From the NCBI RefSeq assembly GCF_007752535.1, contig NZ_CP036426.1, forward strand, positions 5,580,001-5,644,000: a stretch of 64,000 nt of DNA. The letters run 5' to 3'. Numbering within the stretch: position 1 is the first letter of the stretch; each line of letters begins with the position of its first letter. Positions 1 to 64,000 of this stretch are shown one piece after another. Under the pieces are notes generated by a model, which worked only from the letters and a program-made list of their open reading frames with translations, was not told where the DNA came from and searched no databases. This DNA is from Tautonia plasticadhaerens. GTDB lineage: Bacteria; Planctomycetota; Planctomycetia; Isosphaerales; Isosphaeraceae. The position numbers and the translations under genes are program-made.

Positions 1-21
1 CCGGGGTCCCCGTCGGGCCTC

Positions 22-945
22 CTACCCGCCCCCCGGACCGGGGTCTCGGGCGGATCGGGGGGGCCGGCGCCGGAGGGTCGGCGACTCGGGAGTCGGCGTG
101 ATCCCGGCCGGGGGCTGGCAGGCGGGGCAATAGTGCGTGGAGCGGCCGATCAGCCCGGCGATCCGGGCCCGGACGATCGGCGTCTCGCAGGTCTTGCAGG
201 GCTCGCCCCCCCGGGCGTAGACGTGATTGACGGCGAGGAACCCCCCCTCCAGGCCCAGGACGGTGCGGTAGCCGGCGTCGAAGCTAGAGCCCTCGGCCTC
301 GATCGCCTCGGCGAGGACCTCGCCGATGGCGCGGTGCATGCGGCCGACCGCGGGGCGGTCGATCGCATGGGACGGCCGCTCGGGGTGGATGCCCGAGCGG
401 TGCAGGACCTCGTCGGCGTAGATGTTGCCGATGCCGGCGAGCACCTTCTGGTCGAGCAGGGTCGGCTTGATCGGCCGGGCGGTCCGCGCGAGGCGGGCGG
501 CGAGGTCGTCGGCGGTGATGACCAGGGCGTCGGGACCGTGGGACTTCGAGAACGCGGCCTCGGCCTCCTCGGGGCCGGCGTACCAGGCGATGCGGCCGAG
601 CCGGCGGGGGTCGTTGTAGTGGACCTTCGGGTAAGGCCCGGGTCCGGACATCGACAGGGTGAGCCGGATGTGCCGGGCCAGCTCGGAATCGACGAGGTAG
701 AAGGCTCCCGTCATCCTCGGCTGGATGACGATGATCCCCCGGGGCGGGGCCAGCTCGATCACGACCCACTTGCCCCGGCGATGGACGGCCGAGACGAGGG
801 CCCCCCTCGCCTTGAGTTCCAGCGCGGGGGCCTCGCAGTTGGCCAGGAGGTGGTCGTCGACGACCTCGAGCGACCGGATCGTCCGGCCTTCGAGGGCGGG
901 GCGGAGCCCCCGGACCATCGTCTCGACCTCGGGCAGCTCGGGCAT
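22..945 (-). CDS. mutM: Formamidopyrimidine-DNA glycosylase (Fpg/MutM)
   Basis: Base-excision repair enzyme that removes oxidised purines such as 8-oxoguanine and nicks the abasic site. The protein (307 aa) begins MPELPEVETMVRGL, giving the catalytic N-terminal proline and adjacent glutamate used once Met is removed. A conserved lysine lies in RRGKWVVIEL, the H2TH region includes KVLAGIGNIYADE, and the C-terminus has a four-Cys zinc finger (CKTC near residue 250, CPAC near 275). About 30 low-complexity, Pro/Arg-rich residues follow the finger, so it is slightly longer than the usual 270-290 aa. The gene is divergent from the BMC regulator and appears unrelated to that operon. The assignment is firm. 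Confidence 0.96.
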   Translation of the reverse strand: MPELPEVETMVRGLRPALEGRTIRSLEVVDDHLLANCEAPALELKARGALVSAVHRRGKWVVIELAPPRGIIVIQPRMTGAFYLVDSELARHIRLTLSMSGPGPYPKVHYNDPRRLGRIAWYAGPEEAEAAFSKSHGPDALVITADDLAARLARTARPIKPTLLDQKVLAGIGNIYADEVLHRSGIHPERPSHAIDRPAVGRMHRAIGEVLAEAIEAEGSSFDAGYRTVLGLEGGFLAVNHVYARGGEPCKTCETPIVRARIAGLIGRSTHYCPACQPPAGITPTPESPTLRRRPPRSARDPGPGGG

Positions 946-1022
946 GTCGGACGCCTCGACGGGGATGGGGTTGTCGCGGGGACGCCAGTATATCCGCCCG
1001 GCCGTCGATCACGCATCCGTCG

Positions 1023-1080
1023 CCGGATGATCGAAAACGATCAGCCGGATTGCGAATATCGCGCAAATCCGATCATTTTC
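1023..1080 (+). promoter_or_regulatory. Palindromic operator candidates upstream of the DeoR-family gene
   Basis: Positions 1023-1033 and 1038-1048 form an 11-bp inverted repeat with one mismatch around an AAAA centre; the core TGATCG-AAAA-CGATCA (1028-1043) is perfect. A second short inverted repeat, TTGCG/CGCAA, lies at 1050-1054 and 1062-1066. The decamer GAAAACGATC (1033-1042) recurs inverted with one change at 1071-1080. The sites lie 80-140 bp before the chosen DeoR start, in the intergenic space shared with mutM. DeoR-family repressors often bind CGAAAA/TTTTCG-type sites, so autoregulation of the BMC operon is a reasonable inference. Confidence 0.5.
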
Positions 1081-1160
1081 CGCGGTGGGTCCTTGACGGC
1101 AGTCGGGCGATGGTGGAATCTGTTGGAGGATCGTGCGTCGACACCGCCGAGAGGGGTGAA

Positions 1161-1985
1161 ATGCTCGTCGAGTCGCGGCGTCGTGCCTTGTTAGACCTGG
1201 TGAACCGGCAGGGTTTCGCGACCCTGGAGGAGCTGGTCAGGGCGACGGGCGCCTCGGAGAGCACGATTCGCCGGGACCTGGAGGCGCTGGACCAGGCCGG
1301 GGCGATCAAGCGGACCCACGGCGGGGCGGTCTGCTCGGGGGACGTGCGGGCGATGCCCGCGCTGGACGACCGGGAGACGGCCGCCGCCGAGGAGAAGGTC
1401 GCCATCGGCCGGGCCGTCGCCGGCCTGGTCGAGGACGGCGAGACGGTGCTCCTGGACGGCGGGACGACGACCCTCGAGGTGGCCCGGGCGCTCGTGGGCC
1501 GGCCGATCCAGGTGGTGACGAACAGCCTGCCCATCGCGGCGCTGCTGGCGTCGAGCAAGGACACGGACTTGATCATGATCGGCGGCTACGTCTACCCCCG
1601 GACCGGAGTGGCGATGGGCCCGCTGGCGGTGGCCACGATGCAGGGGATCCGGGTCCGCCGGGCGGTGCTCGGGGCCGGGGGGATCACGCCCGAGGGGGTG
1701 TTCAACTCCAACAGCCTGCTGGTCGAGACCGAGCGCCAGATGATGACCTGCGGCCAGGAGGTGCTGATCGCCGCCGACCACTCGAAGTTCGGCCGCCAGT
1801 CCCTCTCGAAGCTCTGCGGGCTGGAGGAAATCCACCGGGTCGTGACCGACTCGGGGGTCGCCGGGCCGGATCGGGCGATGCTCGAATCGGCCGGCGTGGG
1901 ACTGATCATCGCCCCGGTCGAGGCCGGGGCCGACGGGCTGAACGGGACGGCCCGGAACCCCGGATCGAGGGCGATACCCCGATGA
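1161..1985 (+). CDS. DeoR-family transcriptional regulator of the BMC operon
   Basis: Likely sugar-phosphate-responsive repressor at the head of the microcompartment operon. The N-terminal winged helix (residues about 1-57) has the family pattern with recognition helix SESTIRRDLEAL followed by RTHGGAV. The rest is the DeoR C-terminal sensor fold, with DGGTTTLEVARAL and a GAGGI loop. The open frame extends upstream to 1050, but ATG 1161 is preceded by GAGGGGTGAA and places the HTH at the N-terminus as in the family, giving 274 aa. It overlaps pduL by 4 bp (ATGA), so it is transcribed with the operon. DeoR genes accompany PVM-type BMC loci; the effector is not visible from sequence. Confidence 0.9.
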   Translation: MLVESRRRALLDLVNRQGFATLEELVRATGASESTIRRDLEALDQAGAIKRTHGGAVCSGDVRAMPALDDRETAAAEEKVAIGRAVAGLVEDGETVLLDGGTTTLEVARALVGRPIQVVTNSLPIAALLASSKDTDLIMIGGYVYPRTGVAMGPLAVATMQGIRVRRAVLGAGGITPEGVFNSNSLLVETERQMMTCGQEVLIAADHSKFGRQSLSKLCGLEEIHRVVTDSGVAGPDRAMLESAGVGLIIAPVEAGADGLNGTARNPGSRAIPR

Positions 1986-2659
1986 GCGCGAGTACGGCGA
2001 TTCCCCGAGGCGACGTCGAGCAACTCGTCCGGTCGATCCTCCGGCAGCAGTTCGGCGGCGACGGGCGGGCCCCGGGCGGATACCGGCCGGATTTGGTGGT
2101 GAACATCTCGGCACGCCACGTCCACCTGAGGCAGGATCACGTGGACGTCCTCTTCGGCAAGGGGTACCAGCTCACGGAGATGAAGCGGCTGTACCAGGCC
2201 ACCGACTTCGCCAGCAACGAGACGGTGGCGGTGGTCGGCCCCCGGCAGCGGATGATCCCCAACGTCCGGATCCTGGGGCCCTGCCGCGCGTTCACCCAGG
2301 TGGAGCTGGCCTTCACCGACGCGATCAGCCTGGGCCTGGACCTGCCGGTGAAGCTCTCGGGCGACATCGAGGGGACGCCCGGATGCCTGCTGATCGGCCC
2401 GAAGGGGTCGGTCGAGCTGGACAAGGGGGTCATCCGGGCCGAGCGTCACGTGCACATGGGGGATCGGGACGCCTCCTACTACGGCGTGAAGGCCAAGGAC
2501 CGGATGAACCTCCGGATCCACGGCCCCTGCCCCACCACCCTGGAGGGCCTGCTGGTCCGGACCAATCCGGACTGGAAGCTGGAGGTCCACATCGACACCG
2601 ACGAGGGGAACGCCTGCGACCTGGTCCATGCGACCAGGGTCGAGCTGGTCAAGCCGTGA
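1982..2659 (+). CDS. pduL: PduL-type phosphate acyltransferase (BMC phosphotransacylase)
   Basis: Converts acyl-CoA plus phosphate to acyl-phosphate and CoA; in this context probably lactyl-CoA to lactyl-phosphate, recycling CoA inside the shell. The 225-aa protein has the two PduL metal-binding histidine motifs, [11 protein letters not shown] near residue 42 and [12 protein letters not shown] near 155. Before them is an amphipathic N-terminal stretch ([15 protein letters not shown], residues about 11-25) followed by a flexible linker, the form of a BMC encapsulation peptide. Similar helices occur in the aldehyde dehydrogenase and the aldolase of this operon. The start overlaps the deoR stop (ATGA). 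Confidence 0.94.
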
Positions 2660-2990
2660 GATGGTAGGGGGCCTTGTTGCGAGCGCCTCGGCCCCTCACC
2701 CCGGCCCTCTCCCCACGAGTGGGGAGGGGGCAGCCTCCGACCCTCGCCCCCGTCTTCGGGGAAGAGGGTGGGCGAAGCCCGGGCGAGGGGGGATCGGACG
2801 AACAGACGAGACATCGGACGGATCAAAAGACCGCTCCCCGGGGTCGGGGAGCGGGCAGCCGGAGGCCGGGCGAGGGGTCGGCCGCACTCGCAACCCCCTC
2901 GACGCCGACAGACACGAGAACGCACCACACCACGACGGCGTCCCGGGGGTCGTGACCCCGGGCGCCGATCGAACCGCGGGGGGCCCTTCG
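2660..2990 (+). other. 331-bp intergenic hairpin array between pduL and the first shell gene
   Basis: No credible gene is seen here. The stretch carries four inverted repeats: 2705-2715/2720-2730 (11 bp with one G-U, loop CGAG); 2741-2749/2781-2789 (9 bp enclosing smaller stems); 2831-2840/2845-2854 (10 bp perfect, loop GGGT); and 2942-2948/2956-2962 (7 bp). None is followed by a T tract. The first two resemble CCCTCTCCCC...GGGGAGAGGG intergenic repeats, also seen near 16.8 kb. They may be mRNA processing or stabilising structures, or repeat debris. The open frame of the next gene runs back through this region, but its composition there is not shell-like. Confidence 0.6.
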
Positions 2991-3338
2991 ATGGCCAATG
3001 GATCGCTCCAGGAAGCGCTCGGGATGATCGAGACGAAGGGGTTCGTCGCGCTGGTCGAGGCGACCGACGCGATGCTCAAGGCGGCCAACGTCGAGCTGGC
3101 CGGCTGGGACAAGGTCGGCAGCGGCCTGGTCACGGCCTTCGTCGTCGGGGACGTGGCGGCGGTGAAGGCCGCCGTCGACGCCGGGGCCGCGGCGGCCAGC
3201 CGGATCGGCGAGGTCGTCAGCGTGCAGGTCATCCCCCGGCCCCACGAGGAGCTGGGCGGCGTCCTGAGCTTCGCGAAGGCCCAGGCGGCGGCCCGGACCG
3301 GCGCCGGCTCCCCCACCACCAAGAACGACGGAGCCTGA
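2991..3338 (+). CDS. BMC-H hexameric shell protein 1
   Basis: Shell hexamer subunit of the microcompartment facet. The 115-aa product is one BMC domain: [20 protein letters not shown] at the start, then DKVGSG and [14 protein letters not shown], and the [11 protein letters not shown] end typical of PduA/CcmK-type proteins. The pore loop VGSG is closest to the standard KIGSG. A 20-30-residue Ala/Thr-rich tail follows. ATG 2991 was chosen because the domain starts six residues later; the frame is open upstream to 2628 but that part has no domain. It is followed 4 bp later by a second BMC-H gene. Confidence 0.95.
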
Positions 3339-3342
3339 TCCC

Positions 3343-3663
3343 ATGTCGACCGCAATCAACCCCGCCCGGGGGAGCCGGTTCTCGACCGGCTCCGGCGGCG
3401 AGGCGCTCGGCATGATCGAGTGCCGGGGCCTGGTCGCCATCATCGAGGCGACCGACGCGATGCTCAAGGCGGCCAACGTGACCCACGTCGGCAAGATCAG
3501 CGTCGGCGGGACCTACGTCACGACGATCGTCCGGGGCGACGTGGGCAGCGTCCGGGCGGCCGTCGAGGCCGGCGCCGAGGCGGCCAGCCGGGTCGGCGAC
3601 CTGGTCTCGGCGCACGTCATCCCCCGGCCGGACCCGGCCGTGATCCGGACCTTCCTCGGCTGA
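3343..3663 (+). CDS. BMC-H hexameric shell protein 2
   Basis: Second facet hexamer subunit, 106 aa, with a 19-residue Gly/Ser-rich N-terminal lead before [21 protein letters not shown]. The pore segment reads [11 protein letters not shown], longer and more polar than the VGSG of the first paralog, so permeability is probably different. The domain ends [19 protein letters not shown], with almost no tail. A 37-nt block (3443-3479) is identical to 3055-3091 in BMC-H 1, suggesting recent duplication or gene conversion. A 127-bp pyrimidine-rich gap follows before the third paralog. Confidence 0.95.
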
Positions 3664-3790
3664 TCGGCGCCGGGGACGAGGCCGGGGGTCGGCGGCGGGC
3701 GAGGCCGACGCGACCCGCCCGGCCCGCCTCCCCACCCGACCGCCCCGGACCCTCCCCCATTCTTCCCCATCTCCAAGGACCGAGAACCCC

Positions 3791-4066
3791 ATGAACGGCT
3801 CCGCGCTGGGCCTGATCGAGACGAGGGGCCTGATCGGCCTGATCAACGCGTATGACGCGATGCTCAAGGCCGCGAATGTGGAAGTCGCCACACCGATCAT
3901 CAAGCTGGACGGTGGCGTGGTCAGCGGGATGATCCGGGGCGACGTGAGCAGCGTCCGGGCGGCCGTCGAGGCCGGCGCCGAGGCCGCCGCCCGGTGCGGC
4001 GAGCTGAAGGCCGCGCACGTGATCCCCCGGCCGTCCCCGGCGGTGGTCGAGGCGTTCGTCAAGTGA
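3791..4066 (+). CDS. BMC-H hexameric shell protein 3
   Basis: Third facet hexamer subunit, 91 aa and the most compact of the three. It runs from SALGLIETRGLIGLINAYDAM to AAHVIPRPSPAVVEAFVK with no extra tail. Its pore segment is KLDGGVVSG, with an acidic residue where the others have Ser/Val-Gly. The start ATG has AAGGA about 15 nt upstream, so spacing is loose. It lies 43 bp ahead of the acyl kinase. Three BMC-H paralogs with three different pore loops suggest a mixed facet with separate routes for substrate, product and cofactor; this is inference. Confidence 0.94.
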   Translation: MNGSALGLIETRGLIGLINAYDAMLKAANVEVATPIIKLDGGVVSGMIRGDVSSVRAAVEAGAEAAARCGELKAAHVIPRPSPAVVEAFVK

Positions 4067-4109
4067 GTCCGTCGGCCCCGGACCGGGGGCGATCGCGGAG
4101 GGGGCCTCG

Positions 4110-5303
4110 ATGAAGATCCTGGTGGCCAACCTGGGCAGCACCAGCTTCAAGTACCGCCTGTTCGACCTGGGAGACCCGGGCGAGCCGATGCTCGCCCGGG
4201 GGGCCGTCGACCGCATCGGCGGCCCGTCGTCGAAGGTGGTCTATGCGTCGTCGAAGGGGAAGACCGAGGCCGATCGGGCCGTGCCCGACCACGGCGAGGC
4301 GGTGCGCCTCTGCCTGGAGCAGTTGACCAACCCGGCGACCGGGGTGATCGGGTCGGCGTCGGAGGTCTCGGCGATTGGTTTCAAGGCGGTGCACGCGAAG
4401 GGGATCAGCGGGGTGCAGCGGGTGGACGCCCGGCTGCTCTCGGCGATGGAGGCGTTCAACGACGTCACCCCCGCCCACAACCCCCCCTACGTGCGGGCCA
4501 TGCGGATGCTCGCCGAGCGGTTCCCGGAGATGCCGCTGGTCGCCGCCTTCGAGACCGGCTTCCACGCGACGATCCCCGACCGCAACCGGCGCTATGCCGT
4601 GCCGAACGAGTGGGCGACCGAGCACGGCGTCCTCCGCTGGGGCTTCCACGGCGCCAGCCACCGGTTCATCGCCGAGCGGACGGCTCTGCTGCTCAACCGG
4701 CCGGACCTCAGGCTCATTTCCTGCCACCTCGGTGGCAGCTCGTCGCTCTGCGCCATCCGGGACGGCAAGTCGGTGGCGACGAGCATGGGGATGAGCCCGC
4801 AATCGGGCCTGCTCCAGAACAACCGGGTCGGCGACTTCGACCCCTTCGCCCTGCCGGCCGTGATGCGGGCGACCGGGATGAGGTTCGAGGAAGCGCTGGC
4901 GATCCTCGCGAACCGGTCGGGCCTGCTGGGGATCTGCGGCAAGAACGACCTCCGGGACGTGGAGGCCGCGGCCGAGACCGGCGAGGCGGACGCGCAGCTG
5001 GCCCTGGACATGTACGTCTCGTCGATCCGGCACTACCTCGGGGCCTACCTGGTGGAGCTTGGGGACACGGACGCGATCGTCTTCACCGCGGGCATCGGCG
5101 AGAACTCGCCGAGGATCCGGTCGATGGTCTGCCGGGACCTGGAGCGGCTCGGCATCCTCCTGAACGACGAGCTGAACGAGGCCGGCCACGGCGAGCGGAA
5201 GATCTCGGCGGCTGACAGCAAGGTCGAGGTCTGGGTGATGCCGACGAACGAGGAAATCATCGTCGCCAGGCAGGCCCGGGACCTCCTCTCGGCCCGTTCG
5301 TGA
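4110..5303 (+). CDS. Divergent acetate-kinase-family acyl kinase of the BMC
   Basis: ASKHA-fold kinase (397 aa) that should convert acyl-phosphate plus ADP to carboxylate and ATP, using the PduL product. Family landmarks are ILVANLGSTSFKYRLFDL at the N-terminus, RWGFHGASHRF, LGGSSSLCAIRDGKSVATSMG and FTAGIGENS. Several positions differ from AckA: the usual NAGSSS is NLGSTS, the GHRVVHGG segment reads GFKAVHAKG (catalytic Arg replaced by Lys), and FDTAFH reads FETGFH (catalytic Asp replaced by Glu). The Arg in NNRVGDFDP is kept. This suggests a substrate other than acetate, perhaps lactyl-phosphate. GGAGGGGG precedes the start. Confidence 0.88.
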   Translation: MKILVANLGSTSFKYRLFDLGDPGEPMLARGAVDRIGGPSSKVVYASSKGKTEADRAVPDHGEAVRLCLEQLTNPATGVIGSASEVSAIGFKAVHAKGISGVQRVDARLLSAMEAFNDVTPAHNPPYVRAMRMLAERFPEMPLVAAFETGFHATIPDRNRRYAVPNEWATEHGVLRWGFHGASHRFIAERTALLLNRPDLRLISCHLGGSSSLCAIRDGKSVATSMGMSPQSGLLQNNRVGDFDPFALPAVMRATGMRFEEALAILANRSGLLGICGKNDLRDVEAAAETGEADAQLALDMYVSSIRHYLGAYLVELGDTDAIVFTAGIGENSPRIRSMVCRDLERLGILLNDELNEAGHGERKISAADSKVEVWVMPTNEEIIVARQARDLLSARS

Positions 5304-5350
5304 TCCGGCCCGAGGACGATCGCCATCCATCACCTTCCAGGACTGTCCCG

Positions 5351-5671
5351 ATGTTCGTCGCCCGAGTGACCGGATCGGTCGTGGCCACCCAGAAGGTGGC
5401 GTCGATGACCGGTCACAAGCTCCTGACGGTCGAGCCGTACCGGGTCGATCCCGAATCGAACGCCCGGCTGGTGCCGACCGGCCGGACGTTCGTGGTGGTC
5501 GACACCTTGGGCGCCGGGATCGGCGAGATGGTCCTGATCTGCCAGGGATCGAGCGCCCGGCTGACGCCGGAGACCGAGAAGCTGCCGATCGACGCGGTGG
5601 TGATCGGGCTGGTGGACACGATGGACGTCGGCGGCTCGGTCGTTTTCTCGAGCCGGGACCGGGGCGATTGA
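5351..5671 (+). CDS. BMC-P (EutN/CcmL-type) pentameric vertex protein 1
   Basis: Shell vertex protein, 106 aa. The EutN/CcmL fold is visible as MFVARVTGSVVATQKV, then HKLLTVEPY, VVVDTLGAGIGEMVLICQGSSAR, and the end IDAVVIGLVDTMDV. The frame is open to 5300, but ATG 5351 has AGGA about 10 nt upstream and puts the first beta-strand at the N-terminus as in the family. It is one of three BMC-P genes in the operon. It ends in a TGATG overlap with the small membrane protein gene. Confidence 0.94.
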   Translation: MFVARVTGSVVATQKVASMTGHKLLTVEPYRVDPESNARLVPTGRTFVVVDTLGAGIGEMVLICQGSSARLTPETEKLPIDAVVIGLVDTMDVGGSVVFSSRDRGD

Positions 5672-6021
5672 TGGCCCATCGACGACGGAGGCCGAGGCGA
5701 TGGGGGCGGATCGGGTGTGCCCTGGAGATCATGCTGGGCGTGCTGTTCTCGATCGTCCACCTCGGGGTGGCCTGGGGGATTTCCGGGTGGTGGCCGCGGG
5801 TGCTGGCCGTGCCCCCGAGCGACCCGAGGCGAATCCTGTTCTCGATCTACTGGTGGCCGCCGATGCACTTGCTCGGCCACGCCGCCGAGGGGGCCGGTGC
5901 CCCGGCGGGGGGGATCACGAACCTGATGCTCCTGCCCCTGGCCTGGGTGGTCTGCTCCGCCTACGGGTGGCTGACCGCGATCGCCCTCTGCCTGCCGTCC
6001 CGACTCCGTCGCCGGCGTTGA
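5671..6021 (+). CDS. Small two-TM membrane protein inside the BMC operon
   Basis: I do not recognise a family. The 116-aa protein has a strongly basic start (HRRRRPRRWGR), a first membrane segment around residues 16-38 (LEIMLGVLFSIVHLGVAWGI), a middle section with HLLGHAAEGAG, a second segment around 83-105 (NLMLLPLAWVVCSAYGWLTA) and a basic end (RLRRRR). By the positive-inside rule both ends would face the cytosol. The ATG overlaps the stop of BMC-P 1 (TGATG), so it is translated with the shell genes although it is predicted to sit in the membrane. A TTG at 5668 is a possible alternative start. Confidence 0.7.
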   Translation: MAHRRRRPRRWGRIGCALEIMLGVLFSIVHLGVAWGISGWWPRVLAVPPSDPRRILFSIYWWPPMHLLGHAAEGAGAPAGGITNLMLLPLAWVVCSAYGWLTAIALCLPSRLRRRR

Positions 6022-6113
6022 ACTGACCCGGCTCCCGACCGATCGAATCTTCCCGCGAACCCGGCCCGGCCCCGAATCGATCGGGCCGGCCCCGCCTCCC
6101 CAGGGTGACCGCC

Positions 6114-7544
6114 ATGCAACCGATGACCGAGGACCTGATCCGCAACGTCGTGCAGCAGGTGCTGTCCCAGATGGGCGGCAACGGGGCCTCGACGGCCAGC
6201 AACGGGGCGGGCCGCCCGGGCGGCCGGGACGGCGTCTATCCGACCGCCGATGCGGCCGTGGCCGCCGCCGAGGAGGCCTACACGGCCTTCCGGCTCCGGC
6301 CCCTGGGGGACCGGGACAAGGCCGTGAAGGCGATCAAGCGGCTCTGCGTCGATCGGGCCGAGGAGTGGGGCCGCAAGGAGCTGGACGAGACCAAGATCGG
6401 GCGGCTCGACCACAAGATCAGCAAGCTGCGGGACGCCATCCCGCCGATCCCGGGCGTGGAGTACCTCCGCACCGAGAACAACGCGGGGGACAACGGGCTG
6501 ACGCTGACGCAGCACGCGCCGTTCGGGGTCATCGGCTCGATCACGCCCGTCACGCACAGCCTGCCGACCCTGGCGTGCAACGCGATCAACATGCTCGCGG
6601 CCGGGAACGCGGTGGTCTTCAACGCCCACCCGTCGGGGGCGAACATCGCCGCCGAGGGGGTGCAGGCGTTCAACCGGGCGATCCGGGACGCGATCGGCAT
6701 CGGCGACCTGCTGACGATCATCCACCCGCCGACGATCGAGTCGGCCGACGCCCTGTTCAAGCACCGGGGGGTGAAGCTGCTGGTCGTCACCGGGGGCCCG
6801 GCCGTGGCCAGGGCGGCGCTCTCGAGCAACAAGCGGGCGATCGTCGCCGGGCCGGGGAACCCCCCGGTGGTCGTGGACGGGACGGCCTGCCTGGAGAACG
6901 CGGCGGAGTCGATCGTCCGGGGGGCGGCATTCGATAATAATCTCCTGTGCATCGGCGAGAAGCAGGTCTTCGCCACGTCGGACGTCTTCGACAAGCTGAT
7001 GGAGGCGGTCGGCCGCGTCGGGGGCCACCGGCTGGACTCCCAGCAGATCGACGCGCTGACCCGGGCCGCGTTCGTGAAGAACGACGAGGGCAAGCTCCTC
7101 GTCAACAAGGATCTCGTCGGCAAGGACCCGGGCGTCCTCGCCGGGCACGCCGGGGCATCGATCCCGCCGGGGACGCAGATCCTCTACGGCGAGACCTCGG
7201 CCGATCACCCGTTCGTGGACCACGAGCAGATGATGCCGTTCATCCCCTTCGTCCGGGTGCCGGACGTGGGCCGGGCGATCGAGCTGGCGAGGCGGTCGGA
7301 GCACGGCTACGGCCACACGGCCATCCTCCACTCCCGGGACACGGGCGTGATGGACCGGATGGGCCGGGCGATGGACTGCACGATCTTCGTGATCAACGGC
7401 GCCTGCACCGCCGGGCTGGGCAGCGGCGGCGAGGGCGTGGGCTCGTACTCGATCGCCGGGCCGACCGGGGAGGGGGTGACGACCCCCCTGACGTTCACCC
7501 GGCAGCGGCGGACGGCGATCATCGGCGGCATGCGGTTCATCTGA
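6114..7544 (+). CDS. BMC-encapsulated CoA-acylating aldehyde dehydrogenase
   Basis: Oxidises an aldehyde (lactaldehyde in the PVM model) to acyl-CoA with NAD+; the core oxidative step in the shell lumen. 476 aa from ATG 6114. Residues about 4-20 (TEDLIRNVVQQVLSQMGG) form an amphipathic encapsulation helix joined by a Gly/Ser/Asn linker to the catalytic fold. The catalytic cysteine lies in NNLLCIGEKQVF (codon 6948-6950, residue 279), matching the PduP/EutE class, and APFGVIGSITP is the nucleotide-binding strand. An in-frame GTG at 6105 also exists, but AGGGTG at 6102-6107 is correctly placed for 6114. Confidence 0.95.
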   Translation: MQPMTEDLIRNVVQQVLSQMGGNGASTASNGAGRPGGRDGVYPTADAAVAAAEEAYTAFRLRPLGDRDKAVKAIKRLCVDRAEEWGRKELDETKIGRLDHKISKLRDAIPPIPGVEYLRTENNAGDNGLTLTQHAPFGVIGSITPVTHSLPTLACNAINMLAAGNAVVFNAHPSGANIAAEGVQAFNRAIRDAIGIGDLLTIIHPPTIESADALFKHRGVKLLVVTGGPAVARAALSSNKRAIVAGPGNPPVVVDGTACLENAAESIVRGAAFDNNLLCIGEKQVFATSDVFDKLMEAVGRVGGHRLDSQQIDALTRAAFVKNDEGKLLVNKDLVGKDPGVLAGHAGASIPPGTQILYGETSADHPFVDHEQMMPFIPFVRVPDVGRAIELARRSEHGYGHTAILHSRDTGVMDRMGRAMDCTIFVINGACTAGLGSGGEGVGSYSIAGPTGEGVTTPLTFTRQRRTAIIGGMRFI

Positions 7545-7569
7545 CCCGCCCGGACTGGAGCATCCTCCG

Positions 7570-7824
7570 ATGCAACTCGGCCGCGTGATCGGGTCGGCGA
7601 CCTCGACGATCAAGCACCCGACGTTCCGGGGGGAGCGGCTGCTCGTCGTGCAGCTCGAAGGGGCCGACGGCCGGGACGACGGCGACCCGGTCCTGGCGTT
7701 CGACCGGATGGGGGCGGGCCGGGGGGACCGGGTGATCGTGACGAACGACGGGAAGGCGTTGCAGGAGATGATCGGCCGGGATACGCCCGGCCGGTGGAGC
7801 GTGATGGGGCTGCCGGACGGATGA
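7570..7824 (+). CDS. BMC-P (EutN/CcmL-type) pentameric vertex protein 2
   Basis: Vertex pentamer subunit, 84 aa and the shortest of the three: MQLGRVIGSATSTIKHPTF, ERLLVVQLEG, FDRMGAGRGDRVIVTNDGKA, with a truncated C-terminus ending WSVMGLPDG. GGAG lies just upstream of the ATG. The C-terminal strand that usually reads DxxIVGIID in EutN proteins is replaced by a short polar tail, so pentamer packing may differ slightly. The stop overlaps the start of the next gene (ATGA). It follows the aldehyde dehydrogenase after 25 bp. Confidence 0.92.
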   Translation: MQLGRVIGSATSTIKHPTFRGERLLVVQLEGADGRDDGDPVLAFDRMGAGRGDRVIVTNDGKALQEMIGRDTPGRWSVMGLPDG

Positions 7825-8627
7825 CCTCGCCGACGATCGCACAGGTCGATGCCGCCGTCAGGGCCGTGCTCGCCGGGATCCGGCGGGCCCCGGCCCCGGG
7901 CCGTCGTCGCCCGGCGGGTGCCTTCGCCGGGAGGCTGCTCGGGGAGCGGCAGGTCGAGGCGATCGGCCCCGAGGTCCGGGAGATCCGGGTCGGCCCGGCG
8001 ACCGTGATCACGCCGATCGCCCGGGATCTGCTGAAGCGTCGCGGGATCGCCGTCCGACTCGTCTCGGAGCCCGAGGCGTCGCGGCGGGGCGAGTGGGGCT
8101 TCGCGATCGAGCCCGGCGTGGCCCACGCCGACGCGATCCGCCGGGCGATCCACTCCGGGCCGGACGCCTGGGCCGAGGTCGGCGGCGACGCCGTCGAGGC
8201 GGCGGGCTGGGTGTCGGCGGGAGACGACCGGGGGGCGGTGGTCCTGACGCCCGAGGCGTCGGTCGCCTGCTGGGTCGCGTCCCGGGTGCCGGGGGTCCGC
8301 CCGGCGGCCCCTGCCGACGCGGACGCGGTGGCCCGGGCCGTCGACCGCCTCGGGGCCAACCTGATCGTGATCGAGCCGGGGGGGCGGTCGATCCCCTCGC
8401 TGCTGCACGGCATGAAGGTCTTCCGCCGGGGGGGCGCCCCCGAGGTGCCCGGCCGGCCGGGGGGGGAGGGCGACGATGAGGATCGGGGAGGTGATCGGCC
8501 GGGTGACGTGTTCCCGGCTGCATCCTTCGCTGCGGAACCCCAGGCTCCTGGTCGTCGTGCCGATGCCCCGGGAGGCGATCACCGATGGCTCGCCGGAGCG
8601 TGGGGAGGAGCTGGTCGTGTTCGATGA
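7821..8627 (+). CDS. BMC-operon protein of unknown function; 3' end doubtful
   Basis: Unrecognised family. The start (MTSPTIAQVDAAVRAVLAGI) is another encapsulation-like helix followed by a basic Pro/Arg linker. A core at residues about 35-75 contains VITPIARDLLKRRGIAVRL, a TPxARDxLKxRGI pattern I associate by eye with EutT/EutQ-neighbourhood BMC proteins. Near residue 200 is SLLHGMKVFRRGGAPEVP. The open frame continues to 8627, overlapping BMC-P 3 (from 8476) by 152 nt with low-complexity sequence. One extra base in the G runs at 8428-8434 or 8459-8466 would end the protein at an ATGA overlap (8476-8479), the arrangement of its neighbours. The true C-terminus is probably near residue 219. 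Confidence 0.7.
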   Translation: MTSPTIAQVDAAVRAVLAGIRRAPAPGRRRPAGAFAGRLLGERQVEAIGPEVREIRVGPATVITPIARDLLKRRGIAVRLVSEPEASRRGEWGFAIEPGVAHADAIRRAIHSGPDAWAEVGGDAVEAAGWVSAGDDRGAVVLTPEASVACWVASRVPGVRPAAPADADAVARAVDRLGANLIVIEPGGRSIPSLLHGMKVFRRGGAPEVPGRPGGEGDDEDRGGDRPGDVFPAASFAAEPQAPGRRADAPGGDHRWLAGAWGGAGRVR

Positions 8628-8754
8628 GCTGGGCGCCGGGCCGGGCGCGATCATCGGGATCAGCGAGGGGAGGGAGGCCGCCAACCCCTTCGGCAAGGCC
8701 AAGACGCCGGTGGACGCCTACTGCGCCTGCCTGCTGGATCAACTCAACGTCTGA
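8476..8754 (+). CDS. BMC-P (EutN/CcmL-type) pentameric vertex protein 3
   Basis: Third vertex protein, 92 aa: MRIGEVIGRVTCSRLHPSL, PRLLVVVPM, VFDELGAGPGAIIGISEG, ending TPVDAYCACLLDQLNV, which keeps the standard C-terminal strand. The ATG lies inside the long open frame of the preceding gene in another phase, but the EutN pattern over its full length leaves no doubt that this is the coding frame. With two other BMC-P paralogs it matches the three-BMC-P complement known for PVM loci. A 38-bp gap precedes the aldolase. Confidence 0.94.
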   Translation: MRIGEVIGRVTCSRLHPSLRNPRLLVVVPMPREAITDGSPERGEELVVFDELGAGPGAIIGISEGREAANPFGKAKTPVDAYCACLLDQLNV

Positions 8755-8792
8755 AACACCGAATCGCGCGATCAGGTCAAGGAGCGTCGATC

Positions 8793-9746
8793 ATGGCGGG
8801 CAGCGGGAACTTCATGGGCGAGTGGAAGCTCCGCGAGGAGATGTGCGAGGTCGGCCGGCGGGTCTACAACAAGGGCTTCGCCGCGGCCAACGACGGGAAC
8901 ATCAGCTACCGGCTGTCCGAGGACCGCGTCCTCTGCACGCCGACCCGGGTGTCGAAGGGGTTCATGAAGCCGGACGACCTGTGCATCGTCGACCTCGACG
9001 GCGGCCAGGTGTCGGGCAAGCGGAAGCGGTCGAGCGAGATCCTGCTGCACCTGACGATCATGAAGCATCGGCCCGACGTGAAGTCGGTCGTCCACTGCCA
9101 CCCGCCGCACGCGACGGCCTTCGCCGTGGCCCAGGAGCCGATCCCGAAGTGCACGATGCCGGAGTTCGAGGTCTTCCTCGGCGAGGTGGCGATCACCCCG
9201 TATGAGACCCCCGGCGGCCAGGCGTTCGCCGACACGGTGATCCCGTACATCAAGGACACCGACACCATCCTGCTGGCCAACCACGGCACCGTGACCGCCG
9301 GCAGCGACCTGATGGACGCCTACTTCAAGACCGAGATCATCGACGCTTACTGCCGGATCCTGCTGCTCACCAAGCCCCTGGGCGGGCCGAAGTACTACAA
9401 CGACCACAAGGCCGCCGAGCTGATCCGCCTGAAGCCGGGCATCGGCGTGCGGGACGTCCGGCTGGAGCTGGGGCTGGAGAACTGTGACCTCTGCGGCAAC
9501 AGCCTGTTCCGGGAGGGGTACCACGAGTCGTTCCGCCCGGAGCCGAACGCCTTCGTCCCCGACAAGCTCCAGCAGGCCGTGCAGCAGGTGGCCTGCGCCA
9601 TGCCCGCGTCGGCCCCGGCCTCGAAGGGGGAGGGGCCGGAGTTCGAGTCGATGGTGCAGGCGATCACCGAGCAGGTGATGCGGGCGCTGGGGGGGGCGGC
9701 GGCCCCCTCGTCGAACGGGTCGGGATCGTATGCGGGTTCGTGCTGA
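8793..9746 (+). CDS. Class II (zinc) aldolase with C-terminal encapsulation peptide
   Basis: Fuculose/rhamnulose-phosphate-type aldolase expected to release lactaldehyde plus dihydroxyacetone phosphate, the signature entry reaction of PVM BMCs. The 317-aa protein has the class II aldolase/adducin fold: AAANDGNISYRL near residue 30, the zinc motif SVVHCHPPHATAFA near 103-116, acidic MPEFEVFLGEV, and the third zinc ligand in LLANHGTVTAG. After about residue 240 comes an extension with a CDLCGN pair and, behind a linker, FESMVQAITEQVMRALGG (about 285-302), a C-terminal encapsulation helix. It is followed by lactate/malate dehydrogenase 57 bp later. Confidence 0.94.
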   Translation: MAGSGNFMGEWKLREEMCEVGRRVYNKGFAAANDGNISYRLSEDRVLCTPTRVSKGFMKPDDLCIVDLDGGQVSGKRKRSSEILLHLTIMKHRPDVKSVVHCHPPHATAFAVAQEPIPKCTMPEFEVFLGEVAITPYETPGGQAFADTVIPYIKDTDTILLANHGTVTAGSDLMDAYFKTEIIDAYCRILLLTKPLGGPKYYNDHKAAELIRLKPGIGVRDVRLELGLENCDLCGNSLFREGYHESFRPEPNAFVPDKLQQAVQQVACAMPASAPASKGEGPEFESMVQAITEQVMRALGGAAAPSSNGSGSYAGSC

Positions 9747-9803
9747 CGTCGCCGTCGGGACGGGGATCGATCGGGGTTCACCTAACAGGACGGGGGCGAG
9801 GGG

Positions 9804-10931
9804 ATGAGAGTCGGCATCATCGGCGGCGGCGGGCTGGTCGGGTCGTGCACCGGGTTCGCGCTGCAATGCGGCGGGGTGGTCCCGGAGATCAACCTGATCG
9901 ACGTGAACGGCGACCTCTGCCGGGGCCAGGCGCTGGACATCCTCCACGGCGCCGCGCTCGTGGCCGACCAGCGGATCCGGGCGACGGGGTACGAGTCGAT
10001 CCCGGAGACCGACCTCGTCTGCATCACCGCGGGGCTGAGGAGGAAACCGGACGAGAGCCGCCTGGACCTCATCAACCGGAACGTCGAGCTGTTCCTGAAG
10101 ATCCTCGACGACGTGATGGCCGCCGGACTGCGGGACGACGCGATCGTCCTCGTCGTGTCGAACCCGGTGGACGTGCTCACGTATCTGGCCACGAGGCGCA
10201 CGGGGTTGCCCCCCCGTCAGGTGATCGGCCTGGGGACGATGCTCGACTCGTCCCGGTTCCGGGGCCTGATCGCCCAGGATCTCGGCCTCCCGGCCACGCA
10301 GGTCACCGCGACGATCCTGGGGGAACACGGCGACAGCATGGTGCCCCTCTGGTCGGTGGCCCAGGCGGCGGGGCTGCCGCTGGAGAAGTATCCCGGGTGG
10401 TCGCCGTCGAAGGCGGACGAGCTGTTCAAGCGGACCAAGGGCAGCGGCGCCGAGGTGATCAAGCTGAAGGGCGGGGCCGGGTTCGCGGTGGGGATTTCGA
10501 TCCGGGAGGTGATCCACACAGTCGCCCTCGATTCCCGCCGGATCCTGCCGGTGTCCTCGCTGGTGAGCGGCCAGTACGGGATGGGGGACGTCTGCATCTC
10601 GGTGCCGACGGTGGTCGGCGAGGGCGGGGTGCGGGCTCAACTCGAACTCGACCTCTGGCCGAAGGAACTGTCGGGCCTCCAGCAGTCGGCCCGGGTGCTG
10701 CGGGAGACGATCGACCAGGTGCTCAAGACGAACCCGAACGCGGCGAAGGCGGCGGCCGGCCGGGGCGGTAACGGCACCACGTCGGGGGCGTCCCGGGGAG
10801 GCCCGCCCCCGGCGTCGGCGAACGGCCAGGGGGTCCGGGTGACGATGGGATCCGGCGGGTCGAACGCGTCGGCCGGGAGGCCGAGGGTGACGATCTCCGG
10901 GCAGTCCGGCGGAGGGCGGGGTGGTTACTAA
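9804..10931 (+). CDS. Lactate/malate dehydrogenase family protein of the BMC
   Basis: NAD-dependent 2-hydroxyacid dehydrogenase, 375 aa. Rossmann start VGIIGGGGLVGSC, active-site loop TAGLRRKPDESRLDL, VVSNPVDVLTYLA, GLGTMLDSSRF and catalytic LGEHGDSMVPLW are clear. In the substrate loop the residue before KP, Gln in classical LDH, is Arg as in malate dehydrogenases, so LDH activity should not be assumed. A C-terminal extension of about 60 residues rich in Gly/Ser/Asn carries two similar segments, VRVTMGSGGS and PRVTISGQSG, absent from free enzymes and possibly for targeting. The 3' end overlaps the next gene by 11 bp. Likely role: NADH balance around the lactate product. Confidence 0.9.
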   Translation: MRVGIIGGGGLVGSCTGFALQCGGVVPEINLIDVNGDLCRGQALDILHGAALVADQRIRATGYESIPETDLVCITAGLRRKPDESRLDLINRNVELFLKILDDVMAAGLRDDAIVLVVSNPVDVLTYLATRRTGLPPRQVIGLGTMLDSSRFRGLIAQDLGLPATQVTATILGEHGDSMVPLWSVAQAAGLPLEKYPGWSPSKADELFKRTKGSGAEVIKLKGGAGFAVGISIREVIHTVALDSRRILPVSSLVSGQYGMGDVCISVPTVVGEGGVRAQLELDLWPKELSGLQQSARVLRETIDQVLKTNPNAAKAAAGRGGNGTTSGASRGGPPPASANGQGVRVTMGSGGSNASAGRPRVTISGQSGGGRGGY

Positions 10932-12225
10932 GTCGCTCGACCGCAAGCTGGCCGCGATCCACGCCGATCCCCACGGCTGCCGGGAGTTCATCCTCGCGGA
11001 CGCCAAGGACGCCGACATGGCGTTCGGCATCGGGGCGCCGGGCATGTCCCCCGAGGCCCACAGCGGCGAGGTCCGGCTGAGGACGCTGGAGGAGTATCGC
11101 CAGCAGATCCGGCTGAACGCGACGCAGGGCCTGGTCGACATCATGCTCATGTCGGCCAGCTCGAATTATCAGCTGACGATCCGGGACCGGCTGTTCGACG
11201 GGTCGCACGTCACCCCGGCGATCCGGGCCAACGACGCGACCGACGTCCACCTGGCCCGGGGGTCGGTCTACGCCCAGTATCCGGCGCAGCCGCACCGATC
11301 GGCCCTGCTCGACCACGCGATGTGCGGGCACGTCGACTGCGCCCCGGGGGAGCGCTCGTTGGGGGCCGACCTGGGCCTCTACAGCGTCACGTTCAACAAC
11401 ATCCCGGAGCAGGATTTCCGGACCCTGGAGCGGTTCCACCAGTTCCGGGAGGAGGCGGAGCGGAAGGGGTTCCGCTACTTCCTGGAGGTGTTCGACCCGA
11501 ACGTGCCGGGGACGATCGACCCGGAGACCGTCCCGCACTACCTCAACGACATGATCGCCCGGATGCTGGCCGGGGTCGCGGGGCCGGGGAGGCCGGTGTT
11601 CCTGAAGATCGTCTACCACGGGCCGAAGGCGCTGGAGGAACTGGTCTCCTACGACCCGCACCTCGTGGTCGGCATCCTCGGCGGCTCGGCCGGGACGACC
11701 TTCGACGCCTTCCACCTGCTGGCCGAGGCGAGGGCCCATGGCGCGAAGGTCGCGCTCTACGGCCGGAAGATCAACAACGCGGAGAATCAGCTCGCGTTCA
11801 TCCAGTTCCTCCGGCTGATCGCCGACGGCCAGATCGGGGCGGCGGAGGCGGTGCGGGCCTACCACGCGGTGCTCGACCGGCTGGGGATCCGGCCCCATCG
11901 GCCGCTGGAAGACGACCTGCGGCCCCAGGCGACCTCGATGAGCTACGGGGGGTCGTCGACCTCGGTCGTCGTCCCGCCGGCCTCCCGGCCGTCGTCGAAC
12001 GGCTCGGCCCGGGCGGGATCGGCCGTCCCCACCCCGGCCGCCCCTACGGCCGGCTGCGATTGCGGATGCGGGGCGTGCGAGGGCGAGCGGGGCGAGATGT
12101 CGGCCGCGGCCGACCGGGACTCGAACAGCTTCCCGGTGCTCCCGGGCGGCTTGCCCGATTTTTCCCGGATGGACGTGTCCCAGCGGCTCGCCTATCATCG
12201 CCGCCGGCTTGGCCTCGGGGCGTGA
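10921..12225 (+). CDS. Conserved BMC-operon protein, possible aldolase-like barrel
   Basis: 434 aa, no confident family. The body (about 1-335) looks like an alpha/beta barrel: FGIGAPGMSPEAHSGEVRL, VDIMLMSASSNYQLTIRDRL, RYFLEVFDPN, PVFLKIVYHGPKALEEL, VVGILGGSAGTTFDAFHLL and YGRKINNAENQLAFI, somewhat like class I aldolases with candidate lysines in FLKIVY and YGRKIN. It is followed by a Ser/Pro linker, a cysteine cluster CDCGCGACEG (about residues 380-390) and a conserved-looking tail MDVSQRLAYHRRRLGLG. The start is GTG overlapping the previous stop, with GGAGGGCGGG before it. The Cys cluster may bind metal; the tail may be an encapsulation signal. Confidence 0.72.
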   Translation: MVTKSLDRKLAAIHADPHGCREFILADAKDADMAFGIGAPGMSPEAHSGEVRLRTLEEYRQQIRLNATQGLVDIMLMSASSNYQLTIRDRLFDGSHVTPAIRANDATDVHLARGSVYAQYPAQPHRSALLDHAMCGHVDCAPGERSLGADLGLYSVTFNNIPEQDFRTLERFHQFREEAERKGFRYFLEVFDPNVPGTIDPETVPHYLNDMIARMLAGVAGPGRPVFLKIVYHGPKALEELVSYDPHLVVGILGGSAGTTFDAFHLLAEARAHGAKVALYGRKINNAENQLAFIQFLRLIADGQIGAAEAVRAYHAVLDRLGIRPHRPLEDDLRPQATSMSYGGSSTSVVVPPASRPSSNGSARAGSAVPTPAAPTAGCDCGCGACEGERGEMSAAADRDSNSFPVLPGGLPDFSRMDVSQRLAYHRRRLGLGA

Positions 12226-12283
12226 CGGAGCGCCCGGCGGTCGGATCCCGAGCCGGAACCGCCCCTCCCCACCCGCGATTGCC

Positions 12284-12856
12284 GTGTCACTGCTCACCAC
12301 CCTGCCCACCTGGGCCATCGCGCTGCTGATCTTCCTCATGAGGATCGCCGACGTCTCGTTCGGCACGCTGCGGACGATCTCCGTGGTCCAGGGGAGGATC
12401 CGCCTGTCGGTCCTGCTCGGGTTCTTCGAGGTCCTGATCTGGGTGGTCGGCGTCTCCCAGGTGATGGCCGGGTTCGACGAGAACCCGATCCTGGCGGTGG
12501 CGTACGCGGGGGGGTTCGCGGCCGGCAATGGGGTAGGGATCGCGATCGAGAAGCGGCTGGCGCTGGGCTCGGTGGTGGTCCGGATCATCTCCCCGAACCA
12601 CGGCGAGCGGATCGCCGAGACGCTCCGGGTGCAGGGTTACCGCCTGACGACCTTCATGGGCCAGGGCAGGAACGGGCCGGTCACCCTCCTGTTCGTCACC
12701 TGCCGTCGCCGGGAGGCGCCGAGGATCATCCGGACGGCCCAGGGGCAGGACCCGGCCCTCTTCTACACCATCGAGACGCTCCGGGAGCGGTCGGTGGAGC
12801 TGCTCACCCCGCTGCCCCACGTCACGGGATGGCGGGCGTACCTGAAGATGAAGTGA
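12284..12856 (+). CDS. UPF0316 (DUF5698/DUF2179) membrane protein
   Basis: Integral membrane protein of unknown role, 190 aa. Three N-terminal membrane segments (LPTWAIALLIFLMRIADVSF; SVLLGFFEVLIWVVGVSQVM; AVAYAGGFAAGNGVGIAIE) precede a soluble C-terminal DUF2179-like domain (VVRIISPN, LRVQGYRLTTF, GPVTLLFVTCRRRE). The GTG at 12284 directly before the first membrane segment is preferred over upstream ATG 12209, which would add 25 Arg/Pro-rich residues. It lies 58 bp after the BMC operon on the same strand and could be co-transcribed, but the family is widespread and not BMC-specific. Confidence 0.82.
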   Translation: MSLLTTLPTWAIALLIFLMRIADVSFGTLRTISVVQGRIRLSVLLGFFEVLIWVVGVSQVMAGFDENPILAVAYAGGFAAGNGVGIAIEKRLALGSVVVRIISPNHGERIAETLRVQGYRLTTFMGQGRNGPVTLLFVTCRRREAPRIIRTAQGQDPALFYTIETLRERSVELLTPLPHVTGWRAYLKMK

Positions 12857-13020
12857 CGGGGGGAGATCCCCGAGGCCGAATCCGGCGGGCCCGATGATGG
12901 GCGAGGGATCCCGGTCCGGGGGCCGGGGCGATCCGCAATGATCGCCGGCGGCGAGCGAACGCACTCCGGGACCGCTTCCCTGGCCGGCATTCGGCCGGCG
13001 GGGTCCCGGGAGGCACCGCG

Positions 13021-13935
13021 ATGGAAGAGCTCTACGACCCCACCCGAAAGCCCGAGTCGCCGATCCGGGAGGTCGAGACCGACCCGGCCTCCGGGTTCGT
13101 CTATCTCGCCGTCTTGCTGGCCACGCTGCTGCTGTCGCTGGGGGGGCTGGTCCTCGGGGCGGTCGCCGAGCGCCCGGCGCCGATCATCGGGTCGATCTTC
13201 GTGACCGTCCTGACGATCGTCGGCCTGACCGGGCTGTTCGTCGTCAACCCGAACGAGGCGAAGGTGCTGCAACTGTTCGGCGACTACAAGGGGACCGTCC
13301 GCAAGCCCGGCCTGAGGTGGGCCAACCCGTTCTACTCGAAGGCGGCGATCTCGGTCAAAGTCCGCAACTTCGAGAGCGGACACCTGAAGGTCAACGACCG
13401 GCACGGCAACCCGATCGAGATCGCCGCCGTGGTGGTCTGGCGGGTGATCGACACGGCCGAGGCCATGTTCCACGTCGACAAGTACGAGAACTTCGTCGAG
13501 GTCCAGAGCGAGTCGGCCCTGCGGAACCTGGCCACCGGGTACGCCTACGACGCCCACGCCGAAGACGAGCTGTCGCTTCGGGGCAACACCTCCGAGGTGG
13601 CCGAGCACCTGAGGACCGAGATCCAGGACCGGCTGTTCAAGGCGGGGGTCGAGGTGATCGAGGCCCGGATCAGCCACCTGGCCTACGCCCCCGAGATCGC
13701 CCACGCGATGCTCCAGCGGCAGCAGGCCGACGCGGTGATCGCCGCGAGGTCGAAGATCGTCGAGGGGGCGGTCGGCATGGTCGAGATGGCGCTGGGCATG
13801 CTCGCCAGCCAGAAGCTGGTCGAGCTGGATAACGAGAAGAAAGCCGCGATGGTCAGTAACCTGCTGGTCGTGCTCTGCAGCGACCGAGGCACGCAGCCGA
13901 TCATCAACGCGGCGTCGGGGCACCAGGGGCGTTGA
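13021..13935 (+). CDS. SPFH/band-7 (stomatin-like) membrane protein
   Basis: Membrane-anchored SPFH protein, 304 aa, likely a scaffold of membrane microdomains. Two N-terminal hydrophobic segments (about residues 24-45 and 52-74) precede [25 protein letters not shown], the usual start of the SPFH domain. It continues through [38 protein letters not shown] and an alpha-helical region with [16 protein letters not shown]. The ATG follows GGAGGCACCG. The nearest neighbour on the same strand is the UPF0316 gene 164 bp upstream; the next gene downstream is convergent. No NfeD partner is adjacent. Confidence 0.92.
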
Positions 13936-13988
13936 TCATGGGGCGGGGGTCGTCGGGCTCGATCCTCGCGTCCCCCGGCCTCGGGGGC

Positions 13989-15401
13989 TCAATGCCCCTC
14001 GCCCCGGTCGTTTCTCCTCGGATCGATCAGGACTCGATCGCCCGGCCGGAGCCCCTCGAGGACGACGAGGCGATCGACCGTGCCTCGATCGACGCGGATG
14101 GCCCGCCGGTTCGGCCCTTGATCGGTTTCGACGACGCAATGGGCGCCGGCGTCGTCCCATCCGACCGCCCCGGCGGGGACGGTCAGGGCCGATCGGGGCT
14201 CGTCCGTGGCGATCGAGACCCGGGTGGTCATCTCGGGCCGGAGGCCGGCGGGCGGCCGGTCGATCGCGACCCGGACCCGGAATTGCTGCCACTCCTCGAA
14301 GTGACGCCAGTCGGGGGTCGGCAGCAGGTCGATCGACTTGACCCGCGCGGGGAAGGTGCACCCGGGCAGGGCCTCGAACGAGACGGTTGCCCGACGGCCC
14401 TCGGCGACGAGGCCGGCGAAGCGCTCGTGGACGAAGAGCTCGACCTCCATCTTCGACAGGTCGGGCAGGATGAACAGGTGGATCCCCGGATAGACCTCGG
14501 CGCCTTCCCGGACCTGGTAGTAGTCGTTGAAGAAGATATCGGCGTAATAGACGGTGCCGTCGTGCGGGGCCCGGATCGAGCAGCGGTCGACCTGCTCCTC
14601 CAGGTGGTCGAGGCGCTCCTCGGCGGCCTCCAGTTCCTCGACGGCGAAGTCCCGGAGGGTCCGGGAGCGGTCGACCTCGGCCTCCAGGCCCCGGAGGACC
14701 GCCCCGACGGTCGACTCGCGGAAGGTCCGGAGCGCGAGTTCGGCGTCGGACAGGGCGACCTCCGCCCGGAGCAGGGAGAGCCGGTGCTCGGCCAGGTCCG
14801 CCGAGGAGACGTACCCGAGTGCCCCCATCCGTCCGGACCAGGCCAGGTAGTCCTCGGCCCGGGTCAGGTCGACCCGGGCCATCGCCCGATCGACCTCCAT
14901 CTGCCGCTCGAACCAGGCCCGATCGCCGTCCCGGTAGGAGACGAGGCCGGCCTCGGCCACCGCCAGGGCTCGATCGGCCTCGGCCAGCCCGGAACGGGCC
15001 CGATCGACCTCGATCCGCTGGTCTCGGGCCCGGTCGGCGTACGCGCTGGGATCGAGTCGGCAGATCACCTCGTCCCTGGCGACCCGGGTCCCCTCGGGGA
15101 TGAGCTCGATGATCCGGGTCGGCGCCGCCGGCCCGAAGATTCCCAGGACCGGCGGCACGTCCGCCAGCAGCTCCACCGTGGGGGCGATGATCGTCTGGCT
15201 CGCCGAGCACGCCAGGCCCGAGAGCACGATCGTCTCCCCGACCTCCTCGGCACGCACCACGCCCCAGCCCCGGCCCGTCCACCCCGCCCCCCGATCGGCC
15301 TCGGTGCCGACGACGATCGCCCGGGGGGCCGAGGCGAGCCCGATCGGCACCAGGACGGCCACGGCTCCCAGCAACCACCACCCCCGGGCCTCAGTCGTCA
15401 T
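13989..15401 (-). CDS. HlyD/RND-type membrane fusion (adaptor) protein
   Basis: Periplasmic adaptor, 470 aa. A single N-terminal anchor (WWLLGAVAVLVPIGLA), a first barrel/lipoyl half (PTRIIELIPEGTRVARDEVICRLD), a long coiled-coil hairpin from about 125 to 275 rich in Glu/Arg/Leu, a second lipoyl half (CSIRAPHDGTVYYADI) and beta-barrel domains (DLSKMEVELFVHERF) follow in the order expected. The C-terminal part contains LTVPAGAVGWDDAG and VLEGLRPGDRVLI. No ABC transporter, RND pump or outer-membrane factor is adjacent, so the partner is unknown. The gene has its own promoter region with two palindromes. Confidence 0.9.
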   Translation of the reverse strand: MTTEARGWWLLGAVAVLVPIGLASAPRAIVVGTEADRGAGWTGRGWGVVRAEEVGETIVLSGLACSASQTIIAPTVELLADVPPVLGIFGPAAPTRIIELIPEGTRVARDEVICRLDPSAYADRARDQRIEVDRARSGLAEADRALAVAEAGLVSYRDGDRAWFERQMEVDRAMARVDLTRAEDYLAWSGRMGALGYVSSADLAEHRLSLLRAEVALSDAELALRTFRESTVGAVLRGLEAEVDRSRTLRDFAVEELEAAEERLDHLEEQVDRCSIRAPHDGTVYYADIFFNDYYQVREGAEVYPGIHLFILPDLSKMEVELFVHERFAGLVAEGRRATVSFEALPGCTFPARVKSIDLLPTPDWRHFEEWQQFRVRVAIDRPPAGLRPEMTTRVSIATDEPRSALTVPAGAVGWDDAGAHCVVETDQGPNRRAIRVDRGTVDRLVVLEGLRPGDRVLIDPRRNDRGEGH

Positions 15402-15415
15402 CGTCGCTACCCTCG

Positions 15416-15466
15416 GACAAGTGTCGGCTTACGGGGCGATTGTCGCCGATCTCCGACATTTGTCAA
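15416..15466 (-). promoter_or_regulatory. Sigma-70-type promoter with two GACA-NN-TGTC palindromes for the adaptor gene
   Basis: On the minus strand TTGACA (15466-15461) is followed after 16 nt by GACAAT (15444-15439), or after 17 nt by ACAATC, placing the start of transcription about 30 nt before the ATG at 15401. Two 10-bp palindromes with the pattern GACA-NN-TGTC lie at 15455-15464, overlapping the -35, and 15416-15425, just downstream of the likely start site. As longer 12-mers (15453-15464 and 15416-15427) they form an inverted pair with one mismatch. The pattern resembles TACA-NN-TGTA sites of BlaI/CopY-type repressors. Confidence 0.6.
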
Positions 15467-15491
15467 GGGGCTCTCGGTCGTCAGGCGGGGG

Positions 15492-16613
15492 TCAGGCCGG
15501 GGCGGTGGGGGTGTCGACCCACCGGCGCTCGGCGTGGGATCGGAGGACGGCGTCGGCGACGATCTGCGCGTTGAGGCCGGCGAGGAAGCTGGGGACGGCG
15601 TCCCGGCCTTCGACGATCGCGGAGACGAATTCCCAGATCAGGTCGTAGCGGAAGACGGTGGCGGGGGGGCCCTCGTTGGGGTCCCGGGGGCTGGAGGCGG
15701 GCTTGAGGAAGTGGAGGGGGACGGGTTCGGGGGCGAGGTCGCTGCCGGTCTTGCCCAGGAGGATCGTGTTCGGCTCGTGGAGGCGGTAGACGGCCGAGCC
15801 CTCGGAGCCGTTGATCTCGGCCCACTCATGGCCGAACCCGTCGCGGTGGTAGCCTTTGGCGAGGGTCGTGCCCTCCCAGACCCCGGTGGCGCCGGAGGCG
15901 AACTCGCCGATGATGCTCGACCAGTCGTCGACCTCGGAGGGCGGGCAGGACGTCCCGTCGGCGAGTCGGTCTCGGGGGGCGAAGCGGGCGACGGCGCCGC
16001 AGACGCTGGAGATCGGGCCGAGCAGGTCGATGGCGAAGTCGATGCGGTGGATGGTCATGTCGAAGAGGTCGCCGGCCCCGGCCTTGTCCCTGTATTGCCG
16101 CCAACCCCAGCTCGTCTCGGGGAGGTCGAGGAAGCGCTGGGAGCGGAAGTGGCGGGGCTCGCCCAGGGCGCCGGACCCGAGCAGGTGGCGCAGGTAGATC
16201 ATCGCGGGGGCGAAGCGGTAGGTGAAGGCCGTCATGTGGACGACGCCGTTGTCCCGGGCCGCCTCGTACATCGAGCGGACCTCGGCGGCGTCCAGGGCGA
16301 GCGGCTTCTCGCACATGACGTGCTTGCCCGCCTTCGCCGCGGCCTCGCTGATCTCCCGGTGGGTGAAGTTGGGGGTGGCGATGACGACGGCGTCGACGTC
16401 GGGGTCGTCGACGATGTCGCGGTAGTCGGTGGAGACGCGGTCGATGCCCCAGTCGGCCTTGCGACGTTCCAGCAGGGAGGCGTCGGCGTCGCAGGCGGCG
16501 ACCAGCTCGGCGCGGGGGTCGATCCGGACGCCGGGGACGTGGTGGTAGTCGCTCACGGCCCCGGAGCCGATCATAGCGACGCGGACGGGGGGCTGCTTGG
16601 GTCGGATGGGCAT
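15492..16613 (-). CDS. Gfo/Idh/MocA-family oxidoreductase
   Basis: NAD(P)-dependent sugar or inositol-type dehydrogenase, 373 aa. The Rossmann start VRVAMIGSGAVSDYHH, the strand LVAACDADASLL, the loop VIATPNFTHREIS and the catalytic-lysine motif CEKPLALD (near residue 95) are all present. The C-terminal sheet carries WGWRQYRDKAGAGDLFDMTIHRIDFAIDLLG, where the GxGxxxDxxxHxxD element supplies the active-site Asp and His. ATG 16613 begins just before the Rossmann strand; the frame is open 84 nt further. Planctomycetes have many paralogs, and the substrate cannot be read from sequence. Confidence 0.9.
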   Translation of the reverse strand: MPIRPKQPPVRVAMIGSGAVSDYHHVPGVRIDPRAELVAACDADASLLERRKADWGIDRVSTDYRDIVDDPDVDAVVIATPNFTHREISEAAAKAGKHVMCEKPLALDAAEVRSMYEAARDNGVVHMTAFTYRFAPAMIYLRHLLGSGALGEPRHFRSQRFLDLPETSWGWRQYRDKAGAGDLFDMTIHRIDFAIDLLGPISSVCGAVARFAPRDRLADGTSCPPSEVDDWSSIIGEFASGATGVWEGTTLAKGYHRDGFGHEWAEINGSEGSAVYRLHEPNTILLGKTGSDLAPEPVPLHFLKPASSPRDPNEGPPATVFRYDLIWEFVSAIVEGRDAVPSFLAGLNAQIVADAVLRSHAERRWVDTPTAPA

Positions 16614-16780
16614 GGCTGCTTGCTTCGGTTCGCCGTCGGGAGGGTCGATTCGGGGGCTCGGCCCGCCTCCGGTGCGGGAGGAGGGCCGGGCCCTCAATCA
16701 TGCCGAGATCCCGGGCGTTCTGCACGACCCCGGCATCCTGGTCCCATGCCCGGTGGGCGAGCGGACCCCGCTGGGATCGG

Positions 16781-16823
16781 CCCTCCGCCCCCCTCCCCGG
16801 TCGGGGGGAGAGGGGGCCGGAGG
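16781..16823. repeat. CCCTCTCCCC-type intergenic inverted repeat
   Basis: A C-rich left arm (16782-16798) and G-rich right arm (16803-16823) form an imperfect stem of about 17 bp with small bulges around a GGTC loop. It lies 20 bp past the treZ stop, on its downstream side, and resembles the arms at 2705-2730 near pduL. It may serve as a transcription terminator for treZ or belong to a dispersed intergenic repeat family. Confidence 0.5.
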
Positions 16824-16842
16824 ATTGGATGACGAGGGGAGG

Positions 16843-18756
16843 TCACCGGGACGTGACGGGCCAGGCACGGATGAGCACGGCCGAGGGGCCTTCGAAGCGG
16901 ATCGCGGGAGCGTCGCCGTCGAGGGAGACGGCGGGGGGACGGCCGTCGGGGGCGAAGGGACGCTCGTCGGTGGTCAGGACGAGCTGGCACCGGGAGACGT
17001 CCAGGCCGTCCAGCTCGGGTCGGGCCGAGAGCGAGACCTCCTCGGCCCCTCCCAGGTGGAAGACGACCAGGAGCGAGGGGCCGACCTCGGCGTCGTTGCG
17101 GAGCAGGAGCGAATGGTCCGAGAGGGGGGCGGCCCGGTAGGAGCCGATCCGGGCGTTCTTGAGGGCCGGCTCGGAGCGTCGGAGGGTCAGCAGGGCCCGG
17201 AAGAGGCGGAGGGTCGAGGCGTAGGGTTCCCGGTCGGGCTCCGACCAGTCGAGCCGGCTGCCGAGGAAGGTGGCCTCGGCCTGGGGGTCGGGGATGCGGT
17301 CGCGGGAGGCGGGGTCGGCGAAGGCGGCGAAATGGCGGAACTCCTGGCGTCGGCCCTCCGTGACGGCCCGGCCGAGGTCGGCCTCGTGGTCGGTGAAGAA
17401 CTGGAAGGGGGTGCCGGTGGCCCATTCCTGCCCCTGGAAGAGCATGGGGGTCTCCGGGGCGCAGAGCAGCAAGGCCGAGGAGGCCCGGTAGGCGGCGAGG
17501 TCGCAGCCGTGGTGCAGGCGGTCCCCCATCGCCCGGTTGCCGATCTGGTCGTGGTTCTGGGTGCAGACGACCATCCGGCGCGGGGGGACGCCGATCGGCT
17601 CGGAGCCCCGGTGCTCGTCCCGGTTGGTCGAGTGCTGGCCGGTGTAGAGCCAGCCCTTGACCAGGCAGTCGGCCAGCTCGGCCATCGAGCCGGTGAAGTC
17701 CCGGTAATAGCCCTCGTGCTCGCCGGCCAGGGCGACCCGGACGATGTGGTGGAAGTCGTCGGCCCAGACGCCGTCGAGGCCCCATCCCCCCTCCCCCTCG
17801 GGCCGGATCATCTGGGCGAGGTTGCGGTGGTCCTCGGCGATGACGAGCACCTCGCGGTCGGCGACCGACTCCCGGACCCGGCTGGCGAGGTCGGCGACGA
17901 AGGGGCGGTCGCTGTCGTCGATGATGGCGTGGGTGGCGTCGAGGCGGAGGCCGTCGACGCGGTATTCGTGGACCCAGTGCAGCGCGTTCTCGATGAAGAA
18001 CTGGCGGACGAGCGTGCTGTGGGTGTCGTCGAAGTTGAGGCTCTTGCCCCAGGGGTTCGAGTGGATCTCGGAGAAGACGTAGGGGCTGAACGCCGGGAGG
18101 TAGCAGCCGTCGGGGCCGAGGTGGTTGTAGACCACGTCGAGCAGGACCGCCAGGCCGAGGCGGTGGGCCGTGTCGACGAGCCTCCGGAGGTCGTCCGGCC
18201 GACCGTAGCGACGGGAGGGTGCGTAGAGGGCCGCCCCGTCGTATCCCCAGTTGCGGTCGCCGGGGAAGTCGGCCACGGGCATCAGCTCGACGGCGGTGAC
18301 GCCGAGGTCCCGGAGATAGGGCAGTCGGCCGGTGACACCGTCGAAGGTGCCCTCGGGGGAGAAGGTGCCGACGTGCAGCTCGTAGACGACCAGCTCGTCG
18401 AGCGTGAGCCCCGTCCAGCCCCGGTCGAGCCAGCGGAAGTGGCCGGGGTCGACTACCTCGGAGGGGCCGTGGACGCCCTCGGGCTGGAACCGGGAGGCGG
18501 GGTCGGGGAACTCCCCGGAGGAGATCCGGTATCGGTATCGGGCCCCGGGCCCGAGGCCATCGACCAGGGCGCCGAAGGTGCCGTCGGCGTGCCGTTCCAG
18601 GGGCTCGACGCGGGGAGGATCCCCCTCGATGACGACCGAGACGCCGGGCTCCTTCGGGGCCCAGACCCGGAATCGGACCCCGTCTCGCTCGGGCCAGGCC
18701 CCGATCGAGGGACGCCAGTGGGAGGGGCCGAGGACGGATCGACGATCGAGGGACAT
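16843..18756 (-). CDS. treZ: Malto-oligosyltrehalose trehalohydrolase
   Basis: GH13 enzyme that releases trehalose from maltooligosyl-trehalose. The 637-aa protein has the N-terminal carbohydrate-binding-like domain (GVRFRVWAPKEPGVSVVIEG), then the barrel with the four GH13 regions: DVVYNHLGPDG (near 207), GLRLDATH with nucleophile D273, VLVIAEDHRN with acid/base E308, and CTQNHDQIGNR with the transition-state Asp. ELHVGTFSPEGTF and LMPVADFPGDRNWGYDG are typical of TreZ and branching enzymes. ATG 18756 fits the family N-terminus; the frame is open upstream only as a shadow of hslV. No treY partner is seen in the window. Confidence 0.93.
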   Translation of the reverse strand: MSLDRRSVLGPSHWRPSIGAWPERDGVRFRVWAPKEPGVSVVIEGDPPRVEPLERHADGTFGALVDGLGPGARYRYRISSGEFPDPASRFQPEGVHGPSEVVDPGHFRWLDRGWTGLTLDELVVYELHVGTFSPEGTFDGVTGRLPYLRDLGVTAVELMPVADFPGDRNWGYDGAALYAPSRRYGRPDDLRRLVDTAHRLGLAVLLDVVYNHLGPDGCYLPAFSPYVFSEIHSNPWGKSLNFDDTHSTLVRQFFIENALHWVHEYRVDGLRLDATHAIIDDSDRPFVADLASRVRESVADREVLVIAEDHRNLAQMIRPEGEGGWGLDGVWADDFHHIVRVALAGEHEGYYRDFTGSMAELADCLVKGWLYTGQHSTNRDEHRGSEPIGVPPRRMVVCTQNHDQIGNRAMGDRLHHGCDLAAYRASSALLLCAPETPMLFQGQEWATGTPFQFFTDHEADLGRAVTEGRRQEFRHFAAFADPASRDRIPDPQAEATFLGSRLDWSEPDREPYASTLRLFRALLTLRRSEPALKNARIGSYRAAPLSDHSLLLRNDAEVGPSLLVVFHLGGAEEVSLSARPELDGLDVSRCQLVLTTDERPFAPDGRPPAVSLDGDAPAIRFEGPSAVLIRAWPVTSR

Positions 18757-18957
18757 CGGAATTCCTTCGGGCTCGCGGGTCGGGGGTCGATCAGCCAAAC
18801 GAACGGCCGTCGGCCCGAGGTCGCAATCCGGGACGGGGTGGCCGTCCCATGGGATCGGGGGGCCCTCCCCTTGGCGGGCGGGGGCCGGCGGGCCTAGGAT
18901 GCCGGGGACGGCTCGCATCGCCCGTGCCGAATCGAGGAAGACGGAGGGCCCGACCCG

Positions 18958-19491
18958 ATGACGTGGCACGCCACGACGATCCTCTCGGTCCGCCGCGAGG
19001 GCAAGGTCGCCCTCGGCGGGGACGGCCAGGTGACCCTGGGCAACCAGATCATGAAGGCCGACGCCGCCAAGGTCCGCCGCCTGGCCGGCGGGCGGGTGCT
19101 CGTGGGCTTCGCCGGCAGCGCCGCCGACGGCTTCGCCCTGCTCGAACGCTTCGAGGCGAAGCTGAAGGACCACCCGGAGAACGTCCCGAGGGCCGCCATC
19201 GAGCTGGCCAAGCAGTGGCGCACCGACCGGGCCCTGCGTCGCCTGGAGGCGCTGCTCATCGTCGCCGACGAGAAGCACAGCCTCCTGCTGAGCGGCTCCG
19301 GGGACGTGATCCAGCCGACCGACGGCATCCTCGCCGCCGGATCCGGGGGCGCCTACGGCCTGGCCTCGGCGCGGGCGCTGGTGGCCCACACCGAACTCCC
19401 GCCGGGCCGGATCGTCCGGGAATCGCTGAAGATCGCCGCGGGCATCGACATCTACACGAACGAGAGCATCACCGTCGAGGAACTGCCGTGA
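18958..19491 (+). CDS. hslV: ATP-dependent protease subunit HslV (ClpQ)
   Basis: Threonine peptidase of the HslVU proteasome-like protease, 177 aa. It starts [28 protein letters not shown]; the conserved TTI with the catalytic N-terminal Thr begins at residue 6, so five residues must be removed, a little more than in E. coli (MT-TI). Lys in [17 protein letters not shown], the [20 protein letters not shown] strand and [15 protein letters not shown] are family features. The stop overlaps hslU's GTG (GTGA), so the two are translationally coupled. It is divergent from treZ across a 201-bp gap. Confidence 0.97.
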
Positions 19492-20867
19492 GCGACGACC
19501 TCACCCCCCGACAGATCGTGGCCGAGCTGGACCGGGACATCGTCGGCCAGCACGACGCCAAGCGGGCCGTCGCCCTGGCCTTGCGCAACCGCTGGCGGCG
19601 ACGGCAGCTGGACGAGGAGATGCGGAGCCAGGTCACGCCGAAGAACATCCTGCTGATCGGCCCGACCGGCGTCGGCAAGACGGAGATCGCCCGACGGCTG
19701 GCGCAGCTCGTGGGCGCCCCGTTCGTGAAGGTGGAGGCGACCAAGTTCACCGAGGTCGGCTACTACGGCCGGGACGTCGAGAGCATGGTCCGGGACCTCG
19801 TCGAGGCCGCCATCCTGATCGTCAAGGACCGGGAGCGGCAGCGGATCGAGTCCAAGGCCAGGGATCGGGCCGAGGCGAGGCTGCTGGATCTGCTGCTGCC
19901 CGAGCCGCCCTCCCCGCACCGTGATCGACGGACGGCCACCGCGGCCGCCGAAGGCGAGGTGGACGAGGCGGCCGAGCGCCGCAAGCGGACCCGGGAGAAG
20001 ATGAAGTCCCGGCTGGAGGCCGGGGAGATGGAGGACGCCGAGGTGGAGGTCTCGGTGCCGGGCCGGGCGATGGCCCCGGTGTCGATCCTCGGCGGGGCCG
20101 GGAACATGGAGCAGATGGAGATGGACCTCCAGGGCATGTTCGAGAAGCTGATGCCCAGGCCCTCCCAGTCGAGGAGGATGCCGGTGCGGGACGCCCGGCC
20201 CTTGCTGGTCGAGCAGGAGGCCGAGGCGATGCTCGACCCGGAGAAGATCAACCGGGCCTCGGTGGCGCTGGCCGAGGAGTCGGGCATCATCTTCCTCGAC
20301 GAGATCGACAAGATCGCCGGGGATGAGGGGTCGTCCCGGGGGCCGGACGTCTCCCGGCAGGGGGTGCAGCGCGACCTGCTGCCGATCGTCGAGGGGACCA
20401 CGGTGACGACCAAGTACGGCCCGGTCCGGACGGACTTCGTCCTGTTCGTCGCGGCCGGGGCCTTCCACCGCGCCAAGCCCTCGGACCTGATGCCCGAGCT
20501 GCAGGGGAGGTTCCCGATCCGGGTCGAGCTGAACGACCTGACCCGGGACGACTTCGCCCGGATCCTGAGGGAACCCCGGGCCTCGATCGTCCGGCAGTAC
20601 CAGGCGTTGATGGGCACCGAGGGCCTGACCCTGTCGTTCACCGAGGAGGCGATCGACGCGATGGCCGAGATCGCCTTCGACGTGAACCGGTCGACGCAGA
20701 ATATCGGCGCCCGGAGGCTGCACACGATCCTGGAGCGGGTGGTCGAGGAGATCAGCTTCGACGCCCCGGATCGGCACGGGGACCGGGTCACCCTCGACGC
20801 CGAGGACGTCCGCCGGGTGCTCGCGCCGATCTCCCAGGATGAGGACCTGAGCCGTTACATCCTGTGA
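19488..20867 (+). CDS. hslU: ATP-dependent protease ATPase subunit HslU (ClpY)
   Basis: AAA+ unfoldase that feeds HslV, 459 aa. The start [20 protein letters not shown] is standard. Walker [15 protein letters not shown] (near residue 60), the pore motif [10 protein letters not shown], Walker [13 protein letters not shown] (about 265-275) and the C-terminal sensor-2 region [20 protein letters not shown] are present, and the final RYIL tail should dock into HslV. The family I-domain occupies about 110-230. The start is GTG at 19488, fixed by overlap with the hslV stop. It faces the flavoprotein gene, 21 bp away. Confidence 0.97.
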
Positions 20868-20888
20868 GGGGCCCGGGAGGGGCCGGGC

Positions 20889-22202
20889 TCAGACGACCTC
20901 GCCCGCGCGCCAGCCCGTGCTCCAGGCGGCCTGGAAGTTGTAGCCGCCGATCCGGCCGTCGAGGTCGAGGACCTCGCCGATCAGGTGCAGGCCGGGGCGG
21001 AGTCGGCTCTGGAGGGAGTCGGGGTCGACCTCGTCGAGGGAGACGCCGCCGCTGGTGACCTCGGCCTTGGCGAAGCCGAGCGTCCCGGCGATCGGCAGGC
21101 GGAGCGCCTTGATCCCGGCGACGATCCGGCGGCGTTCGTCCCGGCCCAGCTCGGGGCCGACCCGGTCCTCGGGCACCCCCGAGGCGAGCAACACGGCCGT
21201 CGACAGCCTCCTGGGGAGGGCGGACGGCAGCAGGCCGGCGACGAGCTTGCGGCCTGCCCGGGCGGCGAGCCCGAGCGAGGCGTCGAGGGCCTCGGGGCGG
21301 TCGTCGGGGGCGAGGTCCAGTTCCAGCGTGAGCGGCCCGGGGCCGTCGAAGCGGGCCACCGGCCCGCTCACGTCCAGGATCGCCGGTCCGGTCAGGCCGA
21401 AGTGGGCGAACAGGACGGCCTCACGGCGATCGGCCAGCGCCGGGCCGCCCTCCGGGGGGAGGACCCGGGCGGTCGCGTCGGGGAGGGTGATGCCCTTCAG
21501 CTCCCGGACCCACTCGGCCTCGATCCGGAGGGGGACGAGCGCCGGCCTCGGCTCGACGATCGCGTGGCCGAACGACCGGGCGATGTCGTAGCCGTCCCCG
21601 GTCGTGCCGCAGCCCGGGTAGGATCGCCCGCCGACGGCCAGCACGACCCGACGGGCCCGGGCGGGGCCGTCGGGGAGCCGGACGAGGAAGCCGTCGGACT
21701 CCGGGTCGGGCTCGACCCCGGAACACGGGCAATTCGTCCGGAGCTCGGCCCCGCTGCGGTCGAGCCGCCGGGCCAGGGCGTCGAGCACGTCGACGGCCCG
21801 GTCGGAGACGGGGAAGACCTTGCCGTTCCCCTCGATCTTGGTGGCCACGCCCTCCCGCTCGAACAGGGCGACCGTCTGCTCGACGCCCAGCGCCTTCAGC
21901 GACGGGGCGAGGAACCTCCCCCGGTCGCCGAAGGCCTGCATGATGCTCCGGGCCCCCTTCGCCTGCTTCGGGTCGAAGGCGGGGTCGATCGGCCCGGAGA
22001 CGACGGAGCGGTCCTTCAGCCCTCGGGCGTTGGTGATGTTGCACCGGGTGCCGCCCGACATGAGGATCTTCACCCCCGGCCGCCGGTTCTTCTCCACCAG
22101 CAGGACGCGGCGCCCCCGCTCGGCCGCCCGGAAGGCGGCGAACAGCCCGGCGGCCCCGGCGCCGAGGACGGCGACGTCGTAGGGCGGTTCGGTCGAGTTC
22201 AC
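20889..22202 (-). CDS. BaiN/HI0933-family NAD(P)/FAD-dependent oxidoreductase
   Basis: Flavoprotein of the HI0933/YhiN group, 437 aa. The dinucleotide fold YDVAVLGAGAAGLFAAFRAAE opens the protein, followed by the group's characteristic KILMSGGTRCNITNA near residue 55. Other family signatures are VVLAVGGRSYPGCGTTGDGYDIARSFGH in the middle and, at the end, EVTSGGVSLDEVD and GLHLIGEVLDLDGRIGGYNFQAAW. GTG 22202 places the fold at the N-terminus; there is no in-frame ATG close to it and the open frame upstream is low complexity. The substrate of most members is unknown; some reduce bile-acid or other enoyl compounds. Confidence 0.9.
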   Translation of the reverse strand: MNSTEPPYDVAVLGAGAAGLFAAFRAAERGRRVLLVEKNRRPGVKILMSGGTRCNITNARGLKDRSVVSGPIDPAFDPKQAKGARSIMQAFGDRGRFLAPSLKALGVEQTVALFEREGVATKIEGNGKVFPVSDRAVDVLDALARRLDRSGAELRTNCPCSGVEPDPESDGFLVRLPDGPARARRVVLAVGGRSYPGCGTTGDGYDIARSFGHAIVEPRPALVPLRIEAEWVRELKGITLPDATARVLPPEGGPALADRREAVLFAHFGLTGPAILDVSGPVARFDGPGPLTLELDLAPDDRPEALDASLGLAARAGRKLVAGLLPSALPRRLSTAVLLASGVPEDRVGPELGRDERRRIVAGIKALRLPIAGTLGFAKAEVTSGGVSLDEVDPDSLQSRLRPGLHLIGEVLDLDGRIGGYNFQAAWSTGWRAGEVV

Positions 22203-22314
22203 GGTGGTCGTCCCCGATCGAGGGTTGGATCGGGGGATTATACCGGCCTCGGGCCGACCTCGCGTCCGAGGTCCCACCCGGCCTCCTGCGGACACGGCCG
22301 GGCGGTGCGGCCGA

Positions 22315-23622
22315 TCAGAGGACCGTGAAGTAGTTCCCGGCGGCGAAGTCGAAGTATTCGGGCTTCAGCTCCAGGGGCAGGTCGTTGTAGATGCAGTAAT
22401 TCCGGACCTGGAGCAGCAGGTCCCGGGGCTGGCAGCAGCGGAAGGGGCGGTTGACCCGGCGGTAGTGCTGGGCGATCAGGTAGTCGACGGCCTGCTCGTC
22501 GATCTCGTCGAAGCCGAGCTTGGGGGCGAAGATCTCGATCATCCGCCGGTACATGGCCTCGGTGGGGTCGGCGGCGTTGATCTTGTAGGGGATCCGGCGG
22601 AGGAAGGCCTCGTCGACGAGGTCCTTCGGCTCCAGGTTCGTGGAGAAGAGGATGAGCTGGTCGAAGGGGACCCGGATCTGCTTGCCGTTGGGCAGGCGGA
22701 GGAAGTCGTAGCGCTTCTCCAGGGGGACGATCCAGCGGTTGAGTAGCTCGATGGGGGCCATCCGCTGGCGGCCGAAGTCGTCGATGAGGAAGGTCCCGTT
22801 GTTCGACTTCATCTGGAGGGGAGCCTCGCAGATCTTGTTGTCCGTGTCGTAGTAGATCTCCAACGCCTCCATCGTCAGCTCGCCGCCGGCGACGATGGTC
22901 GGGCGCCTGATCTGGATCCAGCGGTTGTCGAGGTCGTCGTTGCGGAGGAGGCCGGAGCGCTGGTGCTCCAGGGGCTCGTGGTTGGCCGGGTCGAAGAGCT
23001 TGAGGATCTGGCCCTCCACGAGGATCGTCCGGGGGATCCAGACCGTCGAGCCGTAACACCTGGTGATCCGCTCGGCGATGCTCGTCTTCCCGTTGCCGGG
23101 GTAGCCGTAGAGGAACAGGCCCTTGCCGGAGTTGATCGCCGGGCCGAGGACGCCGAACATCTCCTCGGAGACCAGTAGGTCGGAGAAGGCGCGGCGGAGG
23201 TCGGCCTCCTTGGGCTGCTCCCTGGCGATCGACTGGGCCGAGATCGCCCCGACGTAGTCGGCGAAGGGGACCGGGGCGGTGCCGACGTACGCACATTCCT
23301 CCATGTACCCGCGGGCCCGGGATCGGCCGGCGTCGGTGAGGGAGAAGTAGTAGTCGTTGGCGGCGGCCGTGTCGGTGTAGGTGACGAGTTGCTGGGCCTT
23401 CAGCCCCCGGAGGAACTCCGGGAACGGGCCGAAGGGCAGGCCCAGTTCTTCGGCGATCTTTCGGCCGGAGGAGACGCCGATCCCGAGCAGGAACTTCATC
23501 ACCAGGGATTCGACCAGGGCCTGGTTCAACCCGGCCGAGGCGAAGTCGGTCGGCGCCGTCGGCCGGAAGGCGACGGCCTCGCCGGCGTCGAACGAGGGGA
23601 GCGTGCTCGTCGCGGTGCTCAC
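22315..23622 (-). CDS. AAA+ ATPase with N-terminal winged-helix-like region
   Basis: 435-aa P-loop ATPase. Residues about 25-110 look like a winged helix (LVMKFLLGIGVSSGRKIAEEL, LKAQQLVTYTD, YYFSLTDAGRSRARGYM). The AAA core has Walker A LYGYPGNGKTSIAERI near residue 175, Walker B TFLIDDFGRQRM near 285, and sensor-1 ILFSTNLEPKDLVDEAFLRRI with a likely arginine finger. RPFRCCQPRDLLLQVRNYC is in the C-terminal lid. It starts with GTG, overlapping the PilZ gene stop (GTGA), so both should be co-translated. Such proteins recur in planctomycetes with unknown function; a secretion or surface-structure ATPase under c-di-GMP control is speculative. Confidence 0.82.
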   Translation of the reverse strand: MSTATSTLPSFDAGEAVAFRPTAPTDFASAGLNQALVESLVMKFLLGIGVSSGRKIAEELGLPFGPFPEFLRGLKAQQLVTYTDTAAANDYYFSLTDAGRSRARGYMEECAYVGTAPVPFADYVGAISAQSIAREQPKEADLRRAFSDLLVSEEMFGVLGPAINSGKGLFLYGYPGNGKTSIAERITRCYGSTVWIPRTILVEGQILKLFDPANHEPLEHQRSGLLRNDDLDNRWIQIRRPTIVAGGELTMEALEIYYDTDNKICEAPLQMKSNNGTFLIDDFGRQRMAPIELLNRWIVPLEKRYDFLRLPNGKQIRVPFDQLILFSTNLEPKDLVDEAFLRRIPYKINAADPTEAMYRRMIEIFAPKLGFDEIDEQAVDYLIAQHYRRVNRPFRCCQPRDLLLQVRNYCIYNDLPLELKPEYFDFAAGNYFTVL

Positions 23623-24074
23623 GATCCGGGACCTCTGGGTGTGGGGAGGGTCGGGGGGCTGCCGGCCGTCGAGCCCGGCCCGCCGACGTCGAAGAGGGCC
23701 GCCCGGAGCGCCTGCCAGGGGCAGTGTTCGTGGAACTCGATCCCGACCCGGCTCGGATGCCCCAGCAGGGCGTTCAGCCGCCCCGGCACCCGGAGCCGGG
23801 CGACCGTGCCCGAGACCCAGTCGGCGGAGAGGGACAGCGGGCGGATCCAGGACGGCTGCCCGGCCCGGGGCGGCTTGAGGACGACCAGCGCCGCCCCGCC
23901 CTGGCTCACGTCCACCACGACCGCCTCGACGACCCGGGGACTCCCCTCCTCCCACCAGCCGAACCAGCACTTCGCCCCGCTCGACGCATAGCGCGGGAAG
24001 ACGCGCCGATCCCGGCCGACGTCGACCTTCGTCCTGGCGACGATGAAGGAGGAATAGTGACGGAGCTTCGACAT
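23619..24074 (-). CDS. PilZ-domain (c-di-GMP-binding) protein
   Basis: Predicted c-di-GMP receptor, 151 aa. The PilZ signature is complete: RxxxR as RRVFPR at residues 23-28, followed by a beta strand and VVDVSQGGAALVV (DxSxxG) about 35 residues later, then GTVARLRV and RVGIEFHE. A Gly/Pro/Thr-rich tail ends the protein. ATG 24074 is adopted; ATG 24107 is an equally open alternative. The stop overlaps the AAA+ ATPase start by 4 bp, suggesting that the two act together, with the PilZ protein sensing the messenger for the ATPase. Confidence 0.82.
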   Translation of the reverse strand: MSKLRHYSSFIVARTKVDVGRDRRVFPRYASSGAKCWFGWWEEGSPRVVEAVVVDVSQGGAALVVLKPPRAGQPSWIRPLSLSADWVSGTVARLRVPGRLNALLGHPSRVGIEFHEHCPWQALRAALFDVGGPGSTAGSPPTLPTPRGPGS

Positions 24075-24170
24075 CGATCCCGCCGCCCGCTCTGGTGTTG
24101 GAATCATTCCGCGGTGGTCCCCGCCCGGGGACGTGCCGATCCGACCCGATGCCGATCCGAGGCGAAACGG

Positions 24171-24194
24171 ATCGGAACGGATCGGAACGGATCG
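24171..24194. repeat. Short tandem decamer upstream of the PilZ gene
   Basis: The decamer ATCGGAACGG occurs twice in tandem (24171-24180 and 24181-24190), followed by a partial third copy ATCG. It lies about 100 bp upstream of the PilZ gene start and may overlap its promoter. It is too short to assign a role. Confidence 0.6.
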
Positions 24195-24279
24195 ACCGGC
24201 GGGCCCCGAACTCCGGGACCCCGAGAGCACCGTAGGTCGCGGCTCGGGGGCGGTCAACTACGTCAGCGGGCCGGTCCGA

Positions 24280-24765
24280 TCAGCCGCCCCGGAGCAGGAC
24301 CGAGATCCGTCGAAGGGCCTCGTCGGGCCCGGCCACGAGGATCCCCCGGGAGTCCGGGCCGGTCGGTTCGAGCGTCACGGTCCAGGCCCCTTCGGGGAGG
24401 CGATCGAGGACCCGGTCCGCCCACTCGACGAGGCAGACCCCCTCCCCCTCCAGGTACTCGGCGGCCCCGAGGGCGTCGAAGGCGTCCGGGTCGTCGAGGC
24501 GGTAGGCGTCGAAGTGGTAGACCGGCAGGCGGCCCTCGTATTCGTGGATGAGCACGAACGTCGGGCTGGCGATGGCGAGGGGGTCGACCCCCAGTCCCTC
24601 GGCGATCGCCCGGCTCAGTCGGGTCTTGCCGGCGCCGAGGGGGCCGACCAGGGCGATGACGACCCCCGGCCCGACCGCACCGGCGATCGCCCGGCCGAGC
24701 CGATCGGTCTGCCGCTCCGATTCGGAGTCGATCCGGAGCCCCCGTCTCGAGCGTTCAACCCGCAT
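24280..24765 (-). CDS. tsaE: tRNA threonylcarbamoyladenosine biosynthesis ATPase TsaE
   Basis: ATPase needed for the t6A37 modification of ANN-decoding tRNAs, acting with TsaB and TsaD. The 161-aa protein is of normal length. Walker A GPLGAGKTRL is at 41-50, SPTFVLIHEY and VYHFDAYRLDDPDAF follow as the switch region, and EYLEGEGVCLVEWADRV supplies the conserved Glu-Trp-Ala. The start overlaps the thiL stop by 11 bp, and the order glycerate kinase-thiL-tsaE forms one minus-strand operon with overlapping ends. Confidence 0.96.
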   Translation of the reverse strand: MRVERSRRGLRIDSESERQTDRLGRAIAGAVGPGVVIALVGPLGAGKTRLSRAIAEGLGVDPLAIASPTFVLIHEYEGRLPVYHFDAYRLDDPDAFDALGAAEYLEGEGVCLVEWADRVLDRLPEGAWTVTLEPTGPDSRGILVAGPDEALRRISVLLRGG

Positions 24766-25732
24766 GGCCGCCCGCCTCCCCGCCGGCCCCCAGGTGGTCG
24801 AACCCCCGGACCCGGACCGGGGCCGTCGACCCGTCCCGGTCGCGGAGCCGGATGCCGGGCCCCGGCTCGATCTCCCCGACCCGATGCAAGGTGACGCCCG
24901 GGGGGGGCGACCGGAGCAGGGAGGCGGCCGACTCGGGGGGGACGACCAGGCAGAGTTCGAAGTCCTCCCCGTCGCCGAGGGCGTGGTCCAGGGGGCTTCG
25001 GCCGGACCGGGAGGCGAGGCGCTCGGCGTCGGGGTGGATCGGGATGGAGTGGGCGTCGAGCGAGGCGCCGAGCCCCCCGCTCTCGTCGAGGACGTGGCCG
25101 AGGTCGGAGGCCAGGCCGTCGGACAGGTCGATCAGGGCATGGAGTTCGGCCGCTTCGAGCAGGGCGAGGGCCTCGGCGACCCTCGGCTCGGGCCTCAGGT
25201 GGCGACCGAGGATGCTGCCGCCGAGGGGGCCCGTCACGAGGACGACGTCGCCGGGCCGGGCCCCCGACCGGAGGACCGGGGCCGGCGGGCTCGCCTCGCC
25301 GATGACGGTGACGCAGACGACCAGAGGCCCGTCCCAGGCGTTCGTGTCCCCCCCGGCGAGGGCGAGGCTGAAGCGGTTGGCCAGCGGGGCCATCCCGGCC
25401 ATCAGCCCCTCGGCGATCTCCTCGGCCGATCGCTTCGGCAGGGCGACGGCCACGAAGGCGGCGACCGGCCGGGCGGCCATCGCGGCGACGTCGGAGAGGT
25501 TGACCGCCAGGCTCTTGTAACCGGCCGCCTCGGGGCCGCACTCGTCGAGGAGGAAGTGGCGGCCGTCGAGCAGGAGGTCCGTCGTCACCACGGTCGAGGA
25601 GCCGGCCGGCGGGGGGCGGAGCACGGCCGCGTCGTCGCCGATGCCGAGGGCGACCGACGGGTGGGCGGGGGCCATCCCCCGGATCCGCCGGATCAGCTCG
25701 AACTCGCCGAGGGGGCCCCCCGGGGCGGTCAT
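24755..25732 (-). CDS. thiL: Thiamine-monophosphate kinase
   Basis: Phosphorylates thiamine monophosphate to the active diphosphate. The 325-aa product has the ThiL start GEFELIRRIRG, the metal/ATP loop ALGIGDDAAVL near residue 30, LLLDGRHFLLDECGPEAAGYKSLAVNLSDVAAMAA, the glycine-rich ALAGGDTNAW and the later DLSDGLASDLGH. It ends near HRVGEIEPGPG. ATG 25732 overlaps the glycerate kinase stop (ATGA). ThDP made with this enzyme is the cofactor of E1 enzymes such as the fusion at 55.5 kb, though there is no genetic link. Confidence 0.96.
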   Translation of the reverse strand: MTAPGGPLGEFELIRRIRGMAPAHPSVALGIGDDAAVLRPPPAGSSTVVTTDLLLDGRHFLLDECGPEAAGYKSLAVNLSDVAAMAARPVAAFVAVALPKRSAEEIAEGLMAGMAPLANRFSLALAGGDTNAWDGPLVVCVTVIGEASPPAPVLRSGARPGDVVLVTGPLGGSILGRHLRPEPRVAEALALLEAAELHALIDLSDGLASDLGHVLDESGGLGASLDAHSIPIHPDAERLASRSGRSPLDHALGDGEDFELCLVVPPESAASLLRSPPPGVTLHRVGEIEPGPGIRLRDRDGSTAPVRVRGFDHLGAGGEAGGHAG

Positions 25733-26868
25733 CGTCGACGCCCCGATCGGAAGGCCCGGACGGCCTGCTCGGCGACCCTCCCCAGCAGGAGATCGGCCTG
25801 GTCGATCGCCTCCCGGAGTGCCATCGGCCGGTCGCAGATGCTGAAGAAGGCGGAGACGCCCGACCCCAGGAGGGCCTCGGCCCCGGGCCCGATGCCCCCC
25901 GCCAGCGCGATCACCGGGCATCCCCGGTCCCGGGCGACGAGGGCGACGCCGGCGATCGTCTTGCCGTGGGCCGTTTGTTCATCGAGGGATCCCTCGGCGG
26001 TCAGGCAGAGGTCGGCTCCTTCCAGGCGGTCGGCGAGGCCGACGGTCCGGGAGACGAGCTCCACGCCCCGCTCCAGCCGTCCCCCGCCGAAGGCGACCAG
26101 CCCCGCCCCGAGCCCCCCGGCGGCGCCGGCGCCGGGCAGGTCGGCCACGGACCGGCCGAGGTCGCGTCGGACGACCTCGGCCAGCCGGCGGAGGTTGCGG
26201 TCGAGCCGGTCGACGGCCTCCCGGTCGGCCCCCTTCTGGGGCCCGTAGACGGCGGAGGCGCCGTCGGGCCCGCAGAGGGGGTTGGTCACGTCGCAGGCGA
26301 CGGCGAGCTCGACCCGATCGAGCCGGGGGTCCCGGCCCGTCGGGTCGATCCGGTCGAGCCGTGCCAGGGGGCCGCCGCCGGGGCCGAGGTCGTCTCCCCC
26401 GGCGTCGAGCAGGCGATAGCCGAGGGCCTGGGCCATGCCGGCCCCGCCGTCGTTGGTGGCGCTGCCGCCGATCCCCACGACGATCCGATCGACCCCGACA
26501 TCGAGGGCAGCCCGGATCAGCTCGCCGGTCCCCCGGGTGGTGGCGACCGTCGGGTCCCGGCGATCCTCGGGGACGAGGACGAGACCGGAGGCGGCGGCCA
26601 TCTCGATGAAGGCGGTCCTGCCGTCGCCGGAGAGGCCGAATCGGGCCTCCACGGGAGGGCCGAGCGGGCCGGTCACGCGGGAGGTGCGGGTGGTGCCGTC
26701 CAGGGCGGTCACGAGGGCCTCGACGGTCCCCTCGCCGCCGTCGGCCATGGGGATCTCGTCGACCTCGGCGGCATCGTCGGCGCGTCGGACCCCCAAGGCG
26801 ATCGCCCGGCAGGCGTCGACGGCCGAGAGGCTGCCCTTGAACTTGTCCGGGGCGATGACGTACCGCAT
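25729..26868 (-). CDS. Glycerate kinase (GarK/GlxK family)
   Basis: ATP-dependent kinase of glycerate, 379 aa, of the type I bacterial family. It begins RYVIAPDKFKGSLSAVDAC, then EIPMADGGEGTVEAL (near 40) and ETAAASGL-like FIEMAAASGLVLV; later it has GIGGSATNDGGAGMAQALG, the substrate/nucleotide loop, and the C-terminal TAEGSLDEQTAHGKTIAGVA. All are typical. It is the first gene of the minus-strand run with thiL and tsaE, and upstream lies a very strong hairpin that should insulate it from the protease gene. Confidence 0.95.
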   Translation of the reverse strand: MRYVIAPDKFKGSLSAVDACRAIALGVRRADDAAEVDEIPMADGGEGTVEALVTALDGTTRTSRVTGPLGPPVEARFGLSGDGRTAFIEMAAASGLVLVPEDRRDPTVATTRGTGELIRAALDVGVDRIVVGIGGSATNDGGAGMAQALGYRLLDAGGDDLGPGGGPLARLDRIDPTGRDPRLDRVELAVACDVTNPLCGPDGASAVYGPQKGADREAVDRLDRNLRRLAEVVRRDLGRSVADLPGAGAAGGLGAGLVAFGGGRLERGVELVSRTVGLADRLEGADLCLTAEGSLDEQTAHGKTIAGVALVARDRGCPVIALAGGIGPGAEALLGSGVSAFFSICDRPMALREAIDQADLLLGRVAEQAVRAFRSGRRR

Positions 26869-26946
26869 GGCTCCTCCGGGCGCCCGGCCCTCGCCCCACG
26901 ATAGCGGATCGGGGGTGCGGGTTCCACGCCATCGGCCACCCGGAAC

Positions 26947-26998
26947 GGGCCGGGGCCGCGGGCCGCGGGGGAGTGCCCCCGGCCCGCGGCCCCGGCCC
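26947..26998 (-). terminator. Long GC hairpin after the HtrA-like gene
   Basis: Arms at 26947-26964 and 26981-26998 are perfect 18-bp complements, and an inner 5-bp G/C stem (26967-26971 with 26976-26980) follows after a two-base bulge, with loop AGTG. It lies 34 bp past the stop of the HtrA-like gene and 79 bp before the start of glycerate kinase on the same strand. No T tract follows, so termination would be of the non-canonical hairpin kind; it could also protect the 3' end of the message. Confidence 0.7.
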
Positions 26999-27031
26999 GG
27001 CCAAGCCGTCGGGTGAGATCGGACGGATGAC

Positions 27032-28456
27032 TCAGCGGACGGTCGGGCTGACGGCCTGGGCCTGATAGACCTCGGAGAGGCTGATCGTGCCCTGGTGCAG
27101 CACGTTCTGGCGGACGATGTAGTACGGAACCGCCTGGGAGCCGGCCGTCTCGGCCTGTCGGAGGATGTACATGATGTTGTCCGGCCGGATCGTCTCCAGG
27201 TGGCGGTCGCCGACGTGCATCCCGACCAGGATGTCGCCGGGCCGGATCGCGGCCTGGTCGGCGAGGCTGCCGGGGAGGATCTCCCGGACGTACAGGCCGC
27301 CCCGAAGCTTCGGGGAGGCGACGGCGACGTACTCCTGGGTGACGTGCTGGGTCCTCAGGCCGAGCAGCCGCCAGACCTGCTCGTCGGAGTCCGGCGAGGC
27401 GGTCGTCGCGGCCTGGGTCCGGGAGACGGGCCGGGGGGCGAGGGAGAGCTCCCGACGGTCGCCCCCCCGGTCGACGACGAGGGCCGCGGGCTTGCCCTGG
27501 GAGGAGTCGAGCAGGGCACGCTCCAGGTCGATCGGGTTGGTGAGGGCCAGGTTATTGGCCCGGATGAGCTCATCCCCGGGCTTCAGGCCGGCTTCCTCGG
27601 CGGGGCTGCCGGCCTCGATGGCGGAGACGACCACGCGACGGGCGCCGTCGAGGACGCGCTCGACGGCCACCAGTCCGTGCCAGGTGCCGACGAGCTTCCG
27701 GGTGCTGAGCATGCCGGCGGCGACGGGCTTGACGTCGTCGATGGGCAGGGCGAAACCGATCCCCTGGGCCCCGGCCCGGGTGGCGACGTTGATGCCGATC
27801 AGCTCGCCGTCGATGTTGATCAGCGGGCCCCCCGAATTGCCGGGATTGATGCCGGCGTCGGTCTGGATCAGGTTGTGGTAGACCTGGTCGTCGGCCAGGG
27901 TGACGTCGATGCCGAGTGCGCTGACGATGCCGGTCGAGGCGGTATTCTCGTAGCCGAAGGCGTTGCCGATGGTGATGGCCGTCTCCCCGATCATCAGGTC
28001 GGAGGAGGTGCCGATGGAGATCGGAGTGAGCGGCCTGCCGGCGTCGACCTTCAGCAGGGCCAGGTCCATGCTCCGGTCCTCCTGGAGGATCCGCGCGGGG
28101 TAGGACGAGCCGTCGGCGAGGTAGACGCGGATGTCGTTGACCTGGTCGACGACGTGCTGGTTCGTGAGGACGAAGCCCCGCTGGTCCAGGACCACGCCGG
28201 TCCCCATGCCGCTGACCAGCGGCCGGCGATTCTCCTCGGGGGAGAAGGGCCATCGGCTGTTCGAGGAGGCGCGCTTCTCGCTGGTGATGTTCACCACGGC
28301 CGGCATCGCCCGCTCGATCGCCTCGACCAGCGGGGTCCGCCGGGAGGTCATGTCGGCCGAGGCCGGTCGGGTGGCCGGCGGCACCGCCGCCGAGGAGCCG
28401 GCCGTCGCCACCATCAGCCAGAATAGCCAACGTCGCGTCATCCAGGGCAAGAGCAC
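27032..28456 (-). CDS. HtrA/DegP-like trypsin-type serine protease with PDZ domains
   Basis: Secreted or periplasmic quality-control protease, 474 aa. A hydrophobic N-terminus (MTRRWLFWLMVATAG) acts as signal or anchor. The catalytic triad is complete: H101 in LTNQHVV, D131 in RSMDLALLK and S208 in GINPGNSGGPL. A first PDZ domain spans about 265-335 (SAIEAGSPAEEAGLKPGDEL) and a second about 365-455 (GGLYVREILPGSLADQAAIRPGDILVGM). GTG 28456 has GAGAGGG upstream; ATG 28441 is an alternative. The gene is divergent from nadA. Confidence 0.93.
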   Translation of the reverse strand: MLLPWMTRRWLFWLMVATAGSSAAVPPATRPASADMTSRRTPLVEAIERAMPAVVNITSEKRASSNSRWPFSPEENRRPLVSGMGTGVVLDQRGFVLTNQHVVDQVNDIRVYLADGSSYPARILQEDRSMDLALLKVDAGRPLTPISIGTSSDLMIGETAITIGNAFGYENTASTGIVSALGIDVTLADDQVYHNLIQTDAGINPGNSGGPLINIDGELIGINVATRAGAQGIGFALPIDDVKPVAAGMLSTRKLVGTWHGLVAVERVLDGARRVVVSAIEAGSPAEEAGLKPGDELIRANNLALTNPIDLERALLDSSQGKPAALVVDRGGDRRELSLAPRPVSRTQAATTASPDSDEQVWRLLGLRTQHVTQEYVAVASPKLRGGLYVREILPGSLADQAAIRPGDILVGMHVGDRHLETIRPDNIMYILRQAETAGSQAVPYYIVRQNVLHQGTISLSEVYQAQAVSPTVR

Positions 28457-28816
28457 GTTGGTGGCCCTCTCTGCGGGTCTTCGGTTCGCCGGCCCTACCG
28501 GTGCGGCCAGACACGATCGTAGTTGTTTGATCGTCTCCCCACCCCGCCGCCTTTCGCCCCCGAAGGCGCCGGAGTCGGGCGCCCCGCCAGACGTTCATCA
28601 CATCCCGAACAACCGATCTCCCTGGAGGGGGGGGACGGCGAATTGCTCATGGGGCCACGGGGGCCGGGACCCCCTCGCCCTGCCCGGTCGGATCGCCCAT
28701 AATGAACGGACCGCCCCCGGGGGGCGTAGGATGACGGGACGCCTTGCCGGCGGCCGCAAGGGCCGAGCGGTTCGTGGGTTGCTCCTCCGCCACGTTAAAA
28801 ACAAGGATTCCATCCC
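28457..28816. other. 360-bp divergent promoter region, HtrA-like gene / nadA
   Basis: No gene is supported here. A 6-bp inverted repeat ACGATC/GATCGT lies at 28513-28518 and 28529-28534, close to the protease start. Toward nadA a CATAAT (28698-28703) could serve as a -10, but I see no good -35 before it. The 20 bases directly upstream of nadA are AT-rich for this genome and contain the AAGGA ribosome-binding site (28803-28807). Confidence 0.5.
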
Positions 28817-29755
28817 TTGGCAACCACCTCCATCGACATCTACGACGAGATCGAGGCCCTCAAGGCCGAGCAAGACGCCACGATCCTGGCCCACTACTAC
28901 CAGGACGGCGAGATCCAGGAGCTGGCCGACTTCACCGGGGACAGCCTCAAACTCGCCCGGGTCGCCACCACCGTCGACACCGGCACGATCGTCTTCTGCG
29001 GCGTCCACTTCATGGCCGAGACGGCCAAGATCCTGAACCCGGGGAAGCGCGTCCTGCTGCCCGACCCCCTGGCCGGGTGCAGCCTGGCCGACAGCTGCCC
29101 CGCCCCGCTCCTGGCGCGGAGGCAGGAGGCATTGAGGGCCGCCGGCCGCACGTTCCAGACGGTCACCTACATCAACAGCACGGCGAGCGTGAAGGCGCTC
29201 TCGGACTGGATCGTCACCTCCGGCAACGCGGAGGAGATCATCCGCCGGGTCCCCGAGGATTGCGAGATCCTCTTCGCCCCCGACCGGCACCTGGGGTCCT
29301 ACCTCCAGGAGGTGACGGGCCGGCCGATGATCCTCTGGGAGGGCTCGTGCATGGTGCACGAGGTCTTCAGCGTCAATGACCTGCTGAAGCTCAAGCGTCG
29401 CAAGCCCGAGGCGAGGACGATCGCCCACCCGGAGTGCCCGGCGAACATCCGGGAGCACGCCGACTTCATCGGCGGCACCGAGGCGATGATCCGCTTCGTC
29501 GACCGCTTCGACGCCCCCACCGAGTTCCTGGTCGCCACCGAGGCCAACATGCTCTGGCAGCTGCAGCACGCGGTACCCCGGCACGCCTACCTGCCCGTGC
29601 CGGGGATCACCTGCGCCTGCAACAACTGCCCGCACATGGCCCGGAACACGCTGGAGAAGCTCCGGGACTGCCTCAAGAACGGCTCCCCCGAGATCGCCTG
29701 GCGTCCCGACTTCGACCGGGCCGGCGAGGTGCTCCGGCGCAGCCTGCTGGGCTGA
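28817..29755 (+). CDS. nadA: Quinolinate synthase
   Basis: Iron-sulfur enzyme of de novo NAD synthesis that condenses iminoaspartate with dihydroxyacetone phosphate. The 312-aa protein has [23 protein letters not shown] at the start, [16 protein letters not shown] with the first cluster Cys, [44 protein letters not shown], and the C-terminal [17 protein letters not shown] with the last ligands. The start is TTG at 28817, the only start codon consistent with AAGGA at 28803-28807. No nadB or nadC is adjacent. The gene ends before a strong hairpin. Confidence 0.95.
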
Positions 29756-29769
29756 TCGTCCCCCCGTTC

Positions 29770-29803
29770 GGGTGGGCCCGTCCGTGACGGGGAGGGCCCA
29801 CCC
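29770..29803. terminator. Hairpin between convergent nadA and the 61-aa gene
   Basis: Perfect 10-bp arms GGGTGGGCCC (29770-29779) and its complement (29794-29803) enclose a 14-nt loop with a small inner CGTC/GACG stem. It lies 15 bp after nadA and 43 bp after the stop of the convergent small gene, so it probably serves both as a bidirectional terminator. No T tract. Confidence 0.65.
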
Positions 29804-29845
29804 CCGGGGCTCGGGGCGCGTACATCGGGCCGGGCCGTGACGGGC

Positions 29846-30031
29846 TCAGCGCCGCCGCTTCTCGGCCGAGGCGAGCCCCTTGGAGACGAGGTCGAAGGCC
29901 TCGACGGGCTTCAGATCCTCCAGCACGTCGAACATCACCGAGAGCACCCGGCTGACGTCGGCGGCGTTGATCTGGACCTTGGGGGTGTCGGCCCGCTTGG
30001 CGACCTCGTGGTAGAACTCGGTGAGCTTCAT
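29846..30031 (-). CDS. Small conserved-looking protein, possibly HU-like N-terminal fold
   Basis: 61 aa, family not recognised. MKLTEFYHEVAKRADTPKVQ is followed by INAADVSRVLSVMFDVLEDL and a basic end AEKRRR. The pattern of two amphipathic helices resembles the helical N-terminal half of HU-type DNA-binding proteins, but the beta-arm half is missing. Its ATG is preceded by GGGGAGACGAG. The Gly/Pro-poor composition, unlike the surrounding shadows, supports a real gene. It is convergent with nadA. Confidence 0.68.
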   Translation of the reverse strand: MKLTEFYHEVAKRADTPKVQINAADVSRVLSVMFDVLEDLKPVEAFDLVSKGLASAEKRRR

Positions 30032-30203
30032 CGGCTCGTCTCCCCTTCGGGGATGCCGCCGCCCGCCTCGGGCCCCGGCCCGGTCGGGAGGGAGGGGACG
30101 GGGCGGAGATGTGGGAATCCGAGTGAACGATAACCGACCGGGCGACCGGGCGAGCGGATCGGGGTGGCCGATCGGTCGGGCCGGTTCCGGTCGAGACGGT
30201 CGG

Positions 30204-30242
30204 GGGGCCTCTCCTGACGGGGAGGCCCCGTCCCGCTAGAAT
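30204..30242 (+). promoter_or_regulatory. Promoter and inverted repeat before the arginine-to-proline pair
   Basis: CTGACG (30214-30219) and TAGAAT (30237-30242) are separated by 17 bp and fit a sigma-70 promoter. A perfect 8-bp inverted repeat, GGGGCCTC (30204-30211) and its complement (30222-30229), brackets the -35 element with a 10-bp spacer, an operator-like placement. The start codon at 30306 lies about 57 nt after the expected transcription start. Confidence 0.5.
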
Positions 30243-30305
30243 GGGAGGGGGCGTCGGGGGTGGAGCGACGCCGTTGCGAACCCAGGCGTGAGGAGGGAGA
30301 CGCCC

Positions 30306-31562
30306 ATGGCCCGCCCCGAGTCGACGCCGGCCGAGCAGGACGGGGGGGCGGTCGAGGAGATCGAGGTCCGGGGGCACATCGTCGACTCGCTCCTGCTGCC
30401 GAAGATCCTCGACCGCATCCTCCAGATGGGCGGGACCTTCGAGATCCGCGAGTGCGAGATCGGCACCCGCCGGGTCGACCCGAGCCGCGCGCTCATCGCC
30501 GTCCGGGCCGCCACCGCCGACCGGCTGCGGGAGATCGTCGGCGACCTGATCGAGCACGGCGCCTGGCCCCTGCACCCCGCCGACTCCCGGGTCGAGCCCG
30601 CAGACATCCCCGGCGCCTTCCCCGAGGGGTTCTACAGCACGACCAACCAGCCCACCCAGGTCCGGGTGCAGGCCCGTTGGCTCGACGTGGCCGATCAGGA
30701 GATGGACTGCGGGATCACCGTCGAGGGGGACGGCTCGTCCGCCCGATGCGTGCCCATGTCCGACGTGACCGCGGGCATGCCCATCGTCGTCGGCCACGGC
30801 GGGGTCCGCGTGCTGCCGACCGAGCGTCCCCGGGGGTCGAGCCCGTTCTCCTTCATGAATTCGAGCGTCTCCAGCGAGAAGCCCAAGGCCGTCAGCCTGA
30901 GGGGCGTGGCGGGGTCGATCCGGGAGACGAGGAGCAGGGGCAAGAAGGTCCTGCTCGTGGGGGGCCCGGCGATCGTGCACACCGGCTCGGCCGGCCACGT
31001 GGCGAGGCTGATCCGCGAGGGGTGGATCCAGACGCTCTTCGCCGGCAACGCCCTGGCGACGCACGACATCGAGCAGGCGTTCTTCAACACGAGCCTCGGC
31101 GTCGACCTCGACCAGGGGGAGGCGATCGAGCACGGCCACGAGCACCACCTGAGGGCGATCAACACGATCCGGCGGCTGGGGGGGATCCGCCAGGCGGTCG
31201 AGGCCGGGAAACTGACCTCGGGGATCATGTTCGAGTGCGTCCGATCGGGGGTCGATTACCACCTCGCGGGGTCGATCCGGGATGACGGACCCCTGCCGGA
31301 CGTGATCACCGACACGCTCCAGGCCCAGCGGGCGATGCGGGCGGCGATCAAGGACGTGGGCTTCGCGCTGCTGATCGCCTCGGCCCTGCACGGGATCGCC
31401 ACCGGGAACCTCTTGCCGGCGTCGGTGCAGGTGGTCTGCGTCGATATCAATCCGGCGACCGTCACCAAGCTGGCCGACCGGGGCACCTTCCAGACCGTCG
31501 GCATGGTCACCGATGTCGAGCCGTTCCTCCGCTCGCTGGCCTCGGAGCTGACCGGCTCCTGA
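30306..31562 (+). CDS. TIGR00300 / AgrE C-terminal-type ornithine cyclodeaminase-like protein
   Basis: 418-aa protein of the TIGR00300 family, equivalent to the C-terminal half of cyanobacterial AgrE, linked to conversion of ornithine to proline. Recognisable parts are EEIEVRGHIVDSLLLPKILD and FEIRECEIGTRR (N-terminal domain), FYSTTNQPTQVR near 115, and a Rossmann part with VLLVGGPAIVHTGSAGHVARLI, TLFAGNALATHDIEQAF, EGHEHH-like IEHGHEHHLRAINTIRRLGG and VVCVDINPATVTKLADRG. ATG 30306 has GGAGG about 10 nt upstream. The next gene, 62 bp on, is the ArgZ-like partner, supporting a joint arginine catabolic role. Confidence 0.88.
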   Translation: MARPESTPAEQDGGAVEEIEVRGHIVDSLLLPKILDRILQMGGTFEIRECEIGTRRVDPSRALIAVRAATADRLREIVGDLIEHGAWPLHPADSRVEPADIPGAFPEGFYSTTNQPTQVRVQARWLDVADQEMDCGITVEGDGSSARCVPMSDVTAGMPIVVGHGGVRVLPTERPRGSSPFSFMNSSVSSEKPKAVSLRGVAGSIRETRSRGKKVLLVGGPAIVHTGSAGHVARLIREGWIQTLFAGNALATHDIEQAFFNTSLGVDLDQGEAIEHGHEHHLRAINTIRRLGGIRQAVEAGKLTSGIMFECVRSGVDYHLAGSIRDDGPLPDVITDTLQAQRAMRAAIKDVGFALLIASALHGIATGNLLPASVQVVCVDINPATVTKLADRGTFQTVGMVTDVEPFLRSLASELTGS

Positions 31563-31575
31563 ACCGTGCCCCGGA

Positions 31576-31600
31576 TCGGATCGGGTCGGGTCGGGTCGGA
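31576..31600. repeat. Five tandem TCGG(G/A) pentamers
   Basis: Five tandem copies of a TCGGR pentamer fill the gap between the two arginine-pathway genes (31563-31624). The array ends 24 bp before the ArgZ-like start and just upstream of its GGAGA ribosome-binding site. It may be a slippage-prone spacer; no function is evident. Confidence 0.6.
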
Positions 31601-31624
31601 CCGGGATGATCGGGAGATCGAGCG

Positions 31625-32476
31625 ATGGCCGAGACGCCCCGGATCTTGATGTGTCCCCCGGAATACTACGGGATCGAGTACGAGATCAACCCGTGGATGA
31701 ACCGGGGGGTGGCGAGCGACCCGGACGAGTCCCGACGCCAGTGGTGGGCCCTGCACGACGCCCTGACGGGCCTCGGGGCGGCGGTCGAGCTGCTCGACCC
31801 GGTCCGGGGGCTGCCGGATCTGGTGTTCACGGCCAATGCGGGCCTCGTCTACCGGGATCTGTTCCTCAGCTCCCGGTTCCGCTACGGCGAGCGGCAGGGG
31901 GAGACCCCCGTCTTCGACCGCTGGTTCGCCGACCACGGCTTCGCCGTCGAGCACACGCCGGACGACCACCACTTCGAGGGGGCCGGGGACGCGCTCTTCT
32001 GCGGCGACGCCCTGCTCGCCGGCTACCGGTTCCGCTCCGACGCCCGGACGATGCAGTGGGTCGGCGACCGCCTCGGCGTGGAGGTGCTGCCGCTGGAGCT
32101 GGTCGACCCGAGGTATTATCACCTCGACACCTGCTTCTGCCCCCTCGCCCCCGACTCGGCCATCTACTTCCCCGGCGCCTTCGACGAGTACGGCCGGTCG
32201 GTGCTCCGGGACCGGATCCGGACCCTGATCGAGGTCTCGGCCGAGGAGGCGTTCTCGTTCAGCTGCAATGCCGTGGTGGTGGGCCGGTCGGTCGTCCTGA
32301 ACGCGGGGGCGCCGAAGCTGGCCCGGTCGCTGGGGCGCCATGGCTACGAGGCGGTCCCCCTCTCGCTGACGGAATTCATCAAGGCCGGCGGCAGCGCGAA
32401 GTGCCTGACGTTCCGGCTCGACGGCGAGGACGCCGCCTCGTGGCGGTCGGCCGCCACCCGGGCCGCCTCCGCCTGA
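31625..32476 (+). CDS. ArgZ-like arginine dihydrolase / amidinotransferase-fold enzyme
   Basis: 283-aa guanidino-group-modifying enzyme matching the N-terminal domain of cyanobacterial ArgZ/AgrE, which splits arginine into ornithine, ammonia and CO2. The start ILMCPPEYYGIEYEINPWM is diagnostic by my recognition. Candidate active-site residues are N71 in FTANAG, E118 in HHFEGAGDALF, H166 and D168 in YYHLDTC, and C260 in GGSAKCLT. Asn at this position is what I recall separating the dihydrolase from deiminases. GGAGA precedes the ATG. It lies downstream of the TIGR00300 gene; in AgrE the two are one chain in the opposite order. Dimethylarginine hydrolase is the main alternative. Confidence 0.85.
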   Translation: MAETPRILMCPPEYYGIEYEINPWMNRGVASDPDESRRQWWALHDALTGLGAAVELLDPVRGLPDLVFTANAGLVYRDLFLSSRFRYGERQGETPVFDRWFADHGFAVEHTPDDHHFEGAGDALFCGDALLAGYRFRSDARTMQWVGDRLGVEVLPLELVDPRYYHLDTCFCPLAPDSAIYFPGAFDEYGRSVLRDRIRTLIEVSAEEAFSFSCNAVVVGRSVVLNAGAPKLARSLGRHGYEAVPLSLTEFIKAGGSAKCLTFRLDGEDAASWRSAATRAASA

Positions 32477-32525
32477 CCGAGGCCCTGCCACCCGACCGAC
32501 CGACAACCACCCGAAAGGCAATCGG

Positions 32526-33017
32526 ATGCGAACTCTCTACGTCCTCCGGCATGGGATCGCCCACCCCCACGCGACTCCCGAGTTCGAGGAGGACGAACGC
32601 CCGCTGACCCTCAAGGGACGGCGACGGATGCGGGAGATCGCCCGGGGCCTCCGACGGCTGAAGGTCCGCCCCGACCGGATCCTGACCAGCCCCCTGCCCC
32701 GGGCGAGGGAGACGGCCGAGATCGTGGCGAAGCGGCTCGGGCTGGCCGATCGCGTCGAACTTGCCGAGGCGCTCCGGGTCGATCGCCCTGCTGAGTCGAT
32801 TCGGGCATGGCTCGACGACCAGGAGGGGGACGAGGTCATGATCGTCGGCCACAACCCGACGTTCTCGGCGCTGATCTCCGTGCTGCCGATCGGGCCCGGG
32901 GCCCCGACGGTCACCGAGCTGAAGAAGGGTGGCCTGGCCTGCTTCTCGGTCGGGGGGCCGGGGGCGTACCGGCTGGAGTGGCTGGCGCCCCCCCGATTGA
33001 TCCGGCGATTGGCGTGA
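32526..33017 (+). CDS. sixA: Phosphohistidine phosphatase SixA-type
   Basis: Histidine phosphatase superfamily protein, 163 aa. The catalytic RHG is in LYVLRHGIAHPHA at residues 8-10, a second Arg in LTSPLPRARETAEI, and the later His in VMIVGHNPTFSALI. The short form without a C-terminal cap matches SixA, which dephosphorylates phosphohistidine in phosphorelay or PTS proteins. It faces ppk1 with 6 bp between stops; SixA-type genes are often near polyphosphate genes, but the role in that pathway is not settled. Confidence 0.9.
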   Translation: MRTLYVLRHGIAHPHATPEFEEDERPLTLKGRRRMREIARGLRRLKVRPDRILTSPLPRARETAEIVAKRLGLADRVELAEALRVDRPAESIRAWLDDQEGDEVMIVGHNPTFSALISVLPIGPGAPTVTELKKGGLACFSVGGPGAYRLEWLAPPRLIRRLA

Positions 33018-33023
33018 GGCGGC

Positions 33024-35246
33024 TTACCCGAATCCGTCCGGGAGCCCGATCTCGGTGAGGGCCGATTGGACCGCCGGGGGCAGCTCCCGGCGGACGGCCT
33101 GCTCCTGGAGGGCGGTCTGGGCGCGGATCGGGGGGGAATCCGGGCCCGGGGAGAGTCGTTCGAAGCTGCCGTCGGGGTGGAGGAGCCGGGACTTGACGTT
33201 GTCGACGAGGTAGACGCCGAGGATGTCCCGGACGACCCGGGCGTGGAGGCGGGGGTCCTCGACGGGGAAGAGCAGCTCGACGCGCCGATTGAAATTGCGG
33301 GGCATCCAGTCGGCCGAGGAGAGGTAGAGCTGCGGGGCGTCGCCGTTCTGGAAGTAAGTGATCCGGGAGTGTTCCAGGAACTTGTCGATGATGCTGAGGA
33401 CCCGGATGTTCTCCGAGTGGCCGGGCACGCCCGGGCGGAGGCAGCAGATGCCCCGGACGATCAGGTCGACCTGCACCCCGGCCCGGGAGGCGGCGTAGAG
33501 GGCGGCGATGGTCCGGGGGTCGACCAGGGCGTTCATCTTGGCAATGATCCGGGCCGGGCGGCCTTGCTCGGCGTGGCGCCGCTCGCGGTCGATCATCTCC
33601 AGGACGCGGTCGACCAGGTGGAAGGGCGCGACCATCAGCTTCTGCCAGTCGTGGCCCTGGGAGTAGCCGGTCAGCAGGTTGAAGAGGGCCGAGGCGTCGT
33701 CGCCGAACTCGGGGCGGCAGGTGAACAGGCCGAGGTCGGTGTAGAGCCTCGCCGTGGTCGGGTTGTAGTTGCCGGTGCCGAGGTGGATGTAGCGGCGGAT
33801 GCCGTCGGACTCCCGGCGGACGACCAGCGCGGCCTTGCAGTGCGTCTTCAGGCCGACCATGCCGTAGACGACGTGCACCCCGGCCTTCTGGAGCATCCGG
33901 GCCTTGGAGATGTTGTTCTCCTCGTCGAGCCGGGCCTGGATCTCGACCAGCACGGTAACCTGCTTGCCGTTGCCGGCGGCCCGGGCGAGGGCGTCGATGA
34001 TCGGGTTGTCCTCGGCCGTGCGGTAGAGCGTCTGCTTGATCGCCAGGACCTGGGGGTCGACCGCCGCCTGCTCGATGAGCTGCACGACCGCGTCGAACGA
34101 CTCGAAGGGGTGGTGGACCAGGATGTCCTGCTCCCGGATCTCCTCGAAGATGCTCGGCCCCGCCGCCAGGACCCGGGGGAGCTGCGGCTCCCAGGGCGGC
34201 TCCTTCAGCTCGCGATACCCCTCGATCTTGCAGAGCGAGGCCAGGGCCGAGAGGGCGACCGGCCCGGAGACGCGATAGACGTCCCGGTCCTCCAGGTCCA
34301 GGGCCGGGGCGGTCTGGAGCAGGGAGACGAAGGCCTCGTCGGCGCGGTCGGAGATCTCCATGCGGACGGCATCGCCCCACATCCGCTTGCGCAGGTTCTC
34401 CTGGATGATGGAGAGGAGGCTCGACTTGACGTCGCTCTCCTGGATGCTCAAATCGCTGTTGCGGGTGACCCGGAAGGGGGCGTATCCGACGACCCGGAAG
34501 CCGCCGAAGAGGGAGTCGAGCCGGGGGCCGATCACGTCCTCCAGCAGGATGAATCGATGGGTCGGATCCCCCTCGGCGGCCGGGAGGCGGACCAGCCGGC
34601 TGAGGACCCCCGGCACCTGGAGCACGGCGTAGAGCTGCCTCGGCGGCTGGGCCTCGGGCCGCTCCCGGTCCAGGCGTTCGAGCCGGAGGATCAGGTTGAG
34701 GCTCTTGTTGTGCAGGTGGGGGAACGGGTGGGCCGGGTCGATCGCCAGGGGGGTGAGGACGGGATAGACCTCGGACTCGAAGTAGCGGTCGAGGAACTCG
34801 TTCTCCCCGCCGGCCAGGGCCTCCGGGGGGACGACGACGATCCCCTGCTCGGCCAGCTTCGGCAGCAGGTCGGATTGCCAGGTCTCGTGCTGCCGGGAGA
34901 CGAAGTCGCGGACCCGTCGGCCGATCTCGACGACCTGGGCCAGGGCGCTCATGCCGTCGGGGGGCGGGTCCTGGGGCTCGAGGTGCTCGTAGAGCTGGGC
35001 CTGGAGGCCGGCGACCCGGACCTCGTAAAACTCGTCGAGATTCGAGGCGGTGATGGCCAGGAACCGGAGGCGTTCCAGGAGCGGGACGGAGGGGTCTCGG
35101 GCCTCCTCCAGCACGCGCTCGTTGAAATCGAGCCAGCTCAGCTCCCGGTTGAGGAACAGCGAGGGGTCGATCGCCAGGCCCTCGGGCACCCCATCCGGGC
35201 TGGCGAAGGGGATGGGGATGGTGTCCTCTCGGATCGGCTCGGACAT
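33024..35246 (-). CDS. ppk1: Polyphosphate kinase 1
   Basis: Reversible polymerisation of ATP gamma-phosphate into polyphosphate, membrane-associated. The 740-aa protein has the N domain (FLNRELSWLDFNERVLEEA), the H domain, and two C-terminal PLD-like domains. The autophosphorylated histidine is H488 in RRYIHLGTGNYNPTT. The second conserved His motif is in ILSIIDKFLEHSRITYF, and AIKQTLYRTAEDNPII binds nucleotide. Length and order are those of standard PPK1. It is followed upstream (24 bp) by the endonuclease IV gene on the same strand, so they may be co-transcribed. Confidence 0.97.
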   Translation of the reverse strand: MSEPIREDTIPIPFASPDGVPEGLAIDPSLFLNRELSWLDFNERVLEEARDPSVPLLERLRFLAITASNLDEFYEVRVAGLQAQLYEHLEPQDPPPDGMSALAQVVEIGRRVRDFVSRQHETWQSDLLPKLAEQGIVVVPPEALAGGENEFLDRYFESEVYPVLTPLAIDPAHPFPHLHNKSLNLILRLERLDRERPEAQPPRQLYAVLQVPGVLSRLVRLPAAEGDPTHRFILLEDVIGPRLDSLFGGFRVVGYAPFRVTRNSDLSIQESDVKSSLLSIIQENLRKRMWGDAVRMEISDRADEAFVSLLQTAPALDLEDRDVYRVSGPVALSALASLCKIEGYRELKEPPWEPQLPRVLAAGPSIFEEIREQDILVHHPFESFDAVVQLIEQAAVDPQVLAIKQTLYRTAEDNPIIDALARAAGNGKQVTVLVEIQARLDEENNISKARMLQKAGVHVVYGMVGLKTHCKAALVVRRESDGIRRYIHLGTGNYNPTTARLYTDLGLFTCRPEFGDDASALFNLLTGYSQGHDWQKLMVAPFHLVDRVLEMIDRERRHAEQGRPARIIAKMNALVDPRTIAALYAASRAGVQVDLIVRGICCLRPGVPGHSENIRVLSIIDKFLEHSRITYFQNGDAPQLYLSSADWMPRNFNRRVELLFPVEDPRLHARVVRDILGVYLVDNVKSRLLHPDGSFERLSPGPDSPPIRAQTALQEQAVRRELPPAVQSALTEIGLPDGFG

Positions 35247-35270
35247 CGGCCGTCTGCCTCCCTCGCCCGA

Positions 35271-36209
35271 TCAGGACGCTCGGGCGGCCCGGGACCCGCC
35301 GGCCGCGTCCGCCTCGGCCGCCGCCTCCAGGCGGCGGAGGATCCGGAGATTGATCGCGTCGAGGTCCTCGCCGCCCTCGGTCCCCTTGGGCGTCTCCAGG
35401 ATCATCGGCAGCGCCGCGAAGCGGGGGTCGGCCACGATCCGGCCGAACGGCTCCAGGCCGAGCTCCCCCCGGCCGAGCCCGGCGTGCCGGTCGACCCGGC
35501 TGCCGCACCCCTTGACGCTGTCGTTGAGGTGCCAGGCCCGGACCCGGTTCAGGCCCACGATCCGGTCCAGCTCCCCGATCGTCTCATTGTACTCCGAAGC
35601 CGTTCCGAGCCGATAGCCCGCCGCGAAGACGTGGCAGGTGTCGACGCAGACGCTCAACCGGTCGGCATCGAGGACCCGGTCGAGGATCCCGGCCAGGTGC
35701 TCGAAGCGGTGCCCGAGGCAGCTCCCCTGCCCCGCGGTCGTCTCCAGGGCGATCCGGCAGGAGAAGCCGGAGGTCCGGCGGTGGACCTCGTCCAGGGCCG
35801 CCGCCACCCGGGCGATCCCCGCCTCCTCGCCGCAGCCGACGTGGGCACCGGGGTGGCTGACGAGGTCGACGACCCCGAGCGCCTCGGCCCGCTCCAGCTC
35901 GACGGCCATCGCGTCGATCGACTTCCGCCAGAGCGTGTCGTCGGGGCTGGCCAGGTTGATCAGGTACGAGTCATGGGCGACCGGGTCGGCGATCCCGGCC
36001 TCGGCCGTCGCCGACCGGAAGGCGGCGACCTGCTCGTCCGTCAGGGGCTTCGCGTTCCACTGGTTATTGCTCTTGGTGAAGACCTGGAGCGCGCCCATCC
36101 CGAGGGCGGCGGCGGCCCTCGCGGCCCGGTCGTGGCCGCCCGCGATGCTCAGGTGGGCCCCGAACTTGCGCCGGATCCAGGCCGGCCGTCCCTTGATCTT
36201 CGCGGCCAT
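35271..36209 (-). CDS. nfo: Endonuclease IV (AP endonuclease)
   Basis: Three-zinc apurinic/apyrimidinic endonuclease of base-excision repair, 312 aa. The metal ligands are all visible: FGAHLSIAGG near residue 20, LVSHPGAHVG near 110, IALETTAGQG with Glu near 145, VCVDTCHVFAAGY with Asp and His near 180, AWHLNDSVKGCGSRVDRHAGLG near 220-240, and ILETPKG near 285. ATG 36209 is favoured: 15 residues later the fold starts; the open frame extends to 36269. It lies upstream of ppk1 on the same strand. Confidence 0.93.
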   Translation of the reverse strand: MAAKIKGRPAWIRRKFGAHLSIAGGHDRAARAAAALGMGALQVFTKSNNQWNAKPLTDEQVAAFRSATAEAGIADPVAHDSYLINLASPDDTLWRKSIDAMAVELERAEALGVVDLVSHPGAHVGCGEEAGIARVAAALDEVHRRTSGFSCRIALETTAGQGSCLGHRFEHLAGILDRVLDADRLSVCVDTCHVFAAGYRLGTASEYNETIGELDRIVGLNRVRAWHLNDSVKGCGSRVDRHAGLGRGELGLEPFGRIVADPRFAALPMILETPKGTEGGEDLDAINLRILRRLEAAAEADAAGGSRAARAS

Positions 36210-36419
36210 CGCCGGGCCTCCCTGTCGCTGGTTGCCGGTCGTCCGAATCCTCCGGGCCGACCCGGCCACTGTAACCCAGGAGGCCCGAGGCGACCACGCC
36301 AGCTGATCAGTCGCTTGGCATTCCTGTTGCTGTACCTTCGTGCAGATGGCCGGCGTGGATCAATCCTTGTCGCCCGGCAAGGGGCGTCGGCCGGATGCGT
36401 CTCGCGAGGAGCGGCAGCG

Positions 36420-36680
36420 ATGGCGACCAGGAAGCACACCAAGGAATCCCAGGGCGACGCCCCCGAGGGGAATCGGGTGAAGGATCCGGGGGACTGGACC
36501 ACCGGCGAGGAGCCGATGACCGAGGCCCAGCGGTCGTACCTCCACACGCTGGCCGAGGAGGCGGGCGAGGAAGTCGACGACGCGATGACAAAGGCCGAGG
36601 CGTCGGAGGCGATCGACGAATTGCGGCGGAAGTCCGACCGGGTCTCGGGGGGCGATGCCGGCCCGAAGGGGAAGTCCTGA
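36420..36680 (+). CDS. DUF3072 protein
   Basis: Small soluble protein of unknown function, 86 aa. The DUF3072 core is clear: DWTTGEEPMTEAQRSYLHTL followed by AEEAGEEVDDAMTKAEASEAIDELRRK, and a Gly/Lys-rich tail. The first 30 residues are polar and probably disordered. AGGAG at 36406-36410 precedes ATG 36420. The opposite strand holds a large shadow; this frame is the one with family similarity. Confidence 0.88.
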   Translation: MATRKHTKESQGDAPEGNRVKDPGDWTTGEEPMTEAQRSYLHTLAEEAGEEVDDAMTKAEASEAIDELRRKSDRVSGGDAGPKGKS

Positions 36681-36904
36681 GCGAACAACACGGCCGGACG
36701 ACCCCCCCCGGCCGCCTCCCGGGCGGGCGGGGGGGCGGGCCGTCCCCGCTCCCCCGTCTCGATCGGGTGGGCAGGGGGCGGCCGATAGGCCCGTCACGGT
36801 GCGTGGTGTAAGGTGGGCTCGCACGACCCGGCCGACCCGGGGCGACCCGTCCGATCGGGGGATGGGCCGCCAGCCCCAGGGCCCGACACGATGCAGGACG
36901 TCGC

Positions 36905-37387
36905 ATGACCCGCCCGGCCCCCAGGCTCGTCTCGGCCATCGGCGTGACCCTCGCGGCCCTCGGGGTGGTCGGAGCGGCCGGGTTGCCCTGGGGGGAGCAC
37001 ACGCTCGCCGTCTCCCGGGACCTGGGCGGGGGAGTCGGCGAGTTCCTGACGACCGGGTGGTCCGGGAGGCTGATCCTCGGCCCGCTCTGGCTGCCGAACC
37101 GGCTGGTGGTGTTCGCGGCCGGGATCGTCTGCTGGTGCTGCTGGCTCCGGGCGATCGGAGTCGGCCGGATCCCGGCGGCCTTGCCGATCCTGTTCGCCCT
37201 CTACGGGGTCGCCCATGCCGGGGCGATGGTGTTCCTGTTCTCCGGGGGCCCCCGAGCCCGGGTCGGGCCCGGGGCGCCGCTGGCGGTGCTGGCATTCGTG
37301 GCGATGCTGGTGCTGATCGCCCGGGACCTCGTCGTGACCCCCGGTGGCCGACGAGGCGGCAGGGCCGATGGCCCTCGGCGATCTTGA
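36905..37387 (+). CDS. Small integral membrane protein, unknown function
   Basis: 160 aa with four likely membrane segments: LVSAIGVTLAALGVVGAAGL, RLVVFAAGIVCWCCWLRAIG, AALPILFALYGVAHAGAMVFLF, and LAVLAFVAMLVLIARDLVV. A basic C-terminus (GGRRGGRADGPRRS) should face the cytosol. I do not recognise a family. The region between the first two segments (DLGGGVGEFLTTGWSGRLIL) would be outside. It stands alone between DUF3072 and the pseudopilin-like gene. Confidence 0.75.
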   Translation: MTRPAPRLVSAIGVTLAALGVVGAAGLPWGEHTLAVSRDLGGGVGEFLTTGWSGRLILGPLWLPNRLVVFAAGIVCWCCWLRAIGVGRIPAALPILFALYGVAHAGAMVFLFSGGPRARVGPGAPLAVLAFVAMLVLIARDLVVTPGGRRGGRADGPRRS

Positions 37388-37598
37388 TTGAGGCGCCAGG
37401 GGCCTTCACGGGACCTTCCCGGGGAATTCACTTGACGGCTCCTGGACGATCGGGGATTTCCCTGGCGTTTCGGGGCCGACCGAGCAATCATTGTCGCTCA
37501 CATCCTTCAGGGATGGCGTACACCCCGTCCCCCGGCCGTCGCCGTGCGCGCGGCCGACTCCACGTCCTGATGATCATGAATCGCGGGTATTGAACACG

Positions 37599-38624
37599 AT
37601 GTACCGATCTCGCCGTCGAGGATTCACGCTGATCGAGCTGCTGGTGGTGATCGCCATCATCGGCGTGCTCATCGCCCTGCTCCTACCCGCGGTCCAGGCG
37701 GCCCGGGAGGCGGCCCGCCGGGCGCAGTGCACCAACAACCTGAAGCAGCTGGCGCTGGCGACCCACAACTACATCGACGCGGCGGGTTCGTTCCCCTATG
37801 CCGGCGGATTCTCCCCCCAGCGGGGCTGGGGGATGCACGCGATGATCCTGCCCCAGCTGGAACAGGGTCCGCTCTACGACGCCACGAATTTCGAGGACAA
37901 CGTCAGCTGCATGGGCGCGGCCACCGTCCGGACGGCCGTCATCACCGCCTTCCTCTGCCCGACCGACCCCGACCCGGTGACCTACGAGGACCGGGCGGTC
38001 CCCGTCTCGGGCTGCTTCGGCGACCCCGGGACCCCGGACGGGGCCAATGGGCTGTTCCGGGGGACACTGACCCACTACGTCGGCAGCTACGGGGACGGGT
38101 ACAACAACGGCCGGGCCGCCGACCCCTACGCCTTCGAGGGGGCCGGGGCCCGATACGGCTGCGGCGGCTGTAATTCCGACGGCAACGGCACCCCGACGGC
38201 CGACTGCCCCCAACCGACCGGCGCCTACGGCTCCGGACGCAACCACCGCGGCATGTTCGACTACACGAGCACCTCACCCCCCGTCCGGCTCGCCGGGGTC
38301 CGGGACGGGACGAGCAACACGATCCTGTTCGGCCACACCGCCGGGATCGTCCGGTCGAACAGCCTTGTCTGGTTCACCAGCACCGGGGCCATCAACGGCA
38401 CGAGCCTGCCGATCAACTGGACCCTGCTCCGGTCGACCCGCCAGGGCAGCCCCTTCGGCTCCAGCTGGACCGGCCGGGGCTTCACCAGCCACCACCCCGG
38501 CGGGGTGACCGTCGCGCTCTGCGACGGGTCGGTGCGCTTCCTGAAGGAGACGATCGACCAGCGGGTGTTCAATGCGCTGGGCAGCCGGGCCGGCGGCGAG
38601 GTCGTCTCGGCCGACCAGTTCTGA
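37599..38624 (+). CDS. DUF1559 protein with type IV pilin-like N-terminus
   Basis: Planctomycete surface protein, 341 aa. The N-terminus RRRGFTLIELLVVIAIIGVL is a full prepilin peptidase site with Glu+5 and a hydrophobic helix, and the next segment AREAARRAQCTNNLKQLALATHNY is the DUF1559 hallmark. The C-terminus has GGVTVALCDGSVRFLKETID, the usual H-X9-DG end. ATG 37599 places the leader correctly; the frame is open 108 nt upstream. A lipoprotein gene follows at 97 bp. Such proteins are present in tens to hundreds of copies per genome. Confidence 0.94.
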   Translation: MYRSRRRGFTLIELLVVIAIIGVLIALLLPAVQAAREAARRAQCTNNLKQLALATHNYIDAAGSFPYAGGFSPQRGWGMHAMILPQLEQGPLYDATNFEDNVSCMGAATVRTAVITAFLCPTDPDPVTYEDRAVPVSGCFGDPGTPDGANGLFRGTLTHYVGSYGDGYNNGRAADPYAFEGAGARYGCGGCNSDGNGTPTADCPQPTGAYGSGRNHRGMFDYTSTSPPVRLAGVRDGTSNTILFGHTAGIVRSNSLVWFTSTGAINGTSLPINWTLLRSTRQGSPFGSSWTGRGFTSHHPGGVTVALCDGSVRFLKETIDQRVFNALGSRAGGEVVSADQF

Positions 38625-38720
38625 GTTCGAGGAACGGGGATCACCGGCGGCGGGCCGGCCGGGCCATGGGCCCCGGGCGGCCTCGTCGCGCGACCGACGA
38701 GAAGGGAAGACGACGGCCCG

Positions 38721-39170
38721 ATGACCCGAAGACGAGCTGCAACTCAACTGATCGCCGCCGCGATGGCCGCGGCCGGCCTGGTCGGCTGCGGCGAGGACCG
38801 CGGCCTGGTCCCCGTGACCGGCACGGTGACCTACAACGGAGAGCCGGTCGCCGGCGGGGAGATCCTCTTCACGCCCCAGGACGGCTCCCACGCGGCCCGG
38901 GGCCCGCTGGACGATTCCGGTCGCTATCGACTCGGCACCTACGGACCCCGGGACGGCGCCGTCACCGGCATGCACGACGTCGCGGTGATCCTCCGAGGAC
39001 CGGACAAGCCGGTCCCCGAGGCGAGGAAGGGGCAGATGATGGAGGAGGATATGCAGGGGAGCGGCGACCCGCTGATCCCGGAACGTTATTTCTCCCCGCT
39101 GACCTCCGGCCTGACCGCCGAGGTCACCGACGACGGGTCGAATGAGTTCGACTTCACGCTGACCGACTGA
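38721..39170 (+). CDS. Lipoprotein with carboxypeptidase-regulatory-like fold
   Basis: 149-aa secreted lipoprotein, commonly found next to DUF1559 genes in planctomycetes. The signal peptide ends in GLVGCGED, giving a lipobox Cys at about residue 23. The mature part starts VPVTGTVTYNGEPVAGGEILF, the beta-sandwich typical of the transthyretin-like/CarboxypepD_reg group, and ends TDDGSNEFDFTLTD. It is downstream of the DUF1559 gene on the same strand with a 96-bp gap and probably belongs with it in the envelope. Confidence 0.88.
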   Translation: MTRRRAATQLIAAAMAAAGLVGCGEDRGLVPVTGTVTYNGEPVAGGEILFTPQDGSHAARGPLDDSGRYRLGTYGPRDGAVTGMHDVAVILRGPDKPVPEARKGQMMEEDMQGSGDPLIPERYFSPLTSGLTAEVTDDGSNEFDFTLTD

Positions 39171-39240
39171 TCGGTCCAGGGCTGCCCGTCGGGCGTCGGC
39201 CCCCGATCCTCGGCCCCCGGTCGGGGGGACTCGGGCCGGG

Positions 39241-39750
39241 TCACTTCGACGAGGCGGTGGCCATCACCCGGTCGCCGACCTGGCCGATCGCCGTCCGGGC
39301 CGAGTCGGCGACCTGATCCATGGTGAGGCCGGTCGCCCGGGAGCCCATCGAGACGGCGGCGTAGTCCTCGAGCAGCCCGAGCAGGGGGTCGGGGACGCCG
39401 AGCCCCCGGCTCAGGGCCATCCGGACGATCGGGGCGGCGCAGGCGACCCCGGCGGCGACCGCCGCGCCGGCGATGGCGACGGCGGTGGCGTCGGCCCCGC
39501 TCCCCTTCATGCTCTCCCGGGCGACCAGGGCGCCGGAGACCGCGTGGGGGACCAGGAGCATCGGCCGGTATCGGGGGGGGAAGACCCCGAGTTTGTCCAG
39601 AGCCATCTCCCCCAGGGCCGCCGCGATCCAGCCGGAGGCCGAGGACCTCCTCCGGGACGCCGCCAGGAAGGCCGGCCCGAGGGCAATCTTCGAGCCGCTC
39701 AATGCCGCCAGGACCATGGCCCGTCCGATCGGCGAGGTGGAGTCGATCAT
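39241..39750 (-). CDS. DUF4126-like membrane protein
   Basis: 169 aa, hydrophobic. Segments such as MVLAALSGSKIALGPAFLAA, a stretch with GEMALDKLGVFPPRYRPM, VPHAVSGALVARESM and AVAIAGAAVAAGVACAAPIVRM give three to four membrane spans, and the LLEDYAAVSMGSRA near the C-terminus fits the DUF4126 pattern. Function unknown. ATG 39750 places the first span at the N-terminus. The open frame continues to 40110 only as low-complexity sequence. It overlaps no other gene and is 113 bp downstream of a second DUF1559-like gene. Confidence 0.72.
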   Translation of the reverse strand: MIDSTSPIGRAMVLAALSGSKIALGPAFLAASRRRSSASGWIAAALGEMALDKLGVFPPRYRPMLLVPHAVSGALVARESMKGSGADATAVAIAGAAVAAGVACAAPIVRMALSRGLGVPDPLLGLLEDYAAVSMGSRATGLTMDQVADSARTAIGQVGDRVMATASSK

Positions 39751-39863
39751 GGTCGTCCCGCTCCCAGGTTGCGGTTGAGGTCGGCCGGGCCCGACGTCCA
39801 GGCCGGTCGGGCGGCCTCGGGATGCAAGAACCGAGCCGAGCAACCCGAGGCGAGTGATGGGCG

Positions 39864-40850
39864 TCAGTCGACCCGGGATAGGTCCGGGGCGGTCGCCGCC
39901 GTCGTCGCGTCCCGATAGCTCCCGAGTGCCGTCCAGACCGGGAAGGCGACGGACGTGGTGTAGGTCCGGACGCTGCCGTCCATCATCAGGACATGGACCC
40001 CCTCCACGTGCCCGCTGGAGGCCCCCATGGAGGCGGACCGGCCGTCCCGGGAGATGCAGGAACGACGAGCGCCGGGCGGGGCGGCGTGGGAATAGAGGGT
40101 GGACCGCCACCCGAGTTCGAGCCAGGATCGGCCGGCGTCGGTCCGGATCGGGGCGTCGGGGGCCTCGGGACAGCCCCCCTCGGGGATCGGGCCGGGGACG
40201 ACCTGGTAATCCCGGGACCGCTCGGAGGAGGATCCCGCCGAGCCGACGAGCCGTTCGGAGAAGGCGGCGGTATACGAGGCGCCGTGGCCGGCCTCCACCT
40301 CGGCGATCGACGCCGACGCGCCCGGCGCGAACGGGCCGAGGCGACCATCGGTCCGGGTGCCGGTGTTGGCCCGGTAGTTCACCGGGGCGGGGAAGGCCCG
40401 GGAGGTCGCGATCGGGTCGCTCGGGCAGACGAACCCCGGGAGATAGGCCTCGACGGACCGTTCCCCCGAGTCGTTCGACGGCGGGGCGGCCTGGGGGTCG
40501 AGCCCGCCGAGGTCGGGTACGCCGAACTGGTCGAGCATCGAGGCGAGCGGCCCCCGGGCAGGGCCCTCGGCCTGACCCAGCGGGGGGACGGCCGGCAATC
40601 GCCCGGTCGCCTGCTCGTACAGGCCCAGCGCGATGCCGATCTGCCGGAGGTTCCTCGCGCAGGAGGCCGACCGGGCGACCTCCCGGCTCCTCGTCAGCCC
40701 GAGCATCAGCAGCAGGGCGACGATCCCGAGGACCGCGACCACGACCAGCACTTCCCCCGGCCCGATCCCCCGGGGGCGGAATCGGGACCGTGATCGGTGC
40801 GGAATGCCGGGCGGTCGGGCGACGGGGGCGTAGGAGATTCGGGTTCGCAT
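39864..40850 (-). CDS. DUF1559-like protein with degenerate pilin leader
   Basis: 328-aa relative of the DUF1559 family. The usual RGFTLIELLVVIAIIG is here RGIGPGEVLVVVAVLG, so Gly-1 and Glu+5 are kept but Phe+1 is Ile; cleavage by the prepilin peptidase may be slower. The following SREVARSASCARNLRQIGIALGLYE and the near-terminal HVLMMDGSVRTYT fit DUF1559. A 28-residue basic leader precedes the cleavage site. It is transcribed away from the DinB gene, across a long promoter gap. Confidence 0.85.
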   Translation of the reverse strand: MRTRISYAPVARPPGIPHRSRSRFRPRGIGPGEVLVVVAVLGIVALLLMLGLTRSREVARSASCARNLRQIGIALGLYEQATGRLPAVPPLGQAEGPARGPLASMLDQFGVPDLGGLDPQAAPPSNDSGERSVEAYLPGFVCPSDPIATSRAFPAPVNYRANTGTRTDGRLGPFAPGASASIAEVEAGHGASYTAAFSERLVGSAGSSSERSRDYQVVPGPIPEGGCPEAPDAPIRTDAGRSWLELGWRSTLYSHAAPPGARRSCISRDGRSASMGASSGHVEGVHVLMMDGSVRTYTTSVAFPVWTALGSYRDATTAATAPDLSRVD

Positions 40851-41211
40851 CTCGGTTCCCGATCAGGTCGATCGACGGGTGCTGGACCGCCGATCATGCG
40901 TGCAAACGAGTCCCTACGGACACGCCGTCGGCGGGCCGGGGGGCCGCCGACGGCACCCCGGTTGCACCTGGCCCGGAGTCGCACCGGGGACATCGGCCGA
41001 GCCGGGTGTCCGATCGTAAGATTCTGCTCGAAAAGGAGATCCGGGTCGATCCTCGGGACCGGACGGCCGAACACGGCCGTCCCGACGATCGTAGAGGAAA
41101 TCGGTTGCGACGACGACCCGGCGTGCGGGATAATTGTTTGTCGTGCACCCCTGCCCCCGCCCTTCCCACCCGATGATCGCCCGGGCCCCTTCCCGGGCGG
41201 AGAATGGACAG
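40851..41211. other. 361-bp divergent intergenic region with hairpin
   Basis: No supported gene. A perfect 11-bp inverted repeat (GCCGTCGGCGG at 40924-40934 and its complement at 40944-40954) encloses a 9-nt G-rich loop, 74 bp before the DUF1559-like start. AAAAGGAGAT (41031-41040) looks like a ribosome-binding site, but no good start follows. A promoter candidate for the DinB gene lies at the far end. Confidence 0.55.
41105..41134 (+). promoter_or_regulatory. Candidate promoter of the DinB-family gene
   Basis: TTGCGA (41105-41110) and GATAAT (41129-41134) are separated by 18 bp, a reasonable sigma-70 arrangement. The -10 region and the ATTGTTTGT after it are locally AT-rich in an otherwise GC-rich stretch. 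The gene start chosen at 41212 would leave a leader of about 70 nt. Confidence 0.4.
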
Positions 41212-41709
41212 ATGGCCGACGAGACGCTGCTGAACTTGCTCGACGACGTCCGCAGCAAGACCCTCAAGGAATTGCAGAACCTCGACGACACGCACGCCCG
41301 ATGGGCCCCGCCGAACCTCCAGAATTCCTGCCTCTGGCACGCCGGCCATGCCTACGTGGTCACCGAGTTCCTCACCCTCAGGGGCCTGAAGCATGAGCCG
41401 CAGATCCCCGAAGGCTGGTTCAAGATGTTCAGCTGGGAGAGCAACCCGGCGCACATCTCTCCCGAGAGCTGGCCCCCCCTGGAAGAGGTGGTCGCGGCCC
41501 TGAAGGCCCAGCACCAGAGGCTCCGGGACGTGATCGCCGGGCTGTCCCCCGAGCAGCTCGACGGCCCCGACCCCGGCAATACCAACCGCACGATCCGCTT
41601 CACCATCATGCACGGCCTGCACGACGAGGCCCGGCACAGCGGGGAGATCTCGCTGCTCCGCAAGCTGATGTCGCGGTGCTTCGTGGTCCGGTCGCCGGCG
41701 GCGTTCTGA
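41212..41709 (+). CDS. DinB-family four-helix metalloprotein
   Basis: 165-aa protein of the DinB/YfiT fold, often thiol transferases or hydrolases of unknown substrate. It has the three metal His: CLWHAGHAYVVTEF near residue 45 and IMHGLHDEARHSGEI near 145, with the helical repeat between. ATG 41212 follows GGCGGAGAATGGACAG; ATG 41173 would add 13 residues and is less likely. It is 224 bp ahead of the PSD1 gene on the same strand; no DNA-damage box is seen. Confidence 0.85.
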   Translation: MADETLLNLLDDVRSKTLKELQNLDDTHARWAPPNLQNSCLWHAGHAYVVTEFLTLRGLKHEPQIPEGWFKMFSWESNPAHISPESWPPLEEVVAALKAQHQRLRDVIAGLSPEQLDGPDPGNTNRTIRFTIMHGLHDEARHSGEISLLRKLMSRCFVVRSPAAF

Positions 41710-41933
41710 GCCCACGCCCCGCCCCGAGGCGTCGCGACCCCCTCGGGTCGGGATCTCGGGGCGAGTGACGGCCCGTCGAACCGACTCGACGGGCCGACCC
41801 TCCCCCCCTGCCCTCCCCTAGCCCGATCGAGTCGCCGGGCGGCCGCGCCGCCCTCACCCCTCCCCCCCCGTGCCGGTGGTCCCGCCCCAGACGGGCGACC
41901 GCCGGCCCCCAGCCGAACCGGGAGCCGAGATCG

Positions 41934-44900
41934 ATGAGACCGCCGAACCCCGCGACGTGGACGCGATCGCTCACCCTGGCCGCCTGCTGCGTCATCGCCG
42001 TCGCCGCCTGCCGGGCGGTCCGGGCCGACGATCCCCCCGAGCCGTCGCCGACGGTCGACTTCTCCCGGGACATCCGCCCGCTGCTCTCCGACGCCTGCTT
42101 CGCCTGCCACGGGCCGGACGAGGGGACGCTCAAGGCCGGGTTGAGGCTCGACCTGAAGGACGACGCCTTCGCCGACCGGGGGGGCTACGCGGCCGTCGTC
42201 CCCGGGGATCCCGAGGCGAGCGAGCTGTTCTACCGGATCTCCACCGAGGACGAGTTCGACCGGATGCCCCCGGCCGACTCGCACAAGGGGCTGTCCCCCG
42301 GGCAGGTCGAGCTGTTCCGGGCCTGGATCGAGCAGGGTGCCCCCTGGGAGGAGCACTGGGCCTTCGTCACCCCCACCAAGCCCGAGCCCCCCGAGGTGGC
42401 CGACGAGTCGAGGGTCGAGAACCCGATCGACGCCTTCATCCTCGACCGGCTGGACCGGGAAGGACCCGACCCGGCCCCGGAGGCCGACCCCGAGGTCCTC
42501 GTCCGACGGGCCCACCTCGACCTCACCGGCCTGCCGCCGACCCCCGAGGAGGTCGGCGCCTACCTCGCCGACGACCGGCCCGACCGCTACGAGCAGCTCG
42601 TCGACCGCCTGCTCGACTCCCCCCACTACGGCGAGCACATGGCCCGGTTCTGGCTCGACGCCGCCCGGTACGGCGACACCCACGGCCTGCACCTGGACAA
42701 CTACCGGGAGATGTGGCCCTATCGGGACTGGGTGATCGAGGCCTTCAACCGCAACCTCCCCTATGACCGGTTCGTCGTCGAGCAGCTCGCTGGCGACCTG
42801 CTCCCCGACCCCACCCCCGACCAGGTCATCGCCACCGGCTTCAACCGGGCCCACGTCACGACGAGCGAGGGCGGGTCGATCGAGGAGGAGGTCTTCGTCC
42901 GCAACGTCGTCGAGCGGGTCGACGCCACCGGCACCGTCTTCCTCGGCCTGACCGTCGCCTGCGCCCGGTGCCACGACCACAAGTTCGACCCCATCTCGCA
43001 GGCCGACTACTACTCGATGTTCGCCTTCTTCAACTCCCTCGACGGCAAGCCCCTCGACGGCAACGCCAAGGCGCACCCGCCGGTGCTCCAGGTCCCCTCG
43101 GAGGAGCACCGGGCCGAGCGGCAGCGGCTGGAGGCGGAACTCGCCTCGGTCCGCGAGCAGATCGCCGAGGCCGTCGCCGCCGTCGACTACGACCCGAGCC
43201 GGGACGAGGACCGCGCCGAGTACGTCCGTCGCGAGGATTTCGTCTGGGTCGACGACGCCCTGCCCCCGGGTGCCAAGCCCTCGAGCGAGGGGGAATGGGC
43301 CTTCGTCTCCGAGCCCGAACACCCCGTCTTCCTCGGGTCGAAGGCCCACGTCCGGACGTCCGAGGGGCAGAGCCAGCACCTCTTCACCGAGGCGTCGCAG
43401 GGCCTGCTCGTCGGCGAGGGGGACACGCTCTTCGCCCACGCCTTCCTCGACCCGCTGAATCCGCCCAAGGAGATCATGCTCCAGTGGAACACCGGGGAGT
43501 GGAAGCACCGGGCGTACTGGGGCGAGAACCTGATCGACTACGGCACGGACGGCACGACCGAGCGCGTCTCCCGGGGGGCCCTGCCGACCACCGGGGAGTG
43601 GGTCCGCCTGGAGGTCCCCGCGGCCGACGTCGGCATCCCCCCCGGGACGACGATCACCGGCCTGGCCTTCACCCAGCACGGGGGCACCGTCCGCTGGGAC
43701 GCCGCCGGCATCCGCTCCTGGACCCCACAGCTGGGCGAGTCGTACGCGTCGCTCGCCTCCTGGATCCGGGACCAGAGGGTCCTCGGAGACAAGGCGGCGC
43801 TCCCGGATCCGATTACGCAACTCGTCGCCGTCGATCCCGGAGAGCGGACCGGGGAGCAGTCCGAGCGACTCCGAGACTACTTCGTCGAGCACGCCTACGC
43901 CCCCGCCCGGCCGACGCTGGCCCCGCTGCTCGCCCGGCGGGCGGAGGTCGAGAAGGCGAAGACCGCCCTGGAGGAGTCGATCCCGACCACGCTGGTCTGG
44001 AAGGAGATGGCCGAGCCCAAGCCGGCGTTCATCCTGAACCGGGGAGAGTACGACCAGCCGGGCGACCCCGTCGGCCGGTCCGTCCCCTCGTTCCTGCCCC
44101 CCCTGCCGGAAGGGGCGCCGGTCGATCGCCTCGGGCTGGCGAGCTGGCTGGTCGACCGCTCCAACCCGCTGACCGCCCGGGTCGCGGCCAATCGGCTCTG
44201 GCAGCAGGTCTTCGGCGTCGGCCTGGTGAAGACCTCCGAGGACTTCGGCGCCCAGGGGGAGACGCCCAGCCACCCCGAGCTGCTCGACTGGCTGGCCGTC
44301 CAGTTCCAGGACGACGGCTGGGACGTGAAGGAATTCATGCGGAGGCTGGTCACCTCGAACACCTACCGCCGGTCGTCCCGGGCCACCCCCGAACTGCTGG
44401 CGCGGGACCCGAAGAACCGGCTCTACGCCCGGGGGCCCCGGTTCCGGCTCGACGCGGAGACGATCCGGGACCAGGCCCTGTTCGTCGGCGGCCTGCTCGT
44501 CGAGCAGGTCGGCGGGCCGAGCGTCAAGCCGCCGCAGCCGTCGGGGCTCTGGGAGGCCGTCGGCTACACCAGCTCCAACACCGCCCAGTTCCGGGCCGAC
44601 ACCGGCCGGGAGAAGGTCCACCGCCGCAGCCTCTACACCTTCTGGAAGCGGACCTCGCCGCCGCCCCAGATGACGACCTTCGACGCCCCCTCCCGGGAGT
44701 CGTGCACGATGCGACGGGAGCGGACCAACACGCCGCTGCAGGCCCTCCTGCTGCTGAACGACCCGCAGTACGTCGAGGCCGCCCGGGCCCTGGCCGAGCG
44801 GACGATGCGGGAGGCCGGCTCCTCCACCGAGGATCGCCTGACCCGGATGTTCCGGATCGTCGCCGCCCGGACGCCCGAGGCCGACGAGCTGGCCGAGCTG

Positions 44901-45077
44901 ACGGCCGCCTACGACGACCTGATCGCCTCGTACCGCGACGACCCCGAGGCCGCCCGCCAGCTCATCGCCGTCGGCGAGACGACCCCCGACCCGGCGCACG
45001 ACCCCGCCGAGCTGGCCGCCTGGACCGTCATCGCCAACACGCTGCTCAACCTCGACGAGGTCATCGTGAAGGGCTGA
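41934..45077 (+). CDS. PSD1 and planctomycete cytochrome C protein (DUF1549/DUF1553)
   Basis: Large secreted/periplasmic protein, 1047 aa, typical of planctomycetes. A hydrophobic signal ([20 protein letters not shown]) is followed by the PSC heme-type domain with CFACHG (C55, C58, H59) in [22 protein letters not shown]1549 starts near [15 protein letters not shown] (about 165) and [11 protein letters not shown]-like [12 protein letters not shown]; a central region (about 400-600) is a carbohydrate-binding-like insertion; DUF1553 covers roughly 710-990 ([40 protein letters not shown]). The DUF1501 gene follows at 47 bp; the two form the standard pair. Confidence 0.95.
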
Positions 45078-45124
45078 CCCGCCCGGGACCGGACGAATAC
45101 GAACCTCAACCGGAGGACGCGAGC

Positions 45125-46606
45125 ATGGACCCGATCCTGGAGCGGATCAACACGGTGACCCGCCGGCACTTCTTCGGCCGGAATGCCCTCGGCCTGGGGA
45201 CCGCCGCGCTGGCCTCGATGCTGCCCGACCGCCGCGCGATGGCCCTCGGCGGGGGGGCCGACGAGAACCGGCCCGCCCCCTCGGGAGGCCTGCCCGGCCT
45301 GCCCCACTTCGCCCCCAAGGCGAAGCGGGCGATCTACCTGTTCATGTCCGGCGCCCCGTCTCAGCTGGACATGTTCGACTACAAGCCCGCCATGGACGAC
45401 CTGTTCGACACGGACCTGCCCGAGTCGATCCGCAAGGGCCAGCGGCTGACGACCATGACCAGCGGGCAGGACCGCTTCCCGATCGCCCCCTCGAAGTACA
45501 AATTCGAGCGGCACGGCGGGTCGGGCGCCTGGGTGAGCGAGCTGCTGCCCCACACGGCGAAGATGGTGGACGACCTGGCGATCGTCCGGTCGATGCACAC
45601 CGAGGCGATCAACCACGACCCGGCGATCACCTACATCTGCACCGGCCACCAGCTGCCCGGCCGCGCCAGCCTCGGCGCCTGGCTCAGCTACGGCCTGGGC
45701 ACGATGAACGCCAACCTGCCCGACTTCGTCGTGATGACGCCGACCTGGTCCGGCCGGAAGGACGCGCAGGCGCTCTACAACCGCCTCTGGGGCTCCGGCT
45801 ACCTGCCCAGCAAGCACCAGGGGGTCCGCCTCCGGACCGACGGCGACCCCGTCCTGTTCCTCTCCGACCCCCCGGGCGTGAGCCAGGCGAATCGGCGGAG
45901 GATGCTCGACACCCTCGGCGCCCTGAACCAGAAGAACTACGACGAGTTCGCCGACCCCGAGACCCAGGCCCGGATCGCCCAGTACGAGATGGCCTTCCGG
46001 ATGCAGACCTCCGTCCCCGAACTGATGGACCTGACCGACGAGCCGAAGAACGTGCTCGACATGTACGGCCCGGACGTCACCAAGCCCGGCACCTTCGCCT
46101 ACTGCGCCCTGATGGCCCGACGCCTGGCCGAACGCGACGTCCGGTTCGTCCAGCTCTTCCACCGGGGCTGGGACCAGCACGGCAACATCGCCGGCGACTT
46201 GCCCAACCAGTGCCGGGACATCGACCAGCCGAGCTGGGCCCTCGTCCAGGACCTCAAGCAGCGCGGGCTGCTCGACGACACGCTCGTCGTCTGGGGGGGC
46301 GAATTCGGCCGGACCATCTACTGCCAGGGGGCGCTCACCCGGGACAACTACGGCCGGGACCACCACCCGAGGTGCTTCACCGTCTGGATGGCCGGGGGCG
46401 GCATCAAGCCGGGGATCGTGCACGGCGAGACCGACGAGTTCAGCTACAACGTGACGAAGGACCCCGTCCACATCCACGAGCTGAACGCGACGATCCTGCA
46501 ATGCCTGGGGATCGACCACCGCCGACTGACGTACAAGTTCCAGGGCCTCGACCAGAGGCTCACCGGCGTCGAGGACCCCCATCCCGTCGACGCCTTGCTC
46601 GCCTGA
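45125..46606 (+). CDS. DUF1501 sulfatase-like secreted protein
   Basis: 493 aa, partner of the upstream DUF1549/DUF1553 protein. The N-terminus [19 protein letters not shown] has a Tat-like leader with TRRHFF in place of the usual TRRxFL. The alkaline-phosphatase-like core shows [18 protein letters not shown] (about 70), [42 protein letters not shown] and [10 protein letters not shown] with the metal-type His/Asp, and ending [24 protein letters not shown] 45125 follows GGAGG. A strong hairpin after the stop closes the two-gene unit. The pair may act in polysaccharide degradation, as often suggested. Confidence 0.94.
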
Positions 46607-46624
46607 GTTCGTTCCGTCATCCTG

Positions 46625-46665
46625 GACGGGCGGGGGCCCCGGCCCGGCCGGGGGCCCCGCCCGTC
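46625..46665 (+). terminator. Hairpin closing the PSD1-DUF1501 unit
   Basis: Arms at 46625-46635 and 46655-46665 are perfect 11-bp complements; after one mismatch another 4 bp pair (46637-46640 with 46650-46653 or nearby), leaving a short GGCCCGGCC loop region. It starts 19 bp after the DUF1501 stop. There is only a weak T-containing tail (GTCGCGTT). Confidence 0.65.
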
Positions 46666-46703
46666 GCGTTCCGGCCCCGCCTCCGCCGCCGAGGGACCCA
46701 GGG

Positions 46704-47978
46704 ATGAACCTCCACGCCTCGCTCTGCCCGCTCGCCGTCCTCGTCGCGGGCGTCCTCCTCTCCCCCTCCCGGGCGGTCTCGCAGCCGGCCGGGGCCAACT
46801 ACGAGGAATCGGAGGTCCCGGACTACACGCTCCCGGACCCCTTGACGGCCGAGGACGGCTCGAGGATCTCCTCGCCCGAGCGCTGGCGGGATTCCCGGCG
46901 CCCGGAGATCCTCCGGCAGTTCGAGGGCCTCATGTATGGCAAGACCCCAGGCGGCCGCCCCGACGCCATGCGCTGGGAGGTGATCGAGTCGGCCACCGAC
47001 GCCCTCGGCGGGGCGGCGAAGCGCAAGCAGGTCCGCATTTTCTTCTCGGGAAGGGCCGATGGCCCCCGGATGGACCTGCTCCTCTACACCCCCGCCGACG
47101 CGACCGGGCCGGTCCCCACGTTCCTCGGCCTGAACTTCAAGGGGAATCACACCGTGTTCCCGGACCCGGCCATCACGATCCCGGAGGGGGCCGACGAGTC
47201 GTCCCGGGGAGATCGCCGGGGGAGGTGGCCGGTCGATGAGATCGTCGGCCGGGGCTTCGGCCTGGCGACGGCGTTCTACTTCGACATCGACCCCGACGTG
47301 AAGGATCAGTGGCGGGACGGGGTCCATCCCCTCTTCTACGCCGAGGGCCAGGACCGACCCCTGCCCGACGAGTGGGGATCGATCGGCGCCTGGGCATGGG
47401 GCCTCAGTCGGGCGCTGGACTACCTCGAGACCGACGAGGACGTGGACGGGGCCCGGGTCGTCGTGCTGGGCCATTCCCGGCTGGGGAAGACCTCGCTCTG
47501 GGCCGGGGCGCAGGACGATCGGTTCGCCCTGGTCATCTCGAACGACTCGGGATGCGGTGGCGCCGCCCTGAGCCGGAGGCGGTTCGGTGAGACGGTCGAG
47601 CGGATCAACACGTCCTTCCCCCACTGGTTCAGCGACACCTTCAACGAGTTCAATGCCGACGAGGATTCCCTGCCGTTCGACCAGCACATGCTGATCGCCC
47701 TGATCGCCCCCAGGCCTGTGCTCGTCTGCTCGGCCGAGGGGGACCTCTGGGCCGACCCGAGGGGCGAGTTCCTCTCGGCCTACCACGCGAGCCCGGTCTT
47801 CGAACTGCTCGGCACCGACGGCATCGCGGGGGTCGAGGAGATGCCCCCGGTGAACGAGCTGGTCGGGGGCACGATCGGCTACCACGTCCGCCCCGGGGAG
47901 CATGACGTGACGATGCGAGACTGGGAGGTCTTCATGGAGTTCGCCGACAGGCACCTCGGACGGGAGGAGTCCCGCTGA
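46704..47978 (+). CDS. CE15-like glucuronoyl esterase / alpha-beta hydrolase
   Basis: Secreted carbohydrate esterase candidate, 424 aa. A signal peptide (LHASLCPLAVLVAGVLLSPSRA) is followed by YTLPDPLTAEDG and then the hydrolase fold. The nucleophile motif GHSRLGKTSLWAGAQDDRF agrees with CE15 enzymes (G-x-S-R-x-G-K), with SNDSGCGGAALSRR after it, the typical CE15 segment. The catalytic His is likely in YHVRPGEHDVTMRDW near the end. It cleaves, by family, esters between lignin alcohols and glucuronic acid in xylan. It lies 97 bp after the DUF1501 gene and may share regulation with it. Confidence 0.88.
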   Translation: MNLHASLCPLAVLVAGVLLSPSRAVSQPAGANYEESEVPDYTLPDPLTAEDGSRISSPERWRDSRRPEILRQFEGLMYGKTPGGRPDAMRWEVIESATDALGGAAKRKQVRIFFSGRADGPRMDLLLYTPADATGPVPTFLGLNFKGNHTVFPDPAITIPEGADESSRGDRRGRWPVDEIVGRGFGLATAFYFDIDPDVKDQWRDGVHPLFYAEGQDRPLPDEWGSIGAWAWGLSRALDYLETDEDVDGARVVVLGHSRLGKTSLWAGAQDDRFALVISNDSGCGGAALSRRRFGETVERINTSFPHWFSDTFNEFNADEDSLPFDQHMLIALIAPRPVLVCSAEGDLWADPRGEFLSAYHASPVFELLGTDGIAGVEEMPPVNELVGGTIGYHVRPGEHDVTMRDWEVFMEFADRHLGREESR

Positions 47979-47991
47979 CCGGGCCGTCGCC

Positions 47992-48744
47992 ATGCGCATC
48001 CCGATCGTGAGGCCCATCCTCCGCCCTCGTCCCCGCCCCGACCGGCTGTTCGGGGCCCCGTCCGAGCGGGGTCCGGGAGGCGTACCGCCCGCCCACCCCC
48101 GCCCCGGCTTCGAGTTCCCGATCCGGGACGGTCGGCTCGTCTTCCTCTCGCCGGTGGAAGTCGGGGACCGTCCCCGGCTGGAGGCGGCCTTCGACTTGCT
48201 CTCCGACCGATCCCGGCAGTACCGCTTCTTCCGGTCGAGCGACCGGCTCTCGGAGTCCGAGCTGCGCTATTTCACGGAGGTGGACCAGGTCGACCACGTC
48301 GCCTGGTGCGCCCTCGACACGCCCGACCCGCCCTTCGACGGACTCGCCAGCGGCAGGATGATTCGGGATCGGGACGACCGACGTTCGGCCGAGGTCGCGG
48401 TCACCGTGCTCGACGCCTGTCAGGGCCTCGGCCTGGGGACGCTCCTGCTGGGCGTCCTCGTCCTGCGGGCCCGGATGCTCGGCATCGAGCGGCTCCGGGC
48501 CGTGGCCCTGCCGGAGAATGTCGTGGTCCGCAACTGGCTGTCGGGCCTGGGCTGGACGATCGCCCGGGAGGATGCGCTCGTCGAGTTCGCCCTCTCGACC
48601 GCCCCGGATCCCGGACCCGGGACGACCCTCGCCGCCCGGGACCGATTTGACCGGCTCCTGGGGGAGCTTCGGGCCCCCCTGCGACGATGCCTGTCGGCCG
48701 GGGAAGGCCCGGGGATCGATCGGCCCGGGGGTGGGCCCTCGTAG
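47992..48744 (+). CDS. GNAT-family N-acetyltransferase
   Basis: 250 aa, single GNAT domain with extra ends. After a basic Pro/Arg-rich N-terminus of about 45 residues, the domain starts IRDGRLVFLSPVEVGDRPRL and holds the acetyl-CoA loop as VLDACQGLGLGTLLLGVLV (Q/R-x-x-G-x-G/A near residue 140), then NVVVRNWLSGLGW. The C-terminal tail of about 45 residues is low complexity. It starts 13 bp after the CE15-like gene and may be co-transcribed. The acceptor is unknown; the Pat-like arrangement of motifs is noted, but no cyclic-nucleotide domain is present. Confidence 0.82.
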   Translation: MRIPIVRPILRPRPRPDRLFGAPSERGPGGVPPAHPRPGFEFPIRDGRLVFLSPVEVGDRPRLEAAFDLLSDRSRQYRFFRSSDRLSESELRYFTEVDQVDHVAWCALDTPDPPFDGLASGRMIRDRDDRRSAEVAVTVLDACQGLGLGTLLLGVLVLRARMLGIERLRAVALPENVVVRNWLSGLGWTIAREDALVEFALSTAPDPGPGTTLAARDRFDRLLGELRAPLRRCLSAGEGPGIDRPGGGPS

Positions 48745-48887
48745 GGATCGGTCGCCGTCCGGCGACCCGATCCCTCATCCCGTGCCGGTCGAAAGACCGG
48801 CGCCCCGCCGTCGGTAAGACGGTGACCGTCCGGTCGTCCCACGCCCCGGTCGCGTCGGGTCGGGGCGGGGCGGCCCGATGACTCGGA

Positions 48888-49370
48888 TCATCCGGGGGGC
48901 ATCTGGCCGACGATCATGACCCCATCGGTGACCGAGTACCCGGCCCCCCAGCCCGTGCCGAAGCCGCCGATGATGGTGGGGAGGCCGCCCACGCCGACGT
49001 CGGTGGCCCCACCCTGCCGCTCCTGGGTCTTCGCTTCGCCCCGGAGGAGCGGGGTGACGGAGACGATGGCATAGCCCTCGGCGGCGAGCCTCGCCGCGGC
49101 CGCCTGGACCCGCCGGGAGAATTCCTGGCCGTCGACGTTCGAGCTCCATTCCTGGCGCTGGATCTGGGGCAACGCCTCCCCCGGGCGGATCTGGGACGCC
49201 TGGGAGGGCGCCGGGGTCGCCACGTAGACGACCCGGACATCCCCCGCCTGGGGGGAGATCGGCCGGGCCTGGGACCGGGAATTGATCATCATCCCCCCGA
49301 TCGCCAGGACGACGAGGGCCAGGCCCCACGAGGCGATCGGCCGGAGGGCGGGAGTTCGGGATTCGAGCAT
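48888..49370 (-). CDS. Anchored protein of unknown function
   Basis: 160 aa. One N-terminal hydrophobic segment (ASWGLALVVLAIGGMMIN) anchors a soluble part with PQAGDVRVVYVATPAP, EFSRRVQAAAARLAAEGYAIVSVTPLLRGEA and a Gly-rich end (GGLPTIIGGFGTGWGAGYSV). The middle reads like a short alpha/beta unit of an export-related lipoprotein, but I do not recognise a family. It is convergent with the GNAT gene and lies 90 bp downstream of another small membrane protein gene on the same strand. Confidence 0.65.
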   Translation of the reverse strand: MLESRTPALRPIASWGLALVVLAIGGMMINSRSQARPISPQAGDVRVVYVATPAPSQASQIRPGEALPQIQRQEWSSNVDGQEFSRRVQAAAARLAAEGYAIVSVTPLLRGEAKTQERQGGATDVGVGGLPTIIGGFGTGWGAGYSVTDGVMIVGQMPPG

Positions 49371-49460
49371 GGGGTTGATCCGGGCGGGGACGCGGGGGTC
49401 GATGCGTGGTCCGTCCGGCAGCCCTCGCGACCCGGGTCGGCCGGGCGGCCGGACGGTCGA

Positions 49461-49844
49461 TCAGCCGACGAGGCCGGCACATCGCCACCAATAGTAACCG
49501 TCGAAGGCGAGCAGGAACGAACCCTGCACGAGGACGCCGAGCCCGAAACCCCGCAACATCGGCCCCTTCCGGCTCAGGAGCACGCCGGCCGAGGCGAGGT
49601 AGAGCAGGTCGAGGCCGGCGTTGATCCTCAGGGCTGGCAGCAACTTGGCGGCCGTGCCCGGCTCGCCGAGCAATGCGGACCAGCCGATGAGGCCGTCGAT
49701 CAGGCCCCAGATCCCGGACATGAACCAGAAGGATCGCCAGAATTCGCTCGGCCGGGCATAGAGCCCGACCGTCGCCGCGCCGAGCGAAGCGAGCGACCAG
49801 AGCAGGAGGCCGACGACCAATCGGTGCTGGATGTCATCGGGCAT
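49461..49844 (-). CDS. Four-TM membrane protein (DUF6992-like)
   Basis: 127 aa, four hydrophobic spans: VVGLLLWSLASLGAATVGLY, FWFMSGIWGLIDGLIGWSAL, NAGLDLLYLASAGVLLS and GFGLGVLVQGSFLLAFDGYY. The conserved-looking WFMSGIWGLIDGLIGW and AFDGYYWWR resemble a small planctomycete/bacteroidete membrane family (DUF6992 by my recollection). No function is known. It is divergent from the FtsK-like gene across a 313-bp gap. Confidence 0.75.
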   Translation of the reverse strand: MPDDIQHRLVVGLLLWSLASLGAATVGLYARPSEFWRSFWFMSGIWGLIDGLIGWSALLGEPGTAAKLLPALRINAGLDLLYLASAGVLLSRKGPMLRGFGLGVLVQGSFLLAFDGYYWWRCAGLVG

Positions 49845-50157
49845 CGTGTCGGGTGGTGCCCGGGGTGACTCGGTCGGTCGAGGGGACCGTCCGGCCCCCG
49901 AGCCGCGAGCGTACCCGGTCGGCCCGATCCGCTCAATCGTCGCGCCGGCGGGGGACGCGGCGGCGACTCCCCCCGAGGCCCCCTTGTCCGGGCCGGCCGG
50001 GCCTGGAAAGATCGGGAGATCGGGTCGTCCCCACCGCCTCGGCCGATCGCCGACGCCATCGATCTCGCCGGGCCGCCTCCCGGGCGAGGGCGGAACGTCC
50101 GGGGACGGCCGGTCGTCGAAGGGTGACGGATCCGGGCCGATCGGAGGACACCGCCTG
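49845..50157. other. 313-bp divergent gap upstream of the FtsK-like gene
   Basis: No gene, repeat or convincing promoter is seen. The FtsK frame is open through this region back to 49831, but the translation is Pro/Arg/Gly-rich and unlike the coiled-coil N-terminus. A GGAGG (50142-50146) near the end is the ribosome-binding site of the FtsK-like gene. Confidence 0.5.
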
Positions 50158-53100
50158 ATGTCGGAGCAGCAGGAGCAACCCCGGGACCCGGTCGGTCGCC
50201 AGGTCTCGGCCTTGAAGGGGCTGGCCCGCTTGGTGGCCGATCGGGCCGAGGCCGAGGCCCGGCTCGGCCTCGATCGTTCCCGGCGCCTGGAAGCGGCCGA
50301 TCGGGTGCGGAAACAGGCCTCGAATGCGAACGAGGCCCGTTACCAGGCCGATCGAGACGCCCTCGAACGCCGGGCCCGTGAGGAGCCCGAGGCCGCCCGC
50401 GCCGCCTTCGAGGCGACCCGGGGGCAGGCCGAGGAGGCGCTCCGGGTGACGCGGGCCGAGGCCGAACGGCAGCTCCGGGACGCGGTCGAGGAGATCAAGA
50501 AGGCCCAGGCCGACCAGCGCTGGGAGGTCGGCACGATCTGCGAGGCGGGGCTGAACGACGCGAAGACCCGCCTGGAGAAGGCCCTCGCCCGCCTCTCGGA
50601 GGTCGAGTCCCGGCTCAGGGCGATCCGAGGGGAGGTCGACACCTACCTGTCCGCCCACCGGCTCCGCTCGGCCGCGACAGGGGCGGGGGCGACGGCCGAG
50701 GAGTCGGCCGAAGAACCCGAGCCCTCGGCCGAGGCGGCCGGGCAGGCGCTCGACGGGGCGGAGGATCGGCTCGACGACCTCCGGGGCCTCTCGATCCCCC
50801 GCCTCTTCCGGGGTGCGAGGCCGGCGCTGATCGCGGTCCTGCCGGCGGCGGCGGGGGCGGTCGCCGGTGGCTTGCTCCGGGGCTGGGCGATGGCCGCCCC
50901 GGTCGTCGGCGTGCTGGGGCTGGTGCTCGGGCTGGTCGTGGCGTACTGGCTGCATGCCACGGCGAAGGTCCAAACGCAACGGGCCCTCGGGCCCCTGCTC
51001 GGGGCGATCGATCGGGCCTCCCGGCTCTCCTCCCTGGCTCGGGAGCGCGAGATCTCGATCCATCGCGCCTCCGAGCAGGAGTGGCTGGGTCGCCGGGACC
51101 GGGAGCAGGTCGCCGCCGACGACCGGGCCAGGGCCGCCGCCGAGGAGGCCCGGCGTCGATATGACGACGCCGTCACCCGGGCCGAGGAGGCCCATCGGCT
51201 CGCGCTCTCGAACGCCGAACTCGGCCGGGACGAGGCCCTCCGTCGGCTCGGGGAGGAGGCTTCCCGGCTCGGCCCCGAGATCCGGGCCCGGTTCGAGGCG
51301 GAACGGAACCGGATCCTCCTGGAGCACGAGCGGGCCCTCGAGGACGCCTCCTCCCGGGCCGACGTCGAGTCCTCATCCCTGGCCGGGCGCTGGCGGTCCG
51401 GGCTGGCCGCGGTGGGGGAGGCCCTGGGGCGGGTCGATTCGGAGATGACCACCCGGTTCCCCACCTTCGAGGCGGTCGCCCGGGAGGATTCGACCCCGCC
51501 CGGGGAGGTCCCGCCCGCCCTGCGGTTCGGACGGCTCCGGGTCGACCTGGACATGTTCCCCGAGGGGCGTCCCGCGGACCCCGCCCTGATGGAAGGGCTG
51601 CCCGACCGGTTCGAGCCCCCGGCGATCCTCCGATGCCCCGAGGGGGGCTCCCTGCTCCTGAAGGCGGACGCCGAGGGTCGGCCCGCCGCCCTCTCGGCGC
51701 TGCAGGCGGTGATGCTCCGCATCCTCACCGGCTTCCCCCCGGGCAAGGCGCGGTTCACGATGATCGACCCCGTCGGCCTGGGCCAGACGTTCGCCGCCTT
51801 CATGCACCTGGCCGACGTGGACGAGCAGCTCGTCTCCAGCCGGGTCTGGACCGAGACGCAGCACATCGAGCAGCGGCTCCAGGACCTGACCGAGCACATG
51901 GAGAACGTGATCCAGAAGTACTTGCGTAATGAGTACCGCTCGATCACGGAATACAATGCGAAGGCGGGGGAGGTGGCCGAGCCGTTTCGATTCCTCGTCG
52001 TCGCCGACTTCCCGGTCCGGTTCAACGAGGCCGCCGCCCGCCGCCTCCTGAGCATCGCCCAGAGCGGCCCGAGGTGCGGCGTCCACGTCCTCGTCTCGGT
52101 CGACACGAGGCAGGAGATGCCGCAGGGGATCGACCCCAAGGACCTGGAACGGCACTGCGCCGTCCTCCGATGGCGGGAGGGCAGATTCCGCTGGGGAGAC
52201 CCCGACCAGGGCGGATTCCCGCTCGAATTGGACGAGCCGCCCCCCCCCGAGGTCTTCTCCGAGGTCGTCCGGGCCGTCGGCAGGCGGGCCGAGGGGGCGG
52301 GCCGGGTCGAGGTCCCCTTCGAATTCCTCGCCCCGAAGCCGGAGCGCCACTGGAAGGAGAGCAGCGCGGGGGGGGTGGCGATCCCGATCGGCCGGGCCGG
52401 GGCGACCAAGGTGCAGCAGCTCCGGCTCGGATCCGGCACGGCGCAGCACGTGTTGATCGCCGGCAAGACGGGATCGGGCAAGTCGACCCTGCTGCACGCG
52501 CTGATCACCAGCGCCGCCCTGGCCTATTCGCCCGACCAGGTCGAGTTCTACCTGATCGACTTCAAGAAGGGGGTCGAGTTCAAGGCGTATGCCACGCACA
52601 GGCTGCCCCACGCCCGGGTGATCGCCGTCGAGAGCGAGCGCGAATTCGGCCTGTCGGTGCTCCAGCGGCTCGACGAGGAGCTTCGAGTCCGGGGCGACCT
52701 GTTCCGGGAGGCCGGCGCCCAGGACGTGGCCTCGTTCCGGGAGGCCCGGCCCGACCGGACCATGCCCCGGATCCTGCTCATCGTCGACGAGTTCCAGGAG
52801 TTCTTCGTCGAGGACGACACGCTCGCCCAGGAGGCGGCGCTCCTGCTCGACCGCCTGGTCCGCCAGGGCCGGGCGTTCGGGATCCACGTGCACCTGGGGT
52901 CCCAGACGCTGGCCGGGGCCTACTCGCTGGCGAGGGCGACGATCGGCCAGATGGCCGTCCGGATCGCCTTGCAGTGCAGCGAGTCGGACGCGAGCCTGAT
53001 CCTCAGCGACGACAACACCGCCGCCCGGCTCCTCTCCCGCCCCGGCGAGGCGATCTACAACGACGCCAACGGCCGGCTCGAGGGGAACAGCATCTTCCAG

Positions 53101-54081
53101 GTCGTCTGGCTGCCCGACGAGAAGCGGGAGGAGTACCTGCGGCGGGTCTCGGACCTCGCCCGGGGGTCGGGCACCCGGTTCCGCCCGCCGATCGTCTTCG
53201 AGGGGAACGTCTCCCCCGACGTGGCGAACAACGAGCCGATGTCGGGCCTGCTCGGTGCCGAGGCCTACCCCGACCCGGCCCCCAAGGCCTCGACGGCCTG
53301 GCTCGGGGAACCGGTGGCGATCAAGGGGCCGACGGCGGTGCGGTTCCGCCGGCAGGCGGGTTCTCACCTGCTGATCGTCGGCCAGAACGAGGAGGCGGCC
53401 CGGGGCCTGATGGCGACCTCGATGCTCGGCCTCGCCGCCCACCGGCCCGACGCCCGGTTCGTGCTGCTCGACGGCACCCCGTCGGACGATCCCGCCTCGG
53501 GGATGCTCCCCGGCCTCGCCGATCGGTTGCCCCACGACGCCCGGGCCGTCCCCTGGGGGCAGGTCGAGGCCGGCGTGGCCATGGTCGCCGACGAGGTCGA
53601 GCGGAGGAGGGACGGGGGGATCACCGACGCCCCACCGCTCTACCTGCTCATCCACGACCTCCAGCGCTTCCGGCAGCTCCGCAAGGCCGAGGACGACTTC
53701 AGCTTCTCCTCGCGGTCCCCCGACGAGCCGCCCAAGCCCTCCGAGCTGCTCGGCACGATCCTCCGGGACGGCCCGGTCCACGGGGTCCACGCGATCCTCT
53801 GGGTCGACACCCTGAACAACCTGAACCGGACCCTCGACCGCTCCTCGCTCCGGGAACTGGAGCATCGGGTCCTCTTCCAGATGTCCTCGGGAGACTCCTC
53901 GACGCTGATCGACTCCCCCCTGGCCAACCGCCTCGGGATGTTCCGGGCCCTGCTCGTCAGCGAGGAGGCCGGCCTGATGGAGCGGTTCCGGCCGTACGGC
54001 CCCCCGCCTGCCGACTGGCTGGATGAGGCGGCCGGACGCCTCGCCGGGCGTCCCCTGCCCGCCCCCGGCCCGTCGTCGTGA
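50158..54081 (+). CDS. FtsK/SpoIIIE-EccC-like ATPase with three ATPase-like modules
   Basis: 1307-aa membrane ATPase. Residues about 20-160 form charged helices that look coiled coil; a double hydrophobic span occupies about 223-265 (ALIAVLPAAAGAVAGGLL, VVGVLGLVLGLVVAYWLHA); a further coiled coil runs to about 440. Three FtsK-like modules follow. The first (about 480-640) lacks Walker A; the second (about 745-990) has intact Walker A AGKTGSGKSTLLHAL near 768 and Walker B RILLIVDEFQEFF near 875; the third (about 1060-1250) has a degenerate LLIVGQNEEAARG. The three-module plan recalls EccC/EssC of type VII secretion, but no WXG100 or other partner is nearby. GGAGG fixes the start. Confidence 0.85.
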   Translation: MSEQQEQPRDPVGRQVSALKGLARLVADRAEAEARLGLDRSRRLEAADRVRKQASNANEARYQADRDALERRAREEPEAARAAFEATRGQAEEALRVTRAEAERQLRDAVEEIKKAQADQRWEVGTICEAGLNDAKTRLEKALARLSEVESRLRAIRGEVDTYLSAHRLRSAATGAGATAEESAEEPEPSAEAAGQALDGAEDRLDDLRGLSIPRLFRGARPALIAVLPAAAGAVAGGLLRGWAMAAPVVGVLGLVLGLVVAYWLHATAKVQTQRALGPLLGAIDRASRLSSLAREREISIHRASEQEWLGRRDREQVAADDRARAAAEEARRRYDDAVTRAEEAHRLALSNAELGRDEALRRLGEEASRLGPEIRARFEAERNRILLEHERALEDASSRADVESSSLAGRWRSGLAAVGEALGRVDSEMTTRFPTFEAVAREDSTPPGEVPPALRFGRLRVDLDMFPEGRPADPALMEGLPDRFEPPAILRCPEGGSLLLKADAEGRPAALSALQAVMLRILTGFPPGKARFTMIDPVGLGQTFAAFMHLADVDEQLVSSRVWTETQHIEQRLQDLTEHMENVIQKYLRNEYRSITEYNAKAGEVAEPFRFLVVADFPVRFNEAAARRLLSIAQSGPRCGVHVLVSVDTRQEMPQGIDPKDLERHCAVLRWREGRFRWGDPDQGGFPLELDEPPPPEVFSEVVRAVGRRAEGAGRVEVPFEFLAPKPERHWKESSAGGVAIPIGRAGATKVQQLRLGSGTAQHVLIAGKTGSGKSTLLHALITSAALAYSPDQVEFYLIDFKKGVEFKAYATHRLPHARVIAVESEREFGLSVLQRLDEELRVRGDLFREAGAQDVASFREARPDRTMPRILLIVDEFQEFFVEDDTLAQEAALLLDRLVRQGRAFGIHVHLGSQTLAGAYSLARATIGQMAVRIALQCSESDASLILSDDNTAARLLSRPGEAIYNDANGRLEGNSIFQVVWLPDEKREEYLRRVSDLARGSGTRFRPPIVFEGNVSPDVANNEPMSGLLGAEAYPDPAPKASTAWLGEPVAIKGPTAVRFRRQAGSHLLIVGQNEEAARGLMATSMLGLAAHRPDARFVLLDGTPSDDPASGMLPGLADRLPHDARAVPWGQVEAGVAMVADEVERRRDGGITDAPPLYLLIHDLQRFRQLRKAEDDFSFSSRSPDEPPKPSELLGTILRDGPVHGVHAILWVDTLNNLNRTLDRSSLRELEHRVLFQMSSGDSSTLIDSPLANRLGMFRALLVSEEAGLMERFRPYGPPPADWLDEAAGRLAGRPLPAPGPSS

Positions 54082-54836
54082 GGGTGGGGGGCGGGGAGGA
54101 CGACGAGGGGCCGCCGGGCGTCGGCGGGAATCCTCGGGGCCGGGCCCTCGCCGCGTTGCTGCTGCTCGTCCCCATCCAAAGCCTCGCCGTGATCGCCTTG
54201 CTGTTCGCGTTCCCGGGGGTCGAGGGGAAGATCTTCAGTGGGATCTGTCGGATCTGGATGCTCGTCCTCCCCCTGGTGTGGACGCGATCCGTCGAAGGGG
54301 CCCCGCTGGACATCCGGGGGCCGACGCGACGGGGGGTCGGCATCGGGCTGGCGGCCGGGCTGGCGCTCCTCGCCGTGATCCTGGCCACGTATGCCCTGGT
54401 CCGCCCGATCCTCGACCCGGGAGTCTTGCTGGCGCGGGCGAGTTCGACTGGATTCGACCGACCGGTCTCGTTCGTCCTGGTGTCCGCCTATGTCATCTTC
54501 GTGAATTCGCTCCTGGAGGAATACGTCTGGCGATGGTTCGTCTACCGGCAGGTCGAGGCGATCCTCCCTCCCGGGCTGGGCAATGCGGCGCGGAGGGCGA
54601 TGGCCGTCCTCGTCGCCGCGATGCTGTTCACGGTCCATCACGTCATCGCCCTATCGGCCTGGGTCGGGCCGGGGGCGGTCCTCCTCGGCAGCGTCGGCGT
54701 GTTCCTCGGGGCGTTGATCTGGTCGGCGATCTACGCCCGCGAACGGTCCCTCTGGCCCTGCTATTTCAGCCATATCCTGGCCGACCTGGCGATCATGATC
54801 ATCGGCTACGACGTCATCTTCCGGTCGGGAGGATGA
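54078..54836 (+). CDS. CPBP-family intramembrane glutamic endopeptidase
   Basis: Abi/CAAX-type membrane protease, 252 aa with about seven hydrophobic spans. The catalytic motifs are LLEEYVWRWFVYRQ (EExxxR) near residue 140, LFTVHHVIAL (FxxxH) near 180, and YFSHILADLAIMI (HxxxD) near 232. The gene starts with GTG overlapping the FtsK-like stop (GTGA), so it is translationally coupled. Related proteases process lipidated or prenylated proteins, or confer bacteriocin immunity; here the coupling suggests that it acts on the membrane ATPase or its substrates. Confidence 0.88.
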   Translation: MRVGGGEDDEGPPGVGGNPRGRALAALLLLVPIQSLAVIALLFAFPGVEGKIFSGICRIWMLVLPLVWTRSVEGAPLDIRGPTRRGVGIGLAAGLALLAVILATYALVRPILDPGVLLARASSTGFDRPVSFVLVSAYVIFVNSLLEEYVWRWFVYRQVEAILPPGLGNAARRAMAVLVAAMLFTVHHVIALSAWVGPGAVLLGSVGVFLGALIWSAIYARERSLWPCYFSHILADLAIMIIGYDVIFRSGG

Positions 54837-55167
54837 GCCATGAGGGTGCCCCGAGATGGCGCGCGTGTGAGGGTCGAGGACGATCGGGGGCTCGGGGTTT
54901 GAGGACGAGATCGAACCCCCTGGGCGTGTCGCCGGGTGCCGGGGAGAGGCCGGATCGCTCCGATTGCCGCATGGACCGAGGCGTCGGCCGCCGGGCGACG
55001 CCAAGCGTTCAAGTGGGATCCTCCCCCGATCCGATGTTCCTGGGGAAGCCGTCCGGTGGGCGACTCGACCGAGGCGACGGGCGGCCGGCAGGCGGTGCGG
55101 GTCGGTCGCCTTCGCGGCCCGGAGCGGCCGGGGGCCGCTGGGCTGCCGGGGCGTTGGGGGGTGACCC
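54837..55167 (+). other. 331-bp gap between the CPBP and ACP genes
   Basis: No gene is supported. The reading frame of the fusion protein is open from 54936, and short open frames exist on both strands, but they are Pro/Arg-rich and match no protein pattern. I find no clear promoter; the ACP start is preceded by GGGGGGTGACCC, a weak ribosome-binding site. Confidence 0.45.
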
Positions 55168-55425
55168 GTGAGCGATCAGGACTTGTTGAGCTCCGTCAGC
55201 GGGGCGATCCGGAGCTGCAGCGAGGTCGCCCGGGACCTCGCCATCGATCCCCATTCGAGGCTGGTCGAGGACCTGTCCCTGGATTCGCTCGACCTGGTCG
55301 CCGTCATGATGCACCTGCAGGACGAACACGCGATCGAACTGGACCTGGACGCGGTCCCGGGCTTCGAGGTCGTCTCCGACCTGATGACCGAGCTGGCACG
55401 TCAGGTCCGGCCCCGGGCGGCCTGA
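55168..55425 (+). CDS. Acyl carrier protein
   Basis: 85-aa ACP. The phosphopantetheine site is S40 in VEDLSLDSLDLVAVMMHLQD, the usual LxxDSLxxVEL form with Leu-Asp-Leu. The predicted four-helix fold is complete, ending ELARQVRPRAA. GTG is the start, the only one near. It lies 116 bp ahead of the E1-lipoyl-ketosynthase fusion and is the obvious acyl acceptor or carrier of that enzyme. It is not part of a standard fab cluster; no fabD, fabG or fabF is adjacent, so a second, specialised ACP is likely. Confidence 0.92.
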   Translation: MSDQDLLSSVSGAIRSCSEVARDLAIDPHSRLVEDLSLDSLDLVAVMMHLQDEHAIELDLDAVPGFEVVSDLMTELARQVRPRAA

Positions 55426-55541
55426 CCGCCCGACGTGCCCCGGGTACGAGCATTCGAACGCGGACACGTCTCGTCCGGCCGGCCGGAAGGCCCGGCGTCA
55501 CACACCCGGCCAGTCCGGATCGATCCGGCCCAGGGATGCAC

Positions 55542-58500
55542 ATGAATCAGCAGGATCGGAGCCGGGCGACCACCCCGGACGTCGCCCATCGTCGATTCAC
55601 GGACCGGGTCGCCCCGATCGGTGAGGCCGACTGGCTCGACACCTACCGGGCGATGGCCCTCGCGCGTCGGGTCGACGCCGCTGAGGCCGACCTCACCTCC
55701 CGGGGCCTGGCCTTCTTCTCCTGCCCCTGCACCGGCCACGAGGCGATGGCCGTCCTCGCCAGGCTGCTGACGGACGACGATTGGCTGCACCTGCACTATC
55801 GTGACAAGGCCCTCTGGATCGCCCGGGGGCTCTCCCCCTCGGCCCTGCTGCACAACGTGGTGGCCGGCGCCGACTCCCCCTCCGCCGGCCGCCAGATGAC
55901 GCCGTTCGTGGGCGACCCGGCCCTGAAGATCCTCTGCCAGAACGTCCCGGTCGGCAACCACGCCCCGCAGGCCGTGGGGGTGGCCGCCGCCGTGGTCGAC
56001 CGGCCCGGCCGGCCGGTCGTCCTCTGCTCGATGGGGGACGGCGCCTCCCAGGAAGGGGAGGTGCTGGAGGCGATCGCCGAGGCCGTCCGGCGCTCGCTGC
56101 CGGTCCTCTTCCTGGTCGAGGACAACGGCCTGTCGATCTCGACCCGGACCGCCGGGAAGACCTTCTACTCGCTCCCCGATGGTTATGACCCGCCGACGCA
56201 TCACCAGGGGCTGCCGATCCATCGCCTGGACGGCCGGGATCCGATCGGGCTGTTCGAGGGCCTCGCCCCGGTCGTCTCCCGGATGAGGGGCGATCGCCGC
56301 CCCGCGATCGTCGTCGTCTCGGTCGACCGGCTGACGAGCCATACGAACGCCGACGACGACCGGGTCTATCGTTCGGCCGAGGAGGTCGATCGGGCCCGTC
56401 GGCTGGGTGATCCGCTGGCGAACCTGCGGCGACGCCTGATCGAGGGCGGGATCCCGGCCGGCACGCTGGGGAGGATCGACGAGGAGGCGGATTCCTCGGT
56501 GAGGGTCGCCGTCGAGGCCGCCCTCGCCTCCCCCGACCCGGACCCCGTCCCGGACGCCAAGGCCCCGCTCCCTCCCCCGCTGCTCGACCCCGAACGGGAA
56601 TACCGCGGCACCCCGGGGGGCGACCGGCTGACGATGCTGGAGGCGATCCGAGCGGTGCTCCGGCATCGCCTGGCGAGCGACCCCAGGGTGACGCTCTGCG
56701 GCCAGGACATCGAGGACCCCAAGGGGGACGTCTTCGGCGTGACCCGGGGCCTGAGCACGGCGTTCCCGGGCCGGGTACTGAATGCGGCGCTGGCGGAGTC
56801 GACCATCGTCGGCGGGGCGATCGGCCGGGCGATGGTCGGGGAGCGGCCGGTGGCCTTCCTCCAGTTCGCCGACTTCCTGCCGGTTGCGTTCAATCAGATC
56901 CACTCCGAGCTGGGGAGCCTCTGGTGGCGGAGCGCGGGCACCTTCTCGTGCCCGGTCATCCTCATGGTCGCCTGCGGCGGCTACCGGCCCGGCCTGGGCC
57001 CGTTCCACGCGCAGACGATGGAGTCGCTCGCGGCCCACGTCCCGGGTGTGGACGTGTTCATGCCCTCGACCGCCCCGGATGCCGCCGGGTTGCTCAACGC
57101 CGCCTTCGAATCCGGCCGGCCGACGATCCTCTTCTACCCGAAGATTGCGCTAAACGACCGGGACCGCACCACCTCGGCCGACGTGATCGGGCAGCTCGCC
57201 CTGCCCGGCCGGGCACGGTACGCCCGACGCGGGGACGACCTGACCCTTGTCTGCTGGGGGGCGACGGTTGCCCTCGCGGAGAAGGTGGCCGACGCGATCG
57301 CCGATCAGGTCGGCCTCGGGGTCGAGGTGATCGACCTCCGGTCGCTCTCCCCCTGGGACCGGGACGCCGTCCGGGACTCCGCCCGACGGACCGGCCGGCT
57401 CCTGGTGGTCCACGAGGACAACCTCACCGTCGGCTTCGGTGCCGAGGTGGTCGCCGACGTGGCCGAGTCGGTCGGGCCCGCGGTCCGGTGCCGTCGGGTC
57501 GCCAGGCCGGACACGTACATCCCCTGCAACTTCTCGGCGCAGCTCGAGATTCTGCCGTCGTTCCGGCGAACGTTGGAAGCCGCGGCGGGGCTGCTCGGCC
57601 TGGAATTGAGCTGGGACCTCGGGGGCGTCGGCGTGGGCTCACGGGCGACGACCATCGAGGCGAGGGGGACCAGCCCTGCGGACGAGTCGGTGACCGTGCT
57701 CTCCTGGAAGGTCCGCCCCGGGGACTCGGTCCGATCGGGCGAGCCGATCGCCGAACTCGTCGCCGACAAGGCCGTCTTCGACTTCGTCTCCCCGATCGAC
57801 GGCCAGGTCTCCCGGCTTTCCGCCGCCGAGGGGGAGGCCGTCCGGGTCGGATCCCCCCTGCTGGAAATCGAGGCGAGCTCGACGCCGTCCGGGCTCCCCC
57901 GCCGTCGGCCGACCCGGGAGGAACACGGACGCCCGGTCCTCCGGCGGCGAGCCCCCTCGGCGATCGTCACCGGCACCTCGACGGTCGACGCGACCATCAG
58001 GCTCGGCGTCCCGAGCGTTTGCCTCGGGTCGGCGGTCGTCCGCAACGCCGACCTCCTCGCGAGATTACCCGGGTGGACCGAGGCCGACATCCTCAAGCGG
58101 ACCGGCATCGCGTCCCGGAGGCGGCTCGGCCCGGGGGAGTCGGCACAGTCGCTCGCCGAGGCCGCGGCCCGGGCGGCGCTCGACGTCGCCGGACTTTCCC
58201 CGACGGATCTCGACCTAATAATCTGCTGCACCGGGACGCCCGGGGTGATCTCCCCGTCGCTGGCCTGCCGGGTGCTCCACGCCCTGGGAGAGGCGACCGG
58301 GACGAAGCCCGAGGTCCCGGCGTATGACCTGGCCGCCGCCTGCTCCGGGTACCTGTTCGGCCTGGCCAACGCCTTCGACTTCACCCAGGCTCGGCCGGAC
58401 TCCCGGGTCTTGCTCCTGACGGCCGAGGCCCTCTCCCCCCTGGCCGATCCCGGCGACTTCGACACCGCTATCCTCTTCGGCGACGCCGCGACCGCCACCG

Positions 58501-58991
58501 TCGTCCTCGGCCCGGACGCCCCTCCGGGAGGCGTCCCAACGCTGGGGAGGCTCCGGAGGCCGGTCCTCTCCTCCCGGGGAGAGCCTGGGGAGATCCTCCG
58601 GGTGCCCGCCGGTGGAGATGGCTTCCTGGCGATGGACGGCCTCCGGGTCTATGCCGAGGCGGTCCGCCGCATGATCTCCCTGCTCGGGTCCGCCTGCGAG
58701 GCCGATGGCGTCTCCCCCGGCGAGCTCGACCTTATCGTGCCCCACCAGGCCAACGCTCGGATCATCAACGACATCCGGATGAGGCTGGGGCTCGACCCGG
58801 GTCGGGCCTTCGTCCACCTCAGGGATGTGGGCAACACGTCGTCGTCGAGCATCCCGCTGGCGCTGGCCGACCTCGCCTCCCGGGGGGCCCTGCCCCGATC
58901 GATCGGCCTGACCGCCTTCGGCGCCGGCTTCACGTTCGGGGCGGCGCTGCTCCGGGGCGAAGAGCGACCGGCCCGGCCGGCGAGGGGCTGA
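55542..58991 (+). CDS. Fusion: 2-oxoacid dehydrogenase E1-alpha/E1-beta, lipoyl domain and ketosynthase III
   Basis: 1149-aa chain. E1-alpha spans about 25-330, with ThDP motif MGDGASQEG (165-167) and EDNGLSIS at N195. E1-beta spans about 360-690, with ThDP-activating E419 in NAALAESTIVGG and H489 in GPFHAQTME. A lipoyl domain lies at about 703-780 (VLSWKVRPGDSV, K743 in VADKAVFDF). A FabH-type ketosynthase III fills about 812-1140, with Cys934 in AAACSGYLFG, H1068 in VPHQANARI and N1098 in DVGNTSSSS, a complete triad. There is no E2 acyltransferase domain. Inference: a 2-oxoacid is decarboxylated, the acyl passes to lipoate and then to the ketosynthase for condensation with malonyl-ACP. AGGG precedes ATG 55542. 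Confidence 0.9.
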   Translation: MNQQDRSRATTPDVAHRRFTDRVAPIGEADWLDTYRAMALARRVDAAEADLTSRGLAFFSCPCTGHEAMAVLARLLTDDDWLHLHYRDKALWIARGLSPSALLHNVVAGADSPSAGRQMTPFVGDPALKILCQNVPVGNHAPQAVGVAAAVVDRPGRPVVLCSMGDGASQEGEVLEAIAEAVRRSLPVLFLVEDNGLSISTRTAGKTFYSLPDGYDPPTHHQGLPIHRLDGRDPIGLFEGLAPVVSRMRGDRRPAIVVVSVDRLTSHTNADDDRVYRSAEEVDRARRLGDPLANLRRRLIEGGIPAGTLGRIDEEADSSVRVAVEAALASPDPDPVPDAKAPLPPPLLDPEREYRGTPGGDRLTMLEAIRAVLRHRLASDPRVTLCGQDIEDPKGDVFGVTRGLSTAFPGRVLNAALAESTIVGGAIGRAMVGERPVAFLQFADFLPVAFNQIHSELGSLWWRSAGTFSCPVILMVACGGYRPGLGPFHAQTMESLAAHVPGVDVFMPSTAPDAAGLLNAAFESGRPTILFYPKIALNDRDRTTSADVIGQLALPGRARYARRGDDLTLVCWGATVALAEKVADAIADQVGLGVEVIDLRSLSPWDRDAVRDSARRTGRLLVVHEDNLTVGFGAEVVADVAESVGPAVRCRRVARPDTYIPCNFSAQLEILPSFRRTLEAAAGLLGLELSWDLGGVGVGSRATTIEARGTSPADESVTVLSWKVRPGDSVRSGEPIAELVADKAVFDFVSPIDGQVSRLSAAEGEAVRVGSPLLEIEASSTPSGLPRRRPTREEHGRPVLRRRAPSAIVTGTSTVDATIRLGVPSVCLGSAVVRNADLLARLPGWTEADILKRTGIASRRRLGPGESAQSLAEAAARAALDVAGLSPTDLDLIICCTGTPGVISPSLACRVLHALGEATGTKPEVPAYDLAAACSGYLFGLANAFDFTQARPDSRVLLLTAEALSPLADPGDFDTAILFGDAATATVVLGPDAPPGGVPTLGRLRRPVLSSRGEPGEILRVPAGGDGFLAMDGLRVYAEAVRRMISLLGSACEADGVSPGELDLIVPHQANARIINDIRMRLGLDPGRAFVHLRDVGNTSSSSIPLALADLASRGALPRSIGLTAFGAGFTFGAALLRGEERPARPARG

Positions 58992-59098
58992 GGGTCGAGA
59001 AGATCGTCGGGTGGGTGATCGAACCGAAGTGCTTCCCGCGCGGCGGCTCCCGCCCGCCAAATCCCCCGACCTGATGCCCGACCTCCCGATGGGAATCC

Positions 59099-60328
59099 TC
59101 AGGCCTGGACGAGGTCCCAGTAGAAGTCCATGGTCCATCGGGCGACGCTCGTCCAGCTGAAGTAGTGCTCGACCCGCTCCCGGCTCCGCTCCCCCATCTC
59201 CCGGAGCCGGGCGGGGTCACCGAGGAGCTGGTCGATGGCAGAGGCCAGGTCGGCGGCGAACCGGGCGGGGTCCTTCGGCTCGTGGGGGTGGGTGTCCCCC
59301 TCGCCCCGTGGCTCGAACGGGACGAGCAGGCCGGTCCGATCGGGGACGACCACTTCCATGATCCCGCCGACGGCCGAGGCGACCACCGGGGTCCCGCAGG
59401 CCATCGCCTCCAGGTTGATGATCCCGAACGGCTCGTAGACCGAGGGGCAAACGAACAACGCCGCCTGGGAATACAGGGCGATGATCTCTTCCTTGGGCAG
59501 GACCTTGGGGATCCAGAGGATCGGACAACGGGCCTCGGCCCGGGCCTTCTCGACGTGCTCCGCCATCTCCTGGCCGATCTCCTCCGTGTCCGGGGCGCCG
59601 GCGCAGAGGACGACCTGGACGTCGGACTTGAGGTGCGCGATCGCGTCGACCAGGTGGATGATCCCCTTCTGCCGGGTGATCCGGCCGACGAAGAGGACGA
59701 AGGGGCGGGAGCGGTCGATGCCGTAGCGGTCGAGCACTGCCGGGTCGATCGTCGGGTGGTACTGGTCGAGATCGATCCCGTTGTGGATGACCCGGATCTT
59801 CTCGAAGGGGACGCCGTAGAGCTCGTTCACGTCGGACTTCATCGACTCCGAGACGGCGATCACCCCGTCGGCGTTCTGGTAGGCGGTGCGCTCCACCCAG
59901 GTGCTGGCGTCGTAGGCGGTGCCGAGCTGTTCCCGCTTCCAGGGGCGGTGCGGCTCCAGCGAGTGGGTGGTCAGCACGAGCTTCGCGCCGGAGAGTTGCT
60001 TCACCAGGCAGCCGGCGAGGTGGCTGTACCAGGTGTGGCAATGGACGACGTCGACGTCCTCCAGCATCCCGGCCATGATCAGGTTGCGGCCCATCGTCTC
60101 GTTGAACTTCTTGTGCCGGGGGTCCCGAAAGGGGATCGAGGTGTCCGGCTCGATCCCCTTGACCGAGAGGTTCCCATCCCGGAACGACTGCTCGCCGAAG
60201 CAGAGCACCTGCACGGAATGGTGGCCGGGCTCGACCCGGGTCAGGGCCCGGGTCAGGTACTCGACGTGGACCCCGGCCCCGCCGTAGATATGCGGCGGGT
60301 ACTCGTTGGTCAGGATCGCGATCTTCAT
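59099..60328 (-). CDS. glgA: Glycogen synthase (GT4-type, GlgA)
   Basis: GT-B glycosyltransferase, 409 aa. The start KIAILTNEYPPHIYGGAGVHVEYL is that of the actinobacterial-type GlgA (TIGR02149), and the second half has VLFVGRITRQKGIIHL, VVLCAGAPDTEEIGQEM and the nucleotide-sugar motif PSVYEPFGIINLEAMACGTPVVAS with the E-x7-E glutamates. It elongates alpha-1,4-glucan. ATG 60328 starts the fold. No other glycogen gene is adjacent; treZ lies 40 kb away. A maltose-1-phosphate-forming GlgM-like specificity is possible in this group. Confidence 0.88.
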   Translation of the reverse strand: MKIAILTNEYPPHIYGGAGVHVEYLTRALTRVEPGHHSVQVLCFGEQSFRDGNLSVKGIEPDTSIPFRDPRHKKFNETMGRNLIMAGMLEDVDVVHCHTWYSHLAGCLVKQLSGAKLVLTTHSLEPHRPWKREQLGTAYDASTWVERTAYQNADGVIAVSESMKSDVNELYGVPFEKIRVIHNGIDLDQYHPTIDPAVLDRYGIDRSRPFVLFVGRITRQKGIIHLVDAIAHLKSDVQVVLCAGAPDTEEIGQEMAEHVEKARAEARCPILWIPKVLPKEEIIALYSQAALFVCPSVYEPFGIINLEAMACGTPVVASAVGGIMEVVVPDRTGLLVPFEPRGEGDTHPHEPKDPARFAADLASAIDQLLGDPARLREMGERSRERVEHYFSWTSVARWTMDFYWDLVQA

Positions 60329-60437
60329 GGGGAGCCCTCTCACCTCGGGTGGCGACCTCCGGTCGCATCCCCCGACGATACGCCCGGGTGGGGCCGCACG
60401 CCACGCCCGGGAGGCGGAAGCCGCGGGGTCGGGCCGT

Positions 60438-63400
60438 TCAGGGGGATGAGGCGGGCTGTCCCTCGGGAAGTGGGACCTGGCCGGGGCCCTGGAGGTATCG
60501 GATCAGGTCGGCGACCTCCGCCTCGGAGAGCGGGTCGAGCAGCCCCTCGGGCATCAGCGACTGGTCGGACTTGCGCCGGTCCTCGATCTCGTCCCGGGGA
60601 ACGACGATCCGCTCGGTCGGGGTCTGGATGGTGACGGTCCGATCCGATTGTTCCGCGACCAGGCCGTTGACGACCCGGCCGTCGGCGAGGGCGAAGACGG
60701 TCATGCGGTAGTCCTCGCCGAGGGTGGCCCCGGGGTCGACGAGGTTCTCGAGGAGGTAGCCGAGGTCTCCCCGCTGGGCGCCGGTCAGCTCGGGGCCGAC
60801 CTTCCCCCCGTCGCCGAAGAGGACGTGGCACTGCGAGCAGGTCTTCGAGAACACCGAGCGTCCGTTCGAAGGGTCGGCCCCGGCCAGCCGCTCCGGGGTC
60901 ATGGCGAGCCGGTAGGAGGCGATCCGCACCGAGGCCGCCTCGGAGATCGGGCGATACTCGGGCCAGATCGCGGCGACCCGACGCTCAAGCGTAGGGTCGC
61001 CCAGCGTCCGGAGCTGCCGGACGAGGAAGGCCGAGAACTCCTCCCGGTCGATCCGCCCGGCCTCGACCGCGTCGAGCATCGCTGAGGCTGACTCGGGCCT
61101 CGAGGCGAGGGCGTTGAGGGCCTCACGCCTCGGCCCGGGCTGGAGCCGGCCGATCCGATCGAGCAGCAGCGGGACGGTCTCCGGGTCGTCCAGGGTCGCC
61201 AGCCCCCGGACGGCGTCCGTCGCCAAGTCTCGCTCCGAGAGCAGGCCGCCGAGCAGTTCGAACAGGCCTTCGGCCCGTCCCCGGACCATCGCACCGATCG
61301 CATCCCTCCGGGCCGAGGGATCGGCGTCCGGATCCGAGGCGATCGCCCGGAGTTCCTCCATCGCCCTCCCGTCGCCGAAGACGACGGCGAGCTCTCGGGT
61401 GAGCCGGCGGACCTCGGCATCCTCCGACGCCGACAGCGACTCGGACGCCTCGGCCCAGCCCGGGGGGGGCTCGGCCCGCCGGAGGCCCCGGAGGGCGTCC
61501 GCCATGCCGGACAGCAGGTCGAACCGGATCCCCGGATCCTCGGTGCGTCCCAGGAGGGCGACGATCGGGGCGGCCGCCTCGGGCCGATCGGCCATCTCGG
61601 CGGTCAGCCGCCGGGCGATGAACCGGGAGACCGGGCCGAACCGGGCCGAACCGGCGACCGAGCAGGCCCGGTCGGGGTCCCCCGGCACGGCCGGCTCGAT
61701 CCCGTACCAGAGCATCAGCGGGAGGACCGGGTCGTCGGCGAAGGCAGACTTCGAGGCGATCGACTCGGCGATCGGCCAGCGACGCCCGACCGGCAACCGT
61801 TGCAGGCTCGACGCGAGGTAGGTCAGCACCAGGCCCGACTCCTCACGCTCGGTCAGTCGCTCGAACGCATCGATCGTCTCGCCCGAGGGGGGGCCGCGGT
61901 CGACCAGGAGCCGGACGGCCCAGGTCCGGACGTGCTCGTCGGGGTCGTCGAGCAGCGATCGGATCCACTCCTCGGTCGTCCCGCCGATGCCGAACAGGGA
62001 CCAGAGCGCCCGCAGCCGCAGGACCTCGTCGGGCGACGCCTCGACCGAGCCCTGCAAGTCGTCGGCGATGGCGGAGAGGTCGAGACCGGCGTGAGCCCGC
62101 TCCTGGAGGATCCGCCTCGCCTGCCGGGCGTACCAGGCGTTCGGGTGGCCGAGGAGTTCGACCAACCCCCGGTCGTCGACCGCCGAGACGTCGGGGACGG
62201 CCGGCACCTCGGGATCGCCGAAGGAAATCTTGTAGATTCGGCCCGAGGAGCGGTGGACGCCGTCGTTCTCGTGGCACTCGCCGGTGTCGGACCAGTCGGC
62301 GACGAAGACCGACCCGTCGTGGCCCGAGACCAGCTCGACGCCCCGGAACCAGGGGTCGGACCAGCGGACCGGATCCGGCAGGTGGCGGGCCGCGTAGGTG
62401 GCGCCGAAGCGTTCGAGACGGTCCCGGTTGATCCGACGGCCGTGGAAATTCAGCGCGAGGACGTCACCGCGATACTCCTCGGGCCAGTCGTCCCCCTGGT
62501 AGATCAGCATGCCGGAATGGGCGTGCCCGCCCCCGGCCCGGTCGGTGGTGTCGGAGACCCCCCCCTCGCGGATGAAGTCCCACGACTCCCGGGTATCCCA
62601 GTGCACGTGGTCGGCGGTCTGTCCCATCAGGGCATACAGGTGGGGGTTGGCGTGCTCGCCGTACATCCGCTCGTAATAGGAACCGGGGATGGCGTGCCAG
62701 AGGTGGGGGATGACGGTATTGATGAAGAAGAGCTGGCCGCGCTCGTCCCAGTCCATGCCCCACGGGTTGGTGGTGCCCCGGGAGACGACCTCGAAGACCT
62801 TCCGGGTGGGGTGATAGCGCCAGACGCCGCAGTTCATGGCGACCCGGTCGGACTCGGCCGCGCCCGGGGGGCCGACGAGCGAGGTGGCCTGGATGCCGTG
62901 CCGGCCATAGAGCCAGCCGTCCGGGCCCCATCGGAGCCCGTTGACGAGGTTGTGGCGGATCGTGTCGGCATCCCAGCCGTCGAGCACCACGACCGGCTCG
63001 CCGTCGGGGCGGTCGTCGCCGTCCCGGTCGGGGATGAAGAGCAGGTACGGGGCGCAGAGGGCCCAGACGCCGCCGAAGCCGACCTCCACGCTGGAGAGCC
63101 GGACACCCCGGTCCCAGAAGACCGTCCGGCGATCGAATCGCCCGTCGCGGTCGAGGTCGTCGAGGATCAGGATCCGGTCTCGCAGGTCGGTGTCGAAATT
63201 CCGCTCGTGCTCGGCGTAGGTGTAGTTCTCGGCGACCCAGAGCCGTCCCCTGGGGTCGGTCGCCAGGGCGATCGGCTGCCGGACGTCGGGCTCGGCGGCG
63301 AAGAGGGTCGCCCGGAACCCTTCGGGGAGGCGCATCCCCTCCAGGGCCTCGGCGGCGGAGGGCAGCCCGGCCCCGGGGTCCTGCGAGTCATAGGGTTCGG

Positions 63401-63476
63401 GGAACTCCTGCGCAGGAGAGGACGGCCCGAGGGCCAGGATCGCCAGGGCGACCGGGAGCCGGACGGATCGGGTCAT
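60438..63476 (-). CDS. PVC-type CxxCH heme protein (TIGR02604/HEAT/TIGR02603)
   Basis: Secreted 1012-aa protein. A signal peptide (VALAILALGPSSPAQ) precedes an N-terminal six-bladed-propeller-like domain (about 45-420) with GRLWVAENYTY, GVWALCAPYLLFIPD, GLRWGPDGWLYGRHG and AGGGHAHSGMLIYQGD, the TIGR02604 dehydrogenase-like type. HEAT-like repeats (about 440-830) follow, and the C-terminal TIGR02603 domain holds the heme motif CSQCH near residue 880 and VSLEENVVDPGA-like LLENLVDPGATLGEDYR. Redox substrate unknown; by family a membrane-associated sugar or alcohol dehydrogenase is suggested. It is divergent from nothing within 190 bp. Confidence 0.93.
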   Translation of the reverse strand: MTRSVRLPVALAILALGPSSPAQEFPEPYDSQDPGAGLPSAAEALEGMRLPEGFRATLFAAEPDVRQPIALATDPRGRLWVAENYTYAEHERNFDTDLRDRILILDDLDRDGRFDRRTVFWDRGVRLSSVEVGFGGVWALCAPYLLFIPDRDGDDRPDGEPVVVLDGWDADTIRHNLVNGLRWGPDGWLYGRHGIQATSLVGPPGAAESDRVAMNCGVWRYHPTRKVFEVVSRGTTNPWGMDWDERGQLFFINTVIPHLWHAIPGSYYERMYGEHANPHLYALMGQTADHVHWDTRESWDFIREGGVSDTTDRAGGGHAHSGMLIYQGDDWPEEYRGDVLALNFHGRRINRDRLERFGATYAARHLPDPVRWSDPWFRGVELVSGHDGSVFVADWSDTGECHENDGVHRSSGRIYKISFGDPEVPAVPDVSAVDDRGLVELLGHPNAWYARQARRILQERAHAGLDLSAIADDLQGSVEASPDEVLRLRALWSLFGIGGTTEEWIRSLLDDPDEHVRTWAVRLLVDRGPPSGETIDAFERLTEREESGLVLTYLASSLQRLPVGRRWPIAESIASKSAFADDPVLPLMLWYGIEPAVPGDPDRACSVAGSARFGPVSRFIARRLTAEMADRPEAAAPIVALLGRTEDPGIRFDLLSGMADALRGLRRAEPPPGWAEASESLSASEDAEVRRLTRELAVVFGDGRAMEELRAIASDPDADPSARRDAIGAMVRGRAEGLFELLGGLLSERDLATDAVRGLATLDDPETVPLLLDRIGRLQPGPRREALNALASRPESASAMLDAVEAGRIDREEFSAFLVRQLRTLGDPTLERRVAAIWPEYRPISEAASVRIASYRLAMTPERLAGADPSNGRSVFSKTCSQCHVLFGDGGKVGPELTGAQRGDLGYLLENLVDPGATLGEDYRMTVFALADGRVVNGLVAEQSDRTVTIQTPTERIVVPRDEIEDRRKSDQSLMPEGLLDPLSEAEVADLIRYLQGPGQVPLPEGQPASSP

Positions 63477-63670
63477 GATCGGCGATGCCTCTTCGCCGAG
63501 GCGTAGGCGCGGAACGATCGACCGACGATCGATCGGGGGTGGGTCGCGGGCCTCGCTCGGTCGGGGTCGATGGGGCGTCCGCGGCGGATCGCGGTTCGAC
63601 TCCGGTTTAACCGATGCGGATGGCGAGGATCAAGTCCCGGTCGCCTCCGGGCGCGCTTCGGCCGAAGGAT

Positions 63671-63877
63671 TCAGCATTCCGGCCGGGGCGCCATGCTCGA
63701 CCGGCCCGTGGCCTTCGAGGCGTCCCTGCTCGGTAGCCCGGAATCCAGGAGGTCCGACAGGCAAGGCCGGAGGGCCTTCGCCTCGACCAGCGTCAGCTCG
63801 GGGGCGCTGAGACGCTCCATCAGATTCCGGAGCTGCTCGACGCGATCGGGATGTTCACCAGGGCTACCCATGACCAT
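63671..63877 (-). CDS. Small hypothetical protein
   Basis: About 68 aa from ATG 63877 (the frame is open to 63943, giving 90 aa). The middle, HPDRVEQLRNLMERL followed by SAPELTLVEAKALRPCLSDL, is a charged helical stretch with a hydrophobic heptad-like pattern, unlike the Arg/Pro/Gly-rich shadows. The tail is polar. I do not recognise a family. The 194 bp between it and the CxxCH gene start, and the last 120 bp of the window, hold nothing else I can support. Confidence 0.45.
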   Translation of the reverse strand: MVMGSPGEHPDRVEQLRNLMERLSAPELTLVEAKALRPCLSDLLDSGLPSRDASKATGRSSMAPRPEC

Positions 63878-64000
63878 GCGACCTTCCGATCGTCCTCCGG
63901 AGTGTGATTTGGGGCGCAGGGCGTTCATCGGGGATGAAAACATTGGACTGCCAACGAAAACCGGATGCCAAAACCGCGAACCGGGTTCACGGAAACCGGG

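Follow-up and report, generated by a model that had tools for sequence, protein, structure and literature searches.

A single-chain E1–lipoyl–ketosynthase III fusion in Tautonia plasticadhaerens: a putative E2-less starter synthase

The window, that is, the whole stretch of 64,000 nucleotides that was analysed, derives from the genome of Tautonia plasticadhaerens ElP and contains a gene encoding a fusion of E1-alpha, E1-beta, lipoyl and ketosynthase III (KSIII) domains; a gene for an acyl carrier protein (ACP) lies upstream, with 116 bp separating it from the ATG of the fusion (Table 1). The single frame, with both E1 halves, the lipoyl lysine and the KSIII triad, is much as an earlier note on this DNA had described it: every one of these elements was located, the ACP assignment is borne out by the ORF positions and by the PP-binding match, and no frame break divides the fusion into several genes. 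All the Pfam assignments in the fusion protein lie above their cut-offs, and the linker from the lipoyl domain to KSIII spans ∼44 residues. Judged as a 2-oxoacid dehydrogenase, the protein has E1-alpha and E1-beta with what we take to be their catalytic residues, and a lipoyl domain with its acceptor lysine. In the ACP, the serine has the context DSLDLVA. A longer mechanical ORF for the fusion begins at GTG 54936, but the ATG at 55542 is preferred, as MNQQ is found at the same place in two of three same-genus homologues.

Table 1. Positions of the ACP gene, the fusion gene and its domains and key codons within the window
Feature	Position	Strand	Details
ACP gene	55168..55425	+	85 aa; Pfam PP-binding 26.4 bits (cut-off 20.8)
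E1-alpha/E1-beta/lipoyl/KSIII fusion gene	55542..58991	+	1149 aa; single open frame from ATG 55542 to stop
E1-alpha domain	55644..56546	+	residues 35-335; PF00676 (E1_dh) 116 bits; D166, N195, H267
E1-beta pyrimidine-binding domain	56628..57155	+	residues 363-538; PF02779 (Transket_pyr) 79 bits; E419, H489
E1-beta C-terminal domain	57207..57539	+	residues 556-666; PF02780 (Transketolase_C) 96.7 bits
Lipoyl domain	57687..57869	+	residues 716-776; PF00364 (Biotin_lipoyl) 48.8 bits
Lipoyl acceptor K743 codon	57768-57770	+	
KSIII domain	57984..58958	+	residues 815-1139; PF08545/PF08541 (ACP_syn_III/_C; matches 928-1138)
KSIII D849 codon	58086-58088	+	at the position of the FabH CoA-clamp Trp
KSIII C934 codon	58341-58343	+	
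KSIII H1068 codon	58743-58745	+	
KSIII N1098 codon	58833-58835	+	

The fusion is genuine, and neither chance nor a frame artefact accounts for it, since the ACP gene and the one-frame fusion are kept in all four Tautonia genomes searched (this one included) and full-length fusions are also present in further phyla. The earlier note had proposed a search for the same domain order elsewhere: our genome scan yielded 80 homologous loci, 69 of them complete one-frame fusions and 11 cut by contig ends, from Verrucomicrobiota, Kiritimatiellota, Planctomycetota, Actinomycetota, Rhizobium and others. No relative of the fusion was found on viral contigs in a scan with six peptide patterns, and the three Streptomyces matches among plasmid records (E 1e-80) are all confined to the E1 part. 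A literature search returned neither a paper on such a fusion, in the portions of text available to it, nor experimental work on any fusion member; most subscription journals lay outside its reach, making this weak evidence of novelty.

The lipoyl acceptor lysine is present in 114 of 114 other rows of the alignment, a count that includes eight repeats (one being the window itself) and 30 Rhizobium/Rhizobiales isolates; a recount on representatives at <90% identity, made to offset these, gave 68 of 68. The KSIII Cys-His-Asn triad is likewise intact in every row covering those columns (66 of 66 covering representatives at <90% identity), the gap cells in these counts being loci cut by contig ends; loss of the triad in homologues, which the earlier note had named as grounds for doubt, was not seen. 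At the position of D166 in E1-alpha, two rows of the alignment have Glu.

In the E1 tree, the 33 KS-fusion rows form one clade (SH-aLRT 100), the sister of which comprises single-chain E1-alpha–E1-beta–lipoyl–E2 proteins, with a support of 93, slightly below the 95 mark of the tool. The Planctomycetota examples of the latter (L205-L209) have a domain order identical to that of the fusion through the lipoyl domain, but their C-terminus is an E2 acyltransferase (PF00198 in L205), whereas the fusion has KSIII. KSIII, therefore, occupies the place of E2 and, as the fusion protein contains no PF00198, the contention that E2 is absent and replaced by a ketosynthase is upheld. The 33 rows are a diverse selection from 137 E1+KS frames (many of them repeats); near-identical Rhizobium loci, same-genus duplicates and fusion loci beyond the diverse set were left out of the trees, as were L105, L106 and L113, all truncated at contig ends.

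The KSIII domain shares with FabH the thiolase fold, the Cys-His-Asn triad and the ACP-docking arginine, but it differs in lacking the CoA-clamp tryptophan, in being joined to its acyl supplier, and in forming a separate clade. Comparison of the predicted monomer (pLDDT 80.6, pTM 0.64; used for fold comparison only) with E. coli FabH (9ka6_A) gave a Z of 42.4 over 309 residues; the table of structural matches, among which is an M. tuberculosis W42A,R161A entry, covered E1-beta and KSIII, and hardly E1-alpha or the lipoyl domain. What we take to be the ACP-docking residue (R249 in E. coli) is kept in 33 of 33 fusion rows. By contrast, the tryptophan that presumably clamps the CoA adenine (W32 in E. 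coli) is found in 15 of 16 FabH-type rows, and in all five among the PDB alignments listed, versus none of the 33 fusion rows (0/68 at <90% identity). R151 is a weak marker: among the 16 FabH-type rows it is Arg in just 7 and Gln in 6, and Gln also occurs in 3 of 33 fusions. The loss of the CoA clamp fits the proposal, made in the earlier note, that no free acyl-CoA is involved; however, the tryptophan is also missing from two stand-alone KSIII relatives that have no E1 beside them, and its absence is, therefore, a trait of the clade, not proof of a lipoyl donor. With the NCBIfam fabH model TIGR00747 (cut-off 292.1), the window protein scores 200.4 bits and the Pontiella sulfatireligans copy 230.7; with the β-ketoacyl-ACP synthase 3 subfamily model NF006829 (cut-off 249), the window protein (232.7) and L122 (227.9) fall below, and the P. 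sulfatireligans copy (265) above. A separate FabH-type gene is already present in each of 13 fusion-bearing genomes searched, such that the fusion is probably an additional, specialised KSIII.

The fusion is usually a lone gene. ACP genes lie near it in Tautonia, L066, L089 and L094, and most loci have none in the flanks examined. When three E2 proteins were compared by blastp with every ORF of the 80 loci (flanks reaching at most 8 kb and often shorter), an E2 domain was found beside the fusion only at L066, where a stand-alone E2-type catalytic domain adjoins it. E2 genes occur somewhere in all 11 genomes tested; T. plasticadhaerens has only two PF00198 matches, ∼2.36 Mb from the fusion. The pairing E2 acyltransferase that would tell against the earlier note is thus generally not found beside the fusion, although L066 departs from this. 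The fusion protein has no Pfam match to a peripheral subunit-binding domain for E3 at E 0.001. Clustering of the neighbours (54 loci, with most Rhizobium loci and L121 left out; blastp at E 1e-8; a minimum of four loci per cluster) gave clade-specific neighbours; those shared between phyla look like no more than large common families, such as an ABC ATPase and a regulator/aminotransferase (seven loci each, named by eye). The adjoining genes, therefore, do not identify the product.

We propose, with a probability of about 70%, that the fusion is a single-chain, E2-less starter synthase, in which the acyl group would pass from lipoate to KSIII and be condensed with malonyl-ACP, without recourse to E2 or acyl-CoA. 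This transfer and the other chemical steps are what we infer from features of the sequences, namely, the domain order, the residue conservation, the clade, the exchange of E2 for KSIII and the absence of the tryptophan. With ThDP bound, the E1 halves would remove CO2 from a 2-oxoacid and transfer the acyl group to the lipoyl group of K743 by reductive acylation; the tethered lipoyl domain would bring the S-acyl-dihydrolipoyl group to KSIII, where C934 would accept the acyl group by thioester exchange, for which the classical route employs E2, CoA and FabH. H1068 and N1098 would drive decarboxylative condensation with malonyl-ACP, yielding a branched β-ketoacyl-ACP; the malonyl carrier in Tautonia would probably be the neighbouring ACP, and a general dihydrolipoamide dehydrogenase would reoxidise the lipoyl group.

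As to the product, L122 combines E1, lipoyl, KSIII, KR and ACP in one protein of 1930 aa, and the presence of KR and ACP after KSIII points to a β-ketoacyl unit. The E1 sequences themselves are ambiguous between branched-chain and pyruvate enzymes, and comparison of the E1 pocket with PDB alignments was dropped as a guide to the substrate: among PDB entries, E1-alpha is closest to a T. thermophilus E1 titled branched-chain (122 bits; human BCKDH 76.5, PDH 73.4), whereas the best matches of E1-beta are 1ik6, named pyruvate dehydrogenase (180.1 bits), and T. thermophilus 1um9_B (179.3); E1-beta reads QFADF versus QFADY in BCKDH entries (by eye); and the best NCBIfam E1 models are pyruvate dehydrogenase ones, below cut-off. 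P. sulfatireligans carries the fusion (L114), and the acids listed for it at >5% in the available part of PMC7356697 include i-C12:0, i-C14:0, i-C16:0 and i-C18:0, the most abundant being straight C18:0 (35%). Such even-numbered iso acids point to isobutyryl from 2-oxoisovalerate; the organism also encodes one additional E1-alpha/beta, close to E2- and E3-like genes, a set that could supply acyl-CoA as well. For Tautonia, no fatty-acid composition was found in the literature searched, including the available parts of two Isosphaeraceae papers. A branched-chain substrate is, we infer, the most likely, with 2-oxoisovalerate favoured; nothing in the analysis speaks for the aryl-chain starter that the earlier note had also entertained.

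Among known systems, NapB/NapD and QncN/QncL use an E2 catalytic domain, the acyl group being thought to pass from the lipoyl group to a carrier protein; the fusion, in contrast, has KSIII in place of an E2 (PF00198) for such a transfer. Similarly, at L247 of Streptomyces sp. NBC_01294, a fused E1-alpha/beta belonging to the wider clade of the fusion adjoins a megasynthase that begins with lipoyl-E2-ACP-KS, in which an E2 catalytic domain (PF00198) stands where the fusion has KSIII. Related chemistry is already known from the multi-protein BkdABC of Photorhabdus, compared here by its published description. In the sections available to us, this branched-chain ketoacid dehydrogenase system, which serves iso fatty acids, isopropylstilbene and photopyrones, is said to form a 5-methyl-3-oxohexanoyl thioester (PMC4578411), and its expression in E. 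coli to yield branched fatty acids (PMC3838401), although the latter source, at odds with the former, gives the product as isovalerate-CoA. A branched β-ketoacyl unit would be the product in both cases; however, BkdABC has three genes and a carrier domain within BkdB (PMC4578411), whereas the fusion unites E1, lipoyl and KSIII in one chain and has a separate ACP.

KSIII could instead act solely as an acyltransferase from lipoate to the neighbouring ACP, giving an acyl-ACP starter without condensation, as E2 does in lipoyl-E2-ACP loading proteins. The conserved ACP adjoining the fusion in Tautonia, the arrangement at the start of the Streptomyces megasynthase, and the acylating ketosynthases that the available text of PMC4578411 lists for cervimycin, xenocyloin and nonactin all lend this some appeal, but we think it distinctly unlikely: every row that covers the decarboxylating triad retains its His and Asn, the KR after KSIII in L122 requires a β-keto group, and an ACP is missing from the examined flanks of most loci. 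There is a slimmer chance that the acyl group exits as acyl-CoA via another cellular E2, with KSIII acting in the manner of FabH and the fusion merely holding the proteins together. Although E2 genes are found in every genome tested and an E2-type domain adjoins the fusion at L066, the CoA-clamp tryptophan is missing from all fusion rows examined, L066 stands alone among the 80 loci in the flanks that the blastp comparison covered, and the sister clade has its E2 in cis at the very place of KSIII.

It is unlikely, too, that E1 uses pyruvate or a ketose-derived unit, in which case the product would be an acetyl- or glycolyl-derived β-ketoacyl group and not a branched one. NapB/QncN-type E1 proteins do take glycolyl units, and pyruvate dehydrogenases head both the NCBIfam comparison, albeit below cut-off, and the E1-beta matches, albeit level with the T. 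thermophilus entry; set against these are the branched-chain title of the leading E1-alpha match (human BCKDH and PDH being near equal), the QFADF motif, the FabH-type gene already in the genomes and the even iso acids of Pontiella. A decayed or regulatory, non-catalytic fusion is scarcely credible: it is mostly a lone gene, and no neighbour family other than large common ones recurs across phyla, but the active-site residues of three different enzymes are conserved between phyla.

Returning to the E2-less starter synthase, we consider the odds to be even that it represents a new class of 2-oxoacid enzyme, with a ketosynthase standing in for E2 and the acyl group passing from lipoate to the KSIII cysteine, never as acyl-CoA; it would possibly be the main route from 2-oxoisovalerate to even-numbered iso acids in Kiritimatiellota/Verrucomicrobiota, and in one planctomycete it would form the part that loads a reducing synthase (KR and ACP). 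The E2 and KSIII sister architectures offer a clear case of a single scaffold on which the catalytic domain has been exchanged. If our reading is correct, the fusion would provide a CoA-independent entry to branched fatty-acid and polyketide synthesis, the new step being lipoate-to-ketosynthase transfer, and a one-gene starter module useful for branched-chain production in E. coli; moreover, it would make a testable claim on the origin of iso fatty acids in little-studied phyla.

The fusion gene forms one open frame, as claimed in the earlier note, which had described a single protein in the order E1-alpha, E1-beta, lipoyl domain and ketosynthase III (KSIII); all domains lie over their Pfam cut-offs (see table). 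The residues named there, the lipoyl acceptor K743 and the KSIII triad of C934, H1068 and N1098, were verified in the sequence, and the acyl carrier protein (ACP) gene is present upstream; the observation of an ACP with a single-frame fusion is, therefore, confirmed. The neighbouring ATPase, protease and glycosyltransferase genes give no hint of a lipid cluster around the fusion, and PADLOC matches to SspH (8e-32) and mad8 (7e-23) are confined to the ATPase region. The window spans positions 5580001-5644000 of the chromosome; the genome comprises 9,395,224 bases in 6 contigs, and the replicons of strain ElP are listed as a chromosome and five plasmids (PMC7716859).

Coordinates of the features discussed (window positions, unless fusion residues or a locus, L, from the scans and samples are given)
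Feature	Position	Strand	Remarks
FtsK/SpoIIIE-type ATPase	50158-54081		1307 aa; upstream of ACP
Rce1-like protease gene	54078-54836		4-bp overlap with preceding ATPase gene; upstream of ACP
ACP gene	end 116 bp upstream of fusion		85 aa
Fusion gene	55542-58991	+	single uninterrupted frame, 1149 aa
E1_dh	residues 35-335		Pfam, over cut-off
Transket_pyr	residues 363-538		Pfam, over cut-off
Transketolase_C	residues 556-666		Pfam, over cut-off
Biotin_lipoyl	residues 716-776		Pfam, over cut-off
ACP_syn_III/_C	residues 928-1138		Pfam, over cut-off
Glycosyltransferase gene	downstream of fusion	opposite
ACP, stand-alone KSIII (fusion's clade), acyltransferase gene	L034 1979-4469, L035 8287-10735		genomes G017, G031
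AMP ligase, ACP, stand-alone E2-type catalytic domain, LPG_synthase_C protein, fusion	L066 3283-11342		one run
Fusion extended by KR and carrier domain	L122 8025-13814		Planctomycetota MAG
Fused E1 and megasynthase annotated NRPS	L247 5878-13869		Streptomyces sp. NBC_01294 plasmid

The position of the KSIII can be read from the E1 tree, a quick IQ-TREE run on 54 rows with SH-aLRT as the only support measure (the tool flagged long branches near the outgroup), in which the 33 KS-fusions form a single clade (SH-aLRT 100). Its sister comprises seven planctomycete proteins of one family, with a support of 93, below the tool's 95 mark. In five of these (L205-L209), the sequence runs on, as read by eye, into a catalytic E2 domain that bears a DHR motif, and the Pfam order in L205, the one member run, is E1_dh, Transket_pyr, Transketolase_C, Biotin_lipoyl and 2-oxoacid_dh; the E2 reading is lost in L204 and L210. 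The five belong to Planctomycetota family f60, and in each a single gene encodes the entire front end of the dehydrogenase (E1a-E1b-lipoyl-E2; E2 motif DHRPFNG). The next branches outward are L036, where lipoyl and E2 domains form a protein apart from the E1, and the Streptomyces E1 of L247, whose adjoining megasynthase begins lipoyl-E2-ACP-KS and looks like a lipoyl-fed loading module at its start; PS-DH and KR matches come later in it. Together, these proteins show one E1-lipoyl scaffold that ends in either E2 or KSIII, the strongest support for the proposal that the ketosynthase takes the place of E2.

The same domain order recurs in several phyla. A contig scan with four genus proteins as queries retained the best 80 of 82 confirmed loci, a count that is too low as the scan was based on two peptide patterns; the E1 and KSIII parts share one frame up to the KSIII end in 69, and the other 11 are interrupted by contig ends. 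By record title, the loci derive from Verrucomicrobiota, Kiritimatiellales, Lentisphaerae, Planctomycetota, Actinomycetota MAGs and many Rhizobium species, with a few from MAGs bearing other labels. In evenly drawn phylum samples, whose counts include centre genomes picked for having the fusion, full-length fusions were found in 32/337 Verrucomicrobiota in the wide sense (and two partial matches besides), 6/346 Actinomycetota, 4/343 Planctomycetota (including a frame read in G1117) and 2/398 Pseudomonadota; the fusion is, thus, widespread, and most frequent in Verrucomicrobiota among these four. Many species of the Rhizobium tropici/rhizogenes/lusitanum group (L070-L120) carry it with no ACP nearby, and their fusions adjoin planctomycete MAGs in the E1 tree, which suggests horizontal transfer. 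In a search of 148 genomes, that of T. plasticadhaerens included, four have a full-length match, T. plasticadhaerens itself and three of its genus, all with the ACP, triad and lipoyl Lys kept. G017 and G031, two further genomes from the same family, have as their best match a KSIII that stands alone (46-50% identity), preceded by an ACP and followed by an acyltransferase gene, which is Lip_A_acyltrans by Pfam in L034. Their E1_dh matches are either shorter frames with Pfam scores far above the fusion's, or frames of 986 or 991 residues; none resembles the fusion, so its E1 half seems to be missing.

Loss of the triad in homologs, which would count against the proposal, was not seen. The window protein was aligned with 114 others, of which 74 come from scan loci and 40 from the sampled genomes. 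Among these, the lipoyl Lys is invariant (114/114), the position preceding it can be D, T, E, N or S, and the ketosynthase Cys, His and Asn are present in 112, 111 and 111 rows, the missing cells being gaps at loci cut by contig ends. E1 residues H267, E419 and H489 are conserved in every row covering them, and D166 is replaced by E in two. Since the set contains eight repeats of other rows and 30 isolates of Rhizobium or Rhizobiales, we recounted on 68 representatives below 90% identity: the Lys is found in 68/68, and Cys, His and Asn each in all 66 rows with a letter. Linkers of 16-19 residues between E1-beta and lipoyl domain, and of 37-61 (median 44) between lipoyl domain and KSIII (115 aligned rows), would suit a swinging arm. 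In an AlphaFold2 model built on 20 family members (pLDDT 80.6, pTM 0.64), the KSIII matches E. coli FabH (9ka6_A; Z 42.4, rmsd 1.8, 309 residues), and the modelled E1-beta effectively ties between human PDH E1 (6cer_D; Z 40.8, rmsd 1.9, 323 residues) and the T. thermophilus branched-chain E1 (1um9_B; Z 40.6, rmsd 1.9, 318 residues).

In the KSIII tree, the fusion domains are separate from 16 FabH-type rows (support 100), two stand-alone KSIII fall inside or beside their group, and many inner forks are open. Trp32 of E. coli FabH, which with Arg151 clamps the CoA adenine, is present in 15 of the 16 FabH-type rows and all five PDB chains with alignments shown, but in none of 33 fusions (there D, E, A, M, G or K), nor in the larger set (0/114) or the representatives (0/68). 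All 33 fusions retain the full triad and R249, and 31 retain N247. Arg151 is a poor marker (R in seven and Q in six of the FabH-type rows; Q also in three fusions). The structural matches include an M. tuberculosis W42A,R161A double mutant. As both stand-alone relatives likewise lack the Trp, its absence is a trait of the clade; it fits a non-CoA donor, without naming that donor. All 13 fusion-bearing genomes examined have a separate FabH-type gene, which makes a role as general initiator improbable for the fusion.

The product is indicated by L122, where the frame continues through a KR (203 bits; GGLGALG, SSISA and SYAAAN stretches retained) and a carrier domain to 1930 aa, with the triad intact; a KR behind the KSIII would imply a beta-ketoacyl product. 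The last ~245 aa behind the ACP have no Pfam match and are possibly an offloading domain. ACP genes lie close to the fusion in Tautonia, L066, L089 and L094, and none was found in the searched flanks (up to 8 kb, often shorter) of the other loci, where housekeeping malonyl-ACP would have to serve. Regarding the substrate, no clear signature emerged from the E1 sequence. Even-numbered iso chains arise from an isobutyryl starter, itself derived from 2-oxoisovalerate. Pontiella sulfatireligans F21 has the fusion (L114), and its listed acids above 5% are C18:0, i-C12:0, i-C18:0, i-C14:0 and i-C16:0, with similar lists for P. desulfatans and Kiritimatiella glycovorans (PMC7356697). The fusion is the sole E1_dh match in a possibly incomplete Kiritimatiellales MAG (G150); P. 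sulfatireligans encodes E1-alpha/beta once more, in a gene close to E2- and E3-like ones, so the link between fusion and iso acids is a correlation, not proof. Of the branched- or aryl-chain starter proposed earlier, the branched option gains indirect support, with 2-oxoisovalerate favoured, and the aryl option found no support.

A separate E2 that pairs with the protein was named as an observation against the proposal. At L066, a stand-alone E2-type catalytic domain does lie near the fusion, and part of the acyl flow in that lineage may go to an E2-like enzyme; blastp with three E2 proteins, a limited test, found none near the fusion in the other 79 scan loci. The L066 run is possibly an unfamiliar lipid or peptide pathway. 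The architectural part of the earlier interpretation is, thus, well supported; its chemistry, acyl transfer from lipoate to the ketosynthase, we infer. Our literature search found no experimental study of any family member. In NapB/NapD and QncN/QncL, an E2 transfers a ketose-derived acyl group from the lipoyl domain to an ACP, whereas the fusion has no E2. For Photorhabdus BkdABC, one paper describes formation of a 5-methyl-3-oxohexanoyl thioester and a carrier domain inside BkdB (PMC4578411); in another, expression of bkdABC in E. coli is reported to yield branched fatty acids, but isovalerate-CoA is named as the product (PMC3838401). BkdABC may, thus, act in a similar manner to the fusion system. 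The fusion, thus, shares the aim of these systems, but it is one chain without E2 and presumably uses its KSIII as the direct acyl acceptor.
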